NCBI RefSeq assembly: GCF_026343115.1
Contig: NZ_JAPEMC010000001.1
Span: 4,793,501 to 4,857,500, forward strand
Length of the DNA stretch: 64,000 nt
DNA from: Streptomyces sp. NBC_00102
GTDB lineage: Bacteria > Actinomycetota > Actinomycetes > Streptomycetales > Streptomycetaceae
Reading direction: 5' to 3'
Positions 1 to 64,000 of this stretch are shown here, one piece after another. The stretch's first letter is position 1. The number at the start of each line of letters is the position of its first letter. The notes under the pieces are model-generated. The model saw only the letters and a list, made by a program, of their open reading frames with translations. It did no database searches and had not been told where the DNA came from. The translations under genes and the position numbers were made by a program.

Positions 1-316
1 CGGCCAGGGCGATCGCGTGCAGCCGCGTGGCCAGTCCGAGGTGGGCCCATTCCCTGACCCGGCGTCGGATCGTACTGGCCGAGCACTCGTTGCTGGCGAT
101 CCGCTCATAACCCGAACCGTGGACCAGGGCGTCTACGACGTGGCGGAAGACGACTCGGTCGGGCACCCGGCGGCGGTGGCACCCCCATGGATGCGCCGGA
201 TCGAACTCGGGCCGGTCAGGAATCAGCGCGCTGAACTGGTCCCACAGCGGCTCAAACAGGGATGATGGGACGGTAGGCACGAATCCTCCGGCGATCGCTG
301 AGCTTGAGATCTTCAT
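1..316 (-). CDS. IS5-family transposase, N-terminal part (runs off window)
   Basis: The minus strand is open from the ATG at 316 to the window edge (about 105 codons). The product starts MKISSSAIAGGFVPTVPSS and carries a GCH...GYER...CSASTIRRR pattern that lines up with the complete transposase at 1870-2739 (GCHNPR, GYERAADEHCSATTLRRR). It is therefore the N-terminal, DNA-binding part of a second IS5-type transposase. The DDE catalytic residues lie outside the window. The two copies differ at many positions, so they are separate elements and not a recent duplication. GTG codons further in are alternative starts. It is transcribed away from the 390-1715 genes. Confidence 0.8.
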   Translation of the reverse strand, partial: MKISSSAIAGGFVPTVPSSLFEPLWDQFSALIPDRPEFDPAHPWGCHRRRVPDRVVFRHVVDALVHGSGYERIASNECSASTIRRRVREWAHLGLATRLHAIALA

Positions 317-389
317 GATCGCTACAGGTCGTTCTCACGAGTCATCCCTTGAGGCCGTAACTGGCCGGTACCCTGGAGTTTGAGAGTCT

Positions 390-788
390 GTGGGCATATT
401 CGGAGAGCCGGGCGGCTTCCAGATCGTGGTTCTCGAGTACATGCCACTGCGGCGCTTCGGTCTCTTCCAGATCCTGCTCAGCGGCTGGCCGATAGGTGAT
501 GGAACCACAACGGCCTTCTATCCGCACTACTGTGACCTGCAAGATCTCGCCCGACTGGTCGAGAGTGGCGAACCGCATGAGCGGTTTCAGCTGATTCTGG
601 GTGACACCTTCGACCACATGCAGGTCGACGCCGAGATGACCGACCGCGCGATCCTGTTCAGCTTCCGCTCCCACGACGAGAATTCGCAGTGGCGCGAAGC
701 ACAGGTAGACAGCAGAGAATTCCTCACCGTCTGGCGCCAGGCCGCGGCCTGCATCGAGGCGATCCTCGCTCGGGCCGACGAGTCTTGA
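390..788 (+). CDS. Hypothetical protein, accessory region
   Basis: A 132-residue product starting at GTG 390, with a GGAG about 12 bases upstream. No family is recognised. It is a soluble, acidic alpha/beta-looking protein with no signal peptide or membrane segment; aromatic residues cluster near the middle (FYPHYCD, FSFRSHDENSQW) and the C-terminus is helical (EFLTVWRQAAACIEAILARA). The size and shape would suit a small immunity- or antitoxin-like protein, but this is only a guess. The DNA is visibly less GC-rich than the rest of the window and lies between two IS5 transposase genes, which suggests horizontal acquisition. The opposite-strand frame 342-875 has poorer protein character and is treated as a shadow. 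Confidence 0.55.
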   Translation: MGIFGEPGGFQIVVLEYMPLRRFGLFQILLSGWPIGDGTTTAFYPHYCDLQDLARLVESGEPHERFQLILGDTFDHMQVDAEMTDRAILFSFRSHDENSQWREAQVDSREFLTVWRQAAACIEAILARADES

Positions 789-944
789 CCCGCCACCCAG
801 GCAAGCGCCGATGTTGAACCGGTTGCACGCATCACGCCGACCTGCCACCAACCTGAAACCCTTACTGACCATCAAGTGGCGGTCGTTCTAAGAGCGTCCG
901 CCGGTAGGGAAAAGGTGTTGCCCCCGGCAGTGGGCGGGACGATC

Positions 945-1715
945 ATGACGAAAATGCCGGATCTGCTTGAGCGCGTAACCGCCTTCCGCGCCGCCTTCGC
1001 CCGCCGCCAGGCCACTGAGACCGTCGAGCTGCCCGGAGCCTTCGCCGTCCGCCACTCGGACTTCCCCCAATCCCAGGAGCACAACCAACTGATCGTCCCC
1101 GCCTCGGGCGTCGACCCGGCCGCACTGCCCGAACTGGCTGCACAGGGCCTCGGACCGCGCCAGCAGTACCGGATCACGGTGCTGGACGAGGCACTCGGGG
1201 AGCGGGCCACCCCGGTGCTGGCGGCGGCCGGCTACGATCGGGACACCGAGCTGGTACTGGCCCGGGAGACAGCTGGCTGCGCGCTGCCCGAACCTGTCGC
1301 GCACCCGGTCGAACTGGCCGAGCTGCGAGCGGCGGTGTTCCGCCAGCAGCTGGACTGGGGCCTGGACGAGGATCTCGCTCGACAGCTCACCGAGCGCCGT
1401 ACCGCCCGCCTGCGCGGCGCCGAGAAGGTGTCTTTTCTGGCCGCTCGGGCCCCGGGCGGGGAGATCGCGGCCTGGGCCGACCTCTACCTAGACCGAACCG
1501 CCGGGCTGGCTCAGCTGGAGGACCTCGTCACCGCTGTGCTGCACCGTAAGCAGGGCCACGGAGACACCTTGCTCGCCACAGGGCTGGCGTTGGCCGCCTC
1601 TGCCGGGATCCCGCAGCTCTTCCTGGTCGCGGACGCGACCGACTGGCCGCGCGAGTGGTACTCCTGCCGCGGCTTCACCGAGCTCGGCCGCAGCTACTCC
1701 TTCCTCAACCGCTGA
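945..1715 (+). CDS. GNAT-family N-acetyltransferase
   Basis: Start chosen at ATG 945 (MTKMPDLLERVTAFRAA), preceded by GGGCGGGA, rather than the longer in-frame GTG at 876. The protein is 256 residues. Its C-terminal half has the GNAT layout: a strand with AAWADLYLD, then LEDLVTAVLHRKQGHGDTLL, where RKQGHG fits the acetyl-CoA pyrophosphate-binding R/Q-x-x-G-x-G/A motif, then a final strand and helix (LFLVADATDWPREWYSCRGF). The N-terminal half is another divergent GNAT-like fold, so it may be a tandem GNAT. The family transfers acetyl from acetyl-CoA to an amine; the substrate cannot be read from sequence. It lies in the IS-flanked left edge and has no operon partner. Confidence 0.75.
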   Translation: MTKMPDLLERVTAFRAAFARRQATETVELPGAFAVRHSDFPQSQEHNQLIVPASGVDPAALPELAAQGLGPRQQYRITVLDEALGERATPVLAAAGYDRDTELVLARETAGCALPEPVAHPVELAELRAAVFRQQLDWGLDEDLARQLTERRTARLRGAEKVSFLAARAPGGEIAAWADLYLDRTAGLAQLEDLVTAVLHRKQGHGDTLLATGLALAASAGIPQLFLVADATDWPREWYSCRGFTELGRSYSFLNR

Positions 1716-1813
1716 CGGCGGGGATGAACCGGTGTGTACTGCTGCCGAGCACCCTGAACCCGGGTTCGGCTGCAAACCAGCGACAGCGCGCCAACGTCTC
1801 CAAGATGTATGCG

Positions 1814-2745
1814 AGTAGGCGATAGCAGGGCAGACACGGTTCGCCCGATCATGGAGCTCTCTATGCTTCATGATCACCGGGGGATCCGTGCCTGCTGTCC
1901 CATCACGCATTCTCGCCCCGATCCGCGACCAGTTCCTCGCGCTGCTGCCCGTGCACGAGGACCGGCACCCGCTGGGCTGTCACAACCCGAGGATCAGCGA
2001 TGCGCTCGTCTTCGACCGCCTGGTACAGGTCCTGGTCTTCGGCTGCGGATACGAACGTGCCGCCGACGAGCACTGCTCGGCTACCACCTTGCGCCGACGC
2101 CGCGACGAGTGGATCGCCGCTGGCGTGATGGAGACCTTGCGGCTGATCGCGCTCTCCGCCTACGACCGCATGATCGGCCTCGAACTCGACCGCCTGAGCG
2201 CCGATGGCTGCATCACCAAGGCGCCCTCTGGTGGCGAGTGCGCCGGCAGGAGCCCGGTCGACCGAGCCAAACTCGGCATGAAACGCTCACAGTTGACCGA
2301 CGGTAGCGGTATTCCGCTGGTCACCGAGCCCGCACCAGCAAACGCCCGCGACCACACCCTGCTGCCCGCTACCCTCGACCGCTTCACCGCCCTGGAGCCG
2401 ACCCTCGGGCCGCTACCCAAACACCCGCACCTTGCCCTGGATGCCGGATACGACTACCAGATGGTCCACGACGACCTGGCCGCCCGCGGGATCGATGCGC
2501 GCATCGCCGCGCGCGGCGCGAAGACCCCGATCCAGACCGGCGGCCGTTGGGTGGTAGAGCGCACGAACTCCTGGATGAACAACTTCGGCAAACTCCGACG
2601 CTGCACCGAACGCCGGAGAGCGGCCATCGAGTTCTTCCTCGCCCTGGCCGCCGCCATCATCACCGTTCGCTGCCTGATCCGACGCTCCTGGCTCCTCTAC
2701 CGCTGGCACACCCGACCCCGAAACCCACGCATCCGATGACCTACT
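1814..2745 (+). mobile_element. IS5-family insertion sequence (boundaries approximate)
   Basis: A complete transposase gene (1870-2739) with short flanks. Candidate ends are AGTAGG at 1814 and its complement CCTACT at 2740-2745; flanking bases continue the match imperfectly (GAGTAGGCGAT against CAGTAGGTCAT when the right end is reversed). The inverted repeat is weak and no target duplication was confirmed, so the limits are provisional. Confidence 0.4.
1870..2739 (+). CDS. IS5-family DDE transposase
   Basis: A 289-residue transposase, a normal length for the family. The N-terminal third (about residues 10-100) is the HTH-like domain with GCGYERAADEHCSATTLRRR. The RNase-H-like catalytic domain follows: D112 in ADGCITKAPSGGECAGRSP, D191 in LALDAGYDY, and E230 in RWVVERTNSWMNNFG, giving the DDE triad in its usual contexts. 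The C-terminal CTERR and the hydrophobic helix FFLALAAAIITVRCL are also typical. The frame is intact and all catalytic residues are present, so the protein could be active. ATG 1870 matches the start of the homologous copy at the left edge (GGFVPTVPS against GGSVPAVPS). Confidence 0.9.
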   Translation: MITGGSVPAVPSRILAPIRDQFLALLPVHEDRHPLGCHNPRISDALVFDRLVQVLVFGCGYERAADEHCSATTLRRRRDEWIAAGVMETLRLIALSAYDRMIGLELDRLSADGCITKAPSGGECAGRSPVDRAKLGMKRSQLTDGSGIPLVTEPAPANARDHTLLPATLDRFTALEPTLGPLPKHPHLALDAGYDYQMVHDDLAARGIDARIAARGAKTPIQTGGRWVVERTNSWMNNFGKLRRCTERRRAAIEFFLALAAAIITVRCLIRRSWLLYRWHTRPRNPRIR

Positions 2746-2789
2746 GGCGGAGGCTCTAAATGGAAGAACTGATTCCGGGCATGCCGAAG

Positions 2790-2828
2790 AGCGGCTGCGG
2801 CCCCGGTCGGGGGCAGCACGCAGCCGCT
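2790..2828. terminator. Hairpin between transposase and GntR gene
   Basis: AGCGGCTGCG at 2790-2799 pairs perfectly with CGCAGCCGCT at 2819-2828. The loop contains a second small stem (GCCCC/GGGGC). It lies between convergent genes and could stop transcription from either side. No U-tract follows. Confidence 0.45.
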
Positions 2829-2922
2829 GTCGGCCTTCGGCCGGTCTTCAGGAACGCGGAGCCGTAACGCCTTTCGGAGCGCTCTCGGAATCCAGTGGGC
2901 CGGGAGCTCGTGCCAGGTGGTG

Positions 2923-3603
2923 TCAGTGGCCGAACGACCGGTGCGCCACACCCTCCAGATGCGCGCGCATCGCCGACTCGCAGGTGTCCGCGTCAGCCGC
3001 CTCGAACGCGTCGAGGACGGCCGCGTGTTCGGCGAGCGCCTCCTGCGTGTCGGTGACGCGGCCGCCGGTGAAACGCCGGAAGCGCTGGATGTGCGCGCCC
3101 AGCGGATCGATGGCCGCCGAGAGGAACCGGTTGCCCGCGGCACGGGCGATGGTCGCGTGGAAGGCGGAGTCGGCCTGGAGGTACGCCCGGAAGTCGTCCG
3201 CCACCCGCTGCACCGCCGCCGCCTCCATCAGCCGGTGGCTCTCGGCCAGCGCACGCGCCGTGCCCGCCGCGTCCCGCTCGCAGGCCTGACGGGCACTGAA
3301 CGGCTCGATGAGGAGCCGGGCACCCATCAGCTCACGGAACCCGCCGTCGTCCAGAAGCGGGGCGACCGTGTAGCCGCGGTGCGGGACGCGGACGACCAGG
3401 CCGGTGTTCTCCAGCTTGGCCAGCGCCTCCCGCAACGGCGTCGGCGAGACGCCCCAGTCCTTGGCGATGGTGTCGATGCGCAGCGGCGTGCCCGGCTCCA
3501 GGCCCTCGTCGAGGATCAGCGCGAGCAGCGCGTCGTACGCCTCGTCCATGAGCACGGTCCTGCCGAGCCCCGCCGGACGTACCTGCCTGCCGGCTGGTCC
3601 CAT
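2923..3603 (-). CDS. GntR/FadR-family (FCD) transcriptional regulator
   Basis: Start at ATG 3603 (MGPAGRQVRPAG), preceded by GGGAGA, rather than the longer open frame to 3732; 226 residues. The N-terminal winged helix-turn-helix contains IDTIAKDWGVSPTPLREALAK and the wing residues VVRVPHRGYTVAPL, the GntR signature. The C-terminal FCD effector domain has the usual D...FH (DSAFHATIARAAGN), EH (LAEHAAVLDAF) and final H (MRAHLEGVAH) ligands that bind metal and a carboxylate or sugar-acid effector. It is the last gene of the catabolic operon that starts near 9785 and is the obvious candidate repressor, with the palindrome at 9804-9813 as likely operator. Effector unknown; a polyhydroxy acid or pathway intermediate is expected. 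Confidence 0.88.
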   Translation of the reverse strand: MGPAGRQVRPAGLGRTVLMDEAYDALLALILDEGLEPGTPLRIDTIAKDWGVSPTPLREALAKLENTGLVVRVPHRGYTVAPLLDDGGFRELMGARLLIEPFSARQACERDAAGTARALAESHRLMEAAAVQRVADDFRAYLQADSAFHATIARAAGNRFLSAAIDPLGAHIQRFRRFTGGRVTDTQEALAEHAAVLDAFEAADADTCESAMRAHLEGVAHRSFGH

Positions 3604-3741
3604 CGTCGACTCTCCCTGTGATGTGCCGGACCCGCCCGGCGTACCGGGTGCGAGCCCGGCGTTCAGCCCGGCGGTCGGCCTGGATTCCAGCCGGGTTTTC
3701 AGCCTAACCGGAGCCGCCGGCCCTCCCCCCACGGGGCGGAC

Positions 3742-4689
3742 TCAGCGCGCGGTGCGCGGCGAGAGGAGGGTGACCAGCGCCGAGTCGTCCTCGGCGGCCA
3801 GGCCCTGGCTGATGGCGAGCTGGTAGAGCTGGTCGGCCGCGGCGGCCACCGAGGTGGCGACACCGGCCTTCTTGGCCAGCGACACCACGATGTTCATGTC
3901 CTTGCGGATGATGTCGAGGCGGGAGCGCAGCTCCGGACCACCGGTGCCGTCCTCCTTCACCTCGTACTGCTGCACCATGCGCGGACCGCGGTCGGCCAGC
4001 ATGAAGGAGGCGGCGGCGCCCTGGCCGAGCACGTCGACGGCGCGGTCCAGGTCGATGCCGAGGGCGCGGGCCAGCGCGAGGGACTCGGCCGCCGCCGCCG
4101 TGTGGATGCCGCACAGCAGCTGGTTGACGGTCTTCATGATCTGCCCGTCGCCCACCCGGGGTCCGACGACGTGCAGCGTGGAGCCCAGCCGGGCGAGGAC
4201 CGCGTCGGCGGCGGCGAGCGTCTCGTCGTCCGCGCCGACCATGATCAGCAGATCGCCGGTCCCGGCCCGCACCGCCCCACCGCTCACCGGAGCGTCGACC
4301 AGCCGCACACCCTGCTCGGCCAGGCGCGCCGCGACGGACTGCACACCGTCGACACCGACCGTCGAGGTGACCACGACGACCGCGCCCTCACGGAGCGACT
4401 CCGCGGCACCGCGCTCGACGATCCCGCCGCCGAACAGGCAGGACTCCAGCTGCTCCTGGTCGCGGACGGCGATGACGACCACATCGGCGCCCTCGGCGGC
4501 CTCGGCCGGCGTGGCGGCGGGCACGGCACCGGCCTCGGCGGCGAGCGCACGGCGCTCCTCGAAGACGTCGAAGGCGCGGACCGGGAAGGCACCGGCGAGG
4601 CGGGTGGCCATCGGCAGGCCCATCGCGCCGAGGCCGAGGACGGCGGTGGTGGGGGTGTTCTCGGCGGACATCGGGTTCTCAGCGGACAT
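3742..4689 (-). CDS. NAD(P)-dependent beta-hydroxyacid dehydrogenase (HIBADH family)
   Basis: A 315-residue member of the 3-hydroxyisobutyrate / 6-phosphogluconate dehydrogenase-like family. The Rossmann motif GLGAMG is at 19-24, the substrate-binding signature DAPVSGGAVRAGTGDL around 132-146, and the catalytic K186 with N189 in GQIMKTVNQL. Such enzymes oxidise a beta-hydroxyl of a short hydroxy acid; L-threonate dehydrogenase and tartronate semialdehyde reductase are relatives. The neighbours suggest a C4/C5 sugar acid. The gene starts with a near-duplicated segment: MSAENPMSAENT is encoded by two 18-base copies, each with its own ATG (4689 and 4671). The first has AAGGAAG upstream and is preferred. 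It lies 111 bp after the permease gene. Confidence 0.88.
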   Translation of the reverse strand: MSAENPMSAENTPTTAVLGLGAMGLPMATRLAGAFPVRAFDVFEERRALAAEAGAVPAATPAEAAEGADVVVIAVRDQEQLESCLFGGGIVERGAAESLREGAVVVVTSTVGVDGVQSVAARLAEQGVRLVDAPVSGGAVRAGTGDLLIMVGADDETLAAADAVLARLGSTLHVVGPRVGDGQIMKTVNQLLCGIHTAAAAESLALARALGIDLDRAVDVLGQGAAASFMLADRGPRMVQQYEVKEDGTGGPELRSRLDIIRKDMNIVVSLAKKAGVATSVAAAADQLYQLAISQGLAAEDDSALVTLLSPRTAR

Positions 4690-4753
4690 CGGGTGCTTCT
4701 TCCTTGCGGGATGCGGTCGTGAGGGCCGCGGGGTCAGGTTCTCTTACGGGGCC

Positions 4754-4780
4754 GCCCCGGGAGTGACGCCCCTCCGGGGC
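4754..4780 (-). terminator. Hairpin between permease and dehydrogenase genes
   Basis: GCCCCGG (4754-4760) pairs with CCGGGGC (4774-4780), just downstream of the permease stop and upstream of the dehydrogenase start. It could attenuate or process the operon transcript. There is no U-tract. Confidence 0.35.
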
Positions 4781-4800
4781 GCCCCCACGGGCGGGACGGG

Positions 4801-6225
4801 TCAGACGAAGACCGCGTACAACAGCAGGGACATCGCCAGGCCCATCACCGCGACGATCGTCGACAGGGCCGACCAGGTCTTGATGTTCTGGGAGACGCTC
4901 ATCCCGAAGTACTCCTTCGCCAGCCAGAAACCGGCGTCGTTGACGTGCGAGAAGAAGAGCGACCCCGCACCCACGGCGAGCGCGATCAACGAGGCCTCCA
5001 CCGGCGGGACGCCCGCCGCGAGCGGCGCCATGATCCCGGCGGCGGCGGTGGTGGCGACGGTGGCCGAGCCGGTCGCCAGCCGGATCAGCACGGCCAGCAG
5101 CCAGCCGAGGACCAGCAGCGGCAGATGCGCCTCCGCGGCGAACTTGCCGATGGCGTCCGCGACCCCGGTGTCGACGATGAGCTGCTTGAAGCCACCGCCC
5201 GCACCGACGATCAGCAGGATCCCGGCCACCGCGGGCAGGCCCGCGGTCACGGTCGTACGGACCTCGGCGCGGTTGCGGCCGAGCCGGAAACCGAAGACCA
5301 CCATGGCGACGAGCACCGCGATGAACATCGCGATCAGCGGGGTACCGAGGAAGTCCAGCAGGTGGTTGTACCAGGCGTCACCCGGGAAGGCGATGTCGGC
5401 GACCGACTTGGCGAGCATCAGCACCACCGGCAGGGCGACCGCCCCGACCGACACGGCGAAGCTCGGCAGCCGGCGCTCCGCACCCGGCTCCCGCCCCTGT
5501 TCGGCCTCCTTGACCAGCGAGGCGATCAGCGCGGCCGGGGCCTCGCTGCGCACATGGCGGGCGATGAACTTCCCGTACAGCGGTCCCGCGAGGATCACCG
5601 TGGGGATCGCCGCGAGCAGACCCAGGCCGAGGGTGGTGCCCACATCGGCGTTGAGCGCGCTGACCGCGACCAGCGGGCCGGGGTGCGGCGGCACGAACGC
5701 GTGCATGGTGCCCAGGCCCGCGAGGGCGGGCACGGCGAGCAGGACCAGGGGCGTCTTCGTCCGCTTGGCCATCACCACGATGATCGGCACCAGCAGGACG
5801 AGACCCACCTCGAAGAACATCGGCAGACCGATGACCGCGGCTATCAGCGCCATCGACCACGGCAGCAGACGCGGACCCGACCGCGAACCGATCGTGTCGA
5901 CGATGCGGTCCACACCCCCCGAGTCGGCCAGCAGCTTGCCGAGGATCGCGCCGAGCGCGATCAGGGCGCCGGTGGAGCCGAGGGTTGAGCCCATCCCGGC
6001 GCTGAACGAGTCGACGACCTTGGAGAGTTCGGTCCCCGAGCCGATGCCGAGCACGACGGATCCGCCGATGAGGGCGACGAACGGGTGGAAGTCGAGGATC
6101 GCGATCAGCGAGACGATCACACCGATGGCGAGGGCGACCATGACGATGAGCCGGGTGTCGTGGCCGGTCCAGGGCTCGGTCGCGGCCGCGAGTATCTCTG
6201 GTCTGGTCAGGGCGGTCATGGACAT
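4801..6225 (-). CDS. GntP-family gluconate/sugar-acid:H+ symporter
   Basis: A 474-residue polytopic membrane protein of the gluconate permease family. About 12-14 hydrophobic segments are visible, beginning LIVMVALAIGVIVSLIAI. Family features include GSTGALIALGAILGKLLADSGG, the helix LPMFFEVGLVLLVPIIV, and VPPHPGPLVAVSAL; the GLPMFFEVG and PPHPGP motifs are typical of GntT/GntP. It should import gluconate-like aldonic acids with protons. It sits between the RpiB-like isomerase and the dehydrogenase, so it probably brings in the substrate of this operon. ATG 6225 is followed by a second ATG at 6219. An interrupted repeat CTTAC-N6-GTAAG (6237-6252) lies just upstream. Confidence 0.92.
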   Translation of the reverse strand: MSMTALTRPEILAAATEPWTGHDTRLIVMVALAIGVIVSLIAILDFHPFVALIGGSVVLGIGSGTELSKVVDSFSAGMGSTLGSTGALIALGAILGKLLADSGGVDRIVDTIGSRSGPRLLPWSMALIAAVIGLPMFFEVGLVLLVPIIVVMAKRTKTPLVLLAVPALAGLGTMHAFVPPHPGPLVAVSALNADVGTTLGLGLLAAIPTVILAGPLYGKFIARHVRSEAPAALIASLVKEAEQGREPGAERRLPSFAVSVGAVALPVVLMLAKSVADIAFPGDAWYNHLLDFLGTPLIAMFIAVLVAMVVFGFRLGRNRAEVRTTVTAGLPAVAGILLIVGAGGGFKQLIVDTGVADAIGKFAAEAHLPLLVLGWLLAVLIRLATGSATVATTAAAGIMAPLAAGVPPVEASLIALAVGAGSLFFSHVNDAGFWLAKEYFGMSVSQNIKTWSALSTIVAVMGLAMSLLLYAVFV

Positions 6226-6293
6226 GCGGGGTGCACCTTACGTCGTTGTAAGTGGTGGCGGACGAGCGGTTCGGGGCGGAAGGAGGGGGCGGC

Positions 6294-6806
6294 TCAGCAG
6301 CCGGCGGGACCGTCCTCGGCACCGGCGGGCGCGGCGGTGTCGTACGCGTCGAGTACGGCGACCTTCTCGCCGGACGGAGAGGCCTCGTCGAAGCGGTAGC
6401 CGACCCACTCGCGGACCAGCCGGCGGGCGAGTTCGAGGCCGATGACGCGCTGGCCCATGGTGAGGACCTGGGCGTTGTTGCTCAGGACCGCCCGCTCGAC
6501 GGAGAAGCTGTCGTGCGCCGTGACGGCGCGGATGCCCTTCACCTTGTTGGCGCTGATCGCGACCCCGAGCCCCGTACCGCAGAACAGCAGGGCACGGTCG
6601 GCGTCCCCGTCGGCCACCACACGGGCGGCGGCCACCCCGATGTGCGGGTAGGCGGTGTGCTCGTCGGCCTTCACACCGACGTCGACGACGGACGCGACGC
6701 GCGGATCGGCTTCCAGGTCGGCCTTGAGGGCTTCCTTGTACGCGTATCCGGCGTCGTCGCAGCCGATGACGATGCGGAGCGGAGCGAGGGTCTGGTTCTG
6801 CGTCAT
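6294..6806 (-). CDS. RpiB/LacAB-family sugar-phosphate isomerase
   Basis: A 170-residue protein matching RpiB: phosphate-loop motif [20 protein letters not shown] with candidate catalytic C76, and [14 protein letters not shown] near the C-terminal third. The usual SDHAG/ADHAG motif reads GCDDAG here, with D18 in place of the His, so substrate specificity may differ from ribose-5-phosphate. Known relatives isomerise ribose 5-phosphate, allose 6-phosphate, galactose 6-phosphate and erythrulose 4-phosphate. Next to a DhaK-like kinase and a dehydrogenase, conversion of erythrulose 4-phosphate to erythrose 4-phosphate is a reasonable inference. It lies 63 bp after the kinase gene and 68 bp before the permease, within one operon. 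Confidence 0.88.
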
Positions 6807-6869
6807 GTCGGGGTTCCCGGGGGTGGTGGGGTGGTCGGGGGCGTTCGTGGCGCGGGCGGCCGTCGCGGG

Positions 6870-8600
6870 TCAGCCGGTCGTGGCGCCGGTGCCGCCGCCG
6901 AGCAGCGCCGCGACGGTGCGGGCGCACAGGGCGAGCGAGAGAGCGCCGGCGTCGGGGGTGCCGACGCTGCGCTCGGCGAGCGGGCGGGCGCGGCCCAGGC
7001 GCGGGGTGAGCGCGGCGGTGGCGTCGGCCGCCCCGGTGGCCGCGGCCGCGGCCTCGGCGAAGGCGGACCGGGGGTCCGCACCGCGAGCGACGCCCGCGGT
7101 GAAGGTGTCGACCAGCGGGACGAGCGCGTCGACGAGGGTCTTGTCGCCGGGCTTCGCCCCGCCGAGGGAGGTGACGGCGTCCAGCGCGGCCCGGGCGCCC
7201 CCGGCGGCGCGCACCCCGTCGGCTCGGCCCGTGTCGCCGAGCTCCTGGGCCAGGGCGCGCAGCGCGACGCCCCAGAGCACACCGGAGGTGCCACCGGCCT
7301 GGTCGGCCCAGGCGTCGGCGGCGGCGCTCAGCAGCGAACGGGCCCCGGCCTGCGCCTCGTCGGCCTCCTCGGCGGCCCGGACGGCCGCGTCGACGCCCTT
7401 GGTCATGCCGCGCCCGTGGTCACCGTCACCGGCGACCGCGTCGATCCGGCCGAGCTCCTCGGCGGCCTCGTGGAGCGCGGTGCGCAGCGCCCGCAGGGCG
7501 GCGAGGACGTCGGCCGCGGCGGCGCGGGACGCGGCGTCGCCCCGGACGACCGGGGCCTTCGCCTGCTCGCCCGGGTGGACGCGCGGCGCGTCCGGGACCT
7601 TCGGCAGCGGCATCCGGCGGAAGCCGGGGGCGTCGGCGGAGGCGCACCAGCGGCGCTCCAGGTCCTCGTCGAGCCACATCAGGGTGAGGGAGCAGGCGGC
7701 CATGTCGAGGCTGGTGACGAGCTCGCCGACCTCGGGGCGTACCACCGTGAGACCGGCCTCGGCCAGGGCGTCGGAGACATGGCCCCAGAGCAGGAAGAGT
7801 TCCTCGTACTTTGTGGCGCCCAGCCCGTTGAGGATGGCGGCGACGCGCGGGCCCGCCCCTTCCGGGCGCTCTTCGAGGAGCCGCTCGACGAGGGTGCGGG
7901 CGATCGTCGGGGCGTCCGCCATGTCGGCGTCGCGCACGCCCGGTTCGCCGTGGATGCCGAGGCCGATGGCCATCTTGCCCTCGGGGACCGTGAAGAGCGG
8001 GGTGTCGGCGCCGGGCATGGTGCAGCCGTCGAAGGCTATGCCGAAGGAGAACGTACGGTCGTTGGCGTGGCGGGCCGCGGCCTCCACGCCGTCCAGGTCG
8101 AGGCCCTCCTCGGCGGCGGCCCCGGCGACCTTGAAGACGGTGAAGTCGCCCGCTATGCCCCGGCGTTCGTGGCGGCGCTCGGCGGGGGCGCTGGCCACGT
8201 CGTCGGTGACCATGACCGTACGGGTGTCGATCCCGGCGTCCCGCAGCCGGGCCTGGGCCATGCCGAAGTTCATGCGGTCGCCCGCGTAGTTGCCGAAGGA
8301 GAAGAGGACACCCGCGCCGGTGTCGGCGGCCCGCGCCACCGACTCGGCCTGGCGGGCGGACGGCGAGGTGAAGATGTTGCCGACCACGGCACCCGCCGCG
8401 AGCCCCTCGCCCACCAGCCCGCTGAACGCGGGGTAGTGCCCCGAACCGCCGCCCACGACCACCGCGACCCGGCCCGTCTCCTGCGGCCGGGAGCGGACGA
8501 CACCCCCGGGCACCACGGTGACGTGCTCCGGGTAGACCGCGGCGAAACCTCGCAGCTGGTCCTCGCTGAAGCGGTCGGGGTCGTCGAAGAGCCGGGTCAT
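6870..8600 (-). CDS. DhaK-DhaL fusion kinase (dihydroxyacetone/erythrulose kinase type)
   Basis: Start at ATG 8600 (MTRLFDDPDRF) with GGGAG upstream, rather than the open frame to 8666; 576 residues. Residues 1-330 are DhaK: the GGGSGHYPAFSG loop around 50-61, FGNYAGDRMNFGMA around 102-115, and H217 in GLGIHGEPG, the histidine that forms a hemiaminal with the ketose carbonyl. Residues 360-576 are DhaL: GRIDAVAGDGDHGRGM supplies Asp387, Asp392 and Asp394 for the Mg-ATP site, with an AGGTSGVLWG lid further on. Single-chain DhaKL enzymes are ATP-dependent kinases of dihydroxyacetone or of C4 ketoses such as erythrulose. The RpiB-like neighbour argues for a tetrulose substrate. Confidence 0.92.
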   Translation of the reverse strand: MTRLFDDPDRFSEDQLRGFAAVYPEHVTVVPGGVVRSRPQETGRVAVVVGGGSGHYPAFSGLVGEGLAAGAVVGNIFTSPSARQAESVARAADTGAGVLFSFGNYAGDRMNFGMAQARLRDAGIDTRTVMVTDDVASAPAERRHERRGIAGDFTVFKVAGAAAEEGLDLDGVEAAARHANDRTFSFGIAFDGCTMPGADTPLFTVPEGKMAIGLGIHGEPGVRDADMADAPTIARTLVERLLEERPEGAGPRVAAILNGLGATKYEELFLLWGHVSDALAEAGLTVVRPEVGELVTSLDMAACSLTLMWLDEDLERRWCASADAPGFRRMPLPKVPDAPRVHPGEQAKAPVVRGDAASRAAAADVLAALRALRTALHEAAEELGRIDAVAGDGDHGRGMTKGVDAAVRAAEEADEAQAGARSLLSAAADAWADQAGGTSGVLWGVALRALAQELGDTGRADGVRAAGGARAALDAVTSLGGAKPGDKTLVDALVPLVDTFTAGVARGADPRSAFAEAAAAATGAADATAALTPRLGRARPLAERSVGTPDAGALSLALCARTVAALLGGGTGATTG

Positions 8601-8846
8601 GGCGGGTGAACTCCCAGTCGGAGAGGTACGGGGGTGGGTGCGGGCGCGGGGGATCGCCCCGCGCACCGGGGGACGCCCGCGGGGTCTCGTACGCGCGGGT
8701 GTGGGGCCGCACGGAGAGGTACGCGGACGGGTGGGGCCCGCTCGCCGGGCGGCGGCGGGCCCGCCGCCCCGCCGCCCTGGGGCAGGGCCGGGTACGGGGG
8801 TACGACCCGGGCGGCGGGCGGCGGGGTGGGGCGCGGAACGGGGTGG

Positions 8847-9785
8847 TCAGGCCCCGGTGCCGCGCGGCAGGATGCGCCGGATGTACTCGCGGTTCGAGGC
8901 GGCCACGCTCAGGCCGTCGCCGCCGTAGTGCTCGACGCAGAACGCGCCGGTGTAGCCGTGCGCCAAGGCGATCCTGATCGCCTGGCGGTAGCTGACGAAG
9001 CCGGACTCCATCGGCGCCGGGGACGTCAGAACCGTGCCCGTGGCCGGGTCCTCGACGCGGTAATAGCTCTTCACGTGCCAGTAGTTGGCGTGCGGCAGCG
9101 TCTTGGTGACCATCGACTCCCAGGACTCGATGGGGCGCTGCATCCGGATGAGGTTGCCGAGGTCCGGGTTGAGGCCGACGTTGGAGCGGTCGATGTCCGT
9201 GAGCAGGGCGACGGAGGAGTCCGCGGTGCCGAGGTAGGTGTCCTCGTACATCTCCAGCGACAGCTCGACGCCCACCGAGGCGGCGTGGTCGGCGAGTTCG
9301 CGCAGCCGGGTGACGGCCTTGTTCCAGGTCTCCCGGTCGCCGACCGGGTCCTTCGGGCCCGGCACCGTCCAGAACCAGAGCACCGACTGCTGCTCGGGGG
9401 TGAGCGGCCGGTGCAGACCGACCGAGACGAGCGGCACGCCCAGCGCGGCGGCGGCGTCGATGGTGCGGTGCGAGTAGGCGAGGTTGTCGTCGCCGTCGAC
9501 GGGGTCGATGACGCTGCGCCGGATCGCGGAGATGGCGGGGGCGGTCAGGCCGACCTCCACCAGCGTGGAGCGCAGCTCCTCCAGGCGGGCGGGGGCCAGG
9601 TCGCCGGGGCGCAGCCAGCCGTCCGTGAGGTCGACCTCGGTGAACCCGGCGTCCGCGACGTCCCGCAGGCTCGTGGCCCACTGCTCGGCGGTCTGCTCCT
9701 GGGTGGAGACACCGTCGGGTCCGACGTTCGGGAACTGCAGCAGGGCGGCGGCGATCGGCCAGGTTTCTGCGGTGTGAGTCATCAT
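8847..9785 (-). CDS. Xylose-isomerase-like TIM-barrel enzyme (sugar isomerase or decarboxylase type)
   Basis: Start at ATG 9785 (or 9782: the gene opens MMTH) behind AAGGGAGCCG; about 312 residues. It fits the AP-endonuclease-2 / xylose-isomerase-like TIM barrel, with E178 (SLEMYED), D208 (LNPDLGN), H237 (YWHVKSYY) and E285 (FCVEHYGGDG) as the probable metal-binding set. The family includes hydroxypyruvate isomerases, ketose epimerases and the decarboxylase acting on 3-oxo-isoapionate. It is the first gene of the operon, which otherwise encodes a beta-hydroxyacid dehydrogenase and a ketose kinase. A decarboxylase or ketol isomerase acting on the dehydrogenase product would make a coherent route. 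The 246 bp to the kinase gene hold no recognisable gene. Confidence 0.75.
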   Translation of the reverse strand: MMTHTAETWPIAAALLQFPNVGPDGVSTQEQTAEQWATSLRDVADAGFTEVDLTDGWLRPGDLAPARLEELRSTLVEVGLTAPAISAIRRSVIDPVDGDDNLAYSHRTIDAAAALGVPLVSVGLHRPLTPEQQSVLWFWTVPGPKDPVGDRETWNKAVTRLRELADHAASVGVELSLEMYEDTYLGTADSSVALLTDIDRSNVGLNPDLGNLIRMQRPIESWESMVTKTLPHANYWHVKSYYRVEDPATGTVLTSPAPMESGFVSYRQAIRIALAHGYTGAFCVEHYGGDGLSVAASNREYIRRILPRGTGA

Positions 9786-9803
9786 CGGCTCCCTTTCTCT
9801 ATT

Positions 9804-9836
9804 TCCTATAGGATCTAGAATCGTAGAAGCTGTCAA
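9804..9836 (-). promoter_or_regulatory. Promoter with palindromic operator for the sugar-acid operon
   Basis: On the minus strand a perfect -35 TTGACA (complement at 9831-9836) is followed after 17 bases by TCCTAT as -10. The -10 is part of the perfect 10-base palindrome TCCTATAGGA (9804-9813). The start codon is 18 bases further on, after AAGGGAG. FCD-type GntR regulators commonly bind short palindromes of this kind, so the regulator at 2923-3603 is the likely ligand. Confidence 0.6.
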
Positions 9837-9977
9837 TGTGCTCCATCTCACGCACTGGTTCGCGGGGAGAGGGCCGGGCGCGGGGGCCGGCCGGAGGGAT
9901 CGGCCCGGCGCCGGGCGCCGGCGCGGCTGCGGACCACCGCCCGGGCTCGGTTCAGCCGGGCCGGGCCGCCCGGTGGG

Positions 9978-10853
9978 TCAGTTCAGCCGGGCCCGGGCCG
10001 CACGGGCGGCACGCCGTATCGACTCCGCCGCCGTCGGCTCGATGCCGCCGATGACGTCCGCGTACTCCTCCATCTCCGAAGCCCCGCGCAGGAAGTCCCC
10101 GCGCTGGACGAGGAGTTGAGCGCGCTCGTACCGCAGGCGCGCCGGATGGGACGGCAGCAGCAGCGACAGCTCGACCGCCCAGAGCGCCACGTCGGAGCGC
10201 TCGGGGCGGGCCGCCGCCCAGGCCCGGACGTTGTTCAGGATGCGCAGCACGATCGCCTGCGGCCGGGCGGGCGTCGGCAGCGACTCGCGCAGCGGCACAC
10301 CGGTCGATCCCGCGACCATCAGCTCGGCGTCCTCGCCGGTCAGCACCACGCCCCCGGCGAACGGATCGGCCAGCACGTGCTCCGCCGGATCGCCGAAGCC
10401 GACCACGAAGTGCCCCGGCAGCGCGACCCCGTGGACCGGGCCGCCCGCCCGCCGCGCCACCTCCATCCACACCACGGAGAGCAGGATCGGCAGCCCCCGG
10501 CGGCGCTTCAGCACCTGCTGGAGCAACGACGAGTCCAGCCGCTGGTAGTCGGGGGAGGCGCCGCAGAATCCGTACCGGCCGCCGAGGAGTTCGCCCAGCG
10601 CGTCCGCCCACTCCCGCGGTCCGGCAAGACCGTGCGGGAGCCGGCCCGCCAGCCGGTCCAGTTCGATCTGCGCCGCGTCGATGCCGTACGGATCGGGGTC
10701 GCCGGGCGGGGGCTCCGGCATCGCCTCGGCTCCCACCAGCAGGCAGAGCAGGGCGAGATCCGGCCGTTCCGAGCGGGCCTCCTCGGCGAACCGGGCCCGC
10801 CGCCCGGCCGCGGAGAAGTCCTCGGAGTCCGCTCCGTCGTCCACGGGGTCCAT
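9978..10853 (-). CDS. SirB1-like transglutaminase-fold/TPR protein
   Basis: Start at ATG 10853 (MDPVDDGADSEDF), giving 291 residues; the longer open frame has poor protein character. The central part contains LKRRRGLPILLSVVWMEVA followed by GVALPGHFVVGFGDP, the hallmark of the SirB1 / transglutaminase-core-2 family, and the C-terminal region (PSHPARLRYERAQLLVQRGD) resembles the TPR-like tail of that family. No biochemical role is firmly established; the proteins are cytosolic. It lies 38 bp downstream of the GNAT gene on the same strand and is probably co-transcribed. It could be catalytically inert, because the typical transglutaminase Cys is not evident. Confidence 0.75.
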   Translation of the reverse strand: MDPVDDGADSEDFSAAGRRARFAEEARSERPDLALLCLLVGAEAMPEPPPGDPDPYGIDAAQIELDRLAGRLPHGLAGPREWADALGELLGGRYGFCGASPDYQRLDSSLLQQVLKRRRGLPILLSVVWMEVARRAGGPVHGVALPGHFVVGFGDPAEHVLADPFAGGVVLTGEDAELMVAGSTGVPLRESLPTPARPQAIVLRILNNVRAWAAARPERSDVALWAVELSLLLPSHPARLRYERAQLLVQRGDFLRGASEMEEYADVIGGIEPTAAESIRRAARAARARLN

Positions 10854-10891
10854 CCCTGACACCTGTTCCGCCGCTCCGAACGCCCGTGCCG

Positions 10892-11893
10892 TTACGCGGA
10901 ACGGAAGTGGTGGTACCGGTGGTGGGTCACGAAGCCCATCCGGTCGTACATGGCGATCGCCCCGGCGTTGTCCTCCTCCACCTGGAGCCAGGCCGCCGAG
11001 GCGCCCTCCTCCAGGGCCCTGCGGGCGAGCGCGGTCATCACCGTGGTGGCGAGGCCCCGGCGCCGGTAGTCCGGGTTCACCTCTATCGCCCCGAAGCCGG
11101 CCCACCGGCCGTCCACCACGCACCGGCCGATCGCGGCGGGCGCACCCGCCGGATCGTCGCCCGGCACGGTCGCGAACCAGACCGACGGACCCTGGGACAG
11201 CACCCGGAGCATCGGAGCCGAGTCGGCTCCCGCCCGGTGGTAGCGCTCCAGCCACCGGGCGTCGGCGGTCCGGTCCAGCAGCACCCGCGAGACGTCCGAG
11301 TCCTTGTCACCGAGGGGGGCCAGCGCACCGATCCGCACCTCGGCGGACACCTCGCGCCGCCAGCCGTTCTCCTCCAGCGTGGCGCAGAGCGCCTCCTGGC
11401 TGTCGGCGGTGCCGGTGCCGGTCTGGACGTAGGCGGGCAGGCCGCGTTCGGCGTACCACCGCCGGGCGTGCGCCAGCGCGTCCGCGACCGGCATCCCCGG
11501 ATCGCCCAGCGGCAGGACCGAGTTGGCGCGGCGGGTGAAGCCGCCCGCGGCGCGCAGCAGCCAGTCGCCCAGCGCCTCGCTCTCCACCGGCTGCCAGGCG
11601 CGGGCCGTCACCCGGGTGAGTTCCGCGAACGTGGCCGCAGGACCGGGACGGCGCGCGGGGGCGGGGGGAACGACCTTGCCGGCGACGAGCGTGGATTCCG
11701 CGATGTGGACGCCCTGCCCGTTCTTCGGTGTGATCCGGAGCACGCCCGAGTCCCAGGATGTGAGAACGCCGACGGTGTCCGTGAACCCGGCGCCCTCGGC
11801 GGCGTCCTCGCAACGGCGGCGGACGGACACGCGTTTTCCCACATCAGCCTGGGTAATACGGACCTCAAGGCGTCCGCCGACGGTGAATTCCAC
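10892..11893 (-). CDS. GNAT-family N-acetyltransferase with N-terminal beta-barrel domain
   Basis: A 333-residue protein starting at GTG 11893 (MEFTVGGRLEVRIT) behind GTAGGAG. Residues 1-75 look like a small beta-barrel (GRLEVRIT...VSVRRR...GVLTSWDSGVLRI), a middle region is less conserved, and the C-terminal 120 residues form a clear GNAT domain: IEVNPDYRRRGLATTVMTAL is the acetyl-CoA motif A and EEDNAGAIAMYDRMGF the final strand/helix. It acetylates an unknown amine, possibly an amino acid or peptide terminus. It is divergent from the ferredoxin gene and leads a two-gene unit with the SirB1-like protein. Confidence 0.85.
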   Translation of the reverse strand: MEFTVGGRLEVRITQADVGKRVSVRRRCEDAAEGAGFTDTVGVLTSWDSGVLRITPKNGQGVHIAESTLVAGKVVPPAPARRPGPAATFAELTRVTARAWQPVESEALGDWLLRAAGGFTRRANSVLPLGDPGMPVADALAHARRWYAERGLPAYVQTGTGTADSQEALCATLEENGWRREVSAEVRIGALAPLGDKDSDVSRVLLDRTADARWLERYHRAGADSAPMLRVLSQGPSVWFATVPGDDPAGAPAAIGRCVVDGRWAGFGAIEVNPDYRRRGLATTVMTALARRALEEGASAAWLQVEEDNAGAIAMYDRMGFVTHHRYHHFRSA

Positions 11894-11913
11894 GGCTCCT
11901 ACCGCCCCTCCTG

Positions 11914-11942
11914 TTCGGATCGTGCTGAACTACGGAGATACT
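11914..11942 (+). promoter_or_regulatory. Candidate promoter for fdxA
   Basis: TTCGGA (11914-11919), a 17-base spacer, then GATACT (11937-11942) fit a vegetative -35/-10 pair about 70 bases before the ferredoxin start. Confidence 0.4.
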
Positions 11943-12010
11943 AGGTGAGGGCATCATCGACGCCGCGCTCCCGCGCGAGAGCCAACGCCCTACCGAGGAG
12001 GAACGACAGC

Positions 12011-12331
12011 GTGACCTACGTCATCGCGCAGCCTTGTGTCGACGTAAAGGACAAGGCCTGCATCGAAGAGTGCCCCGTCGACTGCATCTACGAGGGTCAG
12101 CGGTCCTTGTACATCCACCCCGACGAGTGTGTCGACTGCGGCGCCTGTGAGCCGGTTTGTCCGGTCGAGGCCATCTTCTACGAGGACGACACCCCCGAGG
12201 AGTGGAAGGACTACTACAAGGCGAACGTCGAGTTCTTCGACGACCTCGGCTCGCCCGGTGGCGCTTCCAAGCTGGGGCTCATCGAGCGCGACCACGCCTT
12301 CGTGGCCGCGCTGCCGCCCCAGAACCAGTAA
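12011..12331 (+). CDS. fdxA: 7Fe ferredoxin (3Fe-4S/4Fe-4S)
   Basis: Start at GTG 12011 (MTYVIAQPC) after GAGGAGG, rather than the longer frame to 11945; 106 residues, standard for FdxA. Cys9, Cys17, Cys21 and Cys25 plus the CxxCxxCxxxCP set at 40-50 give the ligands of one [3Fe-4S] and one [4Fe-4S] cluster. The tail (TPEEWKDYYKANVEFFDDLG) is the usual actinobacterial extension. It is a cytosolic low-potential electron carrier for oxidoreductases and P450s. It lies upstream of dapC, an arrangement familiar in actinobacteria (fdx-dapC), with 122 bp between them. Confidence 0.95.
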   Translation: MTYVIAQPCVDVKDKACIEECPVDCIYEGQRSLYIHPDECVDCGACEPVCPVEAIFYEDDTPEEWKDYYKANVEFFDDLGSPGGASKLGLIERDHAFVAALPPQNQ

Positions 12332-12453
12332 GCGACGGCCGCGGCCGCGCCACACCCGGCACAGACGCGGCAGCAGATGTGCCGCCCGGTCCCGTACGGC
12401 TCGTCACCGTGCGGGACCGCGGTGTTTTCGCCCGTACGAGAAAGCAGAGTTCC

Positions 12454-13551
12454 GTGTCCGCAGCACTCTCCTCCCGCCTCCCGGCATTTCCCTGGGACAG
12501 CCTCGCCCCCCACAAGGCCACCGCCGCCGCCCACCCGGACGGCATCGTGGACCTCTCCATCGGCACCCCCGTCGACCCGGTGCCCGAGGTGATCCAGCAG
12601 GCGCTCGCCGCAGCGGCCGACAGCCCCGGCTACCCGACGGTCTGGGGCACCGAGGAACTGCGCGACGCGCTCAGCGGCTGGGTGGAGCGGCGCCTCGGCG
12701 CGAGGGACGTCACCCACCACCACGTCCTGCCGGTCGTCGGCTCCAAGGAACTCGTGGCCTGGCTGCCGACCCAGCTGGGCCTCGGCCCCGGCGACAAGGT
12801 CGCCTTCCCGGCCCTCGCCTACCCGACGTACGAGATCGGCGCCCGGCTCTGCGGCGCGGACGCCGTCGCCTACGACGACCCGACCACGCTCGACCCGGCA
12901 GGCCTCAAGCTGCTCTGGCTGAACTCCCCGTCCAACCCGACCGGCCGCGTGCTCTCCGCCGAGGAACTCACCCGGATCGTCGCCTGGGCCCGCGCCCACG
13001 ACATCCTGGTCGTCAGCGACGAGTGCTACCTGGAACTCGGCTGGGAGGCCGAACCGGTCTCGGTGCTCCACCCGGACGTCTGCGGCGGCTCCTTCGACGG
13101 CCTCGTCGCCGTCCACTCGCTCTCCAAGCGTTCCAACCTGGCCGGCTACCGCGCCGCGTTCATCGCCGGTGACGCGACCGTACTCGGCGAGCTGCTCCAG
13201 ATCCGCAAGCACGGCGGCATGATGACCGCCGCCCCGGTGCAGGCGGCCACCGTCGCGGCCCTCGCCGACGACACCCACGTCGCCGAACAGCGCGCACGCT
13301 ACGCCGACCGCCGTGCCGCCCTGCGCACGGCCCTGGAGAGCCACGGATTCCGCGTCGAGCACAGCGAGGCGAGCCTCTATCTCTGGGTCACCCGCGACGA
13401 ACCCTGCTGGGACACCGTGGCGTACCTCGCCGGACTCGGCATCCTCGTGGCTCCCGGCGAGTTCTACGGCCCGGCCGGAGACCGCTTCGTGCGGGTCGCC
13501 TTCACCGCGACCGACGAGCGGGTCGCGGCGGCCGTGAAGCGGCTGTCCTGA
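12454..13551 (+). CDS. dapC: Succinyldiaminopimelate transaminase
   Basis: GTG 12454 (MSAALSSRLPAFPWDSLAPHK) gives 365 residues, the normal size of actinobacterial DapC; the longer frame only fuses upstream reading. It is a class I/II PLP aminotransferase: NSPSNPTGRVL binds substrate and PLP, SDECYLELGW follows, and the Schiff-base lysine is K225 in SLSKRSNLAGYR. It transfers the amino group from glutamate to N-succinyl-2-amino-6-ketopimelate in the lysine/meso-DAP pathway. The dapE gene for the next step is 2.2 kb downstream, separated by two minus-strand genes. A strong hairpin ends the unit. Confidence 0.93.
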   Translation: MSAALSSRLPAFPWDSLAPHKATAAAHPDGIVDLSIGTPVDPVPEVIQQALAAAADSPGYPTVWGTEELRDALSGWVERRLGARDVTHHHVLPVVGSKELVAWLPTQLGLGPGDKVAFPALAYPTYEIGARLCGADAVAYDDPTTLDPAGLKLLWLNSPSNPTGRVLSAEELTRIVAWARAHDILVVSDECYLELGWEAEPVSVLHPDVCGGSFDGLVAVHSLSKRSNLAGYRAAFIAGDATVLGELLQIRKHGGMMTAAPVQAATVAALADDTHVAEQRARYADRRAALRTALESHGFRVEHSEASLYLWVTRDEPCWDTVAYLAGLGILVAPGEFYGPAGDRFVRVAFTATDERVAAAVKRLS

Positions 13552-13602
13552 CCTCCTGACCGACGACACCTGATCGCGGGCGCCGGCCGCCCGCGAACGA
13601 CG

Positions 13603-13639
13603 CCGAAGGGCCCCGGGGTTCGATCCCGGGGCCCCTCGG
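13603..13639. terminator. Strong bidirectional terminator after dapC
   Basis: GGGCCCCGGG (13608-13617) pairs with CCCGGGGCCC (13625-13634), and the stem extends through one mismatch to CCGA/TCGG. The loop contains TTCGAT. It lies between the convergent dapC and the secreted-protein gene. Confidence 0.8.
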
Positions 13640-13690
13640 TGTCACGTGCTGTCCTGCGGGTGCGCGGGGGCTGCGGCGCCCCCGGCCGGT

Positions 13691-14098
13691 TCAGCCGCCG
13701 AGCGGCAGGGCGCCCGCGATGCGCTCGACGGGCAGCGAGCCGCCGGTCGCCTTGTTGGCGGCGCCACCGAGCACCTCGGCCGTCTCGCCGGTGGTCTTGC
13801 CGGCCTTCTCCTTGGCCTCGGGAGCGACCAGCTCGCCCGCCTGCTTCACCGTCTTGGTGGCGACCGGGACGGTCGTGCCGACCAGCTTGCCGCCCGTCTC
13901 GTTCAGCGTCTTCGCGCCCTGCTGGGCGGTGCCGTCGAGGGTGCTGCTGAGGTTCGCGCTGTTCAGGTTGGAAAGGCCCAGGTCAGGAGTCTGCGGGAGC
14001 CCCGCCGCGCTCGCGGCACCGGCCGCGCCGATCACGGGGGCGGCTGCGGCGAGCAGCAGGACGGCGCGGGCGATACGGCGGGTCAGGGGGAGGGACAT
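13691..14098 (-). CDS. Small secreted protein of unknown function
   Basis: Start at ATG 14098 with AAGGAG five to six bases upstream; 135 residues. An N-terminal Sec signal peptide is clear (RRIARAVLLLAAAAPVIGAAGAASA, split here only for description), with cleavage likely after ASA. The mature part is a low-complexity, helical Thr/Ala/Lys-rich sequence (TVPVATKTVKQAGELVAPE) with no Cys and no enzyme motif. Similar short exported proteins are common in Streptomyces and have no assigned role. It has its own ribosome binding site and no close operon partner; the dapC terminator lies just beyond its 3' end. Confidence 0.75.
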   Translation of the reverse strand: MSLPLTRRIARAVLLLAAAAPVIGAAGAASAAGLPQTPDLGLSNLNSANLSSTLDGTAQQGAKTLNETGGKLVGTTVPVATKTVKQAGELVAPEAKEKAGKTTGETAEVLGGAANKATGGSLPVERIAGALPLGG

Positions 14099-14432
14099 GA
14101 TGCTCCTTCGGCGAAAGTTCGTCAGTCGGTGCCGGCGTCTTCCGGTGCCGGCGTCTGCCGGTGCTCGGCAGCGCTCGTCCGGCGTTCGGACGGACTGATC
14201 AACTGCGCCGGGGGCGGGGGAGGTTGCGGTGCGCCGAGGTAAAGAGTCAGCAATGCGTCGGATAATCCGCACCCTGTACGCGTGATCCCGGCGCGGAGTT
14301 CCGCGCCGCCGGAAGTACCGTCACTTCCCTTGTGGCACAAGGAAAACGGAAGATCTGCCCAGGCCTCGCAACCGGTCCGGGGGCGTCCCGGCGACCGCTG
14401 TCCGGGATGGCCCCTGCGGGTGATGCCCCGCG

Positions 14433-15536
14433 CTACTGTGCGAGCCGCATCCGGACCTCGCCGGCGTCCGATTCCGCCGACTCCGAGGCTTCCGCGGACC
14501 CGGATCGTGCGGGCGCGGCCTTCTCCGTACGCCAGCCCGCACCCGCGGTCCACACCTTGCCCGCGTACCCGATCTCGTCGATGCCGAGATCGGCGGCGCG
14601 GGCGACCGCCCAGTGCGCGAGCGACCAGCCCCGCCGCCCGGTGGCCGTGACGGCGGTCGTCGTGTCTCCCCCCGCCCCCGACGCGGTCGCGCCGGCCCCG
14701 TCCGAAGCGGCGTCCGTGGAGTCCGTGGAGTCCGTGGAGTCCTTGGCGTTCTTGGCGCTCTCGGCGTCGTCGGCGTCCGCCCCGTCCGACGCACGGACCG
14801 GCACCACGACCGTGCGCGTCGCCCCCGGCCCGGCGGCCTCGGGCGCCGGCAGGACGCCCGTGCCGAAGTCCCGTACCAACTCGGTGCGGAGCCGGTCCGG
14901 GTCGCCCGGTGCGGCAGCGGTCGCGGTGACCGGCGCCGCACAGTTCAGCGAGGCGGGAATCCCACCGGTCAGCGCGGAAGCCAGCAGTAGCGCGTCGGAC
15001 TCGTGTTGCGCGTACGCCTCCGGGAAACCGCTGCGCTGCACGCGCTGCGCGGCCTCCGTCAGCGGCAGGTCCTCGTAACCGCTGATCTTCGCGAGGTGCT
15101 CGTAGAACTTCCCGGACGCGTACACCGGGTCCTGGATCTGCTCGCGGGTGCCCCAGCCCTGCGAGGGGCGCTGCTGGAAGAGACCCAGGGAGTCGCGGTC
15201 GCCGTAGTCGATGTTGCGCAGCCGCGACTCCTGGATCGCGGTCGCCAGCGCGATCGCCACGGCCCGCTCCGGCATCCTGTGCGCGGCTCCCACGGCGGCG
15301 ATCGTCGCCGCGTTGGCGGCCTGGTCGACGCCCAGCTCGTACGTCGTCCCCCCGTCGTCCGCCCCGGCGCCGCCGGAACGGACCTCGCAGCCGGTCAGCA
15401 GGTCCTTGCTGCCGGAGAGGTACTGCACGGCGAGGTATCCGGCCAGACCGGCGAGCACGACGAACGCCGCGAGCACCTGGTAGAGGCGTCGCCGGCCCTT
15501 GGGATGGCTGGGGGAGGAGAGTGTCGTCCTTGGCAC
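14433..15536 (-). CDS. Membrane-anchored lytic-transglycosylase-like protein
   Basis: GTG 15536 (MPRTTLSSPSHPKGRRR) is preferred over the longer frame to 15665; 367 residues. Basic residues precede one membrane segment (LYQVLAAFVVLAGLAGYLAVQYL), so the rest is outside the cell. Residues about 75-165 resemble a lysozyme/SLT fold: AVAIALATAIQESRLRN with a candidate catalytic Glu, then GLFQQRPSQGWGT. A disordered Ser/Asp/Thr/Ala linker with tandem DSTDSTDST follows, then a conserved C-terminal block (WSLAHWAVARAADLGIDEIGYAGKVW). Homologues are often labelled as metal transporters, which the sequence does not support. It lies opposite dapE, a peptidoglycan-precursor gene. Confidence 0.75.
   Translation of the reverse strand: MPRTTLSSPSHPKGRRRLYQVLAAFVVLAGLAGYLAVQYLSGSKDLLTGCEVRSGGAGADDGGTTYELGVDQAANAATIAAVGAAHRMPERAVAIALATAIQESRLRNIDYGDRDSLGLFQQRPSQGWGTREQIQDPVYASGKFYEHLAKISGYEDLPLTEAAQRVQRSGFPEAYAQHESDALLLASALTGGIPASLNCAAPVTATAAAPGDPDRLRTELVRDFGTGVLPAPEAAGPGATRTVVVPVRASDGADADDAESAKNAKDSTDSTDSTDAASDGAGATASGAGGDTTTAVTATGRRGWSLAHWAVARAADLGIDEIGYAGKVWTAGAGWRTEKAAPARSGSAEASESAESDAGEVRMRLAQ
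14712..14738 (-). repeat. Three tandem 9-bp repeats coding for DST
   Basis: GTCCGTGGA occurs three times in tandem (plus strand) inside the linker of the transglycosylase-like gene and encodes the repeated tripeptide Asp-Ser-Thr. This is a slippage-prone, in-frame repeat. Confidence 0.8.
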
Positions 15537-15769
15537 GGGCCCACCGTACTGGAGGGTACGGGCCGCGCCGATATCCGTGCGCCCCCCGATTCCGCCCGGA
15601 TTTCGCCCGGATTCCGCCCGGATCGCGGGCGGGGAAGCCGGCACGACCGGCACCTCGCGTTCCACCGGACTTTTCCCAGGATTTTCCCTTACTTCCCCGT
15701 TCGTTCCCCGTCCGTCCCCCGTTCGTCCCCCGGCGGATGCGGACGCGCCGGGGTAATAGGGTCGGAGTC

Positions 15770-16849
15770 ATGGCCGATCGCACGCTTGACCTCGCCCTGG
15801 ACGCGCCCGCACTCACCGCCCGGCTCGTCGACTTCCCGTCGGTGAGCGGGGAGGAGAAGGACCTGGCCGACGCCATCGAGGCGGCGCTGCGCGGACTCCC
15901 GCACCTGACCGTCGACCGGCACGGCAACAACGTGGTCGCCCGCACGAACCTCGGCCGCCCCGAACGCGTCGTCCTGGCCGGTCACATCGACACCGTGCCG
16001 ATCGCCGACAACGTGCCCTCCCGGCTCGACGAGAACGGCGTCCTCTGGGGCTGCGGCACCTCCGACATGAAGTCCGGGGTCGCCGTCCAGCTGAAGATCG
16101 CCGCCACCGTCCCCGAACCCAACCGCGACCTCACCTTCGTCTTCTACGACAACGAGGAGGTCGCCGCCCACCTCAACGGCCTCGGCCACGTCGCCGAAGC
16201 CCACCCCGACTGGCTGGAAGGCGACTTCGCCGTCCTCCTGGAGCCCTCCGACGCCCAGGTCGAGGGCGGCTGCCAGGGCACCCTGCGCGTCGTCCTGCGC
16301 ACCGAGGGCGAACGCGCCCACTCCGCGCGCAGCTGGATGGGGTCCAACGCCATCCACACCGCCACCCCGATCCTCGCGGCGCTCGCCGCGTACGAACCGC
16401 GCCGCCCGGTCATCGACGGCCTCGAATACCGCGAGGGCCTCAACGCGGTGAAGATCGACGGCGGCGTCGCCACCAACGTGATCCCGGACGCCTGCACCGT
16501 CACCGTCAACTACCGCTACGCCCCCGACCGCACCGCCGACGAGGCCCTCGCGCACGTCCGAGAGGTCTTCGCGGAGTGCGCGATCGCCGAGTTCACGGTG
16601 GACGACCACTCGACCGCCGCCATGCCGGGGCTCTCGCACCCGGCGGCGAAGGCGTTCATGGCGGCCGTCGGAGGCACCGCCCAGCCCAAGTTCGGCTGGA
16701 CCGACGTCTCCCGCTTCGGCGACCTCGGCGTCCCCGCCGTCAACTACGGTCCCGGCGACGCGCTCTACGCCCACAAGCGCGACGAACACGTGGTGGCCGC
16801 ACGGATCACCCACTGCGAGGAGCGCCTCCGCTCCTGGCTCACCAGCTGA
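15770..16849 (+). CDS. dapE: Succinyl-diaminopimelate desuccinylase
   Basis: ATG 15770 (MADRTLDLALDAPALTARL) with GGAG upstream; 359 residues, typical of actinobacterial DapE. It is an M20 metallopeptidase: LAGHIDTVP and WGCGTSDMKSG supply the His and bridging Asp, FYDNEEV the catalytic Glu pair, LEPSD another ligand, and HKRDEHV near the C-terminus the last His. The lid domain is present (EGERAHSARSWMG). It removes succinate from N-succinyl-LL-DAP using two zinc ions, yielding LL-DAP for lysine and cell-wall synthesis. The genes that follow (LOG, FolP2-like, DivIVA-like, Tag) match the mycobacterial order. Confidence 0.95.
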   Translation: MADRTLDLALDAPALTARLVDFPSVSGEEKDLADAIEAALRGLPHLTVDRHGNNVVARTNLGRPERVVLAGHIDTVPIADNVPSRLDENGVLWGCGTSDMKSGVAVQLKIAATVPEPNRDLTFVFYDNEEVAAHLNGLGHVAEAHPDWLEGDFAVLLEPSDAQVEGGCQGTLRVVLRTEGERAHSARSWMGSNAIHTATPILAALAAYEPRRPVIDGLEYREGLNAVKIDGGVATNVIPDACTVTVNYRYAPDRTADEALAHVREVFAECAIAEFTVDDHSTAAMPGLSHPAAKAFMAAVGGTAQPKFGWTDVSRFGDLGVPAVNYGPGDALYAHKRDEHVVAARITHCEERLRSWLTS

Positions 16850-16933
16850 CCCACGGCATTACCCCGCCCGTAACCATCATGGATCTACGCTGGCGGGAAC
16901 AGCCACAACGCAGGTCGGTGGAGGGAGCAGGTC

Positions 16934-17737
16934 ATGGGCAACCCGGAGGACGGGCGCATTCCGGAGAACTCCGAGATTCCTGAGAACACGGGGATTCCCG
17001 AAGGTGCGGTCAGGCCCGAGGAGCAGCGGCTCGGCCCGGTGCTGCGCCGCAGGGAACAGGTACAGCCCGGCACGACCGATCAGCGGCTGCTGGACTCCGA
17101 GGACGACTCGGAATGGGTGCACACCGACCCCTGGCGGGTCATGCGCATCCAGTCCGAGTTCGTGGAGGGGTTCGGGGCGCTCGCCGAGCTGCCCAGCGCG
17201 ATCAGCGTGTTCGGCTCCGCCCGCACCGCGGAGGACACCCCGGAGTACGACGCGGGCGTACGGATCGGCCGGGCGCTCGTCGACGCGGGCTTCGCCGTCA
17301 TCACCGGTGGCGGTCCCGGTGCGATGGAGGCCGCCAACAAGGGCGCCAGGGAGGCGAAGGGGATCTCGGTCGGACTCGGCATCGAGCTGCCCTTCGAGTC
17401 CGGACTGAACCCGCACGTCGACATCGGCGTCAACTTCCGCTACTTCTTCGTCCGGAAGACGATGTTCGTCAAGTACGCGCAGGGATTCGTCGTACTCCCC
17501 GGCGGGCTCGGCACCCTGGACGAACTCTTCGAGGCGCTGACCCTCGTACAGACCGGCAAGGTCACCCGCTTCCCGATCGTCCTCTTCGGCTCCGCCTACT
17601 GGAGCGGTCTCGTCGACTGGCTCCGGAACACCGTGGTCGCCCAGGGCAAGGCGTCCGAGCGGGACCTGCTGCTCTTCCACGTCACCGACGACGTGGACGA
17701 GGCGGTCGCGCTGGTGACCAAGGAGGTCAACCGCTAG
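16934..17737 (+). CDS. LOG-family (TIGR00730) nucleotide phosphoribohydrolase
   Basis: A 267-residue protein, ATG 16934 behind GGAGGGAGCAGG. The first 60 residues are a Pro/Glu-rich extension. The Rossmann-like core then shows ITGGGPGAMEAANKGA and, further on, VLPGGLGTLDELFEAL, the PGGxGTxxE signature of LOG proteins that cleave cytokinin-riboside or other nucleoside 5'-monophosphates into base plus ribose 5-phosphate. The Arg and Glu of the active site are in the usual contexts (FVRKTMF, GTLDE). Its place beside dapE and folP2 is shared with mycobacteria (Rv1205). The physiological substrate in Streptomyces is unknown. Confidence 0.88.
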   Translation: MGNPEDGRIPENSEIPENTGIPEGAVRPEEQRLGPVLRRREQVQPGTTDQRLLDSEDDSEWVHTDPWRVMRIQSEFVEGFGALAELPSAISVFGSARTAEDTPEYDAGVRIGRALVDAGFAVITGGGPGAMEAANKGAREAKGISVGLGIELPFESGLNPHVDIGVNFRYFFVRKTMFVKYAQGFVVLPGGLGTLDELFEALTLVQTGKVTRFPIVLFGSAYWSGLVDWLRNTVVAQGKASERDLLLFHVTDDVDEAVALVTKEVNR

Positions 17738-17770
17738 GGCGTGTGTCCGGGGTGCACCGCCGGCTCCCCG

Positions 17771-17805
17771 GGCGCCCGGCGGGCGCGTCACGCCGGCCGG
17801 GCGCC
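17771..17805. terminator. Terminator between convergent LOG and folP2-like genes
   Basis: GGCGCCCGGC (17771-17780) pairs perfectly with GCCGGGCGCC (17796-17805) between two convergent genes. Confidence 0.6.
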
Positions 17806-17830
17806 GTCCGAGCCGGCGCCCGGCTCCGGC

Positions 17831-18703
17831 TCACGCCAGTCCGCGCCGCGCCACCGCGGGCGGCCGGTGACCGGCGATCGACGCGACCATGTCCAGTACC
17901 TGCCGGGTCTCCGCCACCTCGTGCACCCGGTACACCTGGGCCCCCAGCCACGCCGACACCGCCGTGGTCGCCAGCGTCCCGATCACCCGCTCCTTGACCG
18001 GGCGGTCCAGGGTCTCGCCGACGAAGTCCTTGTTGGAGAGCGAGACCAGCACCGGCCAGCCGGTCGCCGTCATCTCGTCCAGGCGCCGGGTGGCCTCCAG
18101 CGAGTGCCGGGTGTTCTTCCCGAAGTCGTGACCCGGATCGATCATGATCCCGTCCCGGCGCACCCCCAGCCCGACCGCCCGCTCGGCCAGCCCCAGGGTG
18201 ACCCCCAGGATGTCCGCCATCACGTCCTCGTACTCCACCCGGTGCGGGCGGGTACGCGGCTCCGCGCCGCCCGCGTGCGTGCAGACCAGCCCCGCGCCGT
18301 ACCGGGCCGCGACCTCCGCCAGCTTCGGGTCGACCCCGCCCCAGGCGTCGTTCAGCACGTCGGCACCCGCCTCGCAGACCGCCTCGCCCACGTCGTGCCG
18401 CCAGGTGTCCACGCTGATCACCACGTCCGGGTGGCGGCGCCGGACCTCCGCGACGAAACCGACCGTGCGCCGGGCCTCCTCCTCGGCCGAGACCTCCTCG
18501 CCCGGTCCCGCCTTCACCCCGCCGATGTCGATGATCGCCGCGCCCTCCGCGACCGCCTGCTCGACCCGGGTGAGCGCCGGCTCGTCCAGGAACGTGGCGC
18601 CCTGGTCGTAGAAGGAGTCCGGGGTCCGGTTCACGATTGCCATGATCACCGGTTCGTGCGGACCGAATTCCCGCCGCCCCAGCCTGAGTGGACCGCTTCG
18701 CAT
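17831..18703 (-). CDS. folP2: FolP2-type dihydropteroate synthase paralogue
   Basis: ATG 18703 (MRSGPLRLGRREFGPHE) with AGGAGG eight bases upstream; 290 residues. The DHPS TIM-barrel is clear (MAIVNRTPDSFYDQGATF, IIDIGG, VISVDTWR, IDPGHDFGKN). The loop that in true DHPS reads GGESTRPG is GGVKAGPG here, and NDISG is NDAWGG. The same changes characterise mycobacterial FolP2 (Rv1207), reported to lack DHPS activity. The sulfonamide-target function is therefore unlikely, and the real reaction is unknown. Gene order (LOG, folP2, DivIVA-like, tag) agrees with the FolP2 assignment. Confidence 0.8.
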   Translation of the reverse strand: MRSGPLRLGRREFGPHEPVIMAIVNRTPDSFYDQGATFLDEPALTRVEQAVAEGAAIIDIGGVKAGPGEEVSAEEEARRTVGFVAEVRRRHPDVVISVDTWRHDVGEAVCEAGADVLNDAWGGVDPKLAEVAARYGAGLVCTHAGGAEPRTRPHRVEYEDVMADILGVTLGLAERAVGLGVRRDGIMIDPGHDFGKNTRHSLEATRRLDEMTATGWPVLVSLSNKDFVGETLDRPVKERVIGTLATTAVSAWLGAQVYRVHEVAETRQVLDMVASIAGHRPPAVARRGLA

Positions 18704-18812
18704 CCCGTGTTCCTCCTCGTAGATCGACCCTGGGGCCGAACCAACGACCCTAACCGTCGGCCCCGCATGGCACGATCGGACCCGGACTGATTCCGCCCGC
18801 TGGGAGGCGCAC

Positions 18813-19187
18813 GTGTTCTTGTTCCTGCTGCTCGCGATGGTCGTGGTCGTCGGGGCGGTCACCCTCGGCGTGGTCGGTGGGGGCGACCGCGCGGTGCTCC
18901 TGGACACCGCGCCCGAGTGCCTCACGGACCCGCTGCCGCTGACCCGCCCCCTGGTCACCAGCGACATCGAGCAGCTCCGGCTGCCGATGGCTGTACGCGG
19001 CTACCGCATGGCCGACGTGGACGAGGCGCTCGACCGGGTCGCGGCCGAACTCGCCGAGCGCGACGCCCGGATCGCCGACCTGGAGGCGGCGCTCTCCGGA
19101 GCACTCTCCCAGGGCGCGCCCGGAACCGACTTCCGTAAGCGCTCCTTCGGCGAGGAGCCGGGCCACGACGACGGAGGAGCCCGATGA
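18813..19187 (+). CDS. Small membrane protein with DivIVA-like domain
   Basis: A 124-residue protein from GTG 18813, with GGGAGGCGC upstream. One N-terminal membrane segment (FLFLLLAMVVVVGAVTLGVV) is followed by a cytoplasmic DivIVA-type element (LPMAVRGYRMADVDEALDRV) with its short coiled coil (LAERDARIADLEAAL). The RGYRMADVDEALD pattern is the DivIVA signature also seen in mycobacterial Rv1209. It may mark membrane positions or recruit partners; function unproven. Its stop overlaps the start of tag (ATGA), so the two are translationally coupled, and it is divergent from folP2 with 109 bp between. Confidence 0.8.
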   Translation: MFLFLLLAMVVVVGAVTLGVVGGGDRAVLLDTAPECLTDPLPLTRPLVTSDIEQLRLPMAVRGYRMADVDEALDRVAAELAERDARIADLEAALSGALSQGAPGTDFRKRSFGEEPGHDDGGAR

Positions 19188-19771
19188 GCGGCGGAGCCGA
19201 ACCGGGCCCGGACGGCGGGCTGCGCTGCCCCTGGGGCCTGAGCACCGAGGACTACCTCGCCTACCACGACACCGAATGGGGGCGGCCGGTCCACGGCGAC
19301 GACGCCCTCTTCGAACGCCTCTGCCTGGAAGCGTTCCAGTCCGGCCTCTCCTGGCTGACGATCCTGCGCCGCCGGGAGGGCTTCCGTACGGCCTTCGCCG
19401 GATTCCGGATCGCCGAGGTCGCCCTGTTCACCGACGCGGACAAGGAGCGGCTCCTGGCCGACGCCGGCATCATCCGCAACCGCGCCAAGATCGACGCCAC
19501 CCTCGCCAACGCCCGGGTGCTCGCCGAGTGGGCCCCCGGCGAGCTGGACGAACTGATCTGGTCGTACGCCCCCGACCCGGGCATCCGGCCCGCCCCCAAG
19601 ACGCTCGGGGACGTCGCCGCGGTCACCCCGGAGTCCACCGCGCTCGCCAAGGCGCTGAAGAAGCGGTCCGTACGCTTCGTCGGCCCGACCACCGCCCACG
19701 CCCTGATGCAGGCGTGCGGGCTGGTCGACGACCACCTCGCCGACTGCGTGGCACGGGGCGCCACCGGCTGA
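19184..19771 (+). CDS. tag: DNA-3-methyladenine glycosylase I
   Basis: A 195-residue Tag enzyme overlapping the preceding gene by four bases. The family motif is complete: LRCPWGLSTEDYLAYHDTEW near the N-terminus, GDDALFERLCLEAFQSGLSW containing the substrate-pocket Glu and Trp, and FVGPTTAHALMQACGLVDDH near the C-terminus, where the His and Cys fit the zinc site with the N-terminal Cys and His. It removes 3-methyladenine from alkylated DNA to start base excision repair. Coupling to a DivIVA-like membrane protein is conserved but functionally unexplained. Confidence 0.95.
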   Translation: MSGGAEPGPDGGLRCPWGLSTEDYLAYHDTEWGRPVHGDDALFERLCLEAFQSGLSWLTILRRREGFRTAFAGFRIAEVALFTDADKERLLADAGIIRNRAKIDATLANARVLAEWAPGELDELIWSYAPDPGIRPAPKTLGDVAAVTPESTALAKALKKRSVRFVGPTTAHALMQACGLVDDHLADCVARGATG

Positions 19772-19780
19772 ACCGGACCT

Positions 19781-19810
19781 CCGGGGACGTGATGCCGGTC
19801 ACTTCCCCGG
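19781..19810. terminator. Terminator between tag and enoyl-CoA hydratase genes
   Basis: CCGGGGA-c-GTGA (19781-19792) pairs with TCAC-t-TCCCCGG (19799-19810), with a single symmetric mismatch and a six-base loop. The flanking genes are convergent. Confidence 0.6.
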
Positions 19811-19839
19811 GGGCCGGCCCGTGAGGGGGTCCGTCGCGT

Positions 19840-20652
19840 CTACTTGCCGAGGTAGCGGGGCTTCTCCTTGGCGAGGAACGCCTTCACCGCGATGGTGTGG
19901 TCCTGCGAGGCGCCCGCCTTCGTCTGGAGTTCGTCCTCCTTCTCCAGCGTCTCGGCCAGGGTGTGCCCCGCGCCGTACGCCAGGGACGCCTTGAGCGCCG
20001 CGTAGGCCACGGTCGGCCCGTCCGCCAGCGCGCGGGCCACCGACGCGGCCTCGGCGGCGAGATCGGCCGCCGGGACCACCCGGTTGACCAGGCCCAGTCC
20101 GTACGCGTCCGCCGCGGTGATCGAGCGCGGGAAGAGGAGCAGGTCGGCGGCGCGGCTCGGCCCGATCAGCCGGGGCAGCGTCCAGGACATCCCGGAGTCG
20201 GCGGTCAGCGCGACCCCCGCGAACGACGTGTTGAAGGAGGCGGTGTCGGCCACCACCCGGTAGTCGGCGGCGAGCGCGAAACCGAAGCCGGCCCCGGCGG
20301 CGACCCCGTTCACCCCGGCCACGACCGGCTTCTCCATCTCCGTGATGGCCCGCACGATCGGGTTGTAGTGCTCGCTCACCGTGCTCAGCGCGTTGCCGCC
20401 GCCGGTCTCCTGCGCGGCGGCGAGCGAGGCGATGTGCTCCTTCAGGTCCTGCCCGACGCAGAAGGCGCGCCCGGTGGCCGTGAGCAGTACGGCCCGTACG
20501 GAGGAGTCGTCGGCGGCGGCACGCAGAGAGTCGCGCAGGGCGACCTTGGCCTCCGTGTTCATGGCGTTCATCGCGTCGGGCCGGTTGAGGGTGATCGTCG
20601 CCAGCCCGTCGCTCACCTCGTAGAGCACGGTGCCCGCCAGTTCGTCGGCCAT
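19840..20652 (-). CDS. Enoyl-CoA hydratase/isomerase (crotonase) family protein, PaaG-like
   Basis: ATG 20652 (MADELAGTVLYEVSDG) with AGGGGA upstream; 270 residues. Crotonase features are present: LNRPDAMNAMN, the oxyanion-hole segments GRAFCVGQDL and VNGVAAGAGFGFALAADYR, and ADSGMSWTLPRLIG. The FCVGQDL and DSGMSW contexts, with Asp as acid/base and no second Glu, resemble PaaG-type isomerases more than classical hydratases. It acts on an acyl-CoA ester, either in fatty-acid oxidation or phenylacetate-type degradation. No other pathway genes are adjacent, so the substrate is open. Confidence 0.85.
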   Translation of the reverse strand: MADELAGTVLYEVSDGLATITLNRPDAMNAMNTEAKVALRDSLRAAADDSSVRAVLLTATGRAFCVGQDLKEHIASLAAAQETGGGNALSTVSEHYNPIVRAITEMEKPVVAGVNGVAAGAGFGFALAADYRVVADTASFNTSFAGVALTADSGMSWTLPRLIGPSRAADLLLFPRSITAADAYGLGLVNRVVPAADLAAEAASVARALADGPTVAYAALKASLAYGAGHTLAETLEKEDELQTKAGASQDHTIAVKAFLAKEKPRYLGK

Positions 20653-20967
20653 GGTGGTGTCCCCTCGCTGTCCAGGTTCGGTGCCTCGCCAGGCAAGCAT
20701 GGCCGACGCCCCGCCGGGCCGACATGTGACCTGCGTCTAACGATTGGCTCTCACCTGGGGCCGCGAGGGGGCGAAGTATCGCAGCCGGATCGCCGAATTG
20801 GGTGGTTTTGGTGGTGTGCGTTGCGCAAGCGATGCCGATCGATGTTGGTCATCGGGGTGTCACATGCGGGATAATGACCTGGAAGCAATGTGTTCGATGC
20901 CGGTGAGGCAGCGCCTGTCATGGGGCCGCCGGTTGCGATTGAGCTGGTTTCAGGAAGGGGAACGAGC
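20653..20967. other. Intergenic region upstream of the DUF3117 gene
   Basis: 315 bp between divergent genes, less GC-rich than the surroundings. A possible promoter for the plus-strand gene is TTGGTC (20845-20850) with GATAAT at 20870-20875; the 19-base spacer is longer than ideal. No gene or strong hairpin is seen. Confidence 0.4.
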
Positions 20968-21135
20968 ATGGCGGCCATGAAGCCGCGGACGGGCGACGGC
21001 CCGCTCGAGGTGACAAAGGAGGGGCGGGGCATCGTCATGCGAGTTCCGCTCGAAGGCGGCGGTCGGCTTGTTGTCGAGCTGACTCCGGACGAGGCAGACG
21101 CGCTCGGCGACGCGCTCAAGAAGGTTGTCGGCTGA
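20968..21135 (+). CDS. DUF3117 small conserved actinobacterial protein
   Basis: ATG 20968 (MAAMKPRTGDGPLEVTKEGR) follows GGAAGGGGAACGAGC; 55 residues. The sequence MKPRTGDGPLEVTKEGRGIV and the closing LVVELTPDEADALGDALKKV are the whole DUF3117 domain, almost invariant across Actinobacteria (Rv1211 in M. tuberculosis). It is a small soluble beta-plus-helix protein with no known activity. It stands alone between the crotonase and the O-methyltransferase, upstream of the sigE block, as in mycobacteria. Confidence 0.9.
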   Translation: MAAMKPRTGDGPLEVTKEGRGIVMRVPLEGGGRLVVELTPDEADALGDALKKVVG

Positions 21136-21292
21136 CCTTCTGCGCGCCCACACTTCACTTCTGCCCCGGCACGGGTTTCCGCGCCGGGGCAGAAGCGTGT
21201 CCGGAGCAGAGGCGTGCCCGGGGGCGGGAGCGTGTCCGGGGGCGGGACGGTGTCCGGAACGGAGTCGTGTCCGGGGCCCGATCCGGGGTGCC

Positions 21293-21958
21293 TCAGCCGC
21301 GCCGGACCGCGCAGAGCAGCCCGTCGCCGACCGGGAGCAGCGTGGACATCAGCTCCTGGCTCTCCCGCACCGCCCGCAGCAGCTCCCGGATGCGCTGCAC
21401 CTCGGCGGGCTGGGCCGCGGCGTCGACCGTACGGCCGTCCGCGAAGACCCCCTCGAAGCAGACGACCCCGCCGCGCCGGAGCAGCCGCAACGATTCGGCC
21501 AGGTACTCCAGGCTCTCCAGCCGGTCGCCGTCGCAGAAGACCAGGTCGTAACCGCCGTCCGCGAGGCGCGGCAGCACGTCCAGCGCGCGTCCGGGGATGA
21601 AGCGCGCCTTGTTGGTGGCGAAGCCGGCGGAGCGGAACGCCTCACGGGCGAACTGCTGCCGTTCGGGCTCGGGATCGACCGTGGTCAGGACCCCGTCCGG
21701 GCGCATCCCGTTCAGCAGGTAGATGCCGGACACGCCGGTGCCGGTGCCGATTTCCGCCACCGCTTTGGCGTCCGCCGCGGCGGCGAGCAGCCGCAGCGCG
21801 GCTCCCGTGCCGGGGGAGACCGAGCGGATCCCGAACGACCTGGACCGCTCGCGGGCCAGGTACAGAGCCTCGTCCTCGGGGACAAAGGCGTCGGCGAACG
21901 CCCAGCTCGTCTGCCGGTTGGCGGTAATGACCCTCTCCTGTCCCCTTAGTTGGCGCAA
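21293..21958 (-). CDS. SAM-dependent O-methyltransferase
   Basis: About 221 residues. The SAM-binding motif I is AVAEIGTGTGVSGIYLL, followed by TTVDPEPERQQFAREAF (acidic ribose ligand) and YDLVFCDGDRLES (metal/substrate region), the layout of class I catechol-O-methyltransferase-like enzymes. Conserved N-terminal ITANRQTSWAFADAF supports a start close to the given TTG at 21958; no ATG or GTG and no clear Shine-Dalgarno is available upstream of that block, so the start is uncertain. It lies divergent from the ECF sigma gene, exactly as Rv1220c does relative to mycobacterial sigE. Substrate unknown. Confidence 0.85.
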   Translation of the reverse strand: MRQLRGQERVITANRQTSWAFADAFVPEDEALYLARERSRSFGIRSVSPGTGAALRLLAAAADAKAVAEIGTGTGVSGIYLLNGMRPDGVLTTVDPEPERQQFAREAFRSAGFATNKARFIPGRALDVLPRLADGGYDLVFCDGDRLESLEYLAESLRLLRRGGVVCFEGVFADGRTVDAAAQPAEVQRIRELLRAVRESQELMSTLLPVGDGLLCAVRRG

Positions 21959-22138
21959 CGGTGACTGTATCCGCTGCGCAGGGGAACCCGCAGATGGGAC
22001 CGGACGTTGGGGAGAGAGAGGGGAAAGCGCCCGAAGGGGGCCCGCGGATCGGGCTCACCGGACCGGCACGAGCAGGCCCCGGGCATGGCCCGGCCCCTTG
22101 CGAAAAAGGCTTATACGGAGCTAACGGGCGAGGTGGCT

Positions 22139-22900
22139 ATGGTAGGGGCTCCACTGGACACCACCAGAGCCGACAGGGGAGGTGCGGCTGCGCCTGGGGA
22201 TCGGGGAGGAGCGCTGCGGCGCTTTCTCAGGTCGGCGGGTGAGCCGAAATCCGTGACCAACAACGCTGACCGTTCTTCCAACGATTCCGCAACGACCGCG
22301 ACCTTCGCCTCCGACACGGAATCCCCGGCGTGGACCCCGCCCTCATGGGAAGAGATCGTCAGCACCCACAGCGGTCGCGTGTACCGACTCGCGTACCGGC
22401 TGACGGGCAACCAGCACGATGCGGAGGACCTCACCCAAGAGGTGTTCGTCCGCGTCTTCCGGTCGCTGTCGACGTACACCCCCGGCACCTTCGAGGGCTG
22501 GCTGCACCGCATCACCACCAACCTCTTCCTCGACATGGTCCGCCGCAAGCAGCGGATCCGTTTCGACTCCCTCGGGGACGACGCCGCCGAACGGCTGCCC
22601 AGCCGTGAGCCGTCGCCTCAGCAGGCGTTCAACGACACCCACTTCGACGCGGACGTGCAGCAGGCGCTGGACACCCTCGCCCCCGAGTTCCGTGCCGCCG
22701 TGGTGCTCTGCGACATCGAGGGTCTGAGCTACGAGGAGATCGCAGCCACGCTCGGGGTCAAGCTGGGCACCGTGCGAAGCCGTATCCACCGAGGCCGATC
22801 GCATCTGCGCAAGGCGCTCAAGCACCGGTCTCCCGAAGCCCGCGCCGAACAGCGCTCCCTGGCGGGCGCCGTCCTCGCGGGGGAGGGCGGAACGACGTGA
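22139..22900 (+). CDS. sigE: ECF RNA polymerase sigma factor, SigE orthologue by synteny
   Basis: ATG 22139 ([14 protein letters not shown]) gives 253 residues; GTG 22254 ([12 protein letters not shown]) is a real alternative. Region 2 is [20 protein letters not shown]...[14 protein letters not shown] and region 2.4/3 [20 protein letters not shown]. Region 4 is [20 protein letters not shown] with [20 protein letters not shown]. It should direct RNA polymerase to envelope-stress promoters. The neighbours anti-sigma, htrA and tatB match the mycobacterial sigE-rseA-htrA-tatB order; the SigE name rests on that and is not the Streptomyces CseBC-controlled sigE. The gene overlaps its anti-sigma gene by four bases. 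Confidence 0.9.
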
Positions 22901-23925
22901 CACCCACAGGCCCCACCCCTGCCGAGCAGCACTTGGGGGACCGGCTCGCCGCCCTGGTCGACGGCGAGCTCAAACACGACGCCCGCGAACGCGTCCTCGC
23001 CCACCTCGCCACCTGCGCCCGCTGCAAGGCGGAAGCGGACGCCCAACGCCGGGTCAAGTCCGTGTTCGCGCAGACGGCTCCCCCCTCACCCACCGAGGGC
23101 TTCCTCGCCCGGCTCCAGGGTCTCCCCGGCGGCACCGGCAGCGAAGACGGAACCCGGCGCGGGCCCTTCGGCCCCGACGGCCGGCCGGTGGACGACTTCC
23201 GCCTGCCGACGGGACGTCCCCCCGGCGGCCGTCGTACGGAGCGGACCCCCTCGCCGCTGGACGGCTTCGGGTACCTCCCCACCGCGCACGGATCGGGCAC
23301 CGTCCTGCCCGGCGGCTCCGGCTTCCGCATACACGAGGTGGCACGGGAGGGCGACCGTTCCCCGTGGCGCAGCCGCCGGTTCGCGTTCGCCGCCGCCAGC
23401 GCCGTCTCGCTGGCGGCCATCGCGCTCGGGGGTGCCGTCCCGGTGGGCGACGCCTTCGACGCCCCGTTGCGGGCCGAGGGCACCGGGTCCGCGACGACCC
23501 CGCTCGACGCCGACGAGCGCGCGGCGAGCGGGATCTCCGCCGCCAGCCGCGGCAGTGCGCAGGGCGGCGCGCTCTCCGTGGAGGACCGTTCCGGCGCCGC
23601 GCCCACCTCCGGCGCCCCCGCGGGGCTCGCCGGCGTCGGCACGCAGTCGCTCTCCGGCACGGGCACCGAGACCCTCTTCGGGACCGGGCAGGAGTACGCG
23701 CAGCCGACGAGGAAGGTCTCGCTGGCCTCGCTGATATGTCCCAGCACGGCGTCCCCGCTCCTGGCGCCGCTGTACCCCGCCGCGGCCGCGCAGCCGAAGG
23801 TCACCGGGTCCGCCACACCCGCCGCCCCGTCCCCGTCGGCCGCCACGTCGTCGGCCGCCCCGTCCCCGTCCGGCTCCGCCACGCCGCTCTCGGCACTGCC
23901 GTCGCCGCAGCAGGCGCTGCGCTGA
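22897..23925 (+). CDS. Zinc-type anti-sigma factor, membrane anchored
   Basis: GTG 22897 overlaps the sigma stop (GTGA); 342 residues. The N-terminal zinc-finger anti-sigma domain has H36, C40 and C43 in [20 protein letters not shown] Pro/Gly-rich stretch follows, then one membrane segment ([20 protein letters not shown], about 165-185) and a long extracytoplasmic Ser/Ala/Pro-rich tail ending SPQQALR. It should bind and hold the ECF sigma factor; the HxxxCxxC centre suggests redox or zinc sensitivity as in ZAS proteins. It resembles mycobacterial RseA in position, but that protein lacks the membrane segment, so release could involve proteolysis here. Confidence 0.85.
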
Positions 23926-23962
23926 CCCCTTCCCGCGCCGGTCGTGTCCCGGCCGGCGGGGC

Positions 23963-24033
23963 TGGGCCGTGTTGTGAAAGTCCGGTCTGTCAGGCCCTCC
24001 GGGCGGACGGCGCCACTTTCCCAACACGGCCCA
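23963..24033. repeat. 71-bp element with 18-bp inverted ends (MITE-like or terminator)
   Basis: TGGGCCGTGTTGTGAAAG (23963-23980) is the inverted copy of CTTTCCCAACACGGCCCA (24016-24033) with one mismatch. The ends look like transposon terminal repeats and the internal 35 bp carries no gene. It lies between the anti-sigma and htrA genes and may also terminate the sigE transcript. Confidence 0.55.
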
Positions 24034-24159
24034 CGTCCCCCGGTGTACCGGCGGCCCGCACGGGCCGCCTCACCACCCGCTCCCCACCGTCTCCGCTCGG
24101 CCCGCCCAAAACCTGGTTGAATTCCGGTCGGAACGCTCCGGGGAGGGCGTGCGGAGGCC

Positions 24160-25884
24160 ATGTGCGGGGAGAGTATGGACGAGGCAAAGCCCACCGGACC
24201 GAAGCCGAAGTGGTGGAGCCGTCCCGCGACGGGACCCGCCGCAGAGGCCGTGGGCCCGCCGCCGGTTCTGCCGGAGGCACCTGAACGGACCGAGCCCGTC
24301 GCACCCGAGACCGCGCCGGTCCCCGAAGCGCCCGCGCCGCTTGCGGACGGACCCGCGACCGTCGTCCCGGAGGTGCCCGGGCCCCGTACCCCCGGCGCCG
24401 TGCGCCCCCTGCACGAGCCCGACGAGTACAGCACCCCGCCCTACGGCGGCCCCGGCCCCTGGGCGCCCGCCCCGCCGGTCCAGCACCCCGCCGCCACCCC
24501 CGCGCACGGCACCCCCGTGCCCGCGTCGTACGCGGCTCCTCCCGGTGCACCGCACCCCGCCGAGCCCCACGCACACCAGCACGCCCCGCACCAGCACGCC
24601 CCGCACCAGCACGCCCCGCACCAGCACGCCCCGCACCAGCACGGGCACGCCCCGCACCAGGCCCCCGCGCAGACCGCGCCCTGGCTCCACTACGACCCGT
24701 GGGGATCGCAGCAGGAGCCGCTGACGCGCACCGCCCCGCACGCCTCCGGGGTCATCCCCGTGGCGGGCCGCAGGGGCGGCCGGCGCGGGTCGCTCCTCGT
24801 CGGGGCCGTACTCCTCGCGCTGGTCGCGGGAGTCATCGGCGGCGGGGTCGGCGCGTACGTCGAACGGAACGGCGGCCTCACCACCGTGCACCTCCCGCAG
24901 GCCGGAGCCGCGCCCGCAGGCCGGGCACCGGACAGCGTCGCCGGGATCGCCGCGAGCGCCCTGCCGGGCGTGGTCACCCTGCACGTCAGCGGCAGCGAGG
25001 AATCCGGCACGGGCACCGGCTTCGTCCTCGACGGCGAGGGCCACATCCTCACCAACAACCACGTCGTCGCTCCCGCCGGTTCGTCCGGCGACATCACCGT
25101 GACGTTCAGCGGCGGCGAGAACGCGAGGGCCGAGGTGGTCGGCACCGACAGCGGCTACGACCTCGCGGTCGTGAAGGTCAGCGGCGTCTCCGGCCTGAAG
25201 CCGCTGACGCTCGGCAACTCCGACAACGTCGCCGTCGGCGACCCGGTGGTGGCCATCGGCGCCCCGTACGACCTGTCCAACACCGTCACCTCCGGGATCA
25301 TCAGCGCCAAGCAGCGCCCGATCACCGCCGGCGGCGAGGAGGCCGGCGGCAGCGACGTCAGCTACGTCGACGCCCTCCAGACCGACGCGCCGATCAACCC
25401 CGGCAACTCCGGCGGCCCGCTCCTCGACGCGCACGCCCAGGTGATCGGCATCAACAGCGCCATCCGCGCCGCCGACACCGGCGCCACCGAGACCGGAGCG
25501 CAGGCGGGGTCGATCGGCCTCGGGTTCGCCATACCGATCAACCAGGGCAAGCGCGTCGCCGAGGAACTCATCAACACCGGCAAGGCCACCCACCCGGTGA
25601 TCGGCGTCACCCTGGACATGGAGTACACCGGCGACGGCGCGAAGGTGAACACCGAGGGGGCCGACGGTTCTCCCGCCGTCACCGAGGACGGTCCCGGCGA
25701 CCGTGCCGGGGTCCGGCCGGGCGACGTCATCACGGCGGTGGACGGCGTACGCGTCCACAACGGCGAGGAGCTGATCGTGAAGATCCGCGCCCACCGGCCC
25801 GGAGACCGGCTCGGTCTGCGCCTGACGCGCGGAGGTAAAGAGCTGTCCATGACTCTGACCCTGGGCTCGGCCACCGGCTCCTGA
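24160..25884 (+). CDS. htrA: HtrA/DegP-like membrane serine protease with PDZ domain
   Basis: 574 residues from ATG 24160 (GGAGG just upstream); ATG 24175 (MDEAKPTGPKPKWW), behind GGGGAG, is equally plausible. The cytoplasmic N-terminus of about 200 residues is Pro/Ala-rich and includes a His-rich PHQHA repeat. One membrane segment (SLLVGAVLLALVAGVIGGGV) leads to an exported trypsin-like protease with H301 (TNNHVV), D334 (GYDLAVVKV) and S417 (NPGNSGGPLL). A C-terminal PDZ domain ends the protein (GPGDRAGVRPGDVITAVDGV). It degrades or refolds damaged envelope proteins and lies downstream of the sigma/anti-sigma pair, as in mycobacteria. Confidence 0.93.
   Translation: MCGESMDEAKPTGPKPKWWSRPATGPAAEAVGPPPVLPEAPERTEPVAPETAPVPEAPAPLADGPATVVPEVPGPRTPGAVRPLHEPDEYSTPPYGGPGPWAPAPPVQHPAATPAHGTPVPASYAAPPGAPHPAEPHAHQHAPHQHAPHQHAPHQHAPHQHGHAPHQAPAQTAPWLHYDPWGSQQEPLTRTAPHASGVIPVAGRRGGRRGSLLVGAVLLALVAGVIGGGVGAYVERNGGLTTVHLPQAGAAPAGRAPDSVAGIAASALPGVVTLHVSGSEESGTGTGFVLDGEGHILTNNHVVAPAGSSGDITVTFSGGENARAEVVGTDSGYDLAVVKVSGVSGLKPLTLGNSDNVAVGDPVVAIGAPYDLSNTVTSGIISAKQRPITAGGEEAGGSDVSYVDALQTDAPINPGNSGGPLLDAHAQVIGINSAIRAADTGATETGAQAGSIGLGFAIPINQGKRVAEELINTGKATHPVIGVTLDMEYTGDGAKVNTEGADGSPAVTEDGPGDRAGVRPGDVITAVDGVRVHNGEELIVKIRAHRPGDRLGLRLTRGGKELSMTLTLGSATGS
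24574..24645 (+). repeat. 15-bp tandem repeats coding for His-rich PHQHA
   Basis: CACCAGCACGCCCCG occurs in four perfect tandem copies (24574-24633), then degenerates. They encode HQHAP in the cytoplasmic part of HtrA. Copy number is likely to vary between strains. Confidence 0.85.
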
Positions 25885-25930
25885 ACGCCGCCCAGAGGTA
25901 CCGTCCGTACAGCTCGGCCAGGTACGGTTT

Positions 25931-25955
25931 GCACGGCCGGACTTTTCGGCCGTGC
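25931..25955 (+). terminator. Terminator between htrA and tatB
   Basis: GCACGGCCG (25931-25939) pairs perfectly with CGGCCGTGC (25947-25955) around the loop GACTTTT. Confidence 0.6.
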
Positions 25956-26004
25956 CGGTGGGAGACCACGCGACGAACACGCGGAGCACACGAGGAGCGG
26001 CAAA

Positions 26005-26496
26005 GTGTTCAATGACATAGGCGCACTTGAGCTGCTGACTCTCGGGATTCTCGCCGTCCTGGTCTTCGGCCCCGACAAGCTGCCGAAGGTCATCCAGGAC
26101 GTCACGCGTACGATCCGCAAGATCCGGGAGTTCTCGGACAGCGCCAAGCAGGACATCCGCTCCGAGCTGGGCCCGCAGTTCAAGGACTTCGAGTTCGAGG
26201 ACCTGAACCCGAAGACGTTCATCCGCAAGCAGCTGATGGACGGCGAGGACGATCTCGGGCTCAAGGAGATCCGCGAGAGCTTCGACCTCCGCAAGGAGAT
26301 CACCGACATGACGGATGCCGTGCAGCACGGCCGCGACAGCGTGACCGCCGCGGCGGCCTCGACCGCTTCCGACGTCGGCACGCTGACGAAGTCCTCGTCT
26401 GCCGACCCGCTGGTGAAGAGCGCCGCCGACCCCCTGAAGAAGGCCGCTCCGGCCGCTGCGGACGACCGTCCGCCGTTCGACGCCGACGCCACCTGA
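26005..26496 (+). CDS. tatB: Sec-independent protein translocase subunit TatB
   Basis: GTG 26005 (MFNDIGALELLTLGILAVLVFG) after GAGGAGCGGC; 163 residues. The single N-terminal membrane helix, the hinge FGPDKLPKVIQDV and a charged amphipathic helix (TRTIRKIREFSDSAKQDI) are the TatB layout. The long C-terminal tail and the Glu in IGALEL separate it from TatA. With TatC it forms the twin-arginine receptor that exports folded proteins. Its place after htrA is conserved in mycobacteria (Rv1224). It is probably transcribed on its own because a hairpin precedes it. Confidence 0.93.
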   Translation: MFNDIGALELLTLGILAVLVFGPDKLPKVIQDVTRTIRKIREFSDSAKQDIRSELGPQFKDFEFEDLNPKTFIRKQLMDGEDDLGLKEIRESFDLRKEITDMTDAVQHGRDSVTAAAASTASDVGTLTKSSSADPLVKSAADPLKKAAPAAADDRPPFDADAT

Positions 26497-26621
26497 GCCC
26501 GGTCAATCCCGGCTCGTCCGTACGGTATGGCTATTCTCCATCTGTCCGGTTGCGAGGATGCCCGAGCCCGCGGGGGGCGGGCCGCTCCGGATCCTGAGAG
26601 ATCGAGGAGGCGGCCGCGCAG

Positions 26622-27296
26622 ATGGAGACCACGAGTCGGGTCGACACGGATGGCACGCCCAGTACGCCCAGCACGGACACCGCGGCGGCGGAGGGGGTGC
26701 CCTCGGCCCGGCCAGCGGTCGTCGACGGCTATCTGCAGGCGTCCTTCCCCTGGTACGCCCTGGACGAGGCGTTCACCGGACCGCGCCGGCTGACCCAGGT
26801 CGGCCGGGCCGCGGACGGAACGGTCCAGCACGGCGCGATCGGCCACGGCGACGAGCCGCTGGCACGTCCCGACGCGGGCCCCGAGAAGGAGCGGTTCGCC
26901 GTCGTGGTGACCGTGGCCAGCAGCCCCGTACGCGGCAGCGGCGACGGCACCGGAACGCTGGAGGCCACCACGGTGTCCACGGCCGCCTGGCTGGCCGGCT
27001 CCGGACTCCTCGCCTGCACCTGGCCGCAGCAGCTCGACCACGGCCTGCGTGACGACTGGCTCGACCAGCAGACCGAGATCGCCTTCGAGCTCGCCGACGA
27101 GCTGGACGGGGCGCCCTGGTCGACGCTCTCGCTGCCGGTGGACGGCGTACCGGTCGAGTTCCACTACCGCGAGTCCGAGTTCGGCTGGGTACTGGCCGGC
27201 TCCGCGAAGGGCGTGCACCTCGGCGCGTACGGGCGCGGGATGAGCGCGTACGGGCTCGGCTTCTCGGCCGTCGAGGACGTCGCCGCCTACGCCTGA
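26622..27296 (+). CDS. Conserved hypothetical protein
   Basis: A 224-residue protein from ATG 26622, with GAGGAGG about 11 bases upstream. No known domain is recognised. After a Thr/Pro-rich first 30 residues there is an aromatic-rich globular region (GYLQASFPWYALDEAF, ACTWPQQLDHGLRDDWLDQQ) and a Gly/Tyr-rich end (GWVLAGSAKGVHLGAYGRGM). No signal peptide or membrane segment is seen. It sits between tatB and the convergent mrp gene with a perfect palindromic terminator at its 3' end. Probably a Streptomyces-conserved protein; role unknown. Confidence 0.7.
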   Translation: METTSRVDTDGTPSTPSTDTAAAEGVPSARPAVVDGYLQASFPWYALDEAFTGPRRLTQVGRAADGTVQHGAIGHGDEPLARPDAGPEKERFAVVVTVASSPVRGSGDGTGTLEATTVSTAAWLAGSGLLACTWPQQLDHGLRDDWLDQQTEIAFELADELDGAPWSTLSLPVDGVPVEFHYRESEFGWVLAGSAKGVHLGAYGRGMSAYGLGFSAVEDVAAYA

Positions 27297-27336
27297 GGCG
27301 CACGCGACACCGGCGTCCGGATCAGGGCCGGACGCG

Positions 27337-27380
27337 CGAGGAGCCGGGCGGTCCGATCGATCGGACCGCCCGGCTCCTCG
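27337..27380. terminator. 44-bp perfect palindrome, bidirectional terminator
   Basis: The sequence from 27337 to 27380 is its own reverse complement (half-site CGAGGAGCCGGGCGGTCCGA, centre GATC). It lies between the convergent genes at 26622-27296 and mrp. Confidence 0.8.
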
Positions 27381-27401
27381 CCGTCGGCTGCGGGACAGCC
27401 T

Positions 27402-28535
27402 TCAGAACTTGTTGCGCGGGGTGATGCCCAGCGACATGCCGGACAGGCCGCGCTGACGGCCGCCCAGCTTCTCCGCGATGGAGCGGAGCGCCCGGCCGGC
27501 GGGGGAGTCCGGGTCGGAGAGCACGACCGGCTTGCCCTCGTCGCCGCCCTCGCGGAGCCGTACGTCGATCGGGATCGAACCGAGCACCGGCACCTCGGCG
27601 CCGATCGTCTTGGTCAGACCGTCCGCCACCCGCTGCCCGCCGCCGCTGCCGAACACGTCGACCATCTCGTCGCAGTGCGGGCACGGCATGCCCGACATGT
27701 TCTCCACGACACCGGCGATCTTCTGGTGCGTCTGCACCGCGATCGAACCGGCCCGCTCGGCGACCTCGGCCGCCGCCTGCTGCGGGGTGGTGACGACGAG
27801 GATCTCGGCGTTCGGTACGAGCTGCGCCACGGAGATCGCGATGTCACCGGTGCCCGGCGGCAGGTCGAGCAGCAGGACGTCGAGGTCGCCCCAGTAGACG
27901 TCGGCGAGGAACTGCTGGAGCGCGCGGTGCAGCATCGGGCCGCGCCAGACCACCGGGGCGTTGCCCGGGGTGAACATGCCGATGGAGATGACCTTCACGC
28001 CGTGCGCGGAGGGCGGCATGATCATGTTCTCGACCTGGGTCGGCTTGCCGTCCGCACCGAGCATGCGGGGCACACTGTGGCCGTAGATGTCGGCGTCGAC
28101 GACGCCCACCTTCAGCCCGTCGGCCGCCATCGCCGCGGCGAGGTTGACCGTCACCGAGGACTTGCCGACCCCGCCCTTGCCGGACGCGACCGCGTAGACA
28201 CGGGTGAGCGAACCGGGCTTGGCGAAAGGCACCTCGCGCTCGGCGGTACCGCCGCGCAGCGCGCCCGCCAGCTCCTTGCGCTGCTCGTCGCTCATCACGT
28301 CGAGGGTGACCTCGACCCGCGAGACACCCTCCACCGCCGCGACCGCGTCGGTCACGTTCCTGGTGATGGTCTCGCGCATCGGGCAGCCGGAGACCGTGAG
28401 GTACACCGTGACAGCCACCACACCGTCAGGATCGATCTCGACCGATTTCACCATGCCGAGTTCGGTGATCGGGCGGTGGATCTCCGGGTCGTTCACTGTC
28501 GCCAGTGCTTCGCGCACCGCGTCTTCCGTAGCCAT
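27402..28535 (-). CDS. mrp: Mrp/ApbC-family iron-sulfur carrier ATPase
   Basis: A 377-residue protein. An N-terminal MIP18-like domain (about 1-90) includes VTVYLTVSGCPMRE. The deviant Walker A SGKGGVGKSSVTVNLAAAM begins the SIMIBI ATPase domain, with VVDADIYGHSVPRML and VLLDLPPGTGD as the A' and switch motifs, and the CxxC pair in GMPCPHCDEM binds the bridging Fe-S cluster. It assembles or delivers Fe-S clusters in the cytosol. The preceding DUF1003 and MgtE-N/CBS genes on the same strand give the same trio as Rv1229c-Rv1232c in M. tuberculosis. No strong ribosome binding site is seen at ATG 28535. Confidence 0.93.
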   Translation of the reverse strand: MATEDAVREALATVNDPEIHRPITELGMVKSVEIDPDGVVAVTVYLTVSGCPMRETITRNVTDAVAAVEGVSRVEVTLDVMSDEQRKELAGALRGGTAEREVPFAKPGSLTRVYAVASGKGGVGKSSVTVNLAAAMAADGLKVGVVDADIYGHSVPRMLGADGKPTQVENMIMPPSAHGVKVISIGMFTPGNAPVVWRGPMLHRALQQFLADVYWGDLDVLLLDLPPGTGDIAISVAQLVPNAEILVVTTPQQAAAEVAERAGSIAVQTHQKIAGVVENMSGMPCPHCDEMVDVFGSGGGQRVADGLTKTIGAEVPVLGSIPIDVRLREGGDEGKPVVLSDPDSPAGRALRSIAEKLGGRQRGLSGMSLGITPRNKF

Positions 28536-28577
28536 ACGACGATGTTACGGCGCGCGGCGCTACGCGCGGGTAGCCCC

Positions 28578-29138
28578 TCAGCGGTCGCCTTCGTCACTCT
28601 CGGACGGCAGGAGGACGCGGCGGTCCTCCAGGTCCCGCACGAGGTCCTCCAGTTCGGAGCGGATCCAGTCGCGGGTGGCGACCTCGCCGAGCCCCATCCG
28701 CAGCGCCGCGATCTCCCGGGTGAGGAACTCGGTGTCCGCGATGGACCGCTCGTTCTGCTTGCGGTCCTGCTCGTGGGTGACCCGGTCCCGGTCGTCCTGC
28801 CGGTTCTGCGCGAGCAGGATCAGCGGCGCCGCGTACGAGGCCTGGAGCGAGAGCATCAGCGTCAGGAAGATGAACGGGTACTCGTCGAACCGCAGCGCGG
28901 TCGGCGCGAAGATGTTCCAGAGCACCCAGAGGACGATGATCAGCGTCATCCAGACGATGAACCGCCCGGTGCCCAGGAAGCGCGCGATCCGCTCCGAGAA
29001 CCGGCCGAACGCCTCGGGGTCGTACTCCGGCAGCAGCCGGCGGCGCGGCGACTTCGGCTGGTCCAGCCGGAACCTGGGCGGGCGCACCATCCCGGACGAA
29101 CCGGTCGACGCCGCCTTCGAGCGCTCCTCAGCGGCCAC
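28578..29138 (-). CDS. DUF1003 membrane protein
   Basis: A 186-residue protein; the GTG start at 29138 overlaps the upstream gene by 11 bases, so translation is probably coupled. Two membrane helices in the middle (FIVWMTLIIVLWVLWNIF and FIFLTLMLSLQASYAAPLIL) with the NIF...FDEYPFIFLTLMLS signature define DUF1003. A charged C-terminal helix follows (NRQDDRDRVTHEQDRKQNER). The function is unknown; conserved coupling to the CBS/MgtE-N protein suggests a joint role in cation handling or membrane stress. It corresponds in position to Rv1231c. Confidence 0.88.
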   Translation of the reverse strand: MAAEERSKAASTGSSGMVRPPRFRLDQPKSPRRRLLPEYDPEAFGRFSERIARFLGTGRFIVWMTLIIVLWVLWNIFAPTALRFDEYPFIFLTLMLSLQASYAAPLILLAQNRQDDRDRVTHEQDRKQNERSIADTEFLTREIAALRMGLGEVATRDWIRSELEDLVRDLEDRRVLLPSESDEGDR

Positions 29139-30402
29139 GGGCGATCCCCTCCTCGCCGTGGAAGTCGGTCTCCCGCCAGTCCTCCGGCAGCAGGTGGTCC
29201 AGCACGTCGTCGACGGTCACCGCGCCCAGCAGCGACCCGCTCTCGTCCACCACGGGCACCGAGACCAGGTTGTACGCGGCCAGATAGCTGGTCACCACCG
29301 TCAGCGGGGTGTGCGGCGGCAGCGGTCGGAGGTCGCTGTCCACGATCGAGCTGACCAGCGCGAACGGGGGATCCCGCAGCAGCCGCTGGAAGTGGACGGT
29401 GCCGAGGTACTTGCCGGTGGGCGTCTCGTCGGGCGACCGGCAGACGTACACCTGGGCGGCGAGCGCCGGGGAGAGGTCCGACTGCCGCACCCGGGCGAGC
29501 GCGTCCGCGACCGTGGCGTCCGGGCGCAGCACGATCGGCTCGGTCGTCATCAGACCGCCCGCCGTCCGTTCCTCGTAACTCATCAGCCGCCGCACGTCGG
29601 CCGCGTCGTCCGGGCGCATCAGCGTCAGCAGCCGCTCCTTGTCCTCCTCGGGCAGCTCGGAGAGGAGGTCCGCCGCGTCGTCCGGGTCCATCGCCTCCAG
29701 CACGTCCGCCGCGCGCTCCTCCTTGAGCTTGCCGAGGATCTCCACCTGGTCGTCCTCCGGCAGCTCCTCCAGCACGTCGGCGAGCCGGTCGTCGTCGAGG
29801 GCGGCGGCCACTTCCGCCCGGCGCTTGGGCGTCAGATGGTGCAAGGCGTTGGCGACGTCGGCGGGGCGCAGCCGTTCGAAGGTGGCGACCAGGCTCTCGG
29901 CGCCCTGCCCGTGCTCCTCCAGCGCGAAGCCGCTCACCGCCGACCAGTCGACGGTCAGCGTCTCGCCCTTGCGGCGCAGCGCCCCGCCGCGCCCCTTGCG
30001 GACGAAGTACTTGTCGATCTCCCAGTCGCGGCGGGCCGGCAACTGGTGGATGGCCACGTCGAGGACGGTGACCTCCTCGCCGGACTCCGTGAGCCGCACC
30101 CGCCGGTCCAGGAACTCGCCGAGCACCAGGCGCTCGGTGGGCCGCTGCTCGAAGCGGCGCATGTTGACCACGCCGGTGGTGATGACCTGGCCGGACTCCA
30201 CGCCCGTCACCCGGGTCATCGGCAGGAAGATGCGCCGCCGGCTGACGACCTCCACCACCATGCCGAGCAGCCGGGGCGGGCGGCCGCCGACGCGCAGCAT
30301 CGCGACGAGGTCGCGGACCCGGCCGACCTGGTCGCCGTTGGGGTCGAAGACCGGAACTCCGGAGAGGTGCGAGACGAAGACCCTGGGCGCGCCCGATGCC
30401 AT
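29128..30402 (-). CDS. Soluble MgtE-N/CBS-domain protein
   Basis: A 424-residue protein, ATG 30402 behind AGGGG. The first 150 residues resemble a PRC-barrel (VFVSHLSGVPVFDPNGDQVG). Around 200-290 is an MgtE intracellular N domain with superhelical repeats (VANALHHLTPKRRAEVAAAL, LADVLEELPEDDQVEILGKL, AADLLSELPEEDKERLLTLM). Two CBS domains end it (TTEPIVLRPDATVADALARV, PPHTPLTVVTSYLAAYNLVS). The MgtE membrane channel is absent, so this is a cytosolic sensor or regulator, likely of Mg2+ or nucleotides, and not a transporter. It heads the unit with DUF1003. Confidence 0.88.
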   Translation of the reverse strand: MASGAPRVFVSHLSGVPVFDPNGDQVGRVRDLVAMLRVGGRPPRLLGMVVEVVSRRRIFLPMTRVTGVESGQVITTGVVNMRRFEQRPTERLVLGEFLDRRVRLTESGEEVTVLDVAIHQLPARRDWEIDKYFVRKGRGGALRRKGETLTVDWSAVSGFALEEHGQGAESLVATFERLRPADVANALHHLTPKRRAEVAAALDDDRLADVLEELPEDDQVEILGKLKEERAADVLEAMDPDDAADLLSELPEEDKERLLTLMRPDDAADVRRLMSYEERTAGGLMTTEPIVLRPDATVADALARVRQSDLSPALAAQVYVCRSPDETPTGKYLGTVHFQRLLRDPPFALVSSIVDSDLRPLPPHTPLTVVTSYLAAYNLVSVPVVDESGSLLGAVTVDDVLDHLLPEDWRETDFHGEEGIARGR

Positions 30403-30631
30403 TGCGCACCCCTTCCGTGCCGGTTGCCGCGGGCATGGACCCGGCGCGGCCGTTCCCGCCGCGTCAGGGGCGTCGGTGACGCCGGTATGCCGGATTCAGG
30501 CTAGCCCGTACCACTGCGTACCGCTCCGTACCGGCCCCGGGAGCCGCCCGGACGGCTCCCTTCCGGAAGGCGCCCGAACCCCGGGTACGCTGCCGCTTGC
30601 CATCCCACACGCAGACGAGAGGCAAGTACGC

Positions 30632-31390
30632 GTGACCTCCTACGCTCCCGCCGTACGGGCCCGCCGCACCGCGCTCGCCGTGGCACTCGGGGCGGGACTC
30701 GCCCTGGGCCTCACCGGCTGCGTGGGCGACGACCCCGACAAGGGTACGAACGGAATCGGCAAGCTCTCCGCCACGGAGATCGACACCCGGGCCAGAGCCG
30801 CCGCCGACGCCGCCGAGGCCGTCCACCTCGCGGGCACCCTCATCAGCAAGGACGGCAGCTACACCCTCGACATGCGGCTCAACGCCGACGGCGGGACCGG
30901 CTCCGTCACCTCGAAGGAGAACACCTTCGCCGTCCTGCGGGTCGGCGACGACCTCTACCTCAAGGCGGACGCCGCCTTCTGGAGCACCGAGCAGGACGCA
31001 CAGAACGGGGACGGCGACGCGGAGGCCGCCAAGAAGCTCGACGGCAAGTACGTCAAGGTGCCCGAGGACGACCCCACGTACAAGCGGCTGCGCGGCTTCA
31101 CCGAGAAGGACACCCTGCTCGACGGGCTGCTCTCCCTGCACGGCACCGTCAACAAGGGCGACCGGGACAAGGTCACCGGCGTGCCCGTCATCCAGATCCT
31201 GGGCGGGAAGGGCGAGGGCGGCGCGCTCGACGTGTCCCTCAAGGGCACCCCGTACCCCGTCCGGGTGGCGCGCGGCGGCGGTGGCGGCACGGTCACCCTG
31301 GCCGACTGGGGCCGCTCCTTCGAACTGGCGGCCCCACCGCAGGACGACACCGTCGACTACGGCGGCCAACTGCCGAAAAGCTCGGGCTGA
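30632..31390 (+). CDS. Secreted lipoprotein, LppX/LprG-like fold
   Basis: GTG 30632 (MTSYAPAVRARRTALAVALG) with GAGAGG upstream; 252 residues. The signal peptide ends in a lipobox LGLTGC, so Cys31 should be lipidated. The mature domain has beta-rich features with VHLAGTLISKDGSYTLDMRL and GDDLYLKADAAFW and a C-terminal KGTPYPVRVARGGGGGTVTL, which fits the LppX/LprAFG and LolA-like lipid-binding barrel. It may carry lipids or glycolipids outside the membrane; ligand unknown. It is divergent from the MgtE-N/CBS gene. Confidence 0.8.
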   Translation: MTSYAPAVRARRTALAVALGAGLALGLTGCVGDDPDKGTNGIGKLSATEIDTRARAAADAAEAVHLAGTLISKDGSYTLDMRLNADGGTGSVTSKENTFAVLRVGDDLYLKADAAFWSTEQDAQNGDGDAEAAKKLDGKYVKVPEDDPTYKRLRGFTEKDTLLDGLLSLHGTVNKGDRDKVTGVPVIQILGGKGEGGALDVSLKGTPYPVRVARGGGGGTVTLADWGRSFELAAPPQDDTVDYGGQLPKSSG

Positions 31391-31392
31391 GC

Positions 31393-31412
31393 GGGCCGGT
31401 GGGCCCCGGCCC
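31393..31412. terminator. Short hairpin between convergent genes
   Basis: GGGCCGG (31393-31399) pairs with CCGGCCC (31406-31412), directly between the lipoprotein stop and the convergent hypothetical gene. Confidence 0.4.
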
Positions 31413-31414
31413 TC

Positions 31415-31930
31415 TCAACCCGCGCGGCGCTTCTTCTTCAGCAGCAGCCGGGGGAGTCCGGCCGGGACCGGTTCGCGGGTGATCGCCGGGGTGGGGAGCG
31501 GACGGGCGGCGAGCGAACCGTCCGGCAGGTCGGTGGTGTGCGCCACGGGCGCCAGCCGCACCACGCGGCAGTCGTGCGCCCAGCGCTCCGTCAGCCGCTC
31601 GGCGTCCGGCGCGTTCAGCCGCTTCCCCTTGAGTTCCGCGACCGCCGCCTCCCACTCCTCGGAGTGCGGGGCGAGTTCCTCCACCGTGGCGGTCCACGCG
31701 ACGATCCGGCCGCCCTTGTCCTTGCTGCGCACCGTCACCTCGGCCCGTGCGCCGTCCGCCAGGCCGTCCGGGAGCGGCTGCTCGCCGGGGCCGCCGACGA
31801 GGAGTGCCGCGCCCTCGTGCCAGACGTGCCAGAGCGCCCGGGCGGCGCCGGAGGCGCGCACCCAGACCAGGCCGGACTTCTTGGTGGCCTCCTCGACGAG
31901 GGCCTGCCCGAGCAACGAGTCAGCAGTCAT
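31415..31930 (-). CDS. Conserved hypothetical protein (split-barrel-like)
   Basis: A 171-residue protein from ATG 31930. It has no signal peptide or membrane helix. The strands SGLVWVRASGAARALWHVWH, AALLVGGPGEQPLP and RAEVTVRSKDKGGRIVAWTA resemble a pyridoxamine-phosphate-oxidase-type split barrel, but flavin-binding residues are not certain. The tail is basic (PRLLLKKKRRAG). It stands alone between the lipoprotein and corA, convergent with the former. A Streptomyces-conserved protein of unknown role. Confidence 0.7.
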   Translation of the reverse strand: MTADSLLGQALVEEATKKSGLVWVRASGAARALWHVWHEGAALLVGGPGEQPLPDGLADGARAEVTVRSKDKGGRIVAWTATVEELAPHSEEWEAAVAELKGKRLNAPDAERLTERWAHDCRVVRLAPVAHTTDLPDGSLAARPLPTPAITREPVPAGLPRLLLKKKRRAG

Positions 31931-32014
31931 GGCGAAGAGCCTAACGGCCCGCCGTACGGGCCCGCGTGGGCCGGTGGCGCGGGCCGCCGCGGTGGCGCGG
32001 GGCTCCGGCGGGGC

Positions 32015-33142
32015 TCACAGCCAGCCGTTGCGCTTCAGCGTCCGGTGGATGGAGAAACAGACCACCGCGATGACGCCGAGCACCATCGGATAGCCGTACG
32101 TCCACTCCAGCTCCGGCATGTGCTCGAAGTTCATGCCGTAGACCCCGCAGATCATCGTGGGCACGGCAACGATGGCGGCCCAGGACGTGATCTTGCGCAT
32201 GTCCTCGTTCTGGGTGACGGTCGCCTGCGCCAGGTTGGCCTGGAGGATCGAGTTCAGCAGTTCGTCGAAGCCGAGGACCTCCTCCTGCACCCGGGCGAGG
32301 TGGTCGGCCACGTCGCGGAAGTACTTCTGGATGTCCGGGTCGATCAGCCGCATCGGCCGCTCGCTCAGGAGCTGCATCGGCCGCTGGAGCGGCGAGACGG
32401 CCCGCTTGAACTCCAGCACCTCGCGCTTGAGTTGGTAGATCCGCCCGGCGTCGGTGCCGCGTGCGCTGCCCTTCGTCGGGGTGGAGAAGACGTCGATCTC
32501 CACCTCGTCGATGTCGTCCTGCATCGCGCCGGCCACCGCGATGTACCCGTCCACCACGTGGTCGGCGATGGAGTGCAGTACGGCCGACGGGCCCTTGGCG
32601 AGCAGCTCCGGGTCGTCCTGGAGGCGGTGGCGCAGGGCGCGCAGCGATCCCTGGCCGCCGTGCCGGACGGTGATCACGAAGTCCCGGCCGGTGAAGCACA
32701 TCACCTCGCCGGTCTCGACGACCTCGCTGGTCGCGGTGAGTTCGGTGTGCTCGACGTAGTGGATGGTCTTGAAGACCGTGAAGAGCGTGTCGTCGTACCG
32801 CTCCAGCTTCGGCCGCTGGTGGGCGTGGACCGCGTCCTCCACCGCCAGCGGGTGCAGTCCGAACTCCCTGGCAATGACTGCGAATTCGGCCTCGGTGGGC
32901 TCGTGCAGCCCGATCCAGGCGAAGCCGCCGCCCTCGCGCACCCGCAGCATCGCCTCGTGCGGGGTCTGGCAGGTGGAGGCCTCCATGCGGCGGCCGTCGC
33001 GGTAGACCGCGCAGTCCACCACCGCACTGGAGGCGGACGGGTCGCGGGTGGTGTCGTAACCCGTGTACGGGGCGGGGGGCTTGCGGAAGGAGGGCCGCAG
33101 GGAAGGGCGCACGGCGGCGCGCAGGTCACGGATCATGGACAT
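32015..33142 (-). CDS. corA: CorA-type magnesium/cobalt channel
   Basis: A 375-residue protein with ATG 33142 behind AGGAG. The large N-terminal cytoplasmic domain (GGFAWIGLHEPTEAEF, EDAVHAHQRPKLERYDDTLF, FVITVRHGGQGSLRALRHRL) and the long stalk helix are typical CorA. Two C-terminal membrane helices flank the selectivity motif YGMNFEHMP (GMN at 336-338), ending in the basic HRTLKRNGWL. It forms a pentameric Mg2+ channel. The 5' leader is long and contains a putative 19-codon leader peptide (33335-33394) and hairpins, so expression may be controlled by attenuation. DUF1003 and MgtE-N/CBS genes are 2.7-4 kb away. Confidence 0.93.
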   Translation of the reverse strand: MSMIRDLRAAVRPSLRPSFRKPPAPYTGYDTTRDPSASSAVVDCAVYRDGRRMEASTCQTPHEAMLRVREGGGFAWIGLHEPTEAEFAVIAREFGLHPLAVEDAVHAHQRPKLERYDDTLFTVFKTIHYVEHTELTATSEVVETGEVMCFTGRDFVITVRHGGQGSLRALRHRLQDDPELLAKGPSAVLHSIADHVVDGYIAVAGAMQDDIDEVEIDVFSTPTKGSARGTDAGRIYQLKREVLEFKRAVSPLQRPMQLLSERPMRLIDPDIQKYFRDVADHLARVQEEVLGFDELLNSILQANLAQATVTQNEDMRKITSWAAIVAVPTMICGVYGMNFEHMPELEWTYGYPMVLGVIAVVCFSIHRTLKRNGWL

Positions 33143-33334
33143 GGCAGGCTCCTACACGAAAGGGCCGTGCGTGCGCGCAGGCGGAACAGCCCGGAATGGA
33201 GACGTGGAAACCACGTCCGCAAAGCGGGCGGCACCGCGGAACGGCGGCGACGGCGTTCGCTACAGACAGGCAAAAACGGGATGCTCTTCCGCCGTGCGAC
33301 AAGCCACGAGCCCTGACCGAGAGGGCTTAAGAAT
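33143..33334 (-). promoter_or_regulatory. 5' leader of corA with hairpins
   Basis: Between the putative leader peptide and corA (minus strand). AGCCCT/AGGGCT can form a stem soon after the small ORF, and AAGCC/GGCTT offers a competing pairing over the same bases. A clean hairpin lies nearer corA: GACGTGG (33201-33207) with CCACGTC (33211-33217) and a three-base loop. The arrangement is suggestive of attenuation. An M-box was looked for and not recognised. Confidence 0.35.
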
Positions 33335-33394
33335 TCACCGGGAAACGGTGAGGACGGAAGGGCGCTCGGTACTGCACGGTCGACTTGGATCCAT
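33335..33394 (-). CDS. Putative leader peptide upstream of corA
   Basis: A 19-residue reading frame, MDPSRPCSTERPSVLTVSR, with ATG at 33394 and TGA at 33335. The start is preceded by GGAGGAGGTGGGG, ending six bases before the ATG: one of the strongest Shine-Dalgarno sequences in the window, and hard to explain without translation. Three Pro codons and the MDPS opening recall the proline-containing MgtL and CorL leaders of enterobacteria and the proline-rich uORFs of mycobacterial Mg2+ genes, where slow translation at low Mg2+ allows downstream expression. The peptide itself is not conserved with those, so this is inference from position and composition. Confidence 0.45.
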   Translation of the reverse strand: MDPSRPCSTERPSVLTVSR

Positions 33395-33545
33395 GGCAGT
33401 CCCCACCTCCTCCGGTCGGTCCCCCGTGGGGGACGACGTGCTGTCGGGACGGAGAGGGCGCCGCGTCGCGCGCTGTCCCGACCGGCGGCCAGGCTATCAG
33501 CCGGCCAAGGGTCAATCCCTTACTTTGCCCGTTCGATACGCGTTC

Positions 33546-33557
33546 TATGCTCGCGAC
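33546..33557 (+). promoter_or_regulatory. -10 element for a probably leaderless transcript
   Basis: TATGCT (33546-33551) ends six bases before ATG 33558, and TTTGCC lies about 16 bases upstream as -35. Transcription would start at or next to the A of the start codon; no Shine-Dalgarno is present. Confidence 0.4.
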
Positions 33558-34142
33558 ATGGAAGAAATTCTCGCGCTCGTCGAAGCCCGGCTCCGCACCG
33601 CCCTGGGGGAGCCGGACGCCCGCGCCGCCGTCACCTTCCTCGGTACGGACCGCATCGAAGTGCTGCGCTTCCTCGACGGCGACGTGGTCCGCTACGCCAC
33701 CCTCGGCATGTCCGCCCAGCCCATGGCGGACCCGACCTCGCCGCTCGCCGACCCGGTGAAGGGCCCCCGTGCCGAGCTGGTGCTCTCCGTACGCGCGGGG
33801 CTGGCCGACACCGACCAGGTGCTGCGCCCGCTCGCCGTGCTGGCGGCGTCCCCGCAGGTCGAAGGCGTGATCGTGGCGCCCGGCGCCTCCCTCGACCTGG
33901 GTGATCCGCTCTGGCCGACGGCCCCCTTCTCCTCGGTCCTCGTGGCCGAGTCCGGCGGGCTGGTGGAGGACCTGGAGCTCGACGGGCCGATGGACCCGGT
34001 GCGCTTCCTGCCGCTGCTCCCGATGACCCCGAACGAGGCCGCCTGGAAGCGGGTCCGGGGCGGTCAGGAGCTCCAGGAGCGCTGGCTCTCGCACGGCACG
34101 GACCTGCGGGACCCGCTGCGGAGCTCCGTACCGCTGGACTGA
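33558..34142 (+). CDS. Suppressor-of-fused (SUFU)-domain protein
   Basis: ATG 33558 (MEEILALVEARLRTALGEPD) gives 194 residues. The sequence TFLGTDRIEVLRFLDGDVVR, followed by a central LVLSVRAGLADTDQVLRPLA and LPMTPNEAAWKRVRGGQEL near the end, is the pattern of the SUFU-like family (PF05076). The domain is named after the animal Hedgehog-pathway inhibitor, but bacterial versions are stand-alone cytosolic proteins, some tied to toxin immunity; no role is established. It appears to be expressed from a leaderless mRNA. It is divergent from corA and convergent with the MFS transporter. Confidence 0.8.
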   Translation: MEEILALVEARLRTALGEPDARAAVTFLGTDRIEVLRFLDGDVVRYATLGMSAQPMADPTSPLADPVKGPRAELVLSVRAGLADTDQVLRPLAVLAASPQVEGVIVAPGASLDLGDPLWPTAPFSSVLVAESGGLVEDLELDGPMDPVRFLPLLPMTPNEAAWKRVRGGQELQERWLSHGTDLRDPLRSSVPLD

Positions 34143-34242
34143 AGCCGCCGGACCGAGGCCGCCGGACCGAATCGCCGGACCGGGACCGCTGGGCCGGGAT
34201 CACTCGTCCGTGTTCGTCGTCCACCCGTCCATGTCGTGCGGG

Positions 34243-34282
34243 AGGGGGCCCCGCCGGTTCTTGGGTTCCGGCTGGGCCCCCT
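34243..34282. terminator. Terminator between SUFU and MFS genes
   Basis: AGGGGGCCC (34243-34251) pairs with GGGCCCCCT (34274-34282); an inner GCCGG/CCGGC stem can extend it. It is shared by two convergent genes. Confidence 0.6.
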
Positions 34283-34300
34283 CACGCGTGTCCGCCGGTG

Positions 34301-35533
34301 TCAGCCGGCGAAGGCGGAGACGCCGTCCTCGGTGGCGTGCCGGGGCTGGACCTCCTCGGCCTCGTGGGTGAGGGCGGAGCGCCGTACCCGGATGATCAGC
34401 GCACCGGCCGCGGCCGCGACGGCGGCGACCACGAACGGTACGTGCACGTCGCTCCACTCCTCGATCTTCGGGGCGAGGTAGGGGGCGGCGGCAGCGGCGA
34501 ACCAGCGGACGAAGTTGTAACCGGCGCTCGCCACCGGGCGCGGGGCGTCCGAGACGCCGAGCGCGAGCTCGGTGTAGACGGTGTTGTTCATGCCGATGAA
34601 GGCGCCCGAGACGATGGTGCAGACGATCGCCGCGGTGTGGTCGCCGTACCCGAGGATCAGCAGGTCCACCGCGAAGAGGACGAGCGAGGCGCCCAGTACC
34701 TTCAGCGAGCCGAAGCGCGCCTGGAGCCGCGGGGCCACGAAGACCGAGAAGACGGCGAGCAGCAGGCCCCAGGCGAAGAAGACCGCGCCGGACTTGTACG
34801 GGGACATGTTCAGCACGAACGGCGTGAACGCCAGGATGGTGAAGAACGCGTAGTTGTAGAAGAACGCCGAGCCCGCCACCGAGGCCAGTCCGCCGTGGCC
34901 GAGCGCCCTGACCGGATCGAGCAGCGAGGTCTTCCGGGCCGGCTTCGGCTGTTCCCTCAGGAACGCGGTGATGCAGACGAACCCGATCGCCATCAGGGCG
35001 GCGGTGCCGAAGAAGGGGTAGCGCCAGCTGGCGTTGCCGAGCAGCGCGCCCACCAGCGGGCCGCACGCCATGCCGAGGCCGAGCGCCGCCTCGTACAGCA
35101 GGATCGCCGCCGCGCTGCCACCGGCGGCGGCGCCCACGATCACGGCCAGCGCCGTGGAGACGAAGAGCGCGTTTCCGAGTCCCCAGCCGGCCCGGAAACC
35201 GACCAGCTCACCCACCGACGAGGACGTCCCGGCGAGCGCGGCGAACACGACGACCAGCGCCAGACCGGCCAGCAGGGTCTTCTTCCCGCCGATGCGGCTG
35301 GAGACGAAGCCGGTGACCAGCATCGCGAAGGCGGTGATCAGGAAGTACGAGGTGAACAGCAGCGACACCTGGCTCGGGGTCGCGTCCAGCCCCTCGGCGA
35401 TGGACGGCAGGATCGGGTCCACCAGGCCGATCCCCATGAACGCCACGACCGAGGCGCCGGCGGTCGCCCAGACCGCCTTGGGCTGGTGGAGGATGCCGGT
35501 GGCCCCCTCGTCGAACGGGTCCTTTCCCTGCAT
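34301..35533 (-). CDS. Major facilitator superfamily exporter
   Basis: ATG 35533 (MQGKDPFDEGATGILHQPKA) after AGGAGAGTGGGA; 410 residues. Twelve membrane helices are visible. The loop after helix 2 reads GFVSSRIGGKKTLLAG, the MFS motif A, and GMACGPLVGALLG in helix 5 corresponds to motif C of drug:H+ antiporters. It probably exports a small molecule or drug; the substrate is unknown. The upstream region has TTAGGCCCTCTAA (35614-35626), a possible repressor site; no MarR or TetR gene is adjacent. Confidence 0.88.
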   Translation of the reverse strand: MQGKDPFDEGATGILHQPKAVWATAGASVVAFMGIGLVDPILPSIAEGLDATPSQVSLLFTSYFLITAFAMLVTGFVSSRIGGKKTLLAGLALVVVFAALAGTSSSVGELVGFRAGWGLGNALFVSTALAVIVGAAAGGSAAAILLYEAALGLGMACGPLVGALLGNASWRYPFFGTAALMAIGFVCITAFLREQPKPARKTSLLDPVRALGHGGLASVAGSAFFYNYAFFTILAFTPFVLNMSPYKSGAVFFAWGLLLAVFSVFVAPRLQARFGSLKVLGASLVLFAVDLLILGYGDHTAAIVCTIVSGAFIGMNNTVYTELALGVSDAPRPVASAGYNFVRWFAAAAAPYLAPKIEEWSDVHVPFVVAAVAAAAGALIIRVRRSALTHEAEEVQPRHATEDGVSAFAG

Positions 35534-35613
35534 GGTGTTCCCACTCTCCTCGTGGAAGTCGGTCCGGCCGGCGGCGCTGCCGGGCCGGATGCATGCGCAC
35601 TGCACAGAGTAAG

Positions 35614-35626
35614 TTAGGCCCTCTAA
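35614..35626 (-). promoter_or_regulatory. Candidate operator upstream of MFS exporter
   Basis: TTAGGCCCTCTAA is an imperfect inverted repeat (TTAG...CTAA) in an AT-rich patch about 80 bases before the exporter start, the kind of site bound by MarR- or TetR-type repressors. Confidence 0.35.
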
Positions 35627-35723
35627 TGAATGCAAGCTACATCTAGTTCGCTCGGGGAGAGCCACGCTGCGGACGGGTGACCGTCCTTGACGTGGCGACG
35701 CGGGAGGGGGACCGTGGGTCGTT

Positions 35724-36401
35724 ATGAGGGGCGAACCCAGTTGCCCGAAGTGCGGTGGCCGGGTCAGGGCGCCCGGTCTTTTCGCCGACTCCTGGCAGTG
35801 CCCCGCGCACGGCCCGGTCCACCCGATGCAACCGGTGGTCCCGCCCAGCGTCGAGGCGCTCGGAGTGGTCGTCCACCGTGCGCAGGTACCGGTCTGGATG
35901 CCGTGGCCACTGCCGGTGGGCTGGCTGTTCACGGGCGTGGCGCACGCCGGAGACGACCGCAGCGGCGGGCGCGGCACCGCACTCGTCTGCTCGGGACCCG
36001 GCCCGCTCGGCGGGATGGGCGAGCTGCTCCTGGTCGCCGAGGAGCTCGGCGTCGGGCTCGGCGCCCGCTACGCCGGCATCGAGGGCCCCGACCCAGGCCC
36101 CCGCATGCGCGTCGACGGTCCCCCCGTGGCCAAGGTGCTCGCCGCCGGCCGCCCCACCCCGCTCTGGCAGGTGCACGGCGTCCCGGAGGACCGGGCCGTC
36201 TTCGCGGGCGAGGCGCGCGGACTCTGGCTCTGGGCGATCGTCTGGCCCCAGCAGTCGGCGCTGCTGATGTACGACGAACTCGTCCTCACCGACCTCCGCG
36301 ACGCGGGCGCCGAAACCGACCTGGTGCCCTGCGGCGCCCTCACCCCACGCCTGCTCGGCACCCCGGAGGGCCCGCCCCGGCAGGGTCCCGCACCGCGCTG
36401 A
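35724..36401 (+). CDS. Zinc-ribbon conserved Streptomyces protein (DUF6758-like)
   Basis: A 225-residue protein from ATG 35724. It opens with a zinc ribbon: CPKCGGRVRAPGLF and WQCPAHGPVHP provide three Cys and one His. The rest is a globular domain with many Trp and Pro (VPVWMPWPLPVGWLFTGVAH) and GPLGGMGELLLVAEELGVGL. This matches a Streptomyces-conserved family I recall as DUF6758; no function is known. No signal peptide or membrane helix is seen. A hairpin follows, then the PHP-domain gene on the same strand. Confidence 0.75.
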   Translation: MRGEPSCPKCGGRVRAPGLFADSWQCPAHGPVHPMQPVVPPSVEALGVVVHRAQVPVWMPWPLPVGWLFTGVAHAGDDRSGGRGTALVCSGPGPLGGMGELLLVAEELGVGLGARYAGIEGPDPGPRMRVDGPPVAKVLAAGRPTPLWQVHGVPEDRAVFAGEARGLWLWAIVWPQQSALLMYDELVLTDLRDAGAETDLVPCGALTPRLLGTPEGPPRQGPAPR

Positions 36402-36410
36402 GGGCCTTGC

Positions 36411-36447
36411 CGTCGCCCGACGGGCCCGCACGGCCGTTCGGGCGACG
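36411..36447 (+). terminator. Terminator after the zinc-ribbon gene
   Basis: CGTCGCCCGA (36411-36420) pairs perfectly with TCGGGCGACG (36438-36447); 17-base loop. Confidence 0.6.
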
Positions 36448-36508
36448 CTCCGGCGGTGGTTATCCTGGAGCGTCCCCACCGTCCGCCGCGAGCACAGGAG
36501 TCGCCGTC

Positions 36509-37375
36509 GTGCGTATCGACCTGCACACGCACTCCACCGCGTCCGACGGTACGGACACACCGGCCCAGCTCGTCCGGAACGCGGCGGCGGCCGGACTCGA
36601 CGTCGTCGCCCTCACCGACCACGACACCGTGCGCGGCCACGCCGAGGCACTGGCGGCCCTCCCCGAGGGCCTCACCCTCGTCACCGGCGCCGAACTCTCC
36701 TGCCGCATCGACGGGGTGAGCCTGCACATGCTGGCGTACCTCTTCGACCCCGAGGAACCCGCGTTCGCGCGCGAGCGCGAGCTGGTCCGGGACGACCGGG
36801 TGCCCCGTGCGCAGGCCATGGTGGCCAAGCTCCAGGCGCTGGGCGTGCCGATCACCTGGGACATGGTGGCCCGGATCGCCGGAGACGGCTCGGTGGGCCG
36901 CCCGCACGTCGCCGCCGCCCTCGTCGAACTGGGCGTCGTCCCCACCGTCTCCGACGCGTTCACCCCCGAGTGGCTCGCCGACGGCGGCCGGGCGCACGCC
37001 GGAAAGCACGAACTCGATCCCTTCGACGCCGTCCGACTGGTCAAGGCCGCCGGCGGGGTCACCGTCTTCGCCCATCCGGCGGCCGTCAAGCGCGGTTCCG
37101 TCGTCCCCGAGCCGGCCATCGCCCGGCTCGCCGAGGCGGGCCTCGACGGCATCGAGGTCGACCACATGGACCACGACGAGGCCACCCGGGCCCGGCTCCG
37201 CGGCCTCGCCGCGGACCTGGGACTGCTGACCACCGGCTCCAGCGACTACCACGGCAGTCGCAAGACCGTCGCGCTCGGCGAGTACACCACCGACCCCGAG
37301 ATCTACGGCGAGATCACCCGGCGCTCCACCGGAGCCTTCCCGGTGCCGGGCGCCGGCGGAGCCCTCACCCGCTGA
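36509..37375 (+). CDS. PHP-domain phosphoesterase
   Basis: GTG 36509 (MRIDLHTHSTASDGTDTPAQ) with AGGAG eight bases upstream; 288 residues. The polymerase-and-histidinol-phosphatase metal site is complete: HTHSTASDGT, LTDHDTVRGH, GAELSC, AHPAAVKRG, and SSDYHGSRK near the C-terminus. The length and motif spacing match the TrpH/YciV type, which hydrolyses 3',5'-nucleoside bisphosphates and 5'-end RNA nucleotides. It is cytosolic and uses Mn or Fe ions. The following marC gene is 203 bp downstream. Confidence 0.88.
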   Translation: MRIDLHTHSTASDGTDTPAQLVRNAAAAGLDVVALTDHDTVRGHAEALAALPEGLTLVTGAELSCRIDGVSLHMLAYLFDPEEPAFARERELVRDDRVPRAQAMVAKLQALGVPITWDMVARIAGDGSVGRPHVAAALVELGVVPTVSDAFTPEWLADGGRAHAGKHELDPFDAVRLVKAAGGVTVFAHPAAVKRGSVVPEPAIARLAEAGLDGIEVDHMDHDEATRARLRGLAADLGLLTTGSSDYHGSRKTVALGEYTTDPEIYGEITRRSTGAFPVPGAGGALTR

Positions 37376-37578
37376 GGGCCGATGTCCCACCGGTGGCCGG
37401 GTCTCCGGCCGCCGCCAGGCGCACCACGGCCGCACCCCGGTGCCGCGCGCCCTTCCGCACCCTCCCGCCGCCCCACGCGCACCCCGGCCCGTCCCGCGGC
37501 TTTTGCCGCGGCGGGTCAGGGGCGCCCGCGCGCGGTCACCCCCCGACCTGCTTCTTCTCTTCTCCCGCAAGGCTCACC

Positions 37579-38184
37579 GTGTTCGACGTCGCTGTATTCG
37601 GCTCGCTCTTCCTCACCCTGTTCGTGATCATGGACCCGCCCGGGATCACCCCGATCTTCCTGGCCCTCACCGCGGGCCGTCCCGCGAAGACCCAGCGCAA
37701 GATGGCGCTCCAGGCGGTCGCGGTCGCCTTCGGGGTGATCGCCGTCTTCGGCGTGCTCGGCCAGCAGATCCTGGACTACCTGCACGTCTCCGTACCCGCG
37801 CTGATGATCTCCGGCGGTCTGCTCCTGCTGCTCATCGCGCTGGACCTGCTCACCGGCAAGACGGACGAGCCGACGCAGACGAAGGACGTCAACGTGGCGC
37901 TCGTACCGCTCGGCATGCCGCTGCTCGCGGGACCCGGCGCGATCGTCTCGGTGATCCTCGCCGTGCAGCACGCGCACACCGTGAGCAGCCAGATCTCGGT
38001 CTGGGCGGCGATCGTCGTCATGCACGTGGTGCTCTGGCTGACCATGCGCTACTCGCTGCTGATCATCCGGGTCATCAAGGACGGCGGTGTGGTGCTGGTG
38101 ACCCGGCTCGCCGGAATGATGCTCTCCGCCATCGCCGTGCAGCAGATCATCAACGGCGTCACCCAGGTCATCCAGAACAGCTGA
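37579..38184 (+). CDS. MarC-family inner-membrane protein
   Basis: GTG 37579 (MFDVAVFGSLFLTLFVIMDP), 201 residues. Six membrane helices are visible, with the family motifs FVIMDPPGITPIFLALTAGR and LVPLGMPLLAGPGAIVSVIL. MarC was once linked to multiple antibiotic resistance, but that has not held up and its transport role is unknown. The start has only a weak AAGG. A perfect hairpin ends the unit at 38228-38257. A GTG start and full-length family match support the call. Confidence 0.9.
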   Translation: MFDVAVFGSLFLTLFVIMDPPGITPIFLALTAGRPAKTQRKMALQAVAVAFGVIAVFGVLGQQILDYLHVSVPALMISGGLLLLLIALDLLTGKTDEPTQTKDVNVALVPLGMPLLAGPGAIVSVILAVQHAHTVSSQISVWAAIVVMHVVLWLTMRYSLLIIRVIKDGGVVLVTRLAGMMLSAIAVQQIINGVTQVIQNS

Positions 38185-38227
38185 ACCGGCCCGGGCCCGC
38201 CGGCGTCGGCCCTACCGGGACGCACAG

Positions 38228-38257
38228 CGCCCCCGTACGGAGATCCGTACGGGGGCG
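38228..38257. terminator. Perfect hairpin terminator after marC
   Basis: CGCCCCCGTACGGA (38228-38241) pairs perfectly with TCCGTACGGGGGCG (38244-38257). It is shared by the convergent small gene at 38294-38446. Confidence 0.75.
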
Positions 38258-38293
38258 ACTCGTCATCTCATCAAGGCGTACTGCCGGAAGGTG

Positions 38294-38446
38294 TTACGAG
38301 GCCGAGCTCGTTGCCGGCCGAATGTAGATGCGCTGGCCCATAGCCGCGGCCTGCTGCACGATCCGGTTGACGGAGGCGGCGTCTACGACGGTGCTGTCCA
38401 CGGCGGTACCGTCGACATCGTCGAGTCGCATGATCTCGAAGCGCAC
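38294..38446 (-). CDS. Small conserved Streptomyces protein, unknown function
   Basis: GTG 38446 gives 50 residues, opening MRFEIMRLDDVDGTAVDSTV, behind AAGGGAAG. It continues with VVDAASVNRIVQQAAAMGQR and ends in IYIRPATSSAS. Similar 50-residue proteins are, from memory, common in Streptomyces genomes. It looks like a small alpha/beta protein and has no enzyme motif or signal peptide. A hairpin CGGACGGG/CCCGTCCG (38490-38509) lies in its upstream region. A longer in-frame start at 38512 is less likely. Confidence 0.7.
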   Translation of the reverse strand: MRFEIMRLDDVDGTAVDSTVVDAASVNRIVQQAAAMGQRIYIRPATSSAS

Positions 38447-38581
38447 AGGGCTTCCCTTCGTCCGATCCTCCTGCTGGAGAACTACTGGTCGGACGGGGAT
38501 TCCCGTCCGCAAGGATAAGGAAGCGTGACCCTACGGTCCCGCTCCCTACGAGGGGTACAACGGCCCGCCCCCCGGAAAACA

Positions 38582-38598
38582 TTCCCTACGCTAAGGAA
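38582..38598. promoter_or_regulatory. Palindrome in AT-rich divergent promoter region
   Basis: TTCCCTACGCTAAGGAA (38582-38598) is an inverted repeat of two seven-base arms with one mismatch around CGC. The run ATTTTTTGG follows it, unusually AT-rich for this DNA. It lies between the divergent small gene and the NYN-domain gene and may be an operator for either. Confidence 0.35.
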
Positions 38599-38657
38599 AT
38601 TTTTTGGATGTCTAAGTACCCGCGGGTAGTCACCCCGCCACGGACGTCGAGTCGCGC

Positions 38658-39566
38658 ATGACCGATGCCGATCTCCCCACCGCCCCGGACGACATCCGCG
38701 ACCGCCTGGACCTGACGAACCAGCTCCTGCGGCGCGTCCTCGCCGAGGTCTCGAAGACCCCCTCCACCCACGCGATCTTCGTCGACGCGGGTTATGTCTA
38801 CGCCGCCGCAGGGCTCCTCGTCACCGGCACCGAGGACCGCCGCTCCTTCGACCTCGACTCCGGAGGGCTCATCGAGGCGTTCATCGAACAGGCCCGCACG
38901 ATCTTCGCGGACAGCCGGCTCCTGCGCGTCTACTGGTACGACGGCGCCCGGCGCCGCATCCACACCACCGAGCAGCAGTCCATCGCCGAACTGCCCGACG
39001 TCAAGGTCCGCCTCGGCAACCTCAACGCCAGCAATCAGCAGAAGGGCGTCGACTCCCTCATCCGCACCGACCTCGAATCGCTCGCCCGGCACCGCGCCAT
39101 CAGCGACGCCGCGCTCGTCGGCGGTGACGAGGACCTCGTCTCGGCCGTCGAGGCCGCGCAGGGATACGGCGCCCGGGTGCACCTCTGGGGCATCGAGGCC
39201 GGCGAAGGCCGCAACCAGGCCGATCCGCTGCTCTGGGAGGTGGACAGCCAGCGCACCTTCGACCTGGACTTCTGCCGCCCGTACGTCACCCGCCGCCCGG
39301 TCACCACGTACGAGGACGAAGGCCCGGCCCCCACCCGCGAGGACGTCCGCTTCGTCGGGGCGCAGGTCGCCGCCGCCTGGCTCGCGGCCAAGGGCCGGGA
39401 GTCCCTGGTCGACCTGATGCCGGGCCACCCGTACCTGCCGGGCTCCGTGGATCAGGACCTCCTGGTCGAGGCGGAACGCCTGCTCCAGCACTCCCTGCGC
39501 GGGCACGCCCCGCTCCGCAGGGCGCTGCGCGACGGCTTCTGGCAGCACCTCCAGGCCCAGTTCTAG
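38658..39566 (+). CDS. NYN-domain (PIN-like) putative ribonuclease
   Basis: A 302-residue protein from ATG 38658. Residues about 35-200 form a NYN domain: THAIFVDAGYVYAAAGLLV with the first Asp, RVYWYDGARRR, KGVDSLIRTDLESLARH with the second acidic pair, and ALVGGDEDLVSAVEAAQGYG with the third. The acidic set is that of metal-dependent PIN-like nucleases (LabA/MARF1 type). The C-terminal 100 residues (VRFVGAQVAAAWLAAKGRES) are an uncharacterised helical extension. It probably cleaves RNA; target unknown. No Shine-Dalgarno is obvious, so it may be leaderless. Confidence 0.85.
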   Translation: MTDADLPTAPDDIRDRLDLTNQLLRRVLAEVSKTPSTHAIFVDAGYVYAAAGLLVTGTEDRRSFDLDSGGLIEAFIEQARTIFADSRLLRVYWYDGARRRIHTTEQQSIAELPDVKVRLGNLNASNQQKGVDSLIRTDLESLARHRAISDAALVGGDEDLVSAVEAAQGYGARVHLWGIEAGEGRNQADPLLWEVDSQRTFDLDFCRPYVTRRPVTTYEDEGPAPTREDVRFVGAQVAAAWLAAKGRESLVDLMPGHPYLPGSVDQDLLVEAERLLQHSLRGHAPLRRALRDGFWQHLQAQF

Positions 39567-39581
39567 TGCGGCACCAGCTCC

Positions 39582-40505
39582 TCACGGGCGGGACGCGGGG
39601 GCGAGGGGCCCGGGGTCTCCGGGCAAGGCTCGGAGGCCGGACCAGAACGCCACCAGCGCGGCGGCCGTCTCCCGGGGGCGGCCGGTGTTGGGGGAGTGCT
39701 CGGCGCCCGCGATCGTGGTGCGACGGGCGCCCAGGCGGCCGGCCATCGCGGTGAGCAGACCGACCGGCCACACGTCGTCGGACTCCCCGGAGAGGACGTG
39801 GACGGGCAGGCCCGTGGCGGCCAGCTCGTCCACCCGGTCCGGCTCCACGGACAGCTGCCGGCCGGTGGCGAGCAGCTGCGCGGGATCGTTCGACAGCCAC
39901 CGGCGGCGCAGGTCCTCGCCGTCGCCCCGGTCAACGCCACCGCCATCGATGGCGCTGGCATCCTCCGGTGGGTCCAACGCCCGCATCGCTTCCCACACTT
40001 GACTCATCGTCAGCGCCGACAGTGCCTCGCCGAGCAGCTTCACCTTCTCCCGCTGTCCCGCGGAGACCTCGGCCGGGCCGGACGACATCAGCGTCAGCGA
40101 GCGGAAGGGCGCGGGGTCCGAGAGGACGGCCGCCCGGGCGATCTGGCCGCCCAGCGAATGGCCCAGCAGGTGCAGCGGGGTGCCGTCGCCGCTGCCGAGT
40201 GCCTTCGCCTGCGCATGTACGTCCCGCGCCAACTCGCCCTGTGCGTAATCTGCCTGACGGCCCGTCCCCTGACTCTCGTACTGCCCACGGCCGTCCACCG
40301 CGACGACCCGGAAGCCGGCCGCGGTGAGCGGTTCGAGGAGGGCGACGAAGTCCTCCTTGCTCCCGGTGTAGCCGGGGAGCATCAGGACCGTGCCGCGCAC
40401 GTCCGCCGACGGCACGGCGTCCAGAACGGCGAAGTCGCCGCGCGGGGTGCGCAGAGCGCGGGCGCGGGCACAGGGAGGCGGGGTGAACGTCGGCGGGCGG
40501 CTCAT
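39582..40505 (-). CDS. Alpha/beta hydrolase
   Basis: A 307-residue protein from ATG 40505. The alpha/beta-hydrolase fold is clear: LMLPGYTGSKEDFVALLEPL is the oxyanion region, VVAVDGRGQYESQ follows, S117 in LLGHSLGGQIAR is the nucleophile, SGESDDVWP carries the Asp and IAGAEHSPNTGRP the His. It has no signal peptide, so it is cytosolic. The substrate cannot be predicted. Its stop is close to that of the convergent NYN-domain gene, with 15 bp between, and no hairpin separates them. Confidence 0.88.
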   Translation of the reverse strand: MSRPPTFTPPPCARARALRTPRGDFAVLDAVPSADVRGTVLMLPGYTGSKEDFVALLEPLTAAGFRVVAVDGRGQYESQGTGRQADYAQGELARDVHAQAKALGSGDGTPLHLLGHSLGGQIARAAVLSDPAPFRSLTLMSSGPAEVSAGQREKVKLLGEALSALTMSQVWEAMRALDPPEDASAIDGGGVDRGDGEDLRRRWLSNDPAQLLATGRQLSVEPDRVDELAATGLPVHVLSGESDDVWPVGLLTAMAGRLGARRTTIAGAEHSPNTGRPRETAAALVAFWSGLRALPGDPGPLAPASRP

Positions 40506-40568
40506 GGGACGAGGTTAGAGCCTGCGCGGAGCAGTCCCCGCGCACCGGGGGGACGGGGACCCGCAAAC

Positions 40569-40617
40569 GCCGGACGGCCCCGTTCCCCCCGGTGTGCGGG
40601 GAACGGGGCCGTCCGGC
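40569..40617 (-). terminator. Very strong terminator after the RNA helicase gene
   Basis: A perfect 20-base stem: 40569-40588 pairs with 40598-40617 (GCCGGACGGCCCCGTTCCCC and its complement), with a nine-base loop. Confidence 0.85.
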
Positions 40618-40643
40618 TGCTGCTGCGTGCGTGCCCGGCCGGG

Positions 40644-42854
40644 TCAGCTCTCGGCCGACGCGGCCCCGGTGGTCGCTGGGCGCGTCGTACGGCGACGGCG
40701 GGTCCGGGCCGGGGCCTCGGCCGCCTCGCTCGCCACGGCCTCCGCCTCGGGGACCACGGAGGTCTCCGGCTTGGCGACGGCGCGGCGACGGCGCTTCGGC
40801 TTCTCCTCCACGGCGTCGGCCGGTGCGGCCACGGCCGCCTCGGGCTCGGCCTTCACGGCCGTCTTCGGCGCTGCTGCCTTGCGGGTCCGGGGCTTCGCCT
40901 CGGCCGTGGTGGCGGCCTTCGCCTCGCCGGCCGGCTTCGTGGCCGTACGGGGACGGCGGCGCGTCCGGCTCTCGGACTCGGGCTCCGACGGCGGGGCGAT
41001 CTGGAAGTCGACCTCGTCCACGACGGGCTTCACGACCCGGGGGCGGCGGCGCGGCTTCGTCTCGGGCTCGGCGGCGGGCTCGGTGAAGCCCACCGCGACG
41101 GCCACGGTCTGGAACTCCGGCTCGGCCGGTGCGGCGGCACGGGTGCGGCGGCGACGCGCCGGCGGCTTGGTGGCCTCGGCGGCCGGAGCCTCGACGACGG
41201 CCACGGGAGCCTCCACCACCGCCACGGGAGCCGCGGCTGCCGCCTCGGCGGCGACGGCCTCCGCGACGCCGACCCGGCCACGACGGCGGCGGCGCGGGGT
41301 GCGCGGCTCCGTCGTCACGGCGGCCTCGGCGCTCTCCGGAGCCGGTACGGCCTCGGCCGCGGGAGCGGGCACCGTGGCGGCGCCCTCCTCCTGGCCGCTT
41401 CCGCCACGGGTGCGGCGGCGCTGGCGCGGGGTGCGCGCGGGGCGCTCCTCACGGGCCTCACGGGCGGGACCGGACGAGGCGGGCGCCTTGCGGCCCCGGC
41501 CACCGGTCTCGCCGAGGTCCTCCAGCTCCTCCGCGCGCAGACCCGCACGGGTCCGCTCGGCCCGCGGCAGTATGCCCTTGGTGCCCTCGGGGATGCCGAG
41601 GTCGGAGAAGAGGTGCGGCGAGGTGGAGTACGTCTCCGGCGGGTCCGGGAACTTCAGGTCCAAGGCCTTGTTGATCAGCTGCCAGCGCGGGATGTCGTCC
41701 CAGTCCACCAGCGTGACCGCGGTGCCCTTGGCGCCCGCGCGGCCGGTGCGGCCGATGCGGTGCAGGTAGGTCTTCTCGTCCTCGGGGGACTGGTAGTTGA
41801 TGACGTGGGTCACACCCTCGACATCGATACCGCGCGCGGCGACGTCGGTGCAGACGAGGACGTCGACCTTGCCGTTGCGGAAGGCGCGCAGCGCCTGCTC
41901 GCGGGCGCCCTGGCCGAGGTCGCCGTGGACCGCGCCGGAGGCGAAACCGCGCTTCTCCAGCTGCTCCGCGATGTCGGCGGCGGTGCGCTTGGTGCGGCAG
42001 AAGATCATCGCGAGTCCCCGGCCGTCGGCCTGGAGGATGCGCGAGACCATCTCGGGCTTGTCCATGTTGTGCGCCCGGTACACGAACTGGGTCGTGTTCT
42101 TGACCGTCGTGCCCTCGTCGTCGGGCGACGTGGCGTTGATGTGCGTGGGCTGCGACATGTAGCGGCGGGCGAGGCTGATCACGGCGCCGGGCATCGTCGC
42201 CGAGAAGAGCATGGTCTGGCGCTTCGCCGGCAGCATCGTGAGGATGCGCTCGACGTCGGGCAGGAAGCCCAGGTCCAGCATCTCGTCGGCCTCGTCGAGG
42301 ACGAGGGCGCGGATGTGGGACAGGTCCAGCTTGCGCTGGCCCGCAAGGTCGAGCAGCCGGCCGGGGGTGCCGACGACCACGTCGACGCCCTTCTTCAGCG
42401 CCTCGACCTGGGGCTCGTACGCCCGGCCGCCGTAGATGGCCTGGACGCGGACGTTACGGACCTTGCCCGCGGTGAGGAGGTCGTTGGTGACCTGCTGGCA
42501 GAGCTCGCGCGTGGGAACGACGACGAGCGCCTGCGGGGCGTCGGTCAGCTTCTCGGGCGCGGCACGGCCCGCCTCGACGTCGGCGGGGACGGTGACGATC
42601 TCCAGGAGCGGCAGACCGAAGCCCAGCGTCTTGCCGGTGCCGGTCTTCGCCTGGCCGATGACGTCGCTGCCGGAGAGCGCGACGGGGAGAGTCATCTCCT
42701 GGATCGGGAAGGGGGACGTGATGCCGACGGCTTCGAGGGCCTCGGCCGTCTCGGGGAGAATCCCGAGGTCGCGGAAGGTAGTCAGGGTGCTGCCTCTTCT
42801 GTGAGACGCGGACCGAGGCGAACGCTGGGGGTCGTACCGTGCCGGGTTGGTCAT
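40644..42854 (-). CDS. DEAD-box RNA helicase with long Arg-rich tail
   Basis: A 736-residue protein from ATG 42854. The DEAD-box core covers about 25-400: Q motif region GITSPFPIQEMTL, motif I AKTGTGKT (69-76), VVPTREL, TPGRLLD, DEAD (187-190), FSATMP, ARGIDVEGV, and HRIGRTGRAG (motif VI). About 290 C-terminal residues are low-complexity, alternating acidic/Ala/Pro stretches with Arg clusters such as RRRRTRGG, RRRRRGRVG, KRRRRAVA and RTRRRRTTRP, likely disordered and RNA-binding. It belongs to the RhlE/CshA group and corresponds by neighbourhood to Rv3211. Role: RNA unwinding in decay or ribosome assembly, possibly cold-responsive. Confidence 0.93.
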   Translation of the reverse strand: MTNPARYDPQRSPRSASHRRGSTLTTFRDLGILPETAEALEAVGITSPFPIQEMTLPVALSGSDVIGQAKTGTGKTLGFGLPLLEIVTVPADVEAGRAAPEKLTDAPQALVVVPTRELCQQVTNDLLTAGKVRNVRVQAIYGGRAYEPQVEALKKGVDVVVGTPGRLLDLAGQRKLDLSHIRALVLDEADEMLDLGFLPDVERILTMLPAKRQTMLFSATMPGAVISLARRYMSQPTHINATSPDDEGTTVKNTTQFVYRAHNMDKPEMVSRILQADGRGLAMIFCRTKRTAADIAEQLEKRGFASGAVHGDLGQGAREQALRAFRNGKVDVLVCTDVAARGIDVEGVTHVINYQSPEDEKTYLHRIGRTGRAGAKGTAVTLVDWDDIPRWQLINKALDLKFPDPPETYSTSPHLFSDLGIPEGTKGILPRAERTRAGLRAEELEDLGETGGRGRKAPASSGPAREAREERPARTPRQRRRTRGGSGQEEGAATVPAPAAEAVPAPESAEAAVTTEPRTPRRRRRGRVGVAEAVAAEAAAAAPVAVVEAPVAVVEAPAAEATKPPARRRRTRAAAPAEPEFQTVAVAVGFTEPAAEPETKPRRRPRVVKPVVDEVDFQIAPPSEPESESRTRRRPRTATKPAGEAKAATTAEAKPRTRKAAAPKTAVKAEPEAAVAAPADAVEEKPKRRRRAVAKPETSVVPEAEAVASEAAEAPARTRRRRTTRPATTGAASAES

Positions 42855-43169
42855 CCGGCCCTGGGAGGGCGCGGGTGGCGCGGGACCACTGCCGTCGCTC
42901 GAGCGCTCGTGCCGCTGAGGGGGCCCCTCATCTGCGGTCGTACGGTGTGTACGACCCGCGTGGAGGGCTGTCGGGTCGGAGCCGATCGGGCCTCCGACCG
43001 GGCATCCTCATTCAAGGTCGCGCCCTTGGCATACGAAAATGCTCAGTAGGCGCATTACCACTGTACCCCGGATTCGCGCATGTGTGTTGGGCGAATTCAT
43101 CGGAACGGTGTGATCCCGGTCGTGGACCGGGCCCTTACCACCAGGGCCGTGCGGGCTATTGTGCGCTCC

Positions 43170-43916
43170 ATGGAGACGCCTGACAACGCCGCTCGCACGC
43201 CCGACGAAGCCCCCGCCCCCACCGGCATCGCCGCCGGAAGCTGGTCGACGGCATCGGTCGACCCGCATTACCGCGCCGCCGTGGTGGATCTGCTGGGCGC
43301 CCTCGCGTACGGGGAGCTCGCCGCTTTCGAGCGGCTCGCCGAGGACGCCAAACTCGCGCCCACCCTCGGGGACAAGGCGGAACTGGCGAAGATGGCCTCG
43401 GCGGAATTCCATCATTTCGAGCAGCTCACCAAGCGGCTCTCGGACATCGGCGAGAACCCGACGGGGGCCATGGAGCCGTTCGCCAAGGCGCTCGACGACT
43501 TCCACCGCCAGACCGCACCTTCCGACTGGCTGGAGGGCCTGGTCAAGGCGTACGTCGGCGACTCGATCGCCAGCGACTTCTACCGGGAGGTCGCCATCCG
43601 GCTCGACGCGGACACCCGCGATCTGGTGCTCGCCGTCCTGGACGACACCGGCCACGGGAACTTCGCGGTGGAGAAGGTGCGCGCCGCCATCGAGGCCGAG
43701 CCCCGCGTCGGCGGCCGGCTCGCCCTCTGGGCCCGGCGGCTGATGGGCGAGGCGCTCTCGCAGGCGCAGCGGGTGGTCGCCGACCGCGACGCGCTGTCGA
43801 CGATGCTCGTGGGCGGCGTGGCGGACGGTTTCGACCTGGCCGAGGTCGGCCGGATGTTCTCCCGCATCACCGAGGCGCACACCAAGCGGATGGCCGCCCT
43901 GGGCCTCGCCGCCTGA
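43170..43916 (+). CDS. Ferritin-like (MiaE-like) fold protein
   Basis: ATG 43170 (METPDNAARTPDEAPAPTG), 248 residues. After an Ala/Pro-rich 30-residue lead comes an all-helical domain with carboxylate and His residues suited to a di-iron site (ALAYGELAAFERLAEDAKLA, MASAEFHHFEQLTKRL, FYREVAIRLD, HTKRMAALGL). It corresponds to a conserved actinobacterial protein next to the RhlE helicase (Rv3210c region). Whether it hydroxylates a tRNA or something else is unknown. TTACCA-16-TATTGT ends seven bases before the ATG, suggesting a leaderless transcript. It is divergent from the helicase. Confidence 0.8.
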   Translation: METPDNAARTPDEAPAPTGIAAGSWSTASVDPHYRAAVVDLLGALAYGELAAFERLAEDAKLAPTLGDKAELAKMASAEFHHFEQLTKRLSDIGENPTGAMEPFAKALDDFHRQTAPSDWLEGLVKAYVGDSIASDFYREVAIRLDADTRDLVLAVLDDTGHGNFAVEKVRAAIEAEPRVGGRLALWARRLMGEALSQAQRVVADRDALSTMLVGGVADGFDLAEVGRMFSRITEAHTKRMAALGLAA

Positions 43917-43936
43917 CGCGACGCCCGGGACACGCC

Positions 43937-44212
43937 CTACCGTGCGGCCGGTGTACCGGTGATCCGGCTCCGGCCGCGCGGCCGGAGCAGCAGAGACAGG
44001 GTCACCGTGCCGACGACCAGTGCGCCGGCGACCGTCGCCGTGGCATGTCCGGACTCCAGCACACCGTCCGTCAGATACGCCCCGAACAGGGCCCCCAGAG
44101 CGCCGGTGGGATAGACCGCGCGGGCCGACGGGAGCCGGCCGGGCAGGACGTGGAGGGCGGCCCAGGCAAGGGCGAGCCCGACCACGACGGAGCCGAAGGT
44201 TTCCCAGATCAC
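43937..44212 (-). CDS. Small membrane protein, unknown function
   Basis: A 91-residue product from GTG 44212 (MIWETFGSVVVGLALAWAAL), with AGGTGATG upstream. Three hydrophobic segments are visible: VVVGLALAWAALHVL, TGALGALFGAYLTDGVL and TATVAGALVVGTVTLSLLL, and a basic tail RPRGRSRITG. No family recognised. It is convergent with the ferritin-like gene and has no partner nearby. Function unknown. Confidence 0.65.
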   Translation of the reverse strand: MIWETFGSVVVGLALAWAALHVLPGRLPSARAVYPTGALGALFGAYLTDGVLESGHATATVAGALVVGTVTLSLLLRPRGRSRITGTPAAR

Positions 44213-44415
44213 GGAGCATCACCTCGCGGATTCGTCGGGCGGTCCCGTCGGCGCGGGACGCGGGCGACGGGGGTGGGCCGGAAGGCCCTGTGCCGTCCTA
44301 CCCGTGACCTGCGTCACGCAACCCTTCCGGGTTCCGGGGAAACCTTTCGGCGGAGCGCCGTGTTCCGTGGGGGCGGACCTGGGGCGACCTGGGACGGCGT
44401 GCTCCCCGGACACGC

Positions 44416-44452
44416 GGAACGGCCCGGCGGGAGGATCCCGCCGGGCCGTTCC
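44416..44452. terminator. Perfect hairpin after the DUF3107 gene
   Basis: GGAACGGCCCGGCGGGA (44416-44432) pairs perfectly with its complement (44436-44452) around the three-base loop GGA. It lies 3' of the minus-strand gene ending at 44475. Confidence 0.8.
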
Positions 44453-44474
44453 GTCGTGCTGCGCGTGGTGCCGC

Positions 44475-44702
44475 TTACAGCGCGCCGAACCCGACACGCC
44501 GGGCCGTCGGCTCGCCGATCTCGACGTACGCGATCCGGTCGGCCGGCACGAGGACCTTGCGGCCCTTCTCGTCCGTGAGGCTGAGCAGCCGCGCCTTGCC
44601 GCCGAGCGCCTCGGCGACCGCGCTCTCGACGTCCTCGGCGGAAAGCCCGCTCTCCAGAACGATCTCGCGGGGCGTGTGCTGCACCCCGATCTTGACCTCC
44701 AC
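44475..44702 (-). CDS. DUF3107 small conserved protein (TB9.4-like)
   Basis: A 75-residue protein from GTG 44702. MEVKIGVQHTPREIVLESGL, SAEDVESAVAEALGGKARLL and the closing LVPADRIAYVEIGEPTARRV are the whole DUF3107 domain, as in mycobacterial Rv3208A. It folds as a small alpha/beta protein; no activity is known. It lies between the ferritin-like protein and the TetR gene, the same order as in mycobacteria (Rv3208-Rv3208A-Rv3210c-Rv3211). The gap of 299 bp to the TetR stop holds two tandem 15-bp units (44797-44826) and nothing else recognised. Confidence 0.88.
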   Translation of the reverse strand: MEVKIGVQHTPREIVLESGLSAEDVESAVAEALGGKARLLSLTDEKGRKVLVPADRIAYVEIGEPTARRVGFGAL

Positions 44703-45001
44703 GGCTATGTCCCTCCGACGGTCAGTCCCTGCGCGGTAGCCGCGCCGTACGCAGCCACATTAGCCCGGTGGGCCGAGCGCCCACGGCCCGACCGGCCACG
44801 CCCGCAGCGAACACGCCCGCAGCGAACACGCCCGGCGCCGTGAGGGCCTCCCGTCCGGATCGTGCCGGACTCGCGGGGTCCTGTGCCGCACTTCGCGGCG
44901 TTGTCGTCGGCCGACGACGCTCCGCGTCGCCTTCCTCCTCCGCCGCGCGGCGCACGGCACGGGCCCCGCTCCCCGGTCCGGCCCGATGCGAACGGAAGAC
45001 C

Positions 45002-45637
45002 CTATTCGGTCCCGTGCAGCGGGAAGCCGGCGATACCGCGCCAGGCGAGCGAGGTGAGCAGCTGCACCGCGGTGTCCCGGGGGATGCCGGAGGGGCTGGA
45101 GAGCCAGTAACGGGCCACCACCTGGGCGACCCCGCCCAGACCGACGGCGAGCAGCATCGATTCGTCTTTGGACTGGCCCGTGTCGCCCGCGATCACGTCG
45201 GAGATCGCCTCGGCGCACTGGAGGGACACCCGGTCCACCCGCTCGCGCACGGCGGGCTCGTTGGTCAGGTCCGACTCGAAGACCAGACGGAAGGCGCCGC
45301 CCTCGTCCTCCACGTACGCGAAGTAGGCGTCCATGGTGGCCTCGACGCGCTGCTTGTTCTCCGTCGTCGACGCGAGGGCGGTGCGCACCGCCTGGAGCAG
45401 CGACTCGCAGTGCTGGTCCAGGAGTGCGAGGTACAGCTCCAGTTTCCCGGGGAAGTGCTGGTAGAGCACCGGCTTGCTGACGCCCGCCCGTTCGGCGATG
45501 TCGTCCATCGCCGCGGCGTGGTACCCCTGCGCGACGAAGACCTCCTGGGCGGCGCCCAGAAGCTGATTGCGTCGGGCGCGGCGGGGCAGGCGAGTGCCCC
45601 GCGGGCGCGCTGCCTCTGTCTGCTCGATGGCGCTCAC
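45002..45637 (-). CDS. TetR-family transcriptional regulator
   Basis: GTG 45637 (MSAIEQTEAARPRGTRLPRR) behind GGGAGGCGGC, rather than the longer frame to 45697; 211 residues. The N-terminal HTH is RRNQLLGAAQEVFVAQGYHA with AAMDDIAERAGVSKPVLYQH and FPGKLELYLALLD. The C-terminal ligand domain contains AFRLVFESDLTNEPAVRERV. It matches the position of Rv3208. A candidate operator GTACTTTTGGGTAAC lies upstream (45699-45713), so it may be autoregulated and may also control the opposite-strand or DUF3107 genes. Ligand unknown; an acyl or lipophilic compound would be typical. Confidence 0.88.
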   Translation of the reverse strand: MSAIEQTEAARPRGTRLPRRARRNQLLGAAQEVFVAQGYHAAAMDDIAERAGVSKPVLYQHFPGKLELYLALLDQHCESLLQAVRTALASTTENKQRVEATMDAYFAYVEDEGGAFRLVFESDLTNEPAVRERVDRVSLQCAEAISDVIAGDTGQSKDESMLLAVGLGGVAQVVARYWLSSPSGIPRDTAVQLLTSLAWRGIAGFPLHGTE

Positions 45638-45984
45638 GCCGCCTCCCAAATGTGTGATCCGACACGGTGTCCAGTGCTTGCCGCGCCGCATGGCCATCGT
45701 ACTTTTGGGTAACCCCGGTGCGCGCGGCGCGGACGCAGAATTTCACGGACCGGACAACTCCGGAAGCCACGGACCGGGGTCACATCCTCGGCCGGGCCGG
45801 GACGAACCGGTCCTGAACTGCATGTTTCACCGGTAATCGCGGCACGCGGAGAGAGTTTCGGCCATTTCCCGGCGCCGCGGCAGGGCTGTCCCGCCGCCGC
45901 TTCCGGCAGGCGGCGCGCACGCCGCCCTCTCACCGGCCTCGACCGTGCGCCGGGCCCGGCGGCGGCCGGTGGGGTGCGGACCGC
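45638..45984. other. Intergenic region with candidate TetR operator
   Basis: 347 bp upstream of the TetR gene. GTACTTTTGGGTAAC (45699-45713), read on the minus strand as GTTACCCAAAAGTAC, is an imperfect inverted repeat of the GTnAC...GTAC type often bound by TetR proteins. The remainder holds no gene, strong hairpin or repeat that I can support. Confidence 0.35.
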
Positions 45985-46200
45985 TCAGCGGTAGTCGTCC
46001 TCGTGTTCGGCGACCACCTTGGTCTGTTCCGCGACGTCGGCCTCGTCGGCCTCCTCGGTACCGGCCTCCGTCTGCGGCTCGTCGTCCTCCTGCCGGACCT
46101 CCGTCCGCTGCTCCGCGGCGTCCGCGGCGGGGGTCTCCAGGCCCGGCGGGTCCGGCTGCTCGTCCAGAAACGTCTCCGGGTCCCTCGGGTCGACCGTCAT
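45985..46200 (-). CDS. Small acidic hypothetical protein
   Basis: A 71-residue protein from ATG 46200 behind AAGGGAGTCACC. It is strongly acidic and Gln/Glu/Asp-rich (PETFLDEQPDPPGLETPAAD, EVRQEDDEPQTEAGTEEADE) and likely disordered, ending EHEDDYR. No domain is recognised. The good ribosome binding site and sustained codon bias support it as real. It is divergent from the alpha/beta hydrolase gene. Confidence 0.65.
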   Translation of the reverse strand: MTVDPRDPETFLDEQPDPPGLETPAADAAEQRTEVRQEDDEPQTEAGTEEADEADVAEQTKVVAEHEDDYR

Positions 46201-46314
46201 GGTGACTCCCTTCCGTCCCTCATCCGAAGCCTATGAGCGTTACCCCTGCCCCGCGATGCGGCCTGTGACCGCGAACACATGAATCAGTGCGTGATCGTCT
46301 CGTAACATTGCCGC

Positions 46315-47280
46315 ATGTCTTCGACCGAGCTGCCGGGTGTCGCCGCCGCCGCCGCGGCGGTTGCCCCCACGGTCAGTGCCGTGCACGTCGGGTCCGGGGA
46401 GAGTCTGCGTACCGTCCCCCTGGCCGGACTGAGCCTGACCGTCCGTTCCCGGCCCGGCGTGCGCGCCGGGCTCCCTCCGGCGCTGTACGTCCACGGACTC
46501 GGCGGTTCCTCGCAGAACTGGTCGGCCCTGATGCCGCTGCTGGCGGACGTCGTGGACGGCGAGGCGGTCGATCTGCCGGGCTTCGGGGACTCCCCGCCAC
46601 CGGACGACGGCGCGTACTCGGTGACCGCGCACGCCCGGGCGGTGATCCGGCTGCTCGACGCGCAGCGGCGCGGGCCGGTCCACCTCGTCGGCAACTCCCT
46701 GGGCGGCGCGGTCTCCACCCGGGTCGCCGCGGTCCGCCCCGACCTGGTGCGCACCCTCACCCTGGTCTCGCCCGCGCTGCCGGAGATCCGGGTCCAGCGC
46801 CCGGCCGTGCCGACCGGGCTGCTGGCACTCCCCGGTGTCGCGGCGCTCTTCTCCCGGCTCAGCCGGGGCATGTCCGCCGAGCAGCGCACCCGCGGGGTCA
46901 TGGCACTCTGTTACGGCGATCCGGGGCGGATCACCGAGGAGGGGTTCCGCCAGGCGGTGGCCGAGATGGAACGGCGGATGGAACTGCCGTACTTCTGGGA
47001 CGCCATGGCGCGTTCCGCCCGTGGCATCGTCGACGCGTACACGCTCGGCGGGCAGCAGGGACTGTGGCGCCAGGCCGAGCGGGTGCTCGCGCCGACGCTC
47101 CTGGTGTACGGCGGACGGGACAAGCTGGTCTCGTACCGGATGGCGCGCAAGGCGTCCGAGGCGTTCCGCGACTCGCGCCTGCTGTCGCTGCCCGAGGCCG
47201 GGCACGTGGCGATGATGGAGTACCCGGAGACGGTCGCCCAGGCGGTCCGGGAACTGGTGGAAGACAACGGCGGGAGCTGA
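46315..47280 (+). CDS. Alpha/beta hydrolase
   Basis: A 321-residue protein from ATG 46315. It has LYVHGLGGSSQNWSALMPLL as the oxyanion region, VDLPGFGDSPPPDDGAYSVT, S128 in LVGNSLGGAVSTRV as nucleophile, VYGGRDKLVSYRMARK with the Asp and PEAGHVAMMEYPETVAQ with the His. It has no signal peptide. Family members are esterases, C-C hydrolases or haloperoxidase-like; substrate unknown. It lies eight bases upstream of the DUF3152 gene and is probably co-transcribed with it. Confidence 0.88.
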   Translation: MSSTELPGVAAAAAAVAPTVSAVHVGSGESLRTVPLAGLSLTVRSRPGVRAGLPPALYVHGLGGSSQNWSALMPLLADVVDGEAVDLPGFGDSPPPDDGAYSVTAHARAVIRLLDAQRRGPVHLVGNSLGGAVSTRVAAVRPDLVRTLTLVSPALPEIRVQRPAVPTGLLALPGVAALFSRLSRGMSAEQRTRGVMALCYGDPGRITEEGFRQAVAEMERRMELPYFWDAMARSARGIVDAYTLGGQQGLWRQAERVLAPTLLVYGGRDKLVSYRMARKASEAFRDSRLLSLPEAGHVAMMEYPETVAQAVRELVEDNGGS

Positions 47281-47288
47281 TCCGGGGC

Positions 47289-48788
47289 GTGGGACGACAC
47301 AGCCGAAGGGGCGCCGAGGCCAACGGCCCGGCGGGCGAAGCCGCACCGGCCCCGGCGGGCGGGCAGGGCTCCGGCACCGGCCGCCGCAGGCGGGCGCCGG
47401 AACCGGCGCCGCCCGGGCGCGAGGGGCAGCGGCCGTCCGAGGCGGCCGCAGACACCCCGTTCCAGGGGGTCCCGCAGGTGCGCGGCGGCCACCCCGAGCA
47501 CCGAGAACCCGGCGGTGGCTGGGGCACCGGGCCGCAGCCGCGCTACGGCTCCGGCGGGTCCCCCCAGTCCGCGCGTCCCGCGAACCCGGCCCGGCCGCAG
47601 ACACGTTCGGGCGAATTTCCGGGCTTCCGGCCGACCGGAGAGCCACGCACCGGAGAGCCACGCACCGGAGAGCCGCGTACCGGAGAGCCGCGCACGGGCG
47701 AGTTCCTGGCCGGCGGCCGGGGCACGGCTCCCGTCGGCCGGTCGGTGGCCCGCCCCGCGCCGGGTGGCCCGCCACTGATACCGGGCCCCCGGCCCGAGTT
47801 CGTGGAGGCCTTCGACGCACCGTCGGTGGGGCTTCCGGTGCGGCACGTCCCGTCGCGGGTGGCCGTACCGGCCCCCGCGGAGGAGGAGCCGGCCGGAGCC
47901 CGGGACCGGCGCGGCCAGGGCCCGGACGGCGGGGCCGGTGACGGCTCCGGCGACGGCTCGGGCGAGGCGGAGAACGCGTCCGGAAAGGGCGGCAAGGGCC
48001 GGACGTTCACCGGGATCGCGGCGGCGGCGGTGACCACGGTGCTCGCCGTCGTCGTGGCCGGGCAGGTGGCCCAGGGGCAGGGCGGGGACGACTCCCCGCA
48101 GGCGTCCGGCACCCGGCAGGGCGGCCAGGGGGCCTCGCGTTCCGACGCGCGGCCCACCCCCGCGACGCCCGCGCCGCTGAAGGCGCTGTCGTACGAGGAG
48201 AAGATGGCCACGCCCTACCCGCTCGCCGCAGATCTGGCGGGTGGCGGGAAGTTCGAGACCGTCCCCGGCGCGGCGAAGGCGCCGGGCACCGGGCACAAGT
48301 ACCGCTACCGGATCGACGTGGAGCAGGGGCTCGGCCTCGACTCCGCGCTCTTCGCCGAGGCGGTGCAGAAGACCCTGAACGACGACCGCAGTTGGGCGCA
48401 TCACGGGGACATGACGTTCGAGCGCGTCTCCACGGGTGAGCCCGACTTCGTCATCACCCTGGCCAGCCCCGGCACCACCGGGGTCTGGTGCGAGAAGTCC
48501 GGGCTGGACACCACCGAGGACAACGTCTCCTGCGACTCCGCCTCCACCGAGCGCGTGATGATCAACGCCTACCGCTGGGCCCAGGGGTCGGTCACCTTCG
48601 GCCCCGGCAAGCTTCTGTCCTACCGGCAGATGCTCATCAACCACGAGGTCGGGCACCGGCTCGGGCACAACCACGTGAGCTGCCGTACGCCGGGCACCCT
48701 GGCGCCCGTGATGCAGCAGCAGACGAAGTCGCTCGACATCGACGGCATCTCCTGCAAACCCAACCCCTGGGTGTATCCCGCCACTTGA
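47289..48788 (+). CDS. DUF3152 membrane-anchored metzincin-like metalloprotease
   Basis: GTG 47289 gives 499 residues, eight bases after the preceding stop. The cytoplasmic half (about 1-235) is low-complexity, Gly/Pro/Arg-rich, and includes four GEPRT tandem repeats. One membrane segment (FTGIAAAAVTTVLAVVVAGQ) leads to an extracellular DUF3152 domain. The zinc motif is H452-E-V-G-H456-R-L-G-H-N-H462, an exact HExxHxxGxxH metzincin site. Upstream Cys pairs (GVWCEKSGL, NVSCDSAST; VSCRTPG, ISCKPNP) probably form disulfides. It is likely a secreted-side peptidase; substrate unknown. It corresponds to Rv3207c. Confidence 0.88.
   Translation: MGRHSRRGAEANGPAGEAAPAPAGGQGSGTGRRRRAPEPAPPGREGQRPSEAAADTPFQGVPQVRGGHPEHREPGGGWGTGPQPRYGSGGSPQSARPANPARPQTRSGEFPGFRPTGEPRTGEPRTGEPRTGEPRTGEFLAGGRGTAPVGRSVARPAPGGPPLIPGPRPEFVEAFDAPSVGLPVRHVPSRVAVPAPAEEEPAGARDRRGQGPDGGAGDGSGDGSGEAENASGKGGKGRTFTGIAAAAVTTVLAVVVAGQVAQGQGGDDSPQASGTRQGGQGASRSDARPTPATPAPLKALSYEEKMATPYPLAADLAGGGKFETVPGAAKAPGTGHKYRYRIDVEQGLGLDSALFAEAVQKTLNDDRSWAHHGDMTFERVSTGEPDFVITLASPGTTGVWCEKSGLDTTEDNVSCDSASTERVMINAYRWAQGSVTFGPGKLLSYRQMLINHEVGHRLGHNHVSCRTPGTLAPVMQQQTKSLDIDGISCKPNPWVYPAT
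47637..47696 (+). repeat. Four 15-bp tandem repeats coding for GEPRT
   Basis: GGAGAGCCACGCACC and near-identical copies repeat four times in frame (47637-47696), encoding GEPRTGEPRT..., in the cytoplasmic linker of the DUF3152 protein. Expansion by slippage is likely. Confidence 0.85.
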
Positions 48789-48829
48789 TCCAGCCTGTCC
48801 ATATATTGATACGACCGTCTCATTTCGCA

Positions 48830-48859
48830 TTGACATGCCGATGAGCGGTCGTTCATATT
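48830..48859 (+). promoter_or_regulatory. Promoter for the leaderless leader peptide
   Basis: Consensus -35 TTGACA (48830-48835), an 18-base spacer and -10 CATATT (48854-48859). Transcription should start about seven bases later, at or beside the ATG at 48867, so there is no 5' untranslated region. Surrounding sequence is clearly AT-richer than average. Confidence 0.55.
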
Positions 48860-48866
48860 TCTCCGC

Positions 48867-48962
48867 ATGTCACGCATCTTGATCACTCCTGAGAGCGCCG
48901 CCCTGGAGCGCGCGCTCATCGGCGTGACCAGGCACTGCGTCGCCGACATCCTCTGTCGCTGA
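48867..48962 (+). CDS. Putative Cys-containing leader peptide upstream of ABC importer
   Basis: A 31-residue frame from ATG 48867 to TGA 48960-48962. It opens MSRILITPESAALERA and ends VTRHCVADILCR, with two Cys near the end. There is no Shine-Dalgarno; the promoter at 48830-48859 implies a leaderless mRNA. Actinobacterial cysteine-attenuation uORFs are often leaderless and carry Cys codons late in the frame, and Streptomyces importer operons are frequently preceded by such leader peptides. The ABC importer starts 330 bp further on. Alternatively it is a tiny stand-alone protein. Confidence 0.5.
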   Translation: MSRILITPESAALERALIGVTRHCVADILCR

Positions 48963-49292
48963 CGCCCGCCCGGCCGTGTTCCGGCCGCCGCCGACTGCCC
49001 CGACGGGCATCCCGGGCGGCTCCCGGACCGCGTTCCCGGCGCCCCGGCCCCGCAGACGCGGCCGCTCCCCGGCAGGCGTCACCGGTCCCGGTTCTCCTCC
49101 TCGGCCGGCCGGGCCCTCCTCGCGCGAGCCGACCGGGTCGACCCATTTCCCTCTTCCGGGCTTCGCCGGACCGCGCACCGACGTCCCCCGACGTGCCGCG
49201 CGCTCTCGCGATCACCACCGCCTTCTCCTGTTCGGTCCCTGCTTTCCTCTGCTCGCCACTCCGGCCGGGCAGTACCGAGAGGTCACCTTCCG
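48963..49292 (+). other. Leader region between the small ORF and the substrate-binding protein gene
   Basis: 330 bp without another gene. It is GC-rich and pyrimidine-rich toward the 3' end, with several possible short stems but no dominant terminator-like hairpin that I can name with confidence. It may hold an attenuator or termination site linked to the leader peptide. Confidence 0.35.
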
Positions 49293-51017
49293 ATGCGTCA
49301 ACCGTCCGCCATATCCCGCCGCGTCGCCGCGGCCGTCGTGGTTCTCGTCGTGGGCTCGTCCGTCGCGGCGTGCGGCCCGAAGGAGAGCGGAAGCGACGCC
49401 GGTTCCACCGCCTCCTCCTCCGCTCCCGCCAAGGGCGGCACCCTCAGCGTCCTCAACCGCGCCCCCCAGGTGAACTTCGACCCGGCGCGCCTCTACACCT
49501 CCGGCGGCGGCGCCGTCCCCTCGCTGGTCTTCCGGACCCTCACCACCCGCAACCGCGAGGCGGGAGCCGCCGGTTCCGAGGTCGTTCCCGACCTGGCGAC
49601 CGACCTGGGCACGCCCAGCGAGAACGCCACCGTGTGGACGTACACGCTCAAGGAAGGGCTGAAGTACGAGGACGGCACCGCGATCACCAGCGCGGACGTC
49701 AAGTACGGCATCGAGCGCTCCTTCGCCGCCGAACTCTCCGGCGGCGCGCCCTACCTGCGCGACTGGCTGGTCGGCGGCGCCGACTACGAAGGCCCGTACA
49801 AGGACAAGAAGGGCCTCGCCTCGATCGAGACGCCCGACGACCGGACCATCGTCTTCCACCTGAACAAGCCCGAGGGCGAGTTCCCCTACCTGGCGACGCA
49901 GACCCAGACCACGCCCGTGCCGCAGGCCAAGGACACCGGCGCGACGTACGAGAACCACCCCGTCTCCTCAGGGCCGTACAAGGTCGTCTCCAACGAGGGC
50001 GACGGCGAGCACCTCGTCCTGGAGCGCAACACCTACTGGTCCGAGAAGACCGACTCCGAGCGCAAGGCCTACCCGGACAAGATCGACGTCCGCTCCGGCC
50101 TGGACCCGGCCGTCATCAACCAGAGGCTCTCCGCCTCGCGCGGGGCCGACGCCACCGCCATCACCACCGACACCAACCTCGGCCCGGCCGAACTCGCCAA
50201 GGTCACCGGTGACAAGGCCCTCGCCGCCCGCGTCGGCGAAGGCCACTTCGGCTACACCAACTACATCGCCTTCAACCCGAAGGTGAAGCCGTTCGACAAC
50301 CCGAAGGTGCGCCAGGCGATCTCGTACGCCGTCAACCGCACCTCCGTCATCAACGCGGCCGGCGGCTCCGCTCTCGCCGAACCCGCCACCACCTTCCTGC
50401 CCGAGCAGAAGTCCTTCGGGTACACGGCGTACGACGCCTTCCCCTCCGGCGCCACGGGCGACGCGGCCAAGGCCAAGGAAGTGCTGAAGGAGGCCGGTTA
50501 CCCGAACGGGCTCACCGTCACCCTCACGCACGACAACGAGAAGAACTTCGCCACCAGCCCCGAGGTCGCCACCGCCATCCAGGAGGCCCTGAAGAAGGCC
50601 GGGATCACGGTCGAGCTCAAGGGCCTCGAAGACAACGCCTACTCGGAGACCGCGTACAACGTGAAGACCGAGCCCGGCTTCTTCCTCGCCGGCTGGGGCG
50701 CCGACTGGCCCTCCGGCGGCCCGTTCCTCGCGCCGATCTTCGACGGCCGCCAGATCGTCGAGAACGGCTACAACTTCAACACCGGTCGCCTGGACGACGC
50801 CTCGGTCAACAAGGAGATCGACGAGATCAACGAGCTGACCGATCTCGACGCCGCCGCCGCGCGCTGGGGCGCCCTGGACAAGAAGATCGGCGAGCAGGCG
50901 CTGACCGTGCCGCTCTTCCACCCGGTCTACCAGCGCCTCTACGGCGCCGACGTGAAGAACGTCGTCATCAGCGACTGGACCGGCGTGCTCGACATCGCTC
51001 TGGTCGCGGTCAAGTAA
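49293..51017 (+). CDS. Peptide-type ABC importer substrate-binding lipoprotein (family 5)
   Basis: A 574-residue protein from ATG 49293. The signal peptide ends in a lipobox SVAAC (RRVAAAVVVLVVGSSVAACG), so Cys should be lipidated. Family-5 solute-binding features include GGTLSVLNRAPQVNFDPARL, WTYTLKEGLKYEDGTAITSA with DVKYGIERSF, YNPKVKPF-type FNPKVKPFDNPKVRQAISYA, and a late WGADWPSGGPFLAPIFDGR. It captures oligopeptides, dipeptides or nickel/other small ligands outside the cell. It opens the operon with two permeases and one fused ATPase. A Cys-containing leader peptide upstream hints at a sulfur-linked substrate, but that is inference. Confidence 0.93.
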   Translation: MRQPSAISRRVAAAVVVLVVGSSVAACGPKESGSDAGSTASSSAPAKGGTLSVLNRAPQVNFDPARLYTSGGGAVPSLVFRTLTTRNREAGAAGSEVVPDLATDLGTPSENATVWTYTLKEGLKYEDGTAITSADVKYGIERSFAAELSGGAPYLRDWLVGGADYEGPYKDKKGLASIETPDDRTIVFHLNKPEGEFPYLATQTQTTPVPQAKDTGATYENHPVSSGPYKVVSNEGDGEHLVLERNTYWSEKTDSERKAYPDKIDVRSGLDPAVINQRLSASRGADATAITTDTNLGPAELAKVTGDKALAARVGEGHFGYTNYIAFNPKVKPFDNPKVRQAISYAVNRTSVINAAGGSALAEPATTFLPEQKSFGYTAYDAFPSGATGDAAKAKEVLKEAGYPNGLTVTLTHDNEKNFATSPEVATAIQEALKKAGITVELKGLEDNAYSETAYNVKTEPGFFLAGWGADWPSGGPFLAPIFDGRQIVENGYNFNTGRLDDASVNKEIDEINELTDLDAAAARWGALDKKIGEQALTVPLFHPVYQRLYGADVKNVVISDWTGVLDIALVAVK

Positions 51018-51019
51018 CC

Positions 51020-51997
51020 ATGGCCGAAGCACCGCTGGTCGCGGAGGCGGGGGCCGACACGGCCCCCGCCTCCGGGGCGCTCCCGTTCTGGCACCGGCTC
51101 CGCGCCCGCCGCTCCGCGCTCGTGGCGGCCGTCGTCGTCGCGCTCCTCGTCCTCGTCGCCCTCGCCGCCCCGCTGCTCACGGCGTTCGAAGGCCAGGACC
51201 CCACCACCTTCCACGCCGACCTGGTGGACTCCGCCACCGGCGGCGTCCCCCTCGGCTCCTTCGGCGGCCTCAGCGCCGACCACTGGCTCGGCGTCGAACC
51301 CCTCACCGGCCGCGACCTGTTCGCCCGCGTCGTCTACGGCGCCCGCGTCTCGCTCGGCGTGGCGCTCGCCGCCACCCTGGTCCAGGTCGCCATCGGCCTC
51401 GCCCTCGGCATGGTGGCCGGACTCGGCCACCGCCTCGTCGACCAGCTGATCAGCCGTGCCACCGACATCGTCGTCGCCCTCCCCGTCATGGTCACCGCAC
51501 TCGGGGCGCTCGCCGTGGTCCCCGCGGGCTTCCCCCGCCCCGTGCTGATCGCGGGCATGGTCGGACTCGTCGGCTGGGCGCACCTCTCCAAGGTCGTACG
51601 CGCCCAGACCTTGGCCCTCAAACGGACCGACCACGTCTCCGCCGCCCGGCTCAGCGGCTGGAGCGGCACGCGGATCGCCCGGCGCGAACTGCTGCCCGGC
51701 CTCGCCGCACCCGTCATCACGTACGCCGTGCTGCTCTTCCCCGGCAACATCGTCATGGAGGCCGCGCTGTCCTTCCTCGGCGTCGGCATCAAGCCGCCCA
51801 CCCCGTCCTGGGGACAGATGCTCAGCGACGCCGACACCTGGTACCAGGCCGCACCCACCTACCTGCTCGTCCCCGCCCTGCTCCTCTTCGTCACCGTGCT
51901 GGCGCTGACGGTGCTGGGCGAGGGCGTGCGCAACGCCCTCGACCCCCGGGTCGCCTCGCGGCTGCGGGTCGGCACAGGGAAGGAGTCCGGAGCGTGA
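51020..51997 (+). CDS. ABC importer permease, DppC/OppC type
   Basis: A 325-residue protein from ATG 51020, two bases after the preceding stop. Six membrane helices follow a cytoplasmic lead; the first is SALVAAVVVALLVLVALAAP. The periplasmic loop carries WLGVEPLTGRDLFARVVYGA, typical of DppC. The EAA loop that contacts the ATPase is VSAARLSGWSGTRIARRELLP. It overlaps the next gene by four bases. Together with the DppB-type subunit it forms the channel for substrate delivered by the lipoprotein. Confidence 0.92.
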   Translation: MAEAPLVAEAGADTAPASGALPFWHRLRARRSALVAAVVVALLVLVALAAPLLTAFEGQDPTTFHADLVDSATGGVPLGSFGGLSADHWLGVEPLTGRDLFARVVYGARVSLGVALAATLVQVAIGLALGMVAGLGHRLVDQLISRATDIVVALPVMVTALGALAVVPAGFPRPVLIAGMVGLVGWAHLSKVVRAQTLALKRTDHVSAARLSGWSGTRIARRELLPGLAAPVITYAVLLFPGNIVMEAALSFLGVGIKPPTPSWGQMLSDADTWYQAAPTYLLVPALLLFVTVLALTVLGEGVRNALDPRVASRLRVGTGKESGA

Positions 51998-52983
51998 CCC
52001 GCTTCCTGCTGCGGCGCCTCGGCGGAGCCCTCCTGGTGCTCTTCGCCCTCAGCGTCCTCGTGTACGCCGTCTTCTACGTCGCCCCGGGCGATGTCGCACA
52101 GATCGCCTGCGGACCGCGCTGCTCGCCCGCGCAGGTCGCCCAGGTGACCGCGCAACTCCGGCTCGACGACCCGGTGTACGTGCAGTACGCCCACTTCGTC
52201 CAGTCCCTCTTCACGGGCCACGACTACTCGACCGGCACCGGCACCGAGCACTGCCCGGCGCCCTGCCTCGGCCGTTCCTACCGGGACGACCAGCAGGTCA
52301 TGCAGCTGATCGTCACCAAGCTCCCCGCCACCGCCTCGCTCGCGCTGGGCGCCTTCGCGCTCTGGGTCCTCGTCGGCGTCGGCACCGGACTCCTCTCGGT
52401 CTGGCGGCGCGGCCGGGCGACCGAGCGCATCCTCACCGGAGTGACGCTCGCGGGCATGTCGACGCCCGTCTTCGTGCTCGGCCTGATGATGATCATCGTC
52501 TTCTGCTCGACGCTGCGGATCCTCCCGTTCCCCGTCTACGTCCCGCTGACCGACGACCCCGAGCAGTGGTTCTGGAACCTGCTGCTGCCCTGGGTCTCGC
52601 TGGCGCTCGTCTCCGCCGCCCCGTACGCCCGGATGACCCGTGCGGCGATGCTGGAGACCCTCGCCGAGGACCATGTCCGCACCTTCCGCGCCTACGGGGT
52701 GAGCGAGCGGCGGATCGTCGTCCGGCACGCGCTGCGCGGCGCGCTCGCGCCCCTGATCGCGCTCGGCGCGGTCGACATCGGCGCCATGTTCGGCGGCGCG
52801 GTGCTCACCGAGTCGCTCTTCAACATCCCCGGCGTCGGCCGGGAACTCGTCGACGCCGTACAGACCGTCGATCTCCCCGTCGTCGTCGGACTGGTGCTCG
52901 TCACCGGATTCTTCGTCGTCCTCGCCAACGTCGTCGCGGACATCCTGCACGCGGCGGCCGACCGTCGGGTGGTGCTGTCATGA
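51994..52983 (+). CDS. ABC importer permease, DppB/OppB type
   Basis: A 329-residue protein from GTG 51994 (MTRFLLRRLGGALLVLFALS), overlapping the preceding gene by four bases. DppB features: the N-terminal RRLGGALLVLFALSVLVYAV helix, a long first periplasmic loop with DDPVYVQYAHFVQSLFTG, and the EAA loop EDHVRTFRAYGVSERRIVVR. The last helices include VVVGLVLVTGFFVVLANVVA. The first periplasmic loop has two Cys pairs (CGPRC and CPAPC), unusual for this family. The order C before B is the reverse of most dpp operons. Confidence 0.92.
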   Translation: MTRFLLRRLGGALLVLFALSVLVYAVFYVAPGDVAQIACGPRCSPAQVAQVTAQLRLDDPVYVQYAHFVQSLFTGHDYSTGTGTEHCPAPCLGRSYRDDQQVMQLIVTKLPATASLALGAFALWVLVGVGTGLLSVWRRGRATERILTGVTLAGMSTPVFVLGLMMIIVFCSTLRILPFPVYVPLTDDPEQWFWNLLLPWVSLALVSAAPYARMTRAAMLETLAEDHVRTFRAYGVSERRIVVRHALRGALAPLIALGAVDIGAMFGGAVLTESLFNIPGVGRELVDAVQTVDLPVVVGLVLVTGFFVVLANVVADILHAAADRRVVLS

Positions 52984-54659
52984 GCTTGGTCGAGGTATCC
53001 GGTCTGACCATCGACTTCGGCCCGGTGCGCGCCGTCGACGGCCTCTCCTTCACCCTGGAGAAGGGCGCCGCCCTCGGAGTCGTCGGGGAGTCCGGCTCCG
53101 GCAAGAGCGCCTCCGCCTACGCCCTGCTCGGACTGCACCGGGGGACCGGCGCGGTCGTCGGCGGCTCGGTCACCGTGGCCGGGGTGGACGTGCGGGCCGC
53201 GGACGAGACCGGACTGCGGGCGCTGCGCGGTGCGAAGGCCGCCATGGTGTTCCAGGACCCGCTCTCCTCGCTCGACCCGTACTACGCGGTCGGCGACCAG
53301 ATCGCCGAGGTGTACCGGGTGCACCACCGGGTCTCCCGGCGGGCCGCCCGCGCCCGCGCGGTGGAGGTCCTCGGCCGGGTCGGCATCCCGGACCCGGTAC
53401 GCCGCTCGCGCTCCCGGCCGCACGAGTTCTCCGGCGGCATGCGGCAGCGGGTGCTCATCGCGATGGCGCTGGTCTGCGAACCGGATCTGCTCGTCGCCGA
53501 CGAACCCACCACCGCGCTGGACGTCACGGTGCAGGCGCAGGTCCTCGACCTGCTGCACGAGCTGCGCCGCGAGACGGGCATGGGGCTGGTGCTCGTCACC
53601 CACGACGTAGGGGTCGCCGCGGAGAGCGTGGACGACGTGCTGGTGATGAAGGACGGCCGGGAGGTCGAACACGGCACGGTCGCCGAGGTGCTGGGCGCCC
53701 CCCGGCACGCGTACACCCGCGCCCTGCTCTCCGCCGTACCCCGCGTCGACGCGCCGCGCGAACGACGCGGCCCCGCGACGGAGTCCGCCGGCTCCGGGGC
53801 CGCTTTGTCCGGGGGCGCCGGCTCCGGGGCCGCCGCCGAGGGCGAGCCGCTGCTCGAAGCGGTGGGTCTGCGGTGCGAGTTCGGCCGCGGGCGCGACCGG
53901 GTCACCGCCGTCGACGACGTCTCGCTCACCCTCCGGGCCGGTGAGACGCTCGGCATCGTCGGCGAGAGCGGGAGCGGCAAGACCACCCTCGGCCGCATGC
54001 TGGTGCGGCTCCTCGACCCGACAGGCGGCCGACTCCGTTACGGGGGTACGGAGATCGGCGGGATGCCGCCCAAAGAACTGCGCCCGCACCGGCGCGAACT
54101 CCAGATGATCTTCCAGGACCCGGTCGCCTCCCTCAATCCGAGGCGGTCCGTGGGCGAGTCCGTCGCCGACCCGCTGCGTGCGGCCGGTGAACGCGACGAA
54201 ACCCGCGTCCGGCGCCGGGTGGGCGAACTCCTGGACCGGGTGGGGCTGGACGCGGCCCGGTACGACAGCTACCCGCACGAGTTCAGCGGCGGGCAGTGCC
54301 AACGCGTCGGCATCGCCCGCGCGCTGGCGGCCGAGCCCCGGATCATCGTCTGCGACGAGCCCGTCTCCGCGCTCGACGTCACCACCCAGGCGCAGGTCGT
54401 CGCGCTCCTCGCGGAGCTCCAGAGCGAACTCGGCATCGGGCTCGTCTTCATCGCCCACGACCTCGCCGTGGTCCGGCAGGTCAGCGACCGGGTGGCCGTG
54501 ATGCGCCACGGCCGGATCGTCGAACAGGGTGCCGTCGACGAGGTGTACGGCTCCCCTCGGGACCCGTACACCCGGCAACTCCTGGCGGCCGTGCCCGCCC
54601 TCGATCCGGGGGCGGCGGCTGCCCGGCGGGCGATGCGCGGGGAGCTCGCGGCGGTCTGA
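52980..54659 (+). CDS. ABC importer fused ATPase (DppD-DppF type)
   Basis: A 559-residue protein from ATG 52980, overlapping the permease gene by four bases. Two complete ATPase domains in one chain: domain 1 has Walker A GVVGESGSGKSA, signature FSGGMRQRV and Walker B LLVADEPTTALDV; domain 2 has GIVGESGSGKTT, FSGGQCQRV and IIVCDEPVSALDV. A low-complexity Ala/Gly/Ser linker joins them around 265-285. Fused DppDF ATPases of this type power oligopeptide importers. It completes the transporter, and the next gene is on the same strand after 187 bp. Confidence 0.95.
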   Translation: MSLVEVSGLTIDFGPVRAVDGLSFTLEKGAALGVVGESGSGKSASAYALLGLHRGTGAVVGGSVTVAGVDVRAADETGLRALRGAKAAMVFQDPLSSLDPYYAVGDQIAEVYRVHHRVSRRAARARAVEVLGRVGIPDPVRRSRSRPHEFSGGMRQRVLIAMALVCEPDLLVADEPTTALDVTVQAQVLDLLHELRRETGMGLVLVTHDVGVAAESVDDVLVMKDGREVEHGTVAEVLGAPRHAYTRALLSAVPRVDAPRERRGPATESAGSGAALSGGAGSGAAAEGEPLLEAVGLRCEFGRGRDRVTAVDDVSLTLRAGETLGIVGESGSGKTTLGRMLVRLLDPTGGRLRYGGTEIGGMPPKELRPHRRELQMIFQDPVASLNPRRSVGESVADPLRAAGERDETRVRRRVGELLDRVGLDAARYDSYPHEFSGGQCQRVGIARALAAEPRIIVCDEPVSALDVTTQAQVVALLAELQSELGIGLVFIAHDLAVVRQVSDRVAVMRHGRIVEQGAVDEVYGSPRDPYTRQLLAAVPALDPGAAAARRAMRGELAAV

Positions 54660-54846
54660 CGGGGCGTGTCCCGAGGGTCGTTTCGCGGCGAAACGCGTGG
54701 GGACCGGGAAAGTTACGCCGGTTCACCCCTTCTGGTGGCGTGACGGACAACCGTCCGTCGCGCCACCGGCGTATCCGCATACGGTCGTCCCGACGCTGGT
54801 CACCGGCCAATGGTGGCCGCCCACATGGGAGATCGGGGGTGTACTC

Positions 54847-56814
54847 GTGCGTATCGGCCTGCTCACCGACGGTGGTTATCCGTATGCGGACGGTGAGTCC
54901 AGACTGTGGTGCGACCGCTTGGTACGCGGTCTTCCCCAGCACGAGTTCGACCTCTACGCGCTGAGCCGCTCCGCCCGTCAGGAGAAGCTCGGCTGGGTGA
55001 GCCTGCCGCCCCAGGTCGGCCGGGTACGCACCGCGCCGCTCTGGAACGCACCGCCCGCCCCGCGCCACACCACCGACGGCGGAGTTCCTAGGGACGAGCC
55101 GGGCGGCTGCCTCACCCGCCTCGTGACGGGCAGCGGGGGCGCCTACGGCCGCCGCGAGCGCCGGCGCTTCACGGCGCATCTGACGGCGCTCGCCACGGCG
55201 GTCAGCGCCGCGGGTGCCGGGGCGCCGGTGCCCGCCGCCCGTACCCCGCGCGCGCCGGCGGCCGCCGGTCCGGCGGGCGCCCCGGCCGGCGCCGATCCGG
55301 CCCGGCTCTTCGGCGAAGGGCTCTACGGACTCGCCGAACTCGCCCGGGAACACGGCGGACTGCCCACCGCGCTCCGCTCCGAGACGGCCCTGCGCGTACT
55401 GGAGTCCGCCTGCCTCGCCCGGGGCACCGGCCGCACCGTCCAGCGCGCCACCGTCACCGACCACCTGGCGTTCGCCGGCGAACTCGCCCGTCTGCTGATG
55501 CCGCTCTCGCTCGACTGGTACACCACCGACTCCCTCGGCGGGGTGGACCTCTGCCACGCGGCCTCCGGCGGCACCGCCGCCCTCCCCGGGCTGCTGGCCA
55601 AACGCTTCTTCGGTGTCCCCCTTCTGGTCACCGAGCACGCCCTGCCGCTGCGCACGCACTACCTCTCCGCCACGGACACGCCGTTCGGCGCCCCGGTACG
55701 CGCCCTGCTCGCCAACCTCCACGCGCTCCTGGCCGCCGAGGTCTACCGCCAGGCCTCCGTCGTCACCCCCGGCAACACCCACGTACGCCGCTGGCAGCGA
55801 CGCTGCGGCGCGGACACCGCGAAGCTGCGCACGGTCTACCCGGGCATGGACGCGGGGCGCTTCGCCCAGGTGGGCGAGGACGACAGCGCGGGCCCGGACA
55901 CCCTGGTGTGGGTGGGCCGGGTCGAGCCCGCCAAGGACCTGGTCGCCCTGCTGCACGCCTTCGCCGAGGTGCACCGGGCCGAACCCGGGGCACGGCTGCG
56001 GATCTTCGGCGCCCCCGTCGAGAGTCCCGAGGGCGAGGCGTACCTCGCGCACTGCCGGGCCCTGGCCGAACTGCTCTTTCCCGGGACCACCTCCGACTCC
56101 GCGCGCCGTGACGCGGACGAGCCCGGAACGGTGGAGAGCCCGGTCTCCTTCGAGGAGATCGGCGGGGCGGGCGCGGACGAGCTCGCCGGGGCGTACGCGG
56201 CCGGCGGGATCGTGGTCCTCTCCAGCGTCGTCGAAGGCTTCCCGATCAGCCTGGTGGAAGCGATGTTCTGCGGCCGGGCCACCGTCTCGACGGACGTGGG
56301 CGCGGTGACCGAGGTCATCGGCGGCACCGGGCTGGTGGTCCCGCCGCGCGACACCCCGGCGCTCGCCGACGCCTGCCTCGCGCTGCTGCGCGACCCGGAG
56401 CGCCGTGCGCGCCTGGGCGAGGCGGCACGGGCGCGCGCCCTCGAACTCTTCACCGTGGAGCAGAACCTCGCCGCCTTCCGCGCGCTCTACCGGGAGCTGA
56501 CCGCGGGCCATCCGACGCGCCCGAGGGGCACCGACCCGGTCACCGCTGTGGTCACCGCCCCGGCCGCCGCCCGGCGGGAGACCGGGGGAGCACGGGCCGG
56601 GGGAGGACCGGGCACCCCGGCGCCCCGCCCCTTCGCCGTCCCGCCCGAGGAGTACGTACGCCCCGGCCACCCCCGTACGGCCCCGGCGGAGCGGCGTCCC
56701 GCCGGGGCGGCCTCCGGGCGGACCCCGGCCTGGGCCGTCACGCCCGCCCCCGCACCCGCCCCCGAGAAGGTCGGCGCCGCCGCGACGGCCGGAGCGGGGG
56801 ACGGCGATGCGTGA
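54847..56814 (+). CDS. PelF-like glycosyltransferase (DUF3492 + GT4)
   Basis: GTG 54847 (MRIGLLTDGGYPYADGESRL) behind GGGGGTG; 655 residues. The N-terminal DUF3492 domain starts with LTDGGYPYADGESRLWCDRL and includes LPLRTHYLSATD. The GT4 domain has VWVGRVEPAKDLVALLHAFA, LRIFGAPVES, and VVLSSVVEGFPISLVEAMFC as the nucleotide-sugar EX7E motif, then GAVTEVIGGTGLVVPP. This pairing is that of PelF, the cytosolic transferase that polymerises the Pel polysaccharide from UDP-GalNAc/GalNAc. The C-terminal 100 residues are a disordered Pro/Ala/Arg-rich extension. It overlaps the next gene by eight bases. Confidence 0.85.
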   Translation: MRIGLLTDGGYPYADGESRLWCDRLVRGLPQHEFDLYALSRSARQEKLGWVSLPPQVGRVRTAPLWNAPPAPRHTTDGGVPRDEPGGCLTRLVTGSGGAYGRRERRRFTAHLTALATAVSAAGAGAPVPAARTPRAPAAAGPAGAPAGADPARLFGEGLYGLAELAREHGGLPTALRSETALRVLESACLARGTGRTVQRATVTDHLAFAGELARLLMPLSLDWYTTDSLGGVDLCHAASGGTAALPGLLAKRFFGVPLLVTEHALPLRTHYLSATDTPFGAPVRALLANLHALLAAEVYRQASVVTPGNTHVRRWQRRCGADTAKLRTVYPGMDAGRFAQVGEDDSAGPDTLVWVGRVEPAKDLVALLHAFAEVHRAEPGARLRIFGAPVESPEGEAYLAHCRALAELLFPGTTSDSARRDADEPGTVESPVSFEEIGGAGADELAGAYAAGGIVVLSSVVEGFPISLVEAMFCGRATVSTDVGAVTEVIGGTGLVVPPRDTPALADACLALLRDPERRARLGEAARARALELFTVEQNLAAFRALYRELTAGHPTRPRGTDPVTAVVTAPAAARRETGGARAGGGPGTPAPRPFAVPPEEYVRPGHPRTAPAERRPAGAASGRTPAWAVTPAPAPAPEKVGAAATAGAGDGDA

Positions 56815-58162
56815 CCCCCGCGACCACCTGTCCGCCCCGGGCAACGAACCGTACGGAGGAACCCTCATGGGCCGCGCGCCCGAAGCCCTCGACGTGCCGG
56901 ACGGTCCGTCGCCCGCAGCCGAGCCCCCCGCCCCGGCCACCGGCACCGCGACGGACGCACCGGCGGGAGGCGGGACCGCGGCCGCCCCCGTGGCCACCGT
57001 GGTGGCGACGGCCGAGCCCGACGCCGGCGCCGGCCCCGTTCCCGGCGCGGACGGTGCACAGGCTGCCGCCCCGGCCTCCGACCCCGCCGCCCGCCGCGCG
57101 CCCGCCGACCCCGTGCGTGCCCTGCTGCGGCACCACCGCGAGCTCTGCGAACGCGCCGTCGACCCGCTGGAGATCGCCGCGGGGCTGGAGGCGCACGGCA
57201 TCACCGACCGGGCCGCCGCCCGCTACCGCCACCGGGACGTCTTCTCCCTGGCCGAGGAGCTGTACGCCCGTGTCCCCCGGGCGGCCAACGGTCCGGTGGG
57301 GGCGCCGGCCGAGGGGCGGGCCGCCCACGATCCCGGCCACCGCGCCGCCTGGACCCTGCACGTCCTGCTGCCCGGGGCCGCCTGCCTCGCCGCGGTCGGG
57401 GTGCTCCGGGCGACGGAGGGGGTGCTCGGCACCGGCGCACGGAACGCCCTGACGGCCGCCGGAGCCCTGCTGGTCTTCCTCGCGCTCCGGTCCGCCCTGG
57501 CCACCGGCCCGCTGCGCGCCCCTGCCGGCTCCGGCCGGACCGCCCTCTACACCTGCTGGCTCCTGGGGTACGCGGTGTACGGGGAGGATCTCCTCGCCCT
57601 GGTTCTCGGCGGCGGTGCCGACGGCCACCGGCCGGGCACTCCCGCCCCGCTCCTCGGCCTCTCGCTCGCCGTGGCCCCCGCAGCCTGGTGCGCGCACTTC
57701 TTCGCCGTGCACGCGCGCCGCAAACTGGGCGGCAGCCGGGCGCTGGAGGAGTTCGGCGCGGGGGTGCGGCCGGTGCTGCTGACAGGCGTCGCGCTCTTCC
57801 TGGCCGCCCTCCTGCCGCTCATGCTCCTCGCCGGCCTCGGGTACGGCGGCTACGGCGTACCGCTCTCCGCGTACGCGCTCGGGCTGCTGTTCTTCCTCGC
57901 CCGGCTGGAGACCGCGCACGGCCTGCCCGCCCCCGCCGTCACCGCGCTGGCCGCCGCCTGCGCGGTCGAGGCGGCGGCCCCCGCCCTCCTGCTGGGCGGC
58001 CGGCTGCCCGGCCTCGACCTGCTGGCCCGCCCCGTCGACGTGCTCGTCGCGGCGGGCGGCACCGGCGCCGTGCCCGCCCTGGCCTGCGGCGGAGCCGCCC
58101 TCGCGCTGCTGGCGCACGCAGCCGTCGCGCTCTCCCGCGCCTCCGCCCACCACCGGCACTGA
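56807..58162 (+). CDS. Polytopic membrane protein, possible PelG counterpart
   Basis: A 451-residue protein from ATG 56807 (MRDPRDHLSAPGNEPYGG), overlapping the glycosyltransferase gene by eight bases. The first 160 residues are hydrophilic: a Pro/Ala-rich part, then a helical motif ADPVRALLRHHRELCERAVD. About eight membrane segments follow (for example WTLHVLLPGAACLAAVGVLR, VRPVLLTGVALFLAALLPLM, AVTALAAACAVEAAAPALLL). It has no recognised family. PelG, the membrane partner of PelF in known Pel loci, is a 12-helix protein, so this is only an analogous candidate for glycan export. Confidence 0.7.
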   Translation: MRDPRDHLSAPGNEPYGGTLMGRAPEALDVPDGPSPAAEPPAPATGTATDAPAGGGTAAAPVATVVATAEPDAGAGPVPGADGAQAAAPASDPAARRAPADPVRALLRHHRELCERAVDPLEIAAGLEAHGITDRAAARYRHRDVFSLAEELYARVPRAANGPVGAPAEGRAAHDPGHRAAWTLHVLLPGAACLAAVGVLRATEGVLGTGARNALTAAGALLVFLALRSALATGPLRAPAGSGRTALYTCWLLGYAVYGEDLLALVLGGGADGHRPGTPAPLLGLSLAVAPAAWCAHFFAVHARRKLGGSRALEEFGAGVRPVLLTGVALFLAALLPLMLLAGLGYGGYGVPLSAYALGLLFFLARLETAHGLPAPAVTALAAACAVEAAAPALLLGGRLPGLDLLARPVDVLVAAGGTGAVPALACGGAALALLAHAAVALSRASAHHRH

Positions 58163-58421
58163 CCCGACGCGCACCGGGCGCACCGACCAGAGAACGCGTA
58201 CCGCCCACCGCGCTCACCGACCCGCACGCCGCGACCGACGCGCACCGACCCCCCGCGCGCCCGACCGCGACGGGCACCGCCGCCGGACCCGCACGGGCCG
58301 GCCGACGACCGCACCACTCGCACCGTCCCGCCGCACCGACCCGCATCACCCATCGCCCCGCGGAGCCGACGCCGCGGGCACCCACCCCGTACACACCTCT
58401 CCCACCAAGGAGTTACCGGAC
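58163..58421. other. Low-complexity gap before the small coupling ORF
   Basis: 259 bp, very C-rich, with repeated CACCG/CGCAC runs and no gene, hairpin or promoter that I can support. A good Shine-Dalgarno AAGGAG appears at its 3' end, for the ORF at 58422. Confidence 0.5.
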
Positions 58422-58481
58422 ATGACCCGCCGACCCGCCGCACCGGCCACCCGCCGTCGGCACCCAGGGAGCGCACGATGA
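58422..58481 (+). CDS. Small 19-codon ORF coupled to the epimerase gene
   Basis: ATG 58422 follows AAGGAG by nine bases. The frame MTRRPAAPATRRRHPGSAR stops with TGA at 58479-58481, overlapping the epimerase ATG at 58478 in the form ATGA. It is Arg/Pro/Ala-rich. Its main role may be to bring ribosomes to the epimerase start, or to sense translation. A chance frame cannot be excluded. Confidence 0.4.
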   Translation: MTRRPAAPATRRRHPGSAR

Positions 58482-59443
58482 GGGTTCTGCTGCTCGGCGC
58501 CAACGGATTCCTCGGCCGCTTCGTCGCGGACCGCCTGCTGGCCGATCCGGCCGTCCACCTCACGGCCCTGGGCCGGGGCGACGACGCCGACGTACGGTTC
58601 GACCTCGCGGGCGGCAGCCCCGGGGCGCTCACCCGCTTCCTGGACGCCGTCCACCCCGGGGTCGTCGTCAACTGCGCGGGGGCCACCCGGGGCCAGGCCC
58701 GCGAGCTGACCCGGCACAACACCGTCGCCGTCGCCACCGTCTGCGAGGCACTGCGCCGCAGCGGCTGCGGGGCACGGCTCGTCCAGGTCGGCTGCGCCTC
58801 GGAGTACGGGCCCTCGCAGCCCGGGTCCTCCACCGCCGAGGACGCCGTACCGCGCCCCGGCGGCCCGTACGGCGTCAGCAAGCTCGCCGCGACCGAACTC
58901 GTCCTCGGCTCCGGGCTCGACGCTGTCGTGCTGCGGGTCTTCTCGCCGGTCGGCCCCGGCACTCCGGCCGGCTCCCCGCTCGGCCGGCTCGCCGAGGCGA
59001 TGCGCCGCGCGATGCAGTCCGGCGACGGAGAGCTGAAGCTCAGCGGCCTCGGGGTCCAGCGCGACTTCGTGGACGTACGGGACGTGGCGCGGGCGGTGCA
59101 CGCCGCCTCGCTCTCCGCCGCCCAGGGCGTCGTCAACATCGGTACCGGCCGGGCCGTCAGGCTGCGCGACGCCGCGGCCGTCCTCGCCCGGGTCTCCGGG
59201 TTCGCCGGTGTGCTGCACGAGCTGGAGATGCCGCCCGGACGTATCCCGATCGGCGCCCAGCGCACCTCCGCGGAGTCGGTCATGGAACACCTCGCGGCCA
59301 CCCCGTCGCCCTACCCGGACGGCTGCGGTGCCTGGCAGCAGGCCGATGTGCGTACCGCCCGCGACCGACTGGGCTGGCGCCCCCGGATCAACTTGGAGGA
59401 GTCCCTGGCCGATATCTGGATGGAGGCGGCGTGCCGCATCTGA
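58478..59443 (+). CDS. NAD-dependent sugar-nucleotide epimerase/dehydratase
   Basis: A 321-residue short-chain extended SDR from ATG 58478. GANGFLGRFVADRLL gives the GxxGxxG NAD(P) site, VVNCAG the next loop, and YGVSKLAATELV the catalytic Tyr-x-x-x-Lys, with SEYG in the serine position region. LRVFSPVGPG and RDFVDVRDVARAVHAA are typical of UDP-hexose epimerases (GalE/WbpP-type). A UDP-GlcNAc/UDP-GalNAc or UDP-Glc/UDP-Gal 4-epimerase would supply the precursor for the adjacent PelF-like transferase. The gene overlaps the spherulin gene by 13 bases. Confidence 0.85.
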   Translation: MRVLLLGANGFLGRFVADRLLADPAVHLTALGRGDDADVRFDLAGGSPGALTRFLDAVHPGVVVNCAGATRGQARELTRHNTVAVATVCEALRRSGCGARLVQVGCASEYGPSQPGSSTAEDAVPRPGGPYGVSKLAATELVLGSGLDAVVLRVFSPVGPGTPAGSPLGRLAEAMRRAMQSGDGELKLSGLGVQRDFVDVRDVARAVHAASLSAAQGVVNIGTGRAVRLRDAAAVLARVSGFAGVLHELEMPPGRIPIGAQRTSAESVMEHLAATPSPYPDGCGAWQQADVRTARDRLGWRPRINLEESLADIWMEAACRI

Positions 59444-60264
59444 CCGGCACGGGAACGGCCCGCCGGACGAGCGGGGACGAGCAGATGGGCTTCGGTGTGC
59501 CGGGATACGCTCATCCGCTGCTCGCACCCACCGAGTGGGCGGAACTCACCCGCCCCGGCACGCCGTTGCACTGGGCGGTGCTCAACATCGCGGACGGGCC
59601 GGGCACCCGGCCCGACCCGCACTGCCTGGAAGCCGCCGGAAAGCTGCACAGCGCCCGGGAGCGTGCCCTGCGGGGGTGCGCTCCCGGCGCCGCCGCCCCG
59701 GGCGGCCGGCTGCTCGGACACCTCGATCTGGTGCACGGCGCACGGCCGTTCGGCGATCTGGTCGTCGACGCCCAGCGGTTCCTGGACTGGTACCGGGTCG
59801 GCGGCTTCTACCTCGGCCGCTGCCCCACCGAGCGGGCCGGCCTCCCGGCTGTCCGCCGGCTCACCGTCACCCTGCGCGAACTCGTCGCGCAGAGCGAGGC
59901 CGTCCGGGGCGGGCCGGACGGGGACGGCGGACGGATCGTGCTGGGGCTCGGCACCCACCCGTACCCCGGCTACGCCGAAGCAGCCGACCAACTCGTCACC
60001 TTCCGGGGGTCCTGGCCCGACTACCGCTGGTCGCAGGTGGCGCAGTGGACCGCGGAGTACCCGCCCGAACGGTTCGCGCACTTCGTCCACGGGGTCCCCC
60101 GCACCCACCTGGACGAGGCCATGCGCATCGCCCGCTGGCAGGGAGCCGGCACGATCTTCTTCACCGACCGGGACGGCCGCAACCGGCAAACCGACCCATT
60201 CGCGGCACTGCCCGGTTACTGGGACGAAATCGTCTCGCGGATCGGACCGGGTATCTCGGAATGA
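59431..60264 (+). CDS. Spherulin-4-like (GH135-type) glycoside hydrolase
   Basis: GTG 59431 with GGAGG just upstream, overlapping the epimerase by 13 bases; 277 residues. ATG 59485 is an alternative. The domain begins MGFGVPGYAHPLLAPTEWAE and runs WAVLNIADGPGTRPDP, GHLDLVHGARPFGDLVVDAQ, and ends WQGAGTIFFTDRDG. This is the spherulin-4 TIM-barrel family; fungal Sph3 (GH135) of this type cuts galactosaminogalactan, an alpha-1,4-linked GalNAc polymer related to Pel. No signal peptide is visible, so it acts inside or is exported another way. Presence beside PelF and an epimerase supports a glycan role. Confidence 0.75.
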   Translation: MPHLTGTGTARRTSGDEQMGFGVPGYAHPLLAPTEWAELTRPGTPLHWAVLNIADGPGTRPDPHCLEAAGKLHSARERALRGCAPGAAAPGGRLLGHLDLVHGARPFGDLVVDAQRFLDWYRVGGFYLGRCPTERAGLPAVRRLTVTLRELVAQSEAVRGGPDGDGGRIVLGLGTHPYPGYAEAADQLVTFRGSWPDYRWSQVAQWTAEYPPERFAHFVHGVPRTHLDEAMRIARWQGAGTIFFTDRDGRNRQTDPFAALPGYWDEIVSRIGPGISE

Positions 60265-60299
60265 GCGAGGGCGTGGCAGTGTTACCGGGAGAACAACCG

Positions 60300-60318
60300 T
60301 ACGTAACTGAAGTACGTA
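60300..60318 (+). promoter_or_regulatory. Twin TACGTA element upstream of moeZ
   Basis: TACGTA occurs at 60300-60305 and again at 60313-60318, seven bases apart. TACGTA is itself palindromic, so the pair forms both an inverted and a direct repeat about 32 bases before moeZ. Possible operator or core promoter element; not assigned. Confidence 0.35.
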
Positions 60319-60349
60319 GAAACCGACCACCTGCATTGTTGAGGTTCCT

Positions 60350-61528
60350 GTGTCGCTGCCACCCTTGGTCGAGCCGGCTGCCGAGCTCACCGTCGATGAG
60401 GTCCGCAGGTACTCCCGCCACCTGATCATCCCGGATGTCGGGATGGACGGACAGAAGCGGCTGAAGAACGCGAAGGTGCTCTGTGTGGGCGCGGGCGGCC
60501 TCGGCTCGCCCGCCCTGATGTACCTCGCCGCCGCCGGTGTCGGCACGCTCGGCATCGTGGAGTTCGACGAGGTCGACGAGTCGAACCTGCAGCGCCAGAT
60601 CATCCACAGCCAGGCCGACATCGGCCGCTCCAAGGCCCAGTCGGCCAAGGACTCGGTGCTGGGCATCAACCCGTACGTGAACGTGATCCTGCACGAAGAG
60701 CGGCTCGAAGCCGAGAACGTGATGGAGATCTTCGCCCAGTACGACCTGATCGTGGACGGCACGGACAACTTCGCCACCCGCTATCTCGTCAACGACGCGG
60801 CCGTACTGCTGAACAAGCCGTACGTCTGGGGCTCCATCTACCGGTTCGACGGACAGGCGTCCGTCTTCTGGTCGGAGCACGGTCCCTGCTACCGCTGCCT
60901 CTACCCGGAGCCGCCCCCGCCGGGCATGGTTCCCTCCTGCGCCGAGGGCGGGGTGCTGGGCGTGCTCTGCGCGTCCGTCGGCTCCATCCAGGTCACCGAG
61001 GCCATCAAGCTGCTCGCCGGAGTCGGCGACCCGCTCGTCGGCCGGCTGATGATCTACGACGCGCTGGAGATGCAGTACCGCCAGGTCAAGGTCCGCAAGG
61101 ACCCCGACTGCGCGGTCTGCGGCGAGAACCCCACCGTCACCGAGCTCATCGACTACGAGGCCTTCTGCGGCGTCGTGTCCGAGGAGGCGCAGGAGGCGGC
61201 GCTCGGCTCCACGATCACTCCCAAGCAGCTCAAGGAGTGGATCGACGCCGACGAGAAGATCGAGATCATCGACGTCCGCGAGCCGAACGAGTACGAGATC
61301 GTCTCGATCCCGGGCGCCAAGCTGATCCCGAAGAACGAGTTCCTGATGGGCAACGCCCTCCAGGACCTGCCGCAGGACAAGCGCATCGTCCTGCACTGCA
61401 AGACCGGTGTCCGCAGCGCCGAGGTCCTCGCGGTCCTCAAGTCGGCGGGCTTCGCCGACGCGGTGCACGTGGGCGGCGGCGTCATCGGCTGGGTCAACCA
61501 GATCGAGCCGTCGAAGCCGGTCTACTAG
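60350..61528 (+). CDS. moeZ: Adenylyltransferase/sulfurtransferase MoeZ
   Basis: A 392-residue protein from GTG 60350, with GAGG upstream. The N-terminal E1-like domain shows YSRHLIIPDVGMDGQKRLKN, the nucleotide motif GAGGLGSPALMYLAAAGVG, RQIIHSQADIG, and two Cys pairs for zinc (CYRC and CAVC). The C-terminal rhodanese domain has IEIIDVREPNEYEI and the active-site C350 in HCKTGVRSAEV. MoeZ activates ThiS/MoaD-like sulfur carriers for thiamine, molybdopterin, cysteine or thio-natural products. It is the Rv3206c counterpart, here displaced from DUF3152 by the ABC importer and the glycan cluster. Confidence 0.95.
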   Translation: MSLPPLVEPAAELTVDEVRRYSRHLIIPDVGMDGQKRLKNAKVLCVGAGGLGSPALMYLAAAGVGTLGIVEFDEVDESNLQRQIIHSQADIGRSKAQSAKDSVLGINPYVNVILHEERLEAENVMEIFAQYDLIVDGTDNFATRYLVNDAAVLLNKPYVWGSIYRFDGQASVFWSEHGPCYRCLYPEPPPPGMVPSCAEGGVLGVLCASVGSIQVTEAIKLLAGVGDPLVGRLMIYDALEMQYRQVKVRKDPDCAVCGENPTVTELIDYEAFCGVVSEEAQEAALGSTITPKQLKEWIDADEKIEIIDVREPNEYEIVSIPGAKLIPKNEFLMGNALQDLPQDKRIVLHCKTGVRSAEVLAVLKSAGFADAVHVGGGVIGWVNQIEPSKPVY

Positions 61529-61537
61529 GACCACCGA

Positions 61538-61576
61538 AGAGGGGCCGCGCCACGATCACCGTGGCGCGGCCCCTCT
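61538..61576. terminator. Terminator between moeZ and the peptidase gene
   Basis: AGAGGGGCCGCGCCACG (61538-61554) pairs perfectly with its complement (61560-61576), loop ATCAC. The flanking genes are convergent. Confidence 0.85.
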
Positions 61577-61603
61577 GTCGCGTGCGGGCTCGCGCCGGCC
61601 GCG

Positions 61604-63199
61604 TCAGGACGAGCAGACCGAGCCGTCGGCCGGGACCTTTCCGTCCAGGAAGTAGGAGTCCGTCCGCGCGGTCACGCAGGTGCCGTTGCCGTAGGAGCCG
61701 TGGCCCTCGCCCTTGTTGGTGAGCAGCACGCCGACGCCCTTGCCGAGTTCCGTCGCCATCCGCCGCGCGCCCTCGTACGGGGTCGCCGGGTCGCCGGTCG
61801 TCCCGATCACCAGGATCGGCGCCGCGCCCGGGGCGCTCGCCTCCGGGGTGTCGTGCTCCCCGGCCACCGGCCAGTCGGAGCACCAGCCCGCGGTGTCCCA
61901 GGCGAGGAAGGGACCGAAGACCGGGGAGAGCTTCCGGAACTCCGGCAGCAGCGCCCGCGCCTGATCGGCGGTCGGCCGGGCCGTCGAGTCCGCGCAGGAG
62001 ATGGCCCGCTGGGACTGCGTCATCGTGTCGTAATGCCCGTTCTCGTCCCGGCCGTTGTACGAATCGGCCAGCGCGAGCAGCGTGTTCCCGGTGCCGTTGT
62101 TCTCCGCCTCGTCGAGCGCCTGCGTCAGCAGGGGCCACTCGCTCTGCGAGTAGAGGGGAGTCACGATGCCTATGACGGCGAGCGACTCGCTGAGCATGCG
62201 GCCGGAGTCGGTCGGCAACGGGTCCTTGTCCAGCTTCGCGAGCAGCCGGGCGATGCGCGCGTTCCCGGCCTGCGGGTCCTCGCCGCGGTCCTTGAGGTAG
62301 TTCTCCAGCGCACGCTGGAAGCCCGTCGCCTGGTTCCGGGCGTGTCCGACCGTGTCCGCCGTGGGGTCCACGACCGCGTCCAGCACCACCCGGCCGACGT
62401 TCCCGGGGAAGAGGTGGGCGTACGTGCCGCCCAGCTCCGTGCCGTAGGACATGCCGAAGTAGTACAGCTTCCGGTCGCCGAGCACCTGGCGGATCAGGTC
62501 CATGTCGCGGGCGGTGTTGGTGGTCGTCAGATACGGCAGGACCTTGCCGGAGCCCTTTTCGCAGCCGGCGCCGGTGTCCGCGCCGTCCTTCATGAAGGCC
62601 GCCTCCTCCGCCGGTGTGTCCGGGGTCAGGTCGACACGCTTCAGGGACGCCTCGGTCTCGCCGTCGCTGCGGCAGTTCACCCCTTCACTGGCGGCGACTC
62701 CGCGCGGGTCGAAACTCACCAGGTCGTAGCGGGCGTTGAGCCTGCCGTACCCCTCCGCGGCCAGCGGCAGGGTGCCCACTCCCGAACCGCCCGGACCGCC
62801 GAAGTTGAAGAGCAGCGAGCCGATCCGCTTCGCGGTGGAGGTCGCCCCGCGCTTGATCAGCGCGATGCCGATGGTGTCCCCGTCCGGCTTCCGGTAGTCC
62901 AGCGGCACCTGGATGGTGGCGCAACGCCACGCGCTGCCCGGTGCGTTGCCGCCCTCGGGCGCCGCACACCTCTTCCAGTCGGGCTTCTGCGACGTGAGCG
63001 CGGCCGGCAGCGCGGAGGGACCGGGTGCCGGGGTCGCTGTCGTGGAGGCCGTCCGGCCCGGGGCCGCCCCGTCGGCCTTGCCCGCGCCGCCCGTCGAACC
63101 GGCCTTCGCGGAACCGTCGCAGCCCGCCAGCGCGACCGCGGTGAGCAGTGCCGCCCCCGCGAGTGCCGTGCCGCGGTGAGCGCGTGTGTGCGTGTGCAT
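61604..63199 (-). CDS. Secreted alpha/beta-hydrolase lipoprotein, tripeptidyl aminopeptidase-like
   Basis: ATG 63199 (MHTHTRAHRGTALAGAALLT) behind GGGAGG, rather than the longer frame; 531 residues. The signal peptide ends in a lipobox VALAGC, so it is an exported lipoprotein. The hydrolase core has FNFGGPGGSGVGTLPL (oxyanion and Gly motifs), the nucleophile Ser in YYFGMSYGTELGGTYAH, and a C-terminal TAP-like domain with IGTTGDPATPYEGARRM and TNKGEGHGSYG carrying the Asp and His. Streptomyces SlpD/SlpE and tripeptidyl aminopeptidases belong here; they trim N-terminal tripeptides from extracellular proteins. Confidence 0.92.
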   Translation of the reverse strand: MHTHTRAHRGTALAGAALLTAVALAGCDGSAKAGSTGGAGKADGAAPGRTASTTATPAPGPSALPAALTSQKPDWKRCAAPEGGNAPGSAWRCATIQVPLDYRKPDGDTIGIALIKRGATSTAKRIGSLLFNFGGPGGSGVGTLPLAAEGYGRLNARYDLVSFDPRGVAASEGVNCRSDGETEASLKRVDLTPDTPAEEAAFMKDGADTGAGCEKGSGKVLPYLTTTNTARDMDLIRQVLGDRKLYYFGMSYGTELGGTYAHLFPGNVGRVVLDAVVDPTADTVGHARNQATGFQRALENYLKDRGEDPQAGNARIARLLAKLDKDPLPTDSGRMLSESLAVIGIVTPLYSQSEWPLLTQALDEAENNGTGNTLLALADSYNGRDENGHYDTMTQSQRAISCADSTARPTADQARALLPEFRKLSPVFGPFLAWDTAGWCSDWPVAGEHDTPEASAPGAAPILVIGTTGDPATPYEGARRMATELGKGVGVLLTNKGEGHGSYGNGTCVTARTDSYFLDGKVPADGSVCSS

Positions 63200-63334
63200 G
63201 GTGTCGTCGTCCTCCCCGATGCCGGGGCGGTGCGGCCCCGGCACGACATGTGTGCGGCCACGGTAGTTGAGCCGCTCCCCGGCCCGGCGGCGGGAGCCCC
63301 GCGCGGGGGAGCGGGCGGCCCCGACCGGGCAGGG

Positions 63335-63418
63335 GGACGGCCCGCGCGGGGGCAAGACGGACGGCCCGCGCGGGGCAAGACGGACAGCCCGCGCGGGGGC
63401 AAGACGGACGGCCCCGCC
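63335..63418. repeat. Tandem repeats of about 24 bp
   Basis: Three near-identical units at 63335-63358, 63359-63381 and 63382-63405, plus a partial fourth to 63418. Each has the palindrome CCCGCGCGGG followed by CAAGAC. It lies upstream of the peptidase gene and downstream of the flippase gene. Length differences of one base between units suggest slippage. Confidence 0.8.
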
Positions 63419-63440
63419 GGGGAACCGGGCCGGGGCCGTC
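63407..63440 (-). terminator. Terminator after the flippase-domain gene
   Basis: GACGGCCCCG (63407-63416) pairs perfectly with CGGGGCCGTC (63431-63440), 3' of the minus-strand gene ending at 63458. It overlaps the last repeat unit. Confidence 0.6.
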
Positions 63441-63457
63441 GGGCCGTCGGGGTACGG

Positions 63458-64000
63458 CTACAACTGGCCCTTGCGGGTCAGCTGGTTGAAGCAGAGCCAG
63501 CCGGGAAGCACCGGCAGCCAGAGCGTCATCACGCGGAAGAGCAGCACCGCCGGCGCCGCGACCTCCTTGGGCAGCCCGACCGCGATGAGGCCGATCGTCA
63601 GCGCACCCTCCACCGCGCCCATGCCGCCCGGGGTGGGCGCCGCCGAACCCAGGGCGTTGCCCGCGAGGAAGACCACCGCGACGCTCGCGTACGACAGCGT
63701 CGGCACGTCCGGCCCGCTGAACGCCCGGACCGACGCGTCCAGGCAGAGCACGAACAGCACCGTCAGCAGCAGCATCCCGCCGATGCCGGTGGCCAGCTTC
63801 TGCGGCCGCTGCACCACGTCCAGCATGCGCGGCACCACACCCGCGAACAGCGAACGCACCCGCGTCACGACGAACTTGCGCAGGAACGGAATCGCCGTCA
63901 CCACCAGTACCAGCACCGCGACCGTGAGCAGCCCGGCGATGACCGTACGGGACGGGGTCAGCGAGTCCGGCGTCCTTTCCGTACCCGTCAGATAGCCGAA
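63458..64000 (-). CDS. YbhN/UPF0104 flippase-like membrane protein, C-terminal part (runs off window)
   Basis: The minus strand is open from 64000 to the stop at 63458; about 180 residues of a larger protein. Membrane helices and the motifs LGSAAPTPGGMGAVEGALTI and VMTLWLPVLPGWLCFNQL are those of the lysylphosphatidylglycerol-synthase TM region / UPF0104 (YbhN, AglD) family, associated with lipid or lipid-linked glycan translocation or synthesis. The N-terminal half lies beyond the window; an internal GTG at 63916 should not be taken as the start. Confidence 0.85.
   Translation of the reverse strand, partial: FGYLTGTERTPDSLTPSRTVIAGLLTVAVLVLVVTAIPFLRKFVVTRVRSLFAGVVPRMLDVVQRPQKLATGIGGMLLLTVLFVLCLDASVRAFSGPDVPTLSYASVAVVFLAGNALGSAAPTPGGMGAVEGALTIGLIAVGLPKEVAAPAVLLFRVMTLWLPVLPGWLCFNQLTRKGQL

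Follow-up and report, generated by a model that had tools for sequence, protein, structure and literature searches.

A moeZ-linked gene set of Streptomyces, probably reduced and repurposed from a galactosaminogalactan/Pel-type cluster

Full Agd3-containing exopolysaccharide clusters of Actinobacteria have already been reported (Bamford et al. 2020, PMC7229062). As far as that report covers them, they include an Agd3 homologue, a cytoplasmic glycosyltransferase, a multi-spanning membrane protein, a GH114 protein and, in some Actinobacteria, a spherulin-4 protein, and thus resemble a full locus that is paralogous to the one analysed here. The locus in the window (the whole 64-kb stretch of DNA that was analysed) differs from these operons in that the Agd3/CE18 deacetylase and GH114 genes, which mark an Agd3-type operon, are absent, the membrane protein is shortened, the GH135 relative has no acid/base residue and the set is linked to moeZ. 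The sections of the report that deal with these operons mention no such reduction and assign no fold to the membrane protein. The Gram-positive pelDEADAFG operon, to the extent of its description by Whitfield et al. (2020, PMC7112168), has a PelF-type glycosyltransferase, a multi-spanning membrane protein (PelG) and a nearby epimerase as counterparts to those of the window locus; PelG, like the full-length relatives of MEM, belongs to the MOP superfamily. However, the genome studied here has no match to PF16933, no homologue of the paralogous deacetylase was found in the window, and a GH135 protein replaces the PelA-type hydrolase. In the fungal galactosaminogalactan cluster, given in part of the same Agd3 report as uge3, gtb3, agd3, ega3 and sph3 (PMC7229062), the glycosyltransferase and GH135 genes correspond, whereas counterparts of the Agd3- and GH114-type genes occur in the full locus only. 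The present system is moreover bacterial, has separate genes for glycosyltransferase and exporter and sugar-nucleotide genes of other types, and its copy in the window is stripped and catalytically altered. No description of this re-tooled, moeZ-linked form was found in the open-access full-text literature.

The features of the window locus are as follows.

54847..56814, + strand: GT, a DUF3492-GT4 glycosyltransferase of PelF type (ORF and domain profiles)
56807..58162, + strand: MEM, a truncated MOP-superfamily exporter remnant with 8 long transmembrane helices (ORF, AlphaFold2 model and homologues)
58422..58481, + strand: coupling or leader ORF of 19 codons (AAGGAG Shine-Dalgarno sequence, ATGA overlap with the EPI start)
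58478..59443, + strand: EPI, an extended short-chain dehydrogenase/reductase, SDR (PF01370 match)
59431..60264, + strand: SPH, a Spherulin4/GH135-derived protein (homology to PF12138 carriers, profile alignment to Sph3)
60350..61528, + strand: moeZ, a MoeZ adenylyltransferase/sulfurtransferase (NCBIfam NF005902, 756 bits)

The four ORFs GT, MEM, EPI and SPH were confirmed on the + strand at the coordinates given in the preliminary description, and its counts of 8- and 13-base overlaps and a 315-bp gap are correct as annotated. The 8-base GT/MEM overlap is nevertheless doubtful, because a second in-frame ATG of MEM at 56867, preceded by a strong Shine-Dalgarno sequence, better fits the full-length homologues and is probably the true start. 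The moeZ gene is a flanking housekeeping gene, which lies outside the glycan set and serves as the synteny anchor. The genus sample comprised 75 genomes with a strong SPH match, including that of the window, and 60 of these were fetched; gene calls in the compared loci were made with a crude home-made caller, which left some genes uncalled in L138, L162 and L165. The order GT–MEM–EPI–SPH–moeZ is kept in 44 of 49 named Streptomyces loci, and the survey proposed at the outset thus found that the four genes do travel together. A chance assembly of genes was rejected given this conservation of synteny, and a local novelty was rejected as the moeZ-linked set is widespread in the family.

Another contig of the same genome carries a fuller paralogous cluster, which encodes an Agd3-like deacetylase, PelF, an exporter, a LegB-like dehydratase, a nucleotidyltransferase, an epimerase, GH135 and GH114 (GH114, 282.7 bits; Agd3_CE, 24.2 bits, just below the cut-off of 27.6). 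All four genes of the window set have homologues in this complete cluster, which upholds the proposed Pel/galactosaminogalactan-type ancestry. In the window's genus, the full cluster was read out in the fetched loci L137, L139 and L144-L150. The 13 further paralogue-type loci (L144-L156) include GT, MEM and SPH in 13/13, the deacetylase, dehydratase, nucleotidyltransferase and EPI in 12/13, and GH114 in 9/13, and full-locus-type SPH paralogues, counted by eye, are present in about 44 of 81 genus genomes. A search of the 64-kb window for counterparts of this cluster's deacetylase, dehydratase, nucleotidyltransferase and GH114 proteins found none; for the Agd3-like and GH114 proteins, there were likewise no homologues at E 0.01 in the window or at E 1e-10 in 60 relatives. 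SPH matches in five genomes of other families were rejected as orthologues, since none exceeds 38% identity to the window's SPH. Four of these were kept as loci L115 and L117-L119; as judged by eye, L119 (the same place as L138), L141 and L142 adjoin Agd3- or GH114-like genes.

The complete cluster is the closest relative of the window's set. In one sister genus it adjoins moeZ, and there it branches as the sister group of the clade of the window in all three trees built, one per gene (94 GT, 96 EPI and 99 SPH rows, with one gappy GT row omitted and L173 lacking GT). The set in the window is therefore read as a stripped descendant of a galactosaminogalactan/Pel-type cluster, and one that has probably been re-tooled for a new role rather than for production of that polymer. 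It would then represent a complete exopolysaccharide cluster that was dismantled and put to another use, and of which intermediate stages survive in sister genera.

GT matches DUF3492 (PF11997) with 84.5 bits against a cut-off of 23.3, and also includes GT4 domains. The best NCBIfam model is PelF (NF038011) with 92.5 bits, whereas the GT paralogue from the full cluster of the same genome reaches 177.9 bits on this model. The donor-site residues Arg358, Lys363, Glu463 and Glu471 are intact, and these EX7E, Arg and Lys residues are key to PelF. Assignment of the transferase to the DUF3492/PelF type is hence borne out by domains and donor-site residues, although the curated PelF cut-off of 100 bits is not reached. 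The view of GT as a dead enzyme was withdrawn as its donor site is intact. In contrast, the acceptor-lobe signatures are altered, with the GGV loop replaced by G-E-S and RER by R-T-H, in which the second Arg is His271; gaps in the residue alignment bring some columns down to 55 of 61 rows.

MEM matched no Pfam or NCBIfam family, and a PDB sequence search gave no meaningful match. Its AlphaFold2 model consists of 8 long transmembrane helices, in agreement with its initial characterisation as an eight-helix membrane protein of no known family, and a conserved N-terminal helical motif, LEIAAGLEAHG, begins at residue 121. Full-length relatives adopt a 12-helix MOP fold, of which 4 helices are missing from MEM. 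MEM descends from a divergent MOP-fold exporter that was cut from 12 helices to 8, and a new fold was rejected given the MOP fold of the full-type relative. PelG is a member of the MOP superfamily. Its family, PF16933, has no match in the window's own genome, and a scan of 41 Streptomyces genomes gave nothing beyond partial matches (positions about 321-445), in 9 genomes and above the cut-off in 2. The idea that a new membrane protein replaces PelG holds for a divergent counterpart without a PF16933 match, but not for its fold, which is that of MOP proteins in the full-length form. The membrane protein of actinobacterial Agd3-type operons, so far unnamed, is likewise a MOP-fold protein and a likely PelG counterpart.

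SPH alone gave no Pfam and no PDB match. However, PF12138 (Spherulin4) is carried by its homologues (the 120 listed out of 1232 found), and a 14-protein SPH-family profile, which includes the window's SPH, aligns to Sph3 (5c5g/5d6t) with E about 1e-28. The catalytic pair of Sph3 is given as Asp196 and Glu222 in the relevant part of PMC12054363. In the profile alignment to Sph3 the Asp precedes the Glu by 56 residues, and in the window's SPH the nucleophile position is occupied by Gly129 (59815-59817) and the acid/base position by Arg192 (60004-60006). SPH had been described as a spherulin-4-type glycosidase, and absence of the catalytic residues had been set beforehand as evidence to the contrary. 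Descent from GH135 is supported by the PF12138-carrying homologues and the family profile, but both catalytic residues are missing in the window. The acid/base Glu is present in 19/19 full loci and in 0/61 Streptomyces copies, while the nucleophile Asp persists in 44/61 Streptomyces copies. An obvious signal peptide was not seen by eye in the window's SPH or in full-locus copies, and this feature therefore does not discriminate the two types. SPH has been deleted repeatedly while the other genes remain, and SPH remnants were seen.

These data bear on the proposal that the locus is a working compact system which makes and trims a Pel-like polymer, with GT as polymerase, the eight-helix protein as exporter, EPI as the source of precursor and SPH binding or trimming the product. 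Such a system would agree with the intact GT donor site, the strongly conserved gene order and the fact that each of the four genes has a homologue in a complete polymer cluster. Nevertheless, loss of the GH135 acid/base residue from all 61 Streptomyces copies, removal of a third of the exporter helices, the deacetylase, GH114, dehydratase and nucleotidyltransferase genes not found in the window, repeated SPH deletion and a Cys for Ser replacement in EPI make it unlikely. The proposal suits the paralogous full locus much better.

EPI contains GxxGxxG, Tyr131 and Lys135, but the catalytic Ser position of the expected Ser/Thr-Tyr-Lys triad is occupied by Cys106 (58793-58795). This Cys, as well as the Tyr and Lys, is invariant in 61/61 Streptomyces copies; the Cys is absent from L169, L173 and L185-L187. 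The closest solved structures are GDP-4-keto-6-deoxy-hexose reductases (PDB 2pk3 and 6x3b; E 1.4e-20 for GDP-6-deoxy-4-hexulose reductase), with which EPI shares SDR motifs including the RDF..DVRD region, and the supposed role as an epimerase supplying UDP-GalNAc is thus unsupported. EPI differs from these reductases in the Cys for the catalytic Ser, and the window has no copy of the full cluster's dehydratase. EPI is the most constrained gene of the four-gene set, and in close pairs its dN/dS values (0.003/0.298, 0.007/0.28 and 0.009/0.216) are on a par with the low ratios seen for MoeZ. A search of 197 class genomes for EPI orthologues at E 1e-60 gave 16 genomes with one, all in the window's genus. 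EPI is retained where SPH has been lost, alone or together with GT, and where both GT and MEM have gone; genomes without a strong SPH match were represented here by a selection of 14.

This persistence, together with the nearest solved structure, would suit an EPI that keeps an ordinary sugar-nucleotide activity for general metabolism, as a 4-epimerase or 4-keto-6-deoxyhexose reductase with Cys for Ser, and has GT and MEM as loosely associated neighbours. That explanation is distinctly improbable, given that the cognate dehydratase and nucleotidyltransferase are missing from the locus and that GT and MEM adjoin EPI in 58 of the 60 fetched Streptomyces loci.

The predicted coupling ORF in the gap upstream of EPI is present, with its stop overlapping the EPI start (ATGA). 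A like ORF with a Shine-Dalgarno sequence lies in the same frame in 59/61 Streptomyces loci (window included), as against 1/61 and 0/61 for the other two frames, and when the Shine-Dalgarno pattern was relaxed slightly, 45 of the 47 named loci that were scored had it. Within Streptomyces, its position and frame are conserved but its peptide sequence is not, and it is not general outside the genus, being present in 4 of the 16 moeZ-linked loci scored in sister genera. Conservation of this ORF, the low EPI dN/dS ratios and the invariant EPI Cys, Tyr and Lys all argue against a decaying pseudogene island retained solely by its position beside moeZ. Decay might be read from the motif losses, truncations and SPH remnants, and from the broken cluster in G010 (L188) and the lack of a cluster beside moeZ in G373 (L189), but is highly improbable as an explanation of the set.

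As to the history of the set as a re-tooled descendant, the sequences show that the moeZ-linked form lacks the deacetylase, dehydratase, nucleotidyltransferase and GH114 of the complete cluster and that selection has shifted onto EPI. The few intermediates available suggest, from their sequences, that exporter truncation and the change in the GT acceptor lobe came first, and the EPI Ser to Cys replacement and loss of the SPH acid/base residue later. The set would no longer build, export and trim an alpha-1,4 amino-sugar polymer. EPI would be the working core, an SDR whose Cys-Tyr-Lys site is active or binds a ligand, and its translation may be coupled by the tiny leader ORF to ribosomes coming from upstream. 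The donor-competent GT, with the exporter remnant MEM as its membrane partner, would glycosylate a different acceptor that is probably either bound to the membrane or intracellular, SPH may be a dispensable, catalytically dead sugar-binding partner, and the product would probably serve the hyphal envelope during development. Tentatively, then, the operon may have been converted nearly genus-wide into one in which a leader-coupled Cys-Tyr-Lys SDR, catalysing a new reaction or acting as a redox/NAD(P)-responsive switch, controls envelope glycosylation or development together with the donor-competent GT and the half-deleted MOP exporter at the membrane. The role of the Cys-type SDR is a testable question raised by this poorly named gene set of most Streptomyces.

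PF12138 labels in Streptomyces should be read with caution, as they often mark proteins without the GH135 catalytic residues. In most Streptomyces, proteins of the set currently go under names such as hypothetical protein, spherulation-specific protein or even phage tail protein.

The four-gene set recognised in the preliminary description was confirmed in the 8.6-Mb genome of Streptomyces sp. NBC_00102, where it lies wholly on the forward strand, flanked by a peptide-type ABC transporter on one side and the housekeeping gene moeZ on the other. The features of the region are as follows.

49293-54659: ABC transporter of the oligopeptide type (binding protein, two permeases and fused ATPase), upstream of GT
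54847-56814, + strand: GT, glycosyltransferase with DUF3492 and GT4 domains
56807-58162, + strand: MEM, eight-helix membrane protein
58422-58481: tiny leader ORF with a Shine-Dalgarno sequence and ATGA coupling to the EPI start
58478-59443, + strand: EPI, extended short-chain dehydrogenase
59431-60264, + strand: SPH, Spherulin4/GH135-derived protein
60350-61528: moeZ, the next gene after SPH (NCBIfam NF005902, 756 bits, cut-off 647)

GT, described earlier as having PelF motifs, has the DUF3492 and GT4 domains but scored 92.5 bits against the NCBIfam PelF model, under the cut-off of 100. The closest solved structures to EPI are GDP-6-deoxy-4-hexulose reductases. MEM matched nothing in Pfam or NCBIfam; SPH alone matched no Pfam model, and PF12138 was found on its homologues (best 120 of 1232). 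An alternative MEM start at 56867, preceded by a strong Shine-Dalgarno sequence, suits the full-type homologues better than 56807. In one database protein (P0139), the first ~80 residues of GT are fused to MEM, resembling an in-frame deletion of the GT body. The ABC transporter was found at many, not all, of the loci compared.

A strong SPH match (E <= 1e-69) was present in 75 of 81 genus genomes. In the 60 loci fetched from genomes with such a match, EPI, SPH and moeZ were consecutive in every case, with GT upstream in 60 and MEM in 58. Co-occurrence across Streptomyces, suggested earlier as a check, was also borne out in 49 named Streptomyces loci, which may overlap in genomes with the first sample: the order GT-MEM-EPI-SPH-moeZ was found in 44, and the other five show a partial order, some at contig ends. 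The cluster is thus real and near genus-wide. Screening of 197 class genomes at E 1e-60 gave EPI orthologues in 16, all Streptomyces. Outside the genus but within the family (sister genera), 20 loci were fetched, of which 16 have the complete order.

A second locus (L137) was found on contig C2 of the same genome (G000:C2:694873-704691; L137:1374-11192). It encodes the following proteins.

Agd3-like deacetylase (PF25115, 24.2 bits, slightly below the cut-off of 27.6)
GT (177.9 bits, exceeding the PelF cut-off)
Membrane protein of 485 residues
LegB-like dehydratase (449 bits, cut-off 475)
Nucleotidyltransferase
EPI homologue (42% identical)
Spherulin4 protein (122.8 bits)
GH114 protein (282.7 bits)

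L137 is thus a complete polymer cluster of the Agd3/PelF/MOP/GH135/GH114 type, and its additional dehydratase and nucleotidyltransferase suggest a polymer containing a 6-deoxy-amino sugar. Thirteen more such loci (L144-L156) all include GT, MEM and SPH; the deacetylase, dehydratase, nucleotidyltransferase and EPI are each present in 12 and GH114 in nine. Bamford et al. 2020 (PMC7229062) describe operons of this kind, with an Agd3 homologue, a cytoplasmic glycosyltransferase, a multi-spanning membrane protein and GH114, and spherulin-4 in some Actinobacteria. Complete clusters are already reported; in open-access full text, no account of the re-tooled form adjoining moeZ was found. The GH135 proteins of full clusters (canonical-looking; L139, L141, L144 and L174) have no obvious signal peptide by eye, and so may act inside the cell.

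At L174, which belongs to a different genus of this family, a complete cluster is located upstream of moeZ, separated from it by a single unrelated opposite-strand gene, and the copies in this cluster are sister to all moeZ-linked ones in trees (support 1.0 for GT, 0.70 for EPI and 0.91 for SPH). The simplest history is an in-place reduction of a complete cluster to the window set, with loss of the deacetylase, dehydratase, nucleotidyltransferase and GH114 genes, none of which was detectable in the window or in the 60 genus loci.

Residues were counted in 61 Streptomyces moeZ-linked copies (window included), 16-19 sister-genus copies and 16-19 full-cluster copies. In SPH, described earlier as a spherulin-4-type glycosidase, the acid/base Glu, present in 19/19 full-cluster copies, was found in 0/61 Streptomyces and 1/19 sister-genus copies, and the nucleophile Asp (19/19 in full clusters) in 44/61 and 17/19, respectively, with Gly in the window. 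PMC12054363 gives the Sph3 catalytic pair as Asp196/Glu222; in our alignment Asp lies 56 residues ahead of Glu, which would place it at position 166, and hence the printed Asp196 may be a slip. In EPI, the triad Ser of full clusters (16/16) is Cys in 61/61 Streptomyces and 17/19 sister-genus copies, with Tyr and Lys retained in all 61. In GT, full clusters (18/18) have the second Arg of RER, the second Gly of the GGV loop and the His of EHG, which remain in 1/61, 0/55 scorable and 12/61 Streptomyces copies, respectively, the window being among those with His. The donor site is mostly retained (Glu pair 56/61 and 60/61, Arg 55/61, Lys 55/61). Copies of the named set show EPI Cys in 47/48 (the remaining one not scorable), with Glu missing from SPH in 46/46 and Asp retained in 21/46.

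The order of these changes was inferred from few loci (L169, L173, L174 and L185-L187). L174 has ancestral residues throughout. L169 retains EPI Ser and SPH Glu, yet its MEM is short and its GT altered. In L173, where neither GT nor MEM was found, EPI has Ser with Tyr replaced by Phe, and SPH has Asp for Glu; L185-L187 have EPI Ser, and SPH was not found there. All other scored copies combine EPI Cys with SPH lacking Glu, and the two changes coincide in this sample.

Leader ORFs of 12-51 codons, with a Shine-Dalgarno sequence and terminating in the ATGA that starts EPI, were present in 59/61 Streptomyces loci, as against 1/61 and 0/61 in the other two frames, and in 45/47 named-set loci using a slightly wider Shine-Dalgarno pattern. 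Just 4/16 scored moeZ-linked loci of sister genera have one, although ATGA, which is partly made by the second EPI codon, is present. As the leader peptide varies in sequence, its translation and not its product is probably the selected feature. In the full clusters examined, EPI follows the nucleotidyltransferase gene, whose end often has a similar GGGAGC element, and the leader ORF may be a remnant of that coupling.

Median pairwise dN/dS was 0.136 for EPI, 0.140 for MoeZ, 0.386 for GT and SPH, and 0.637 for MEM, with EPI at about 0.01-0.06 in the eight closest pairs. Within full clusters EPI ranks among the less conserved genes (identity to its L137 counterpart is 54-68% across the 12 paralogue-type loci where EPI occurs, as against 79-90% for the dehydratase), and constraint has thus shifted onto EPI. 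Fourteen of the genomes that lack an intact SPH of the moeZ type were queried, and in 11 of them EPI (58-89% identical by tblastn) lies immediately ahead of moeZ. In three of the 11 (L177, L178 and L184) short remnants of SPH separate these two genes and probably reflect separate deletion events; GT is missing as well in one of the 11 (L183). In G010 (L188) the cluster has decayed to pieces of GT, MEM and EPI beside an intact moeZ, with a diverged SPH recognisable; no cluster was found in G373 (L189), and no match to moeZ in G001, a genome that is 79% complete.

The earlier interpretation as a system making and trimming a Pel-like polymer holds for the ancestry of the set but, judged by sequence, not for its present function. 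EPI would be the core, probably as an enzyme with a Cys-Tyr-Lys site or as a nucleotide-sensing protein. GT may still use a nucleotide sugar on a changed acceptor, with MEM as its putative membrane anchor and SPH a dispensable, presumably catalytically dead partner. Second-mycelium expression of S. coelicolor SCO5174, SCO5175 and SCO5177 is reported to be higher by 2.2-3.8 log2 units (PMC3610822). SCO5174 mutants are reported to produce less actinorhodin, in a screen where other mutations may account for the phenotype of roughly one such mutant in four (PMC6585502). If SCO5174-SCO5177 are indeed the counterparts of this set, these data fit a developmental role. SCO5178 is named moeB, a putative sulfurylase, in PMC4340878.
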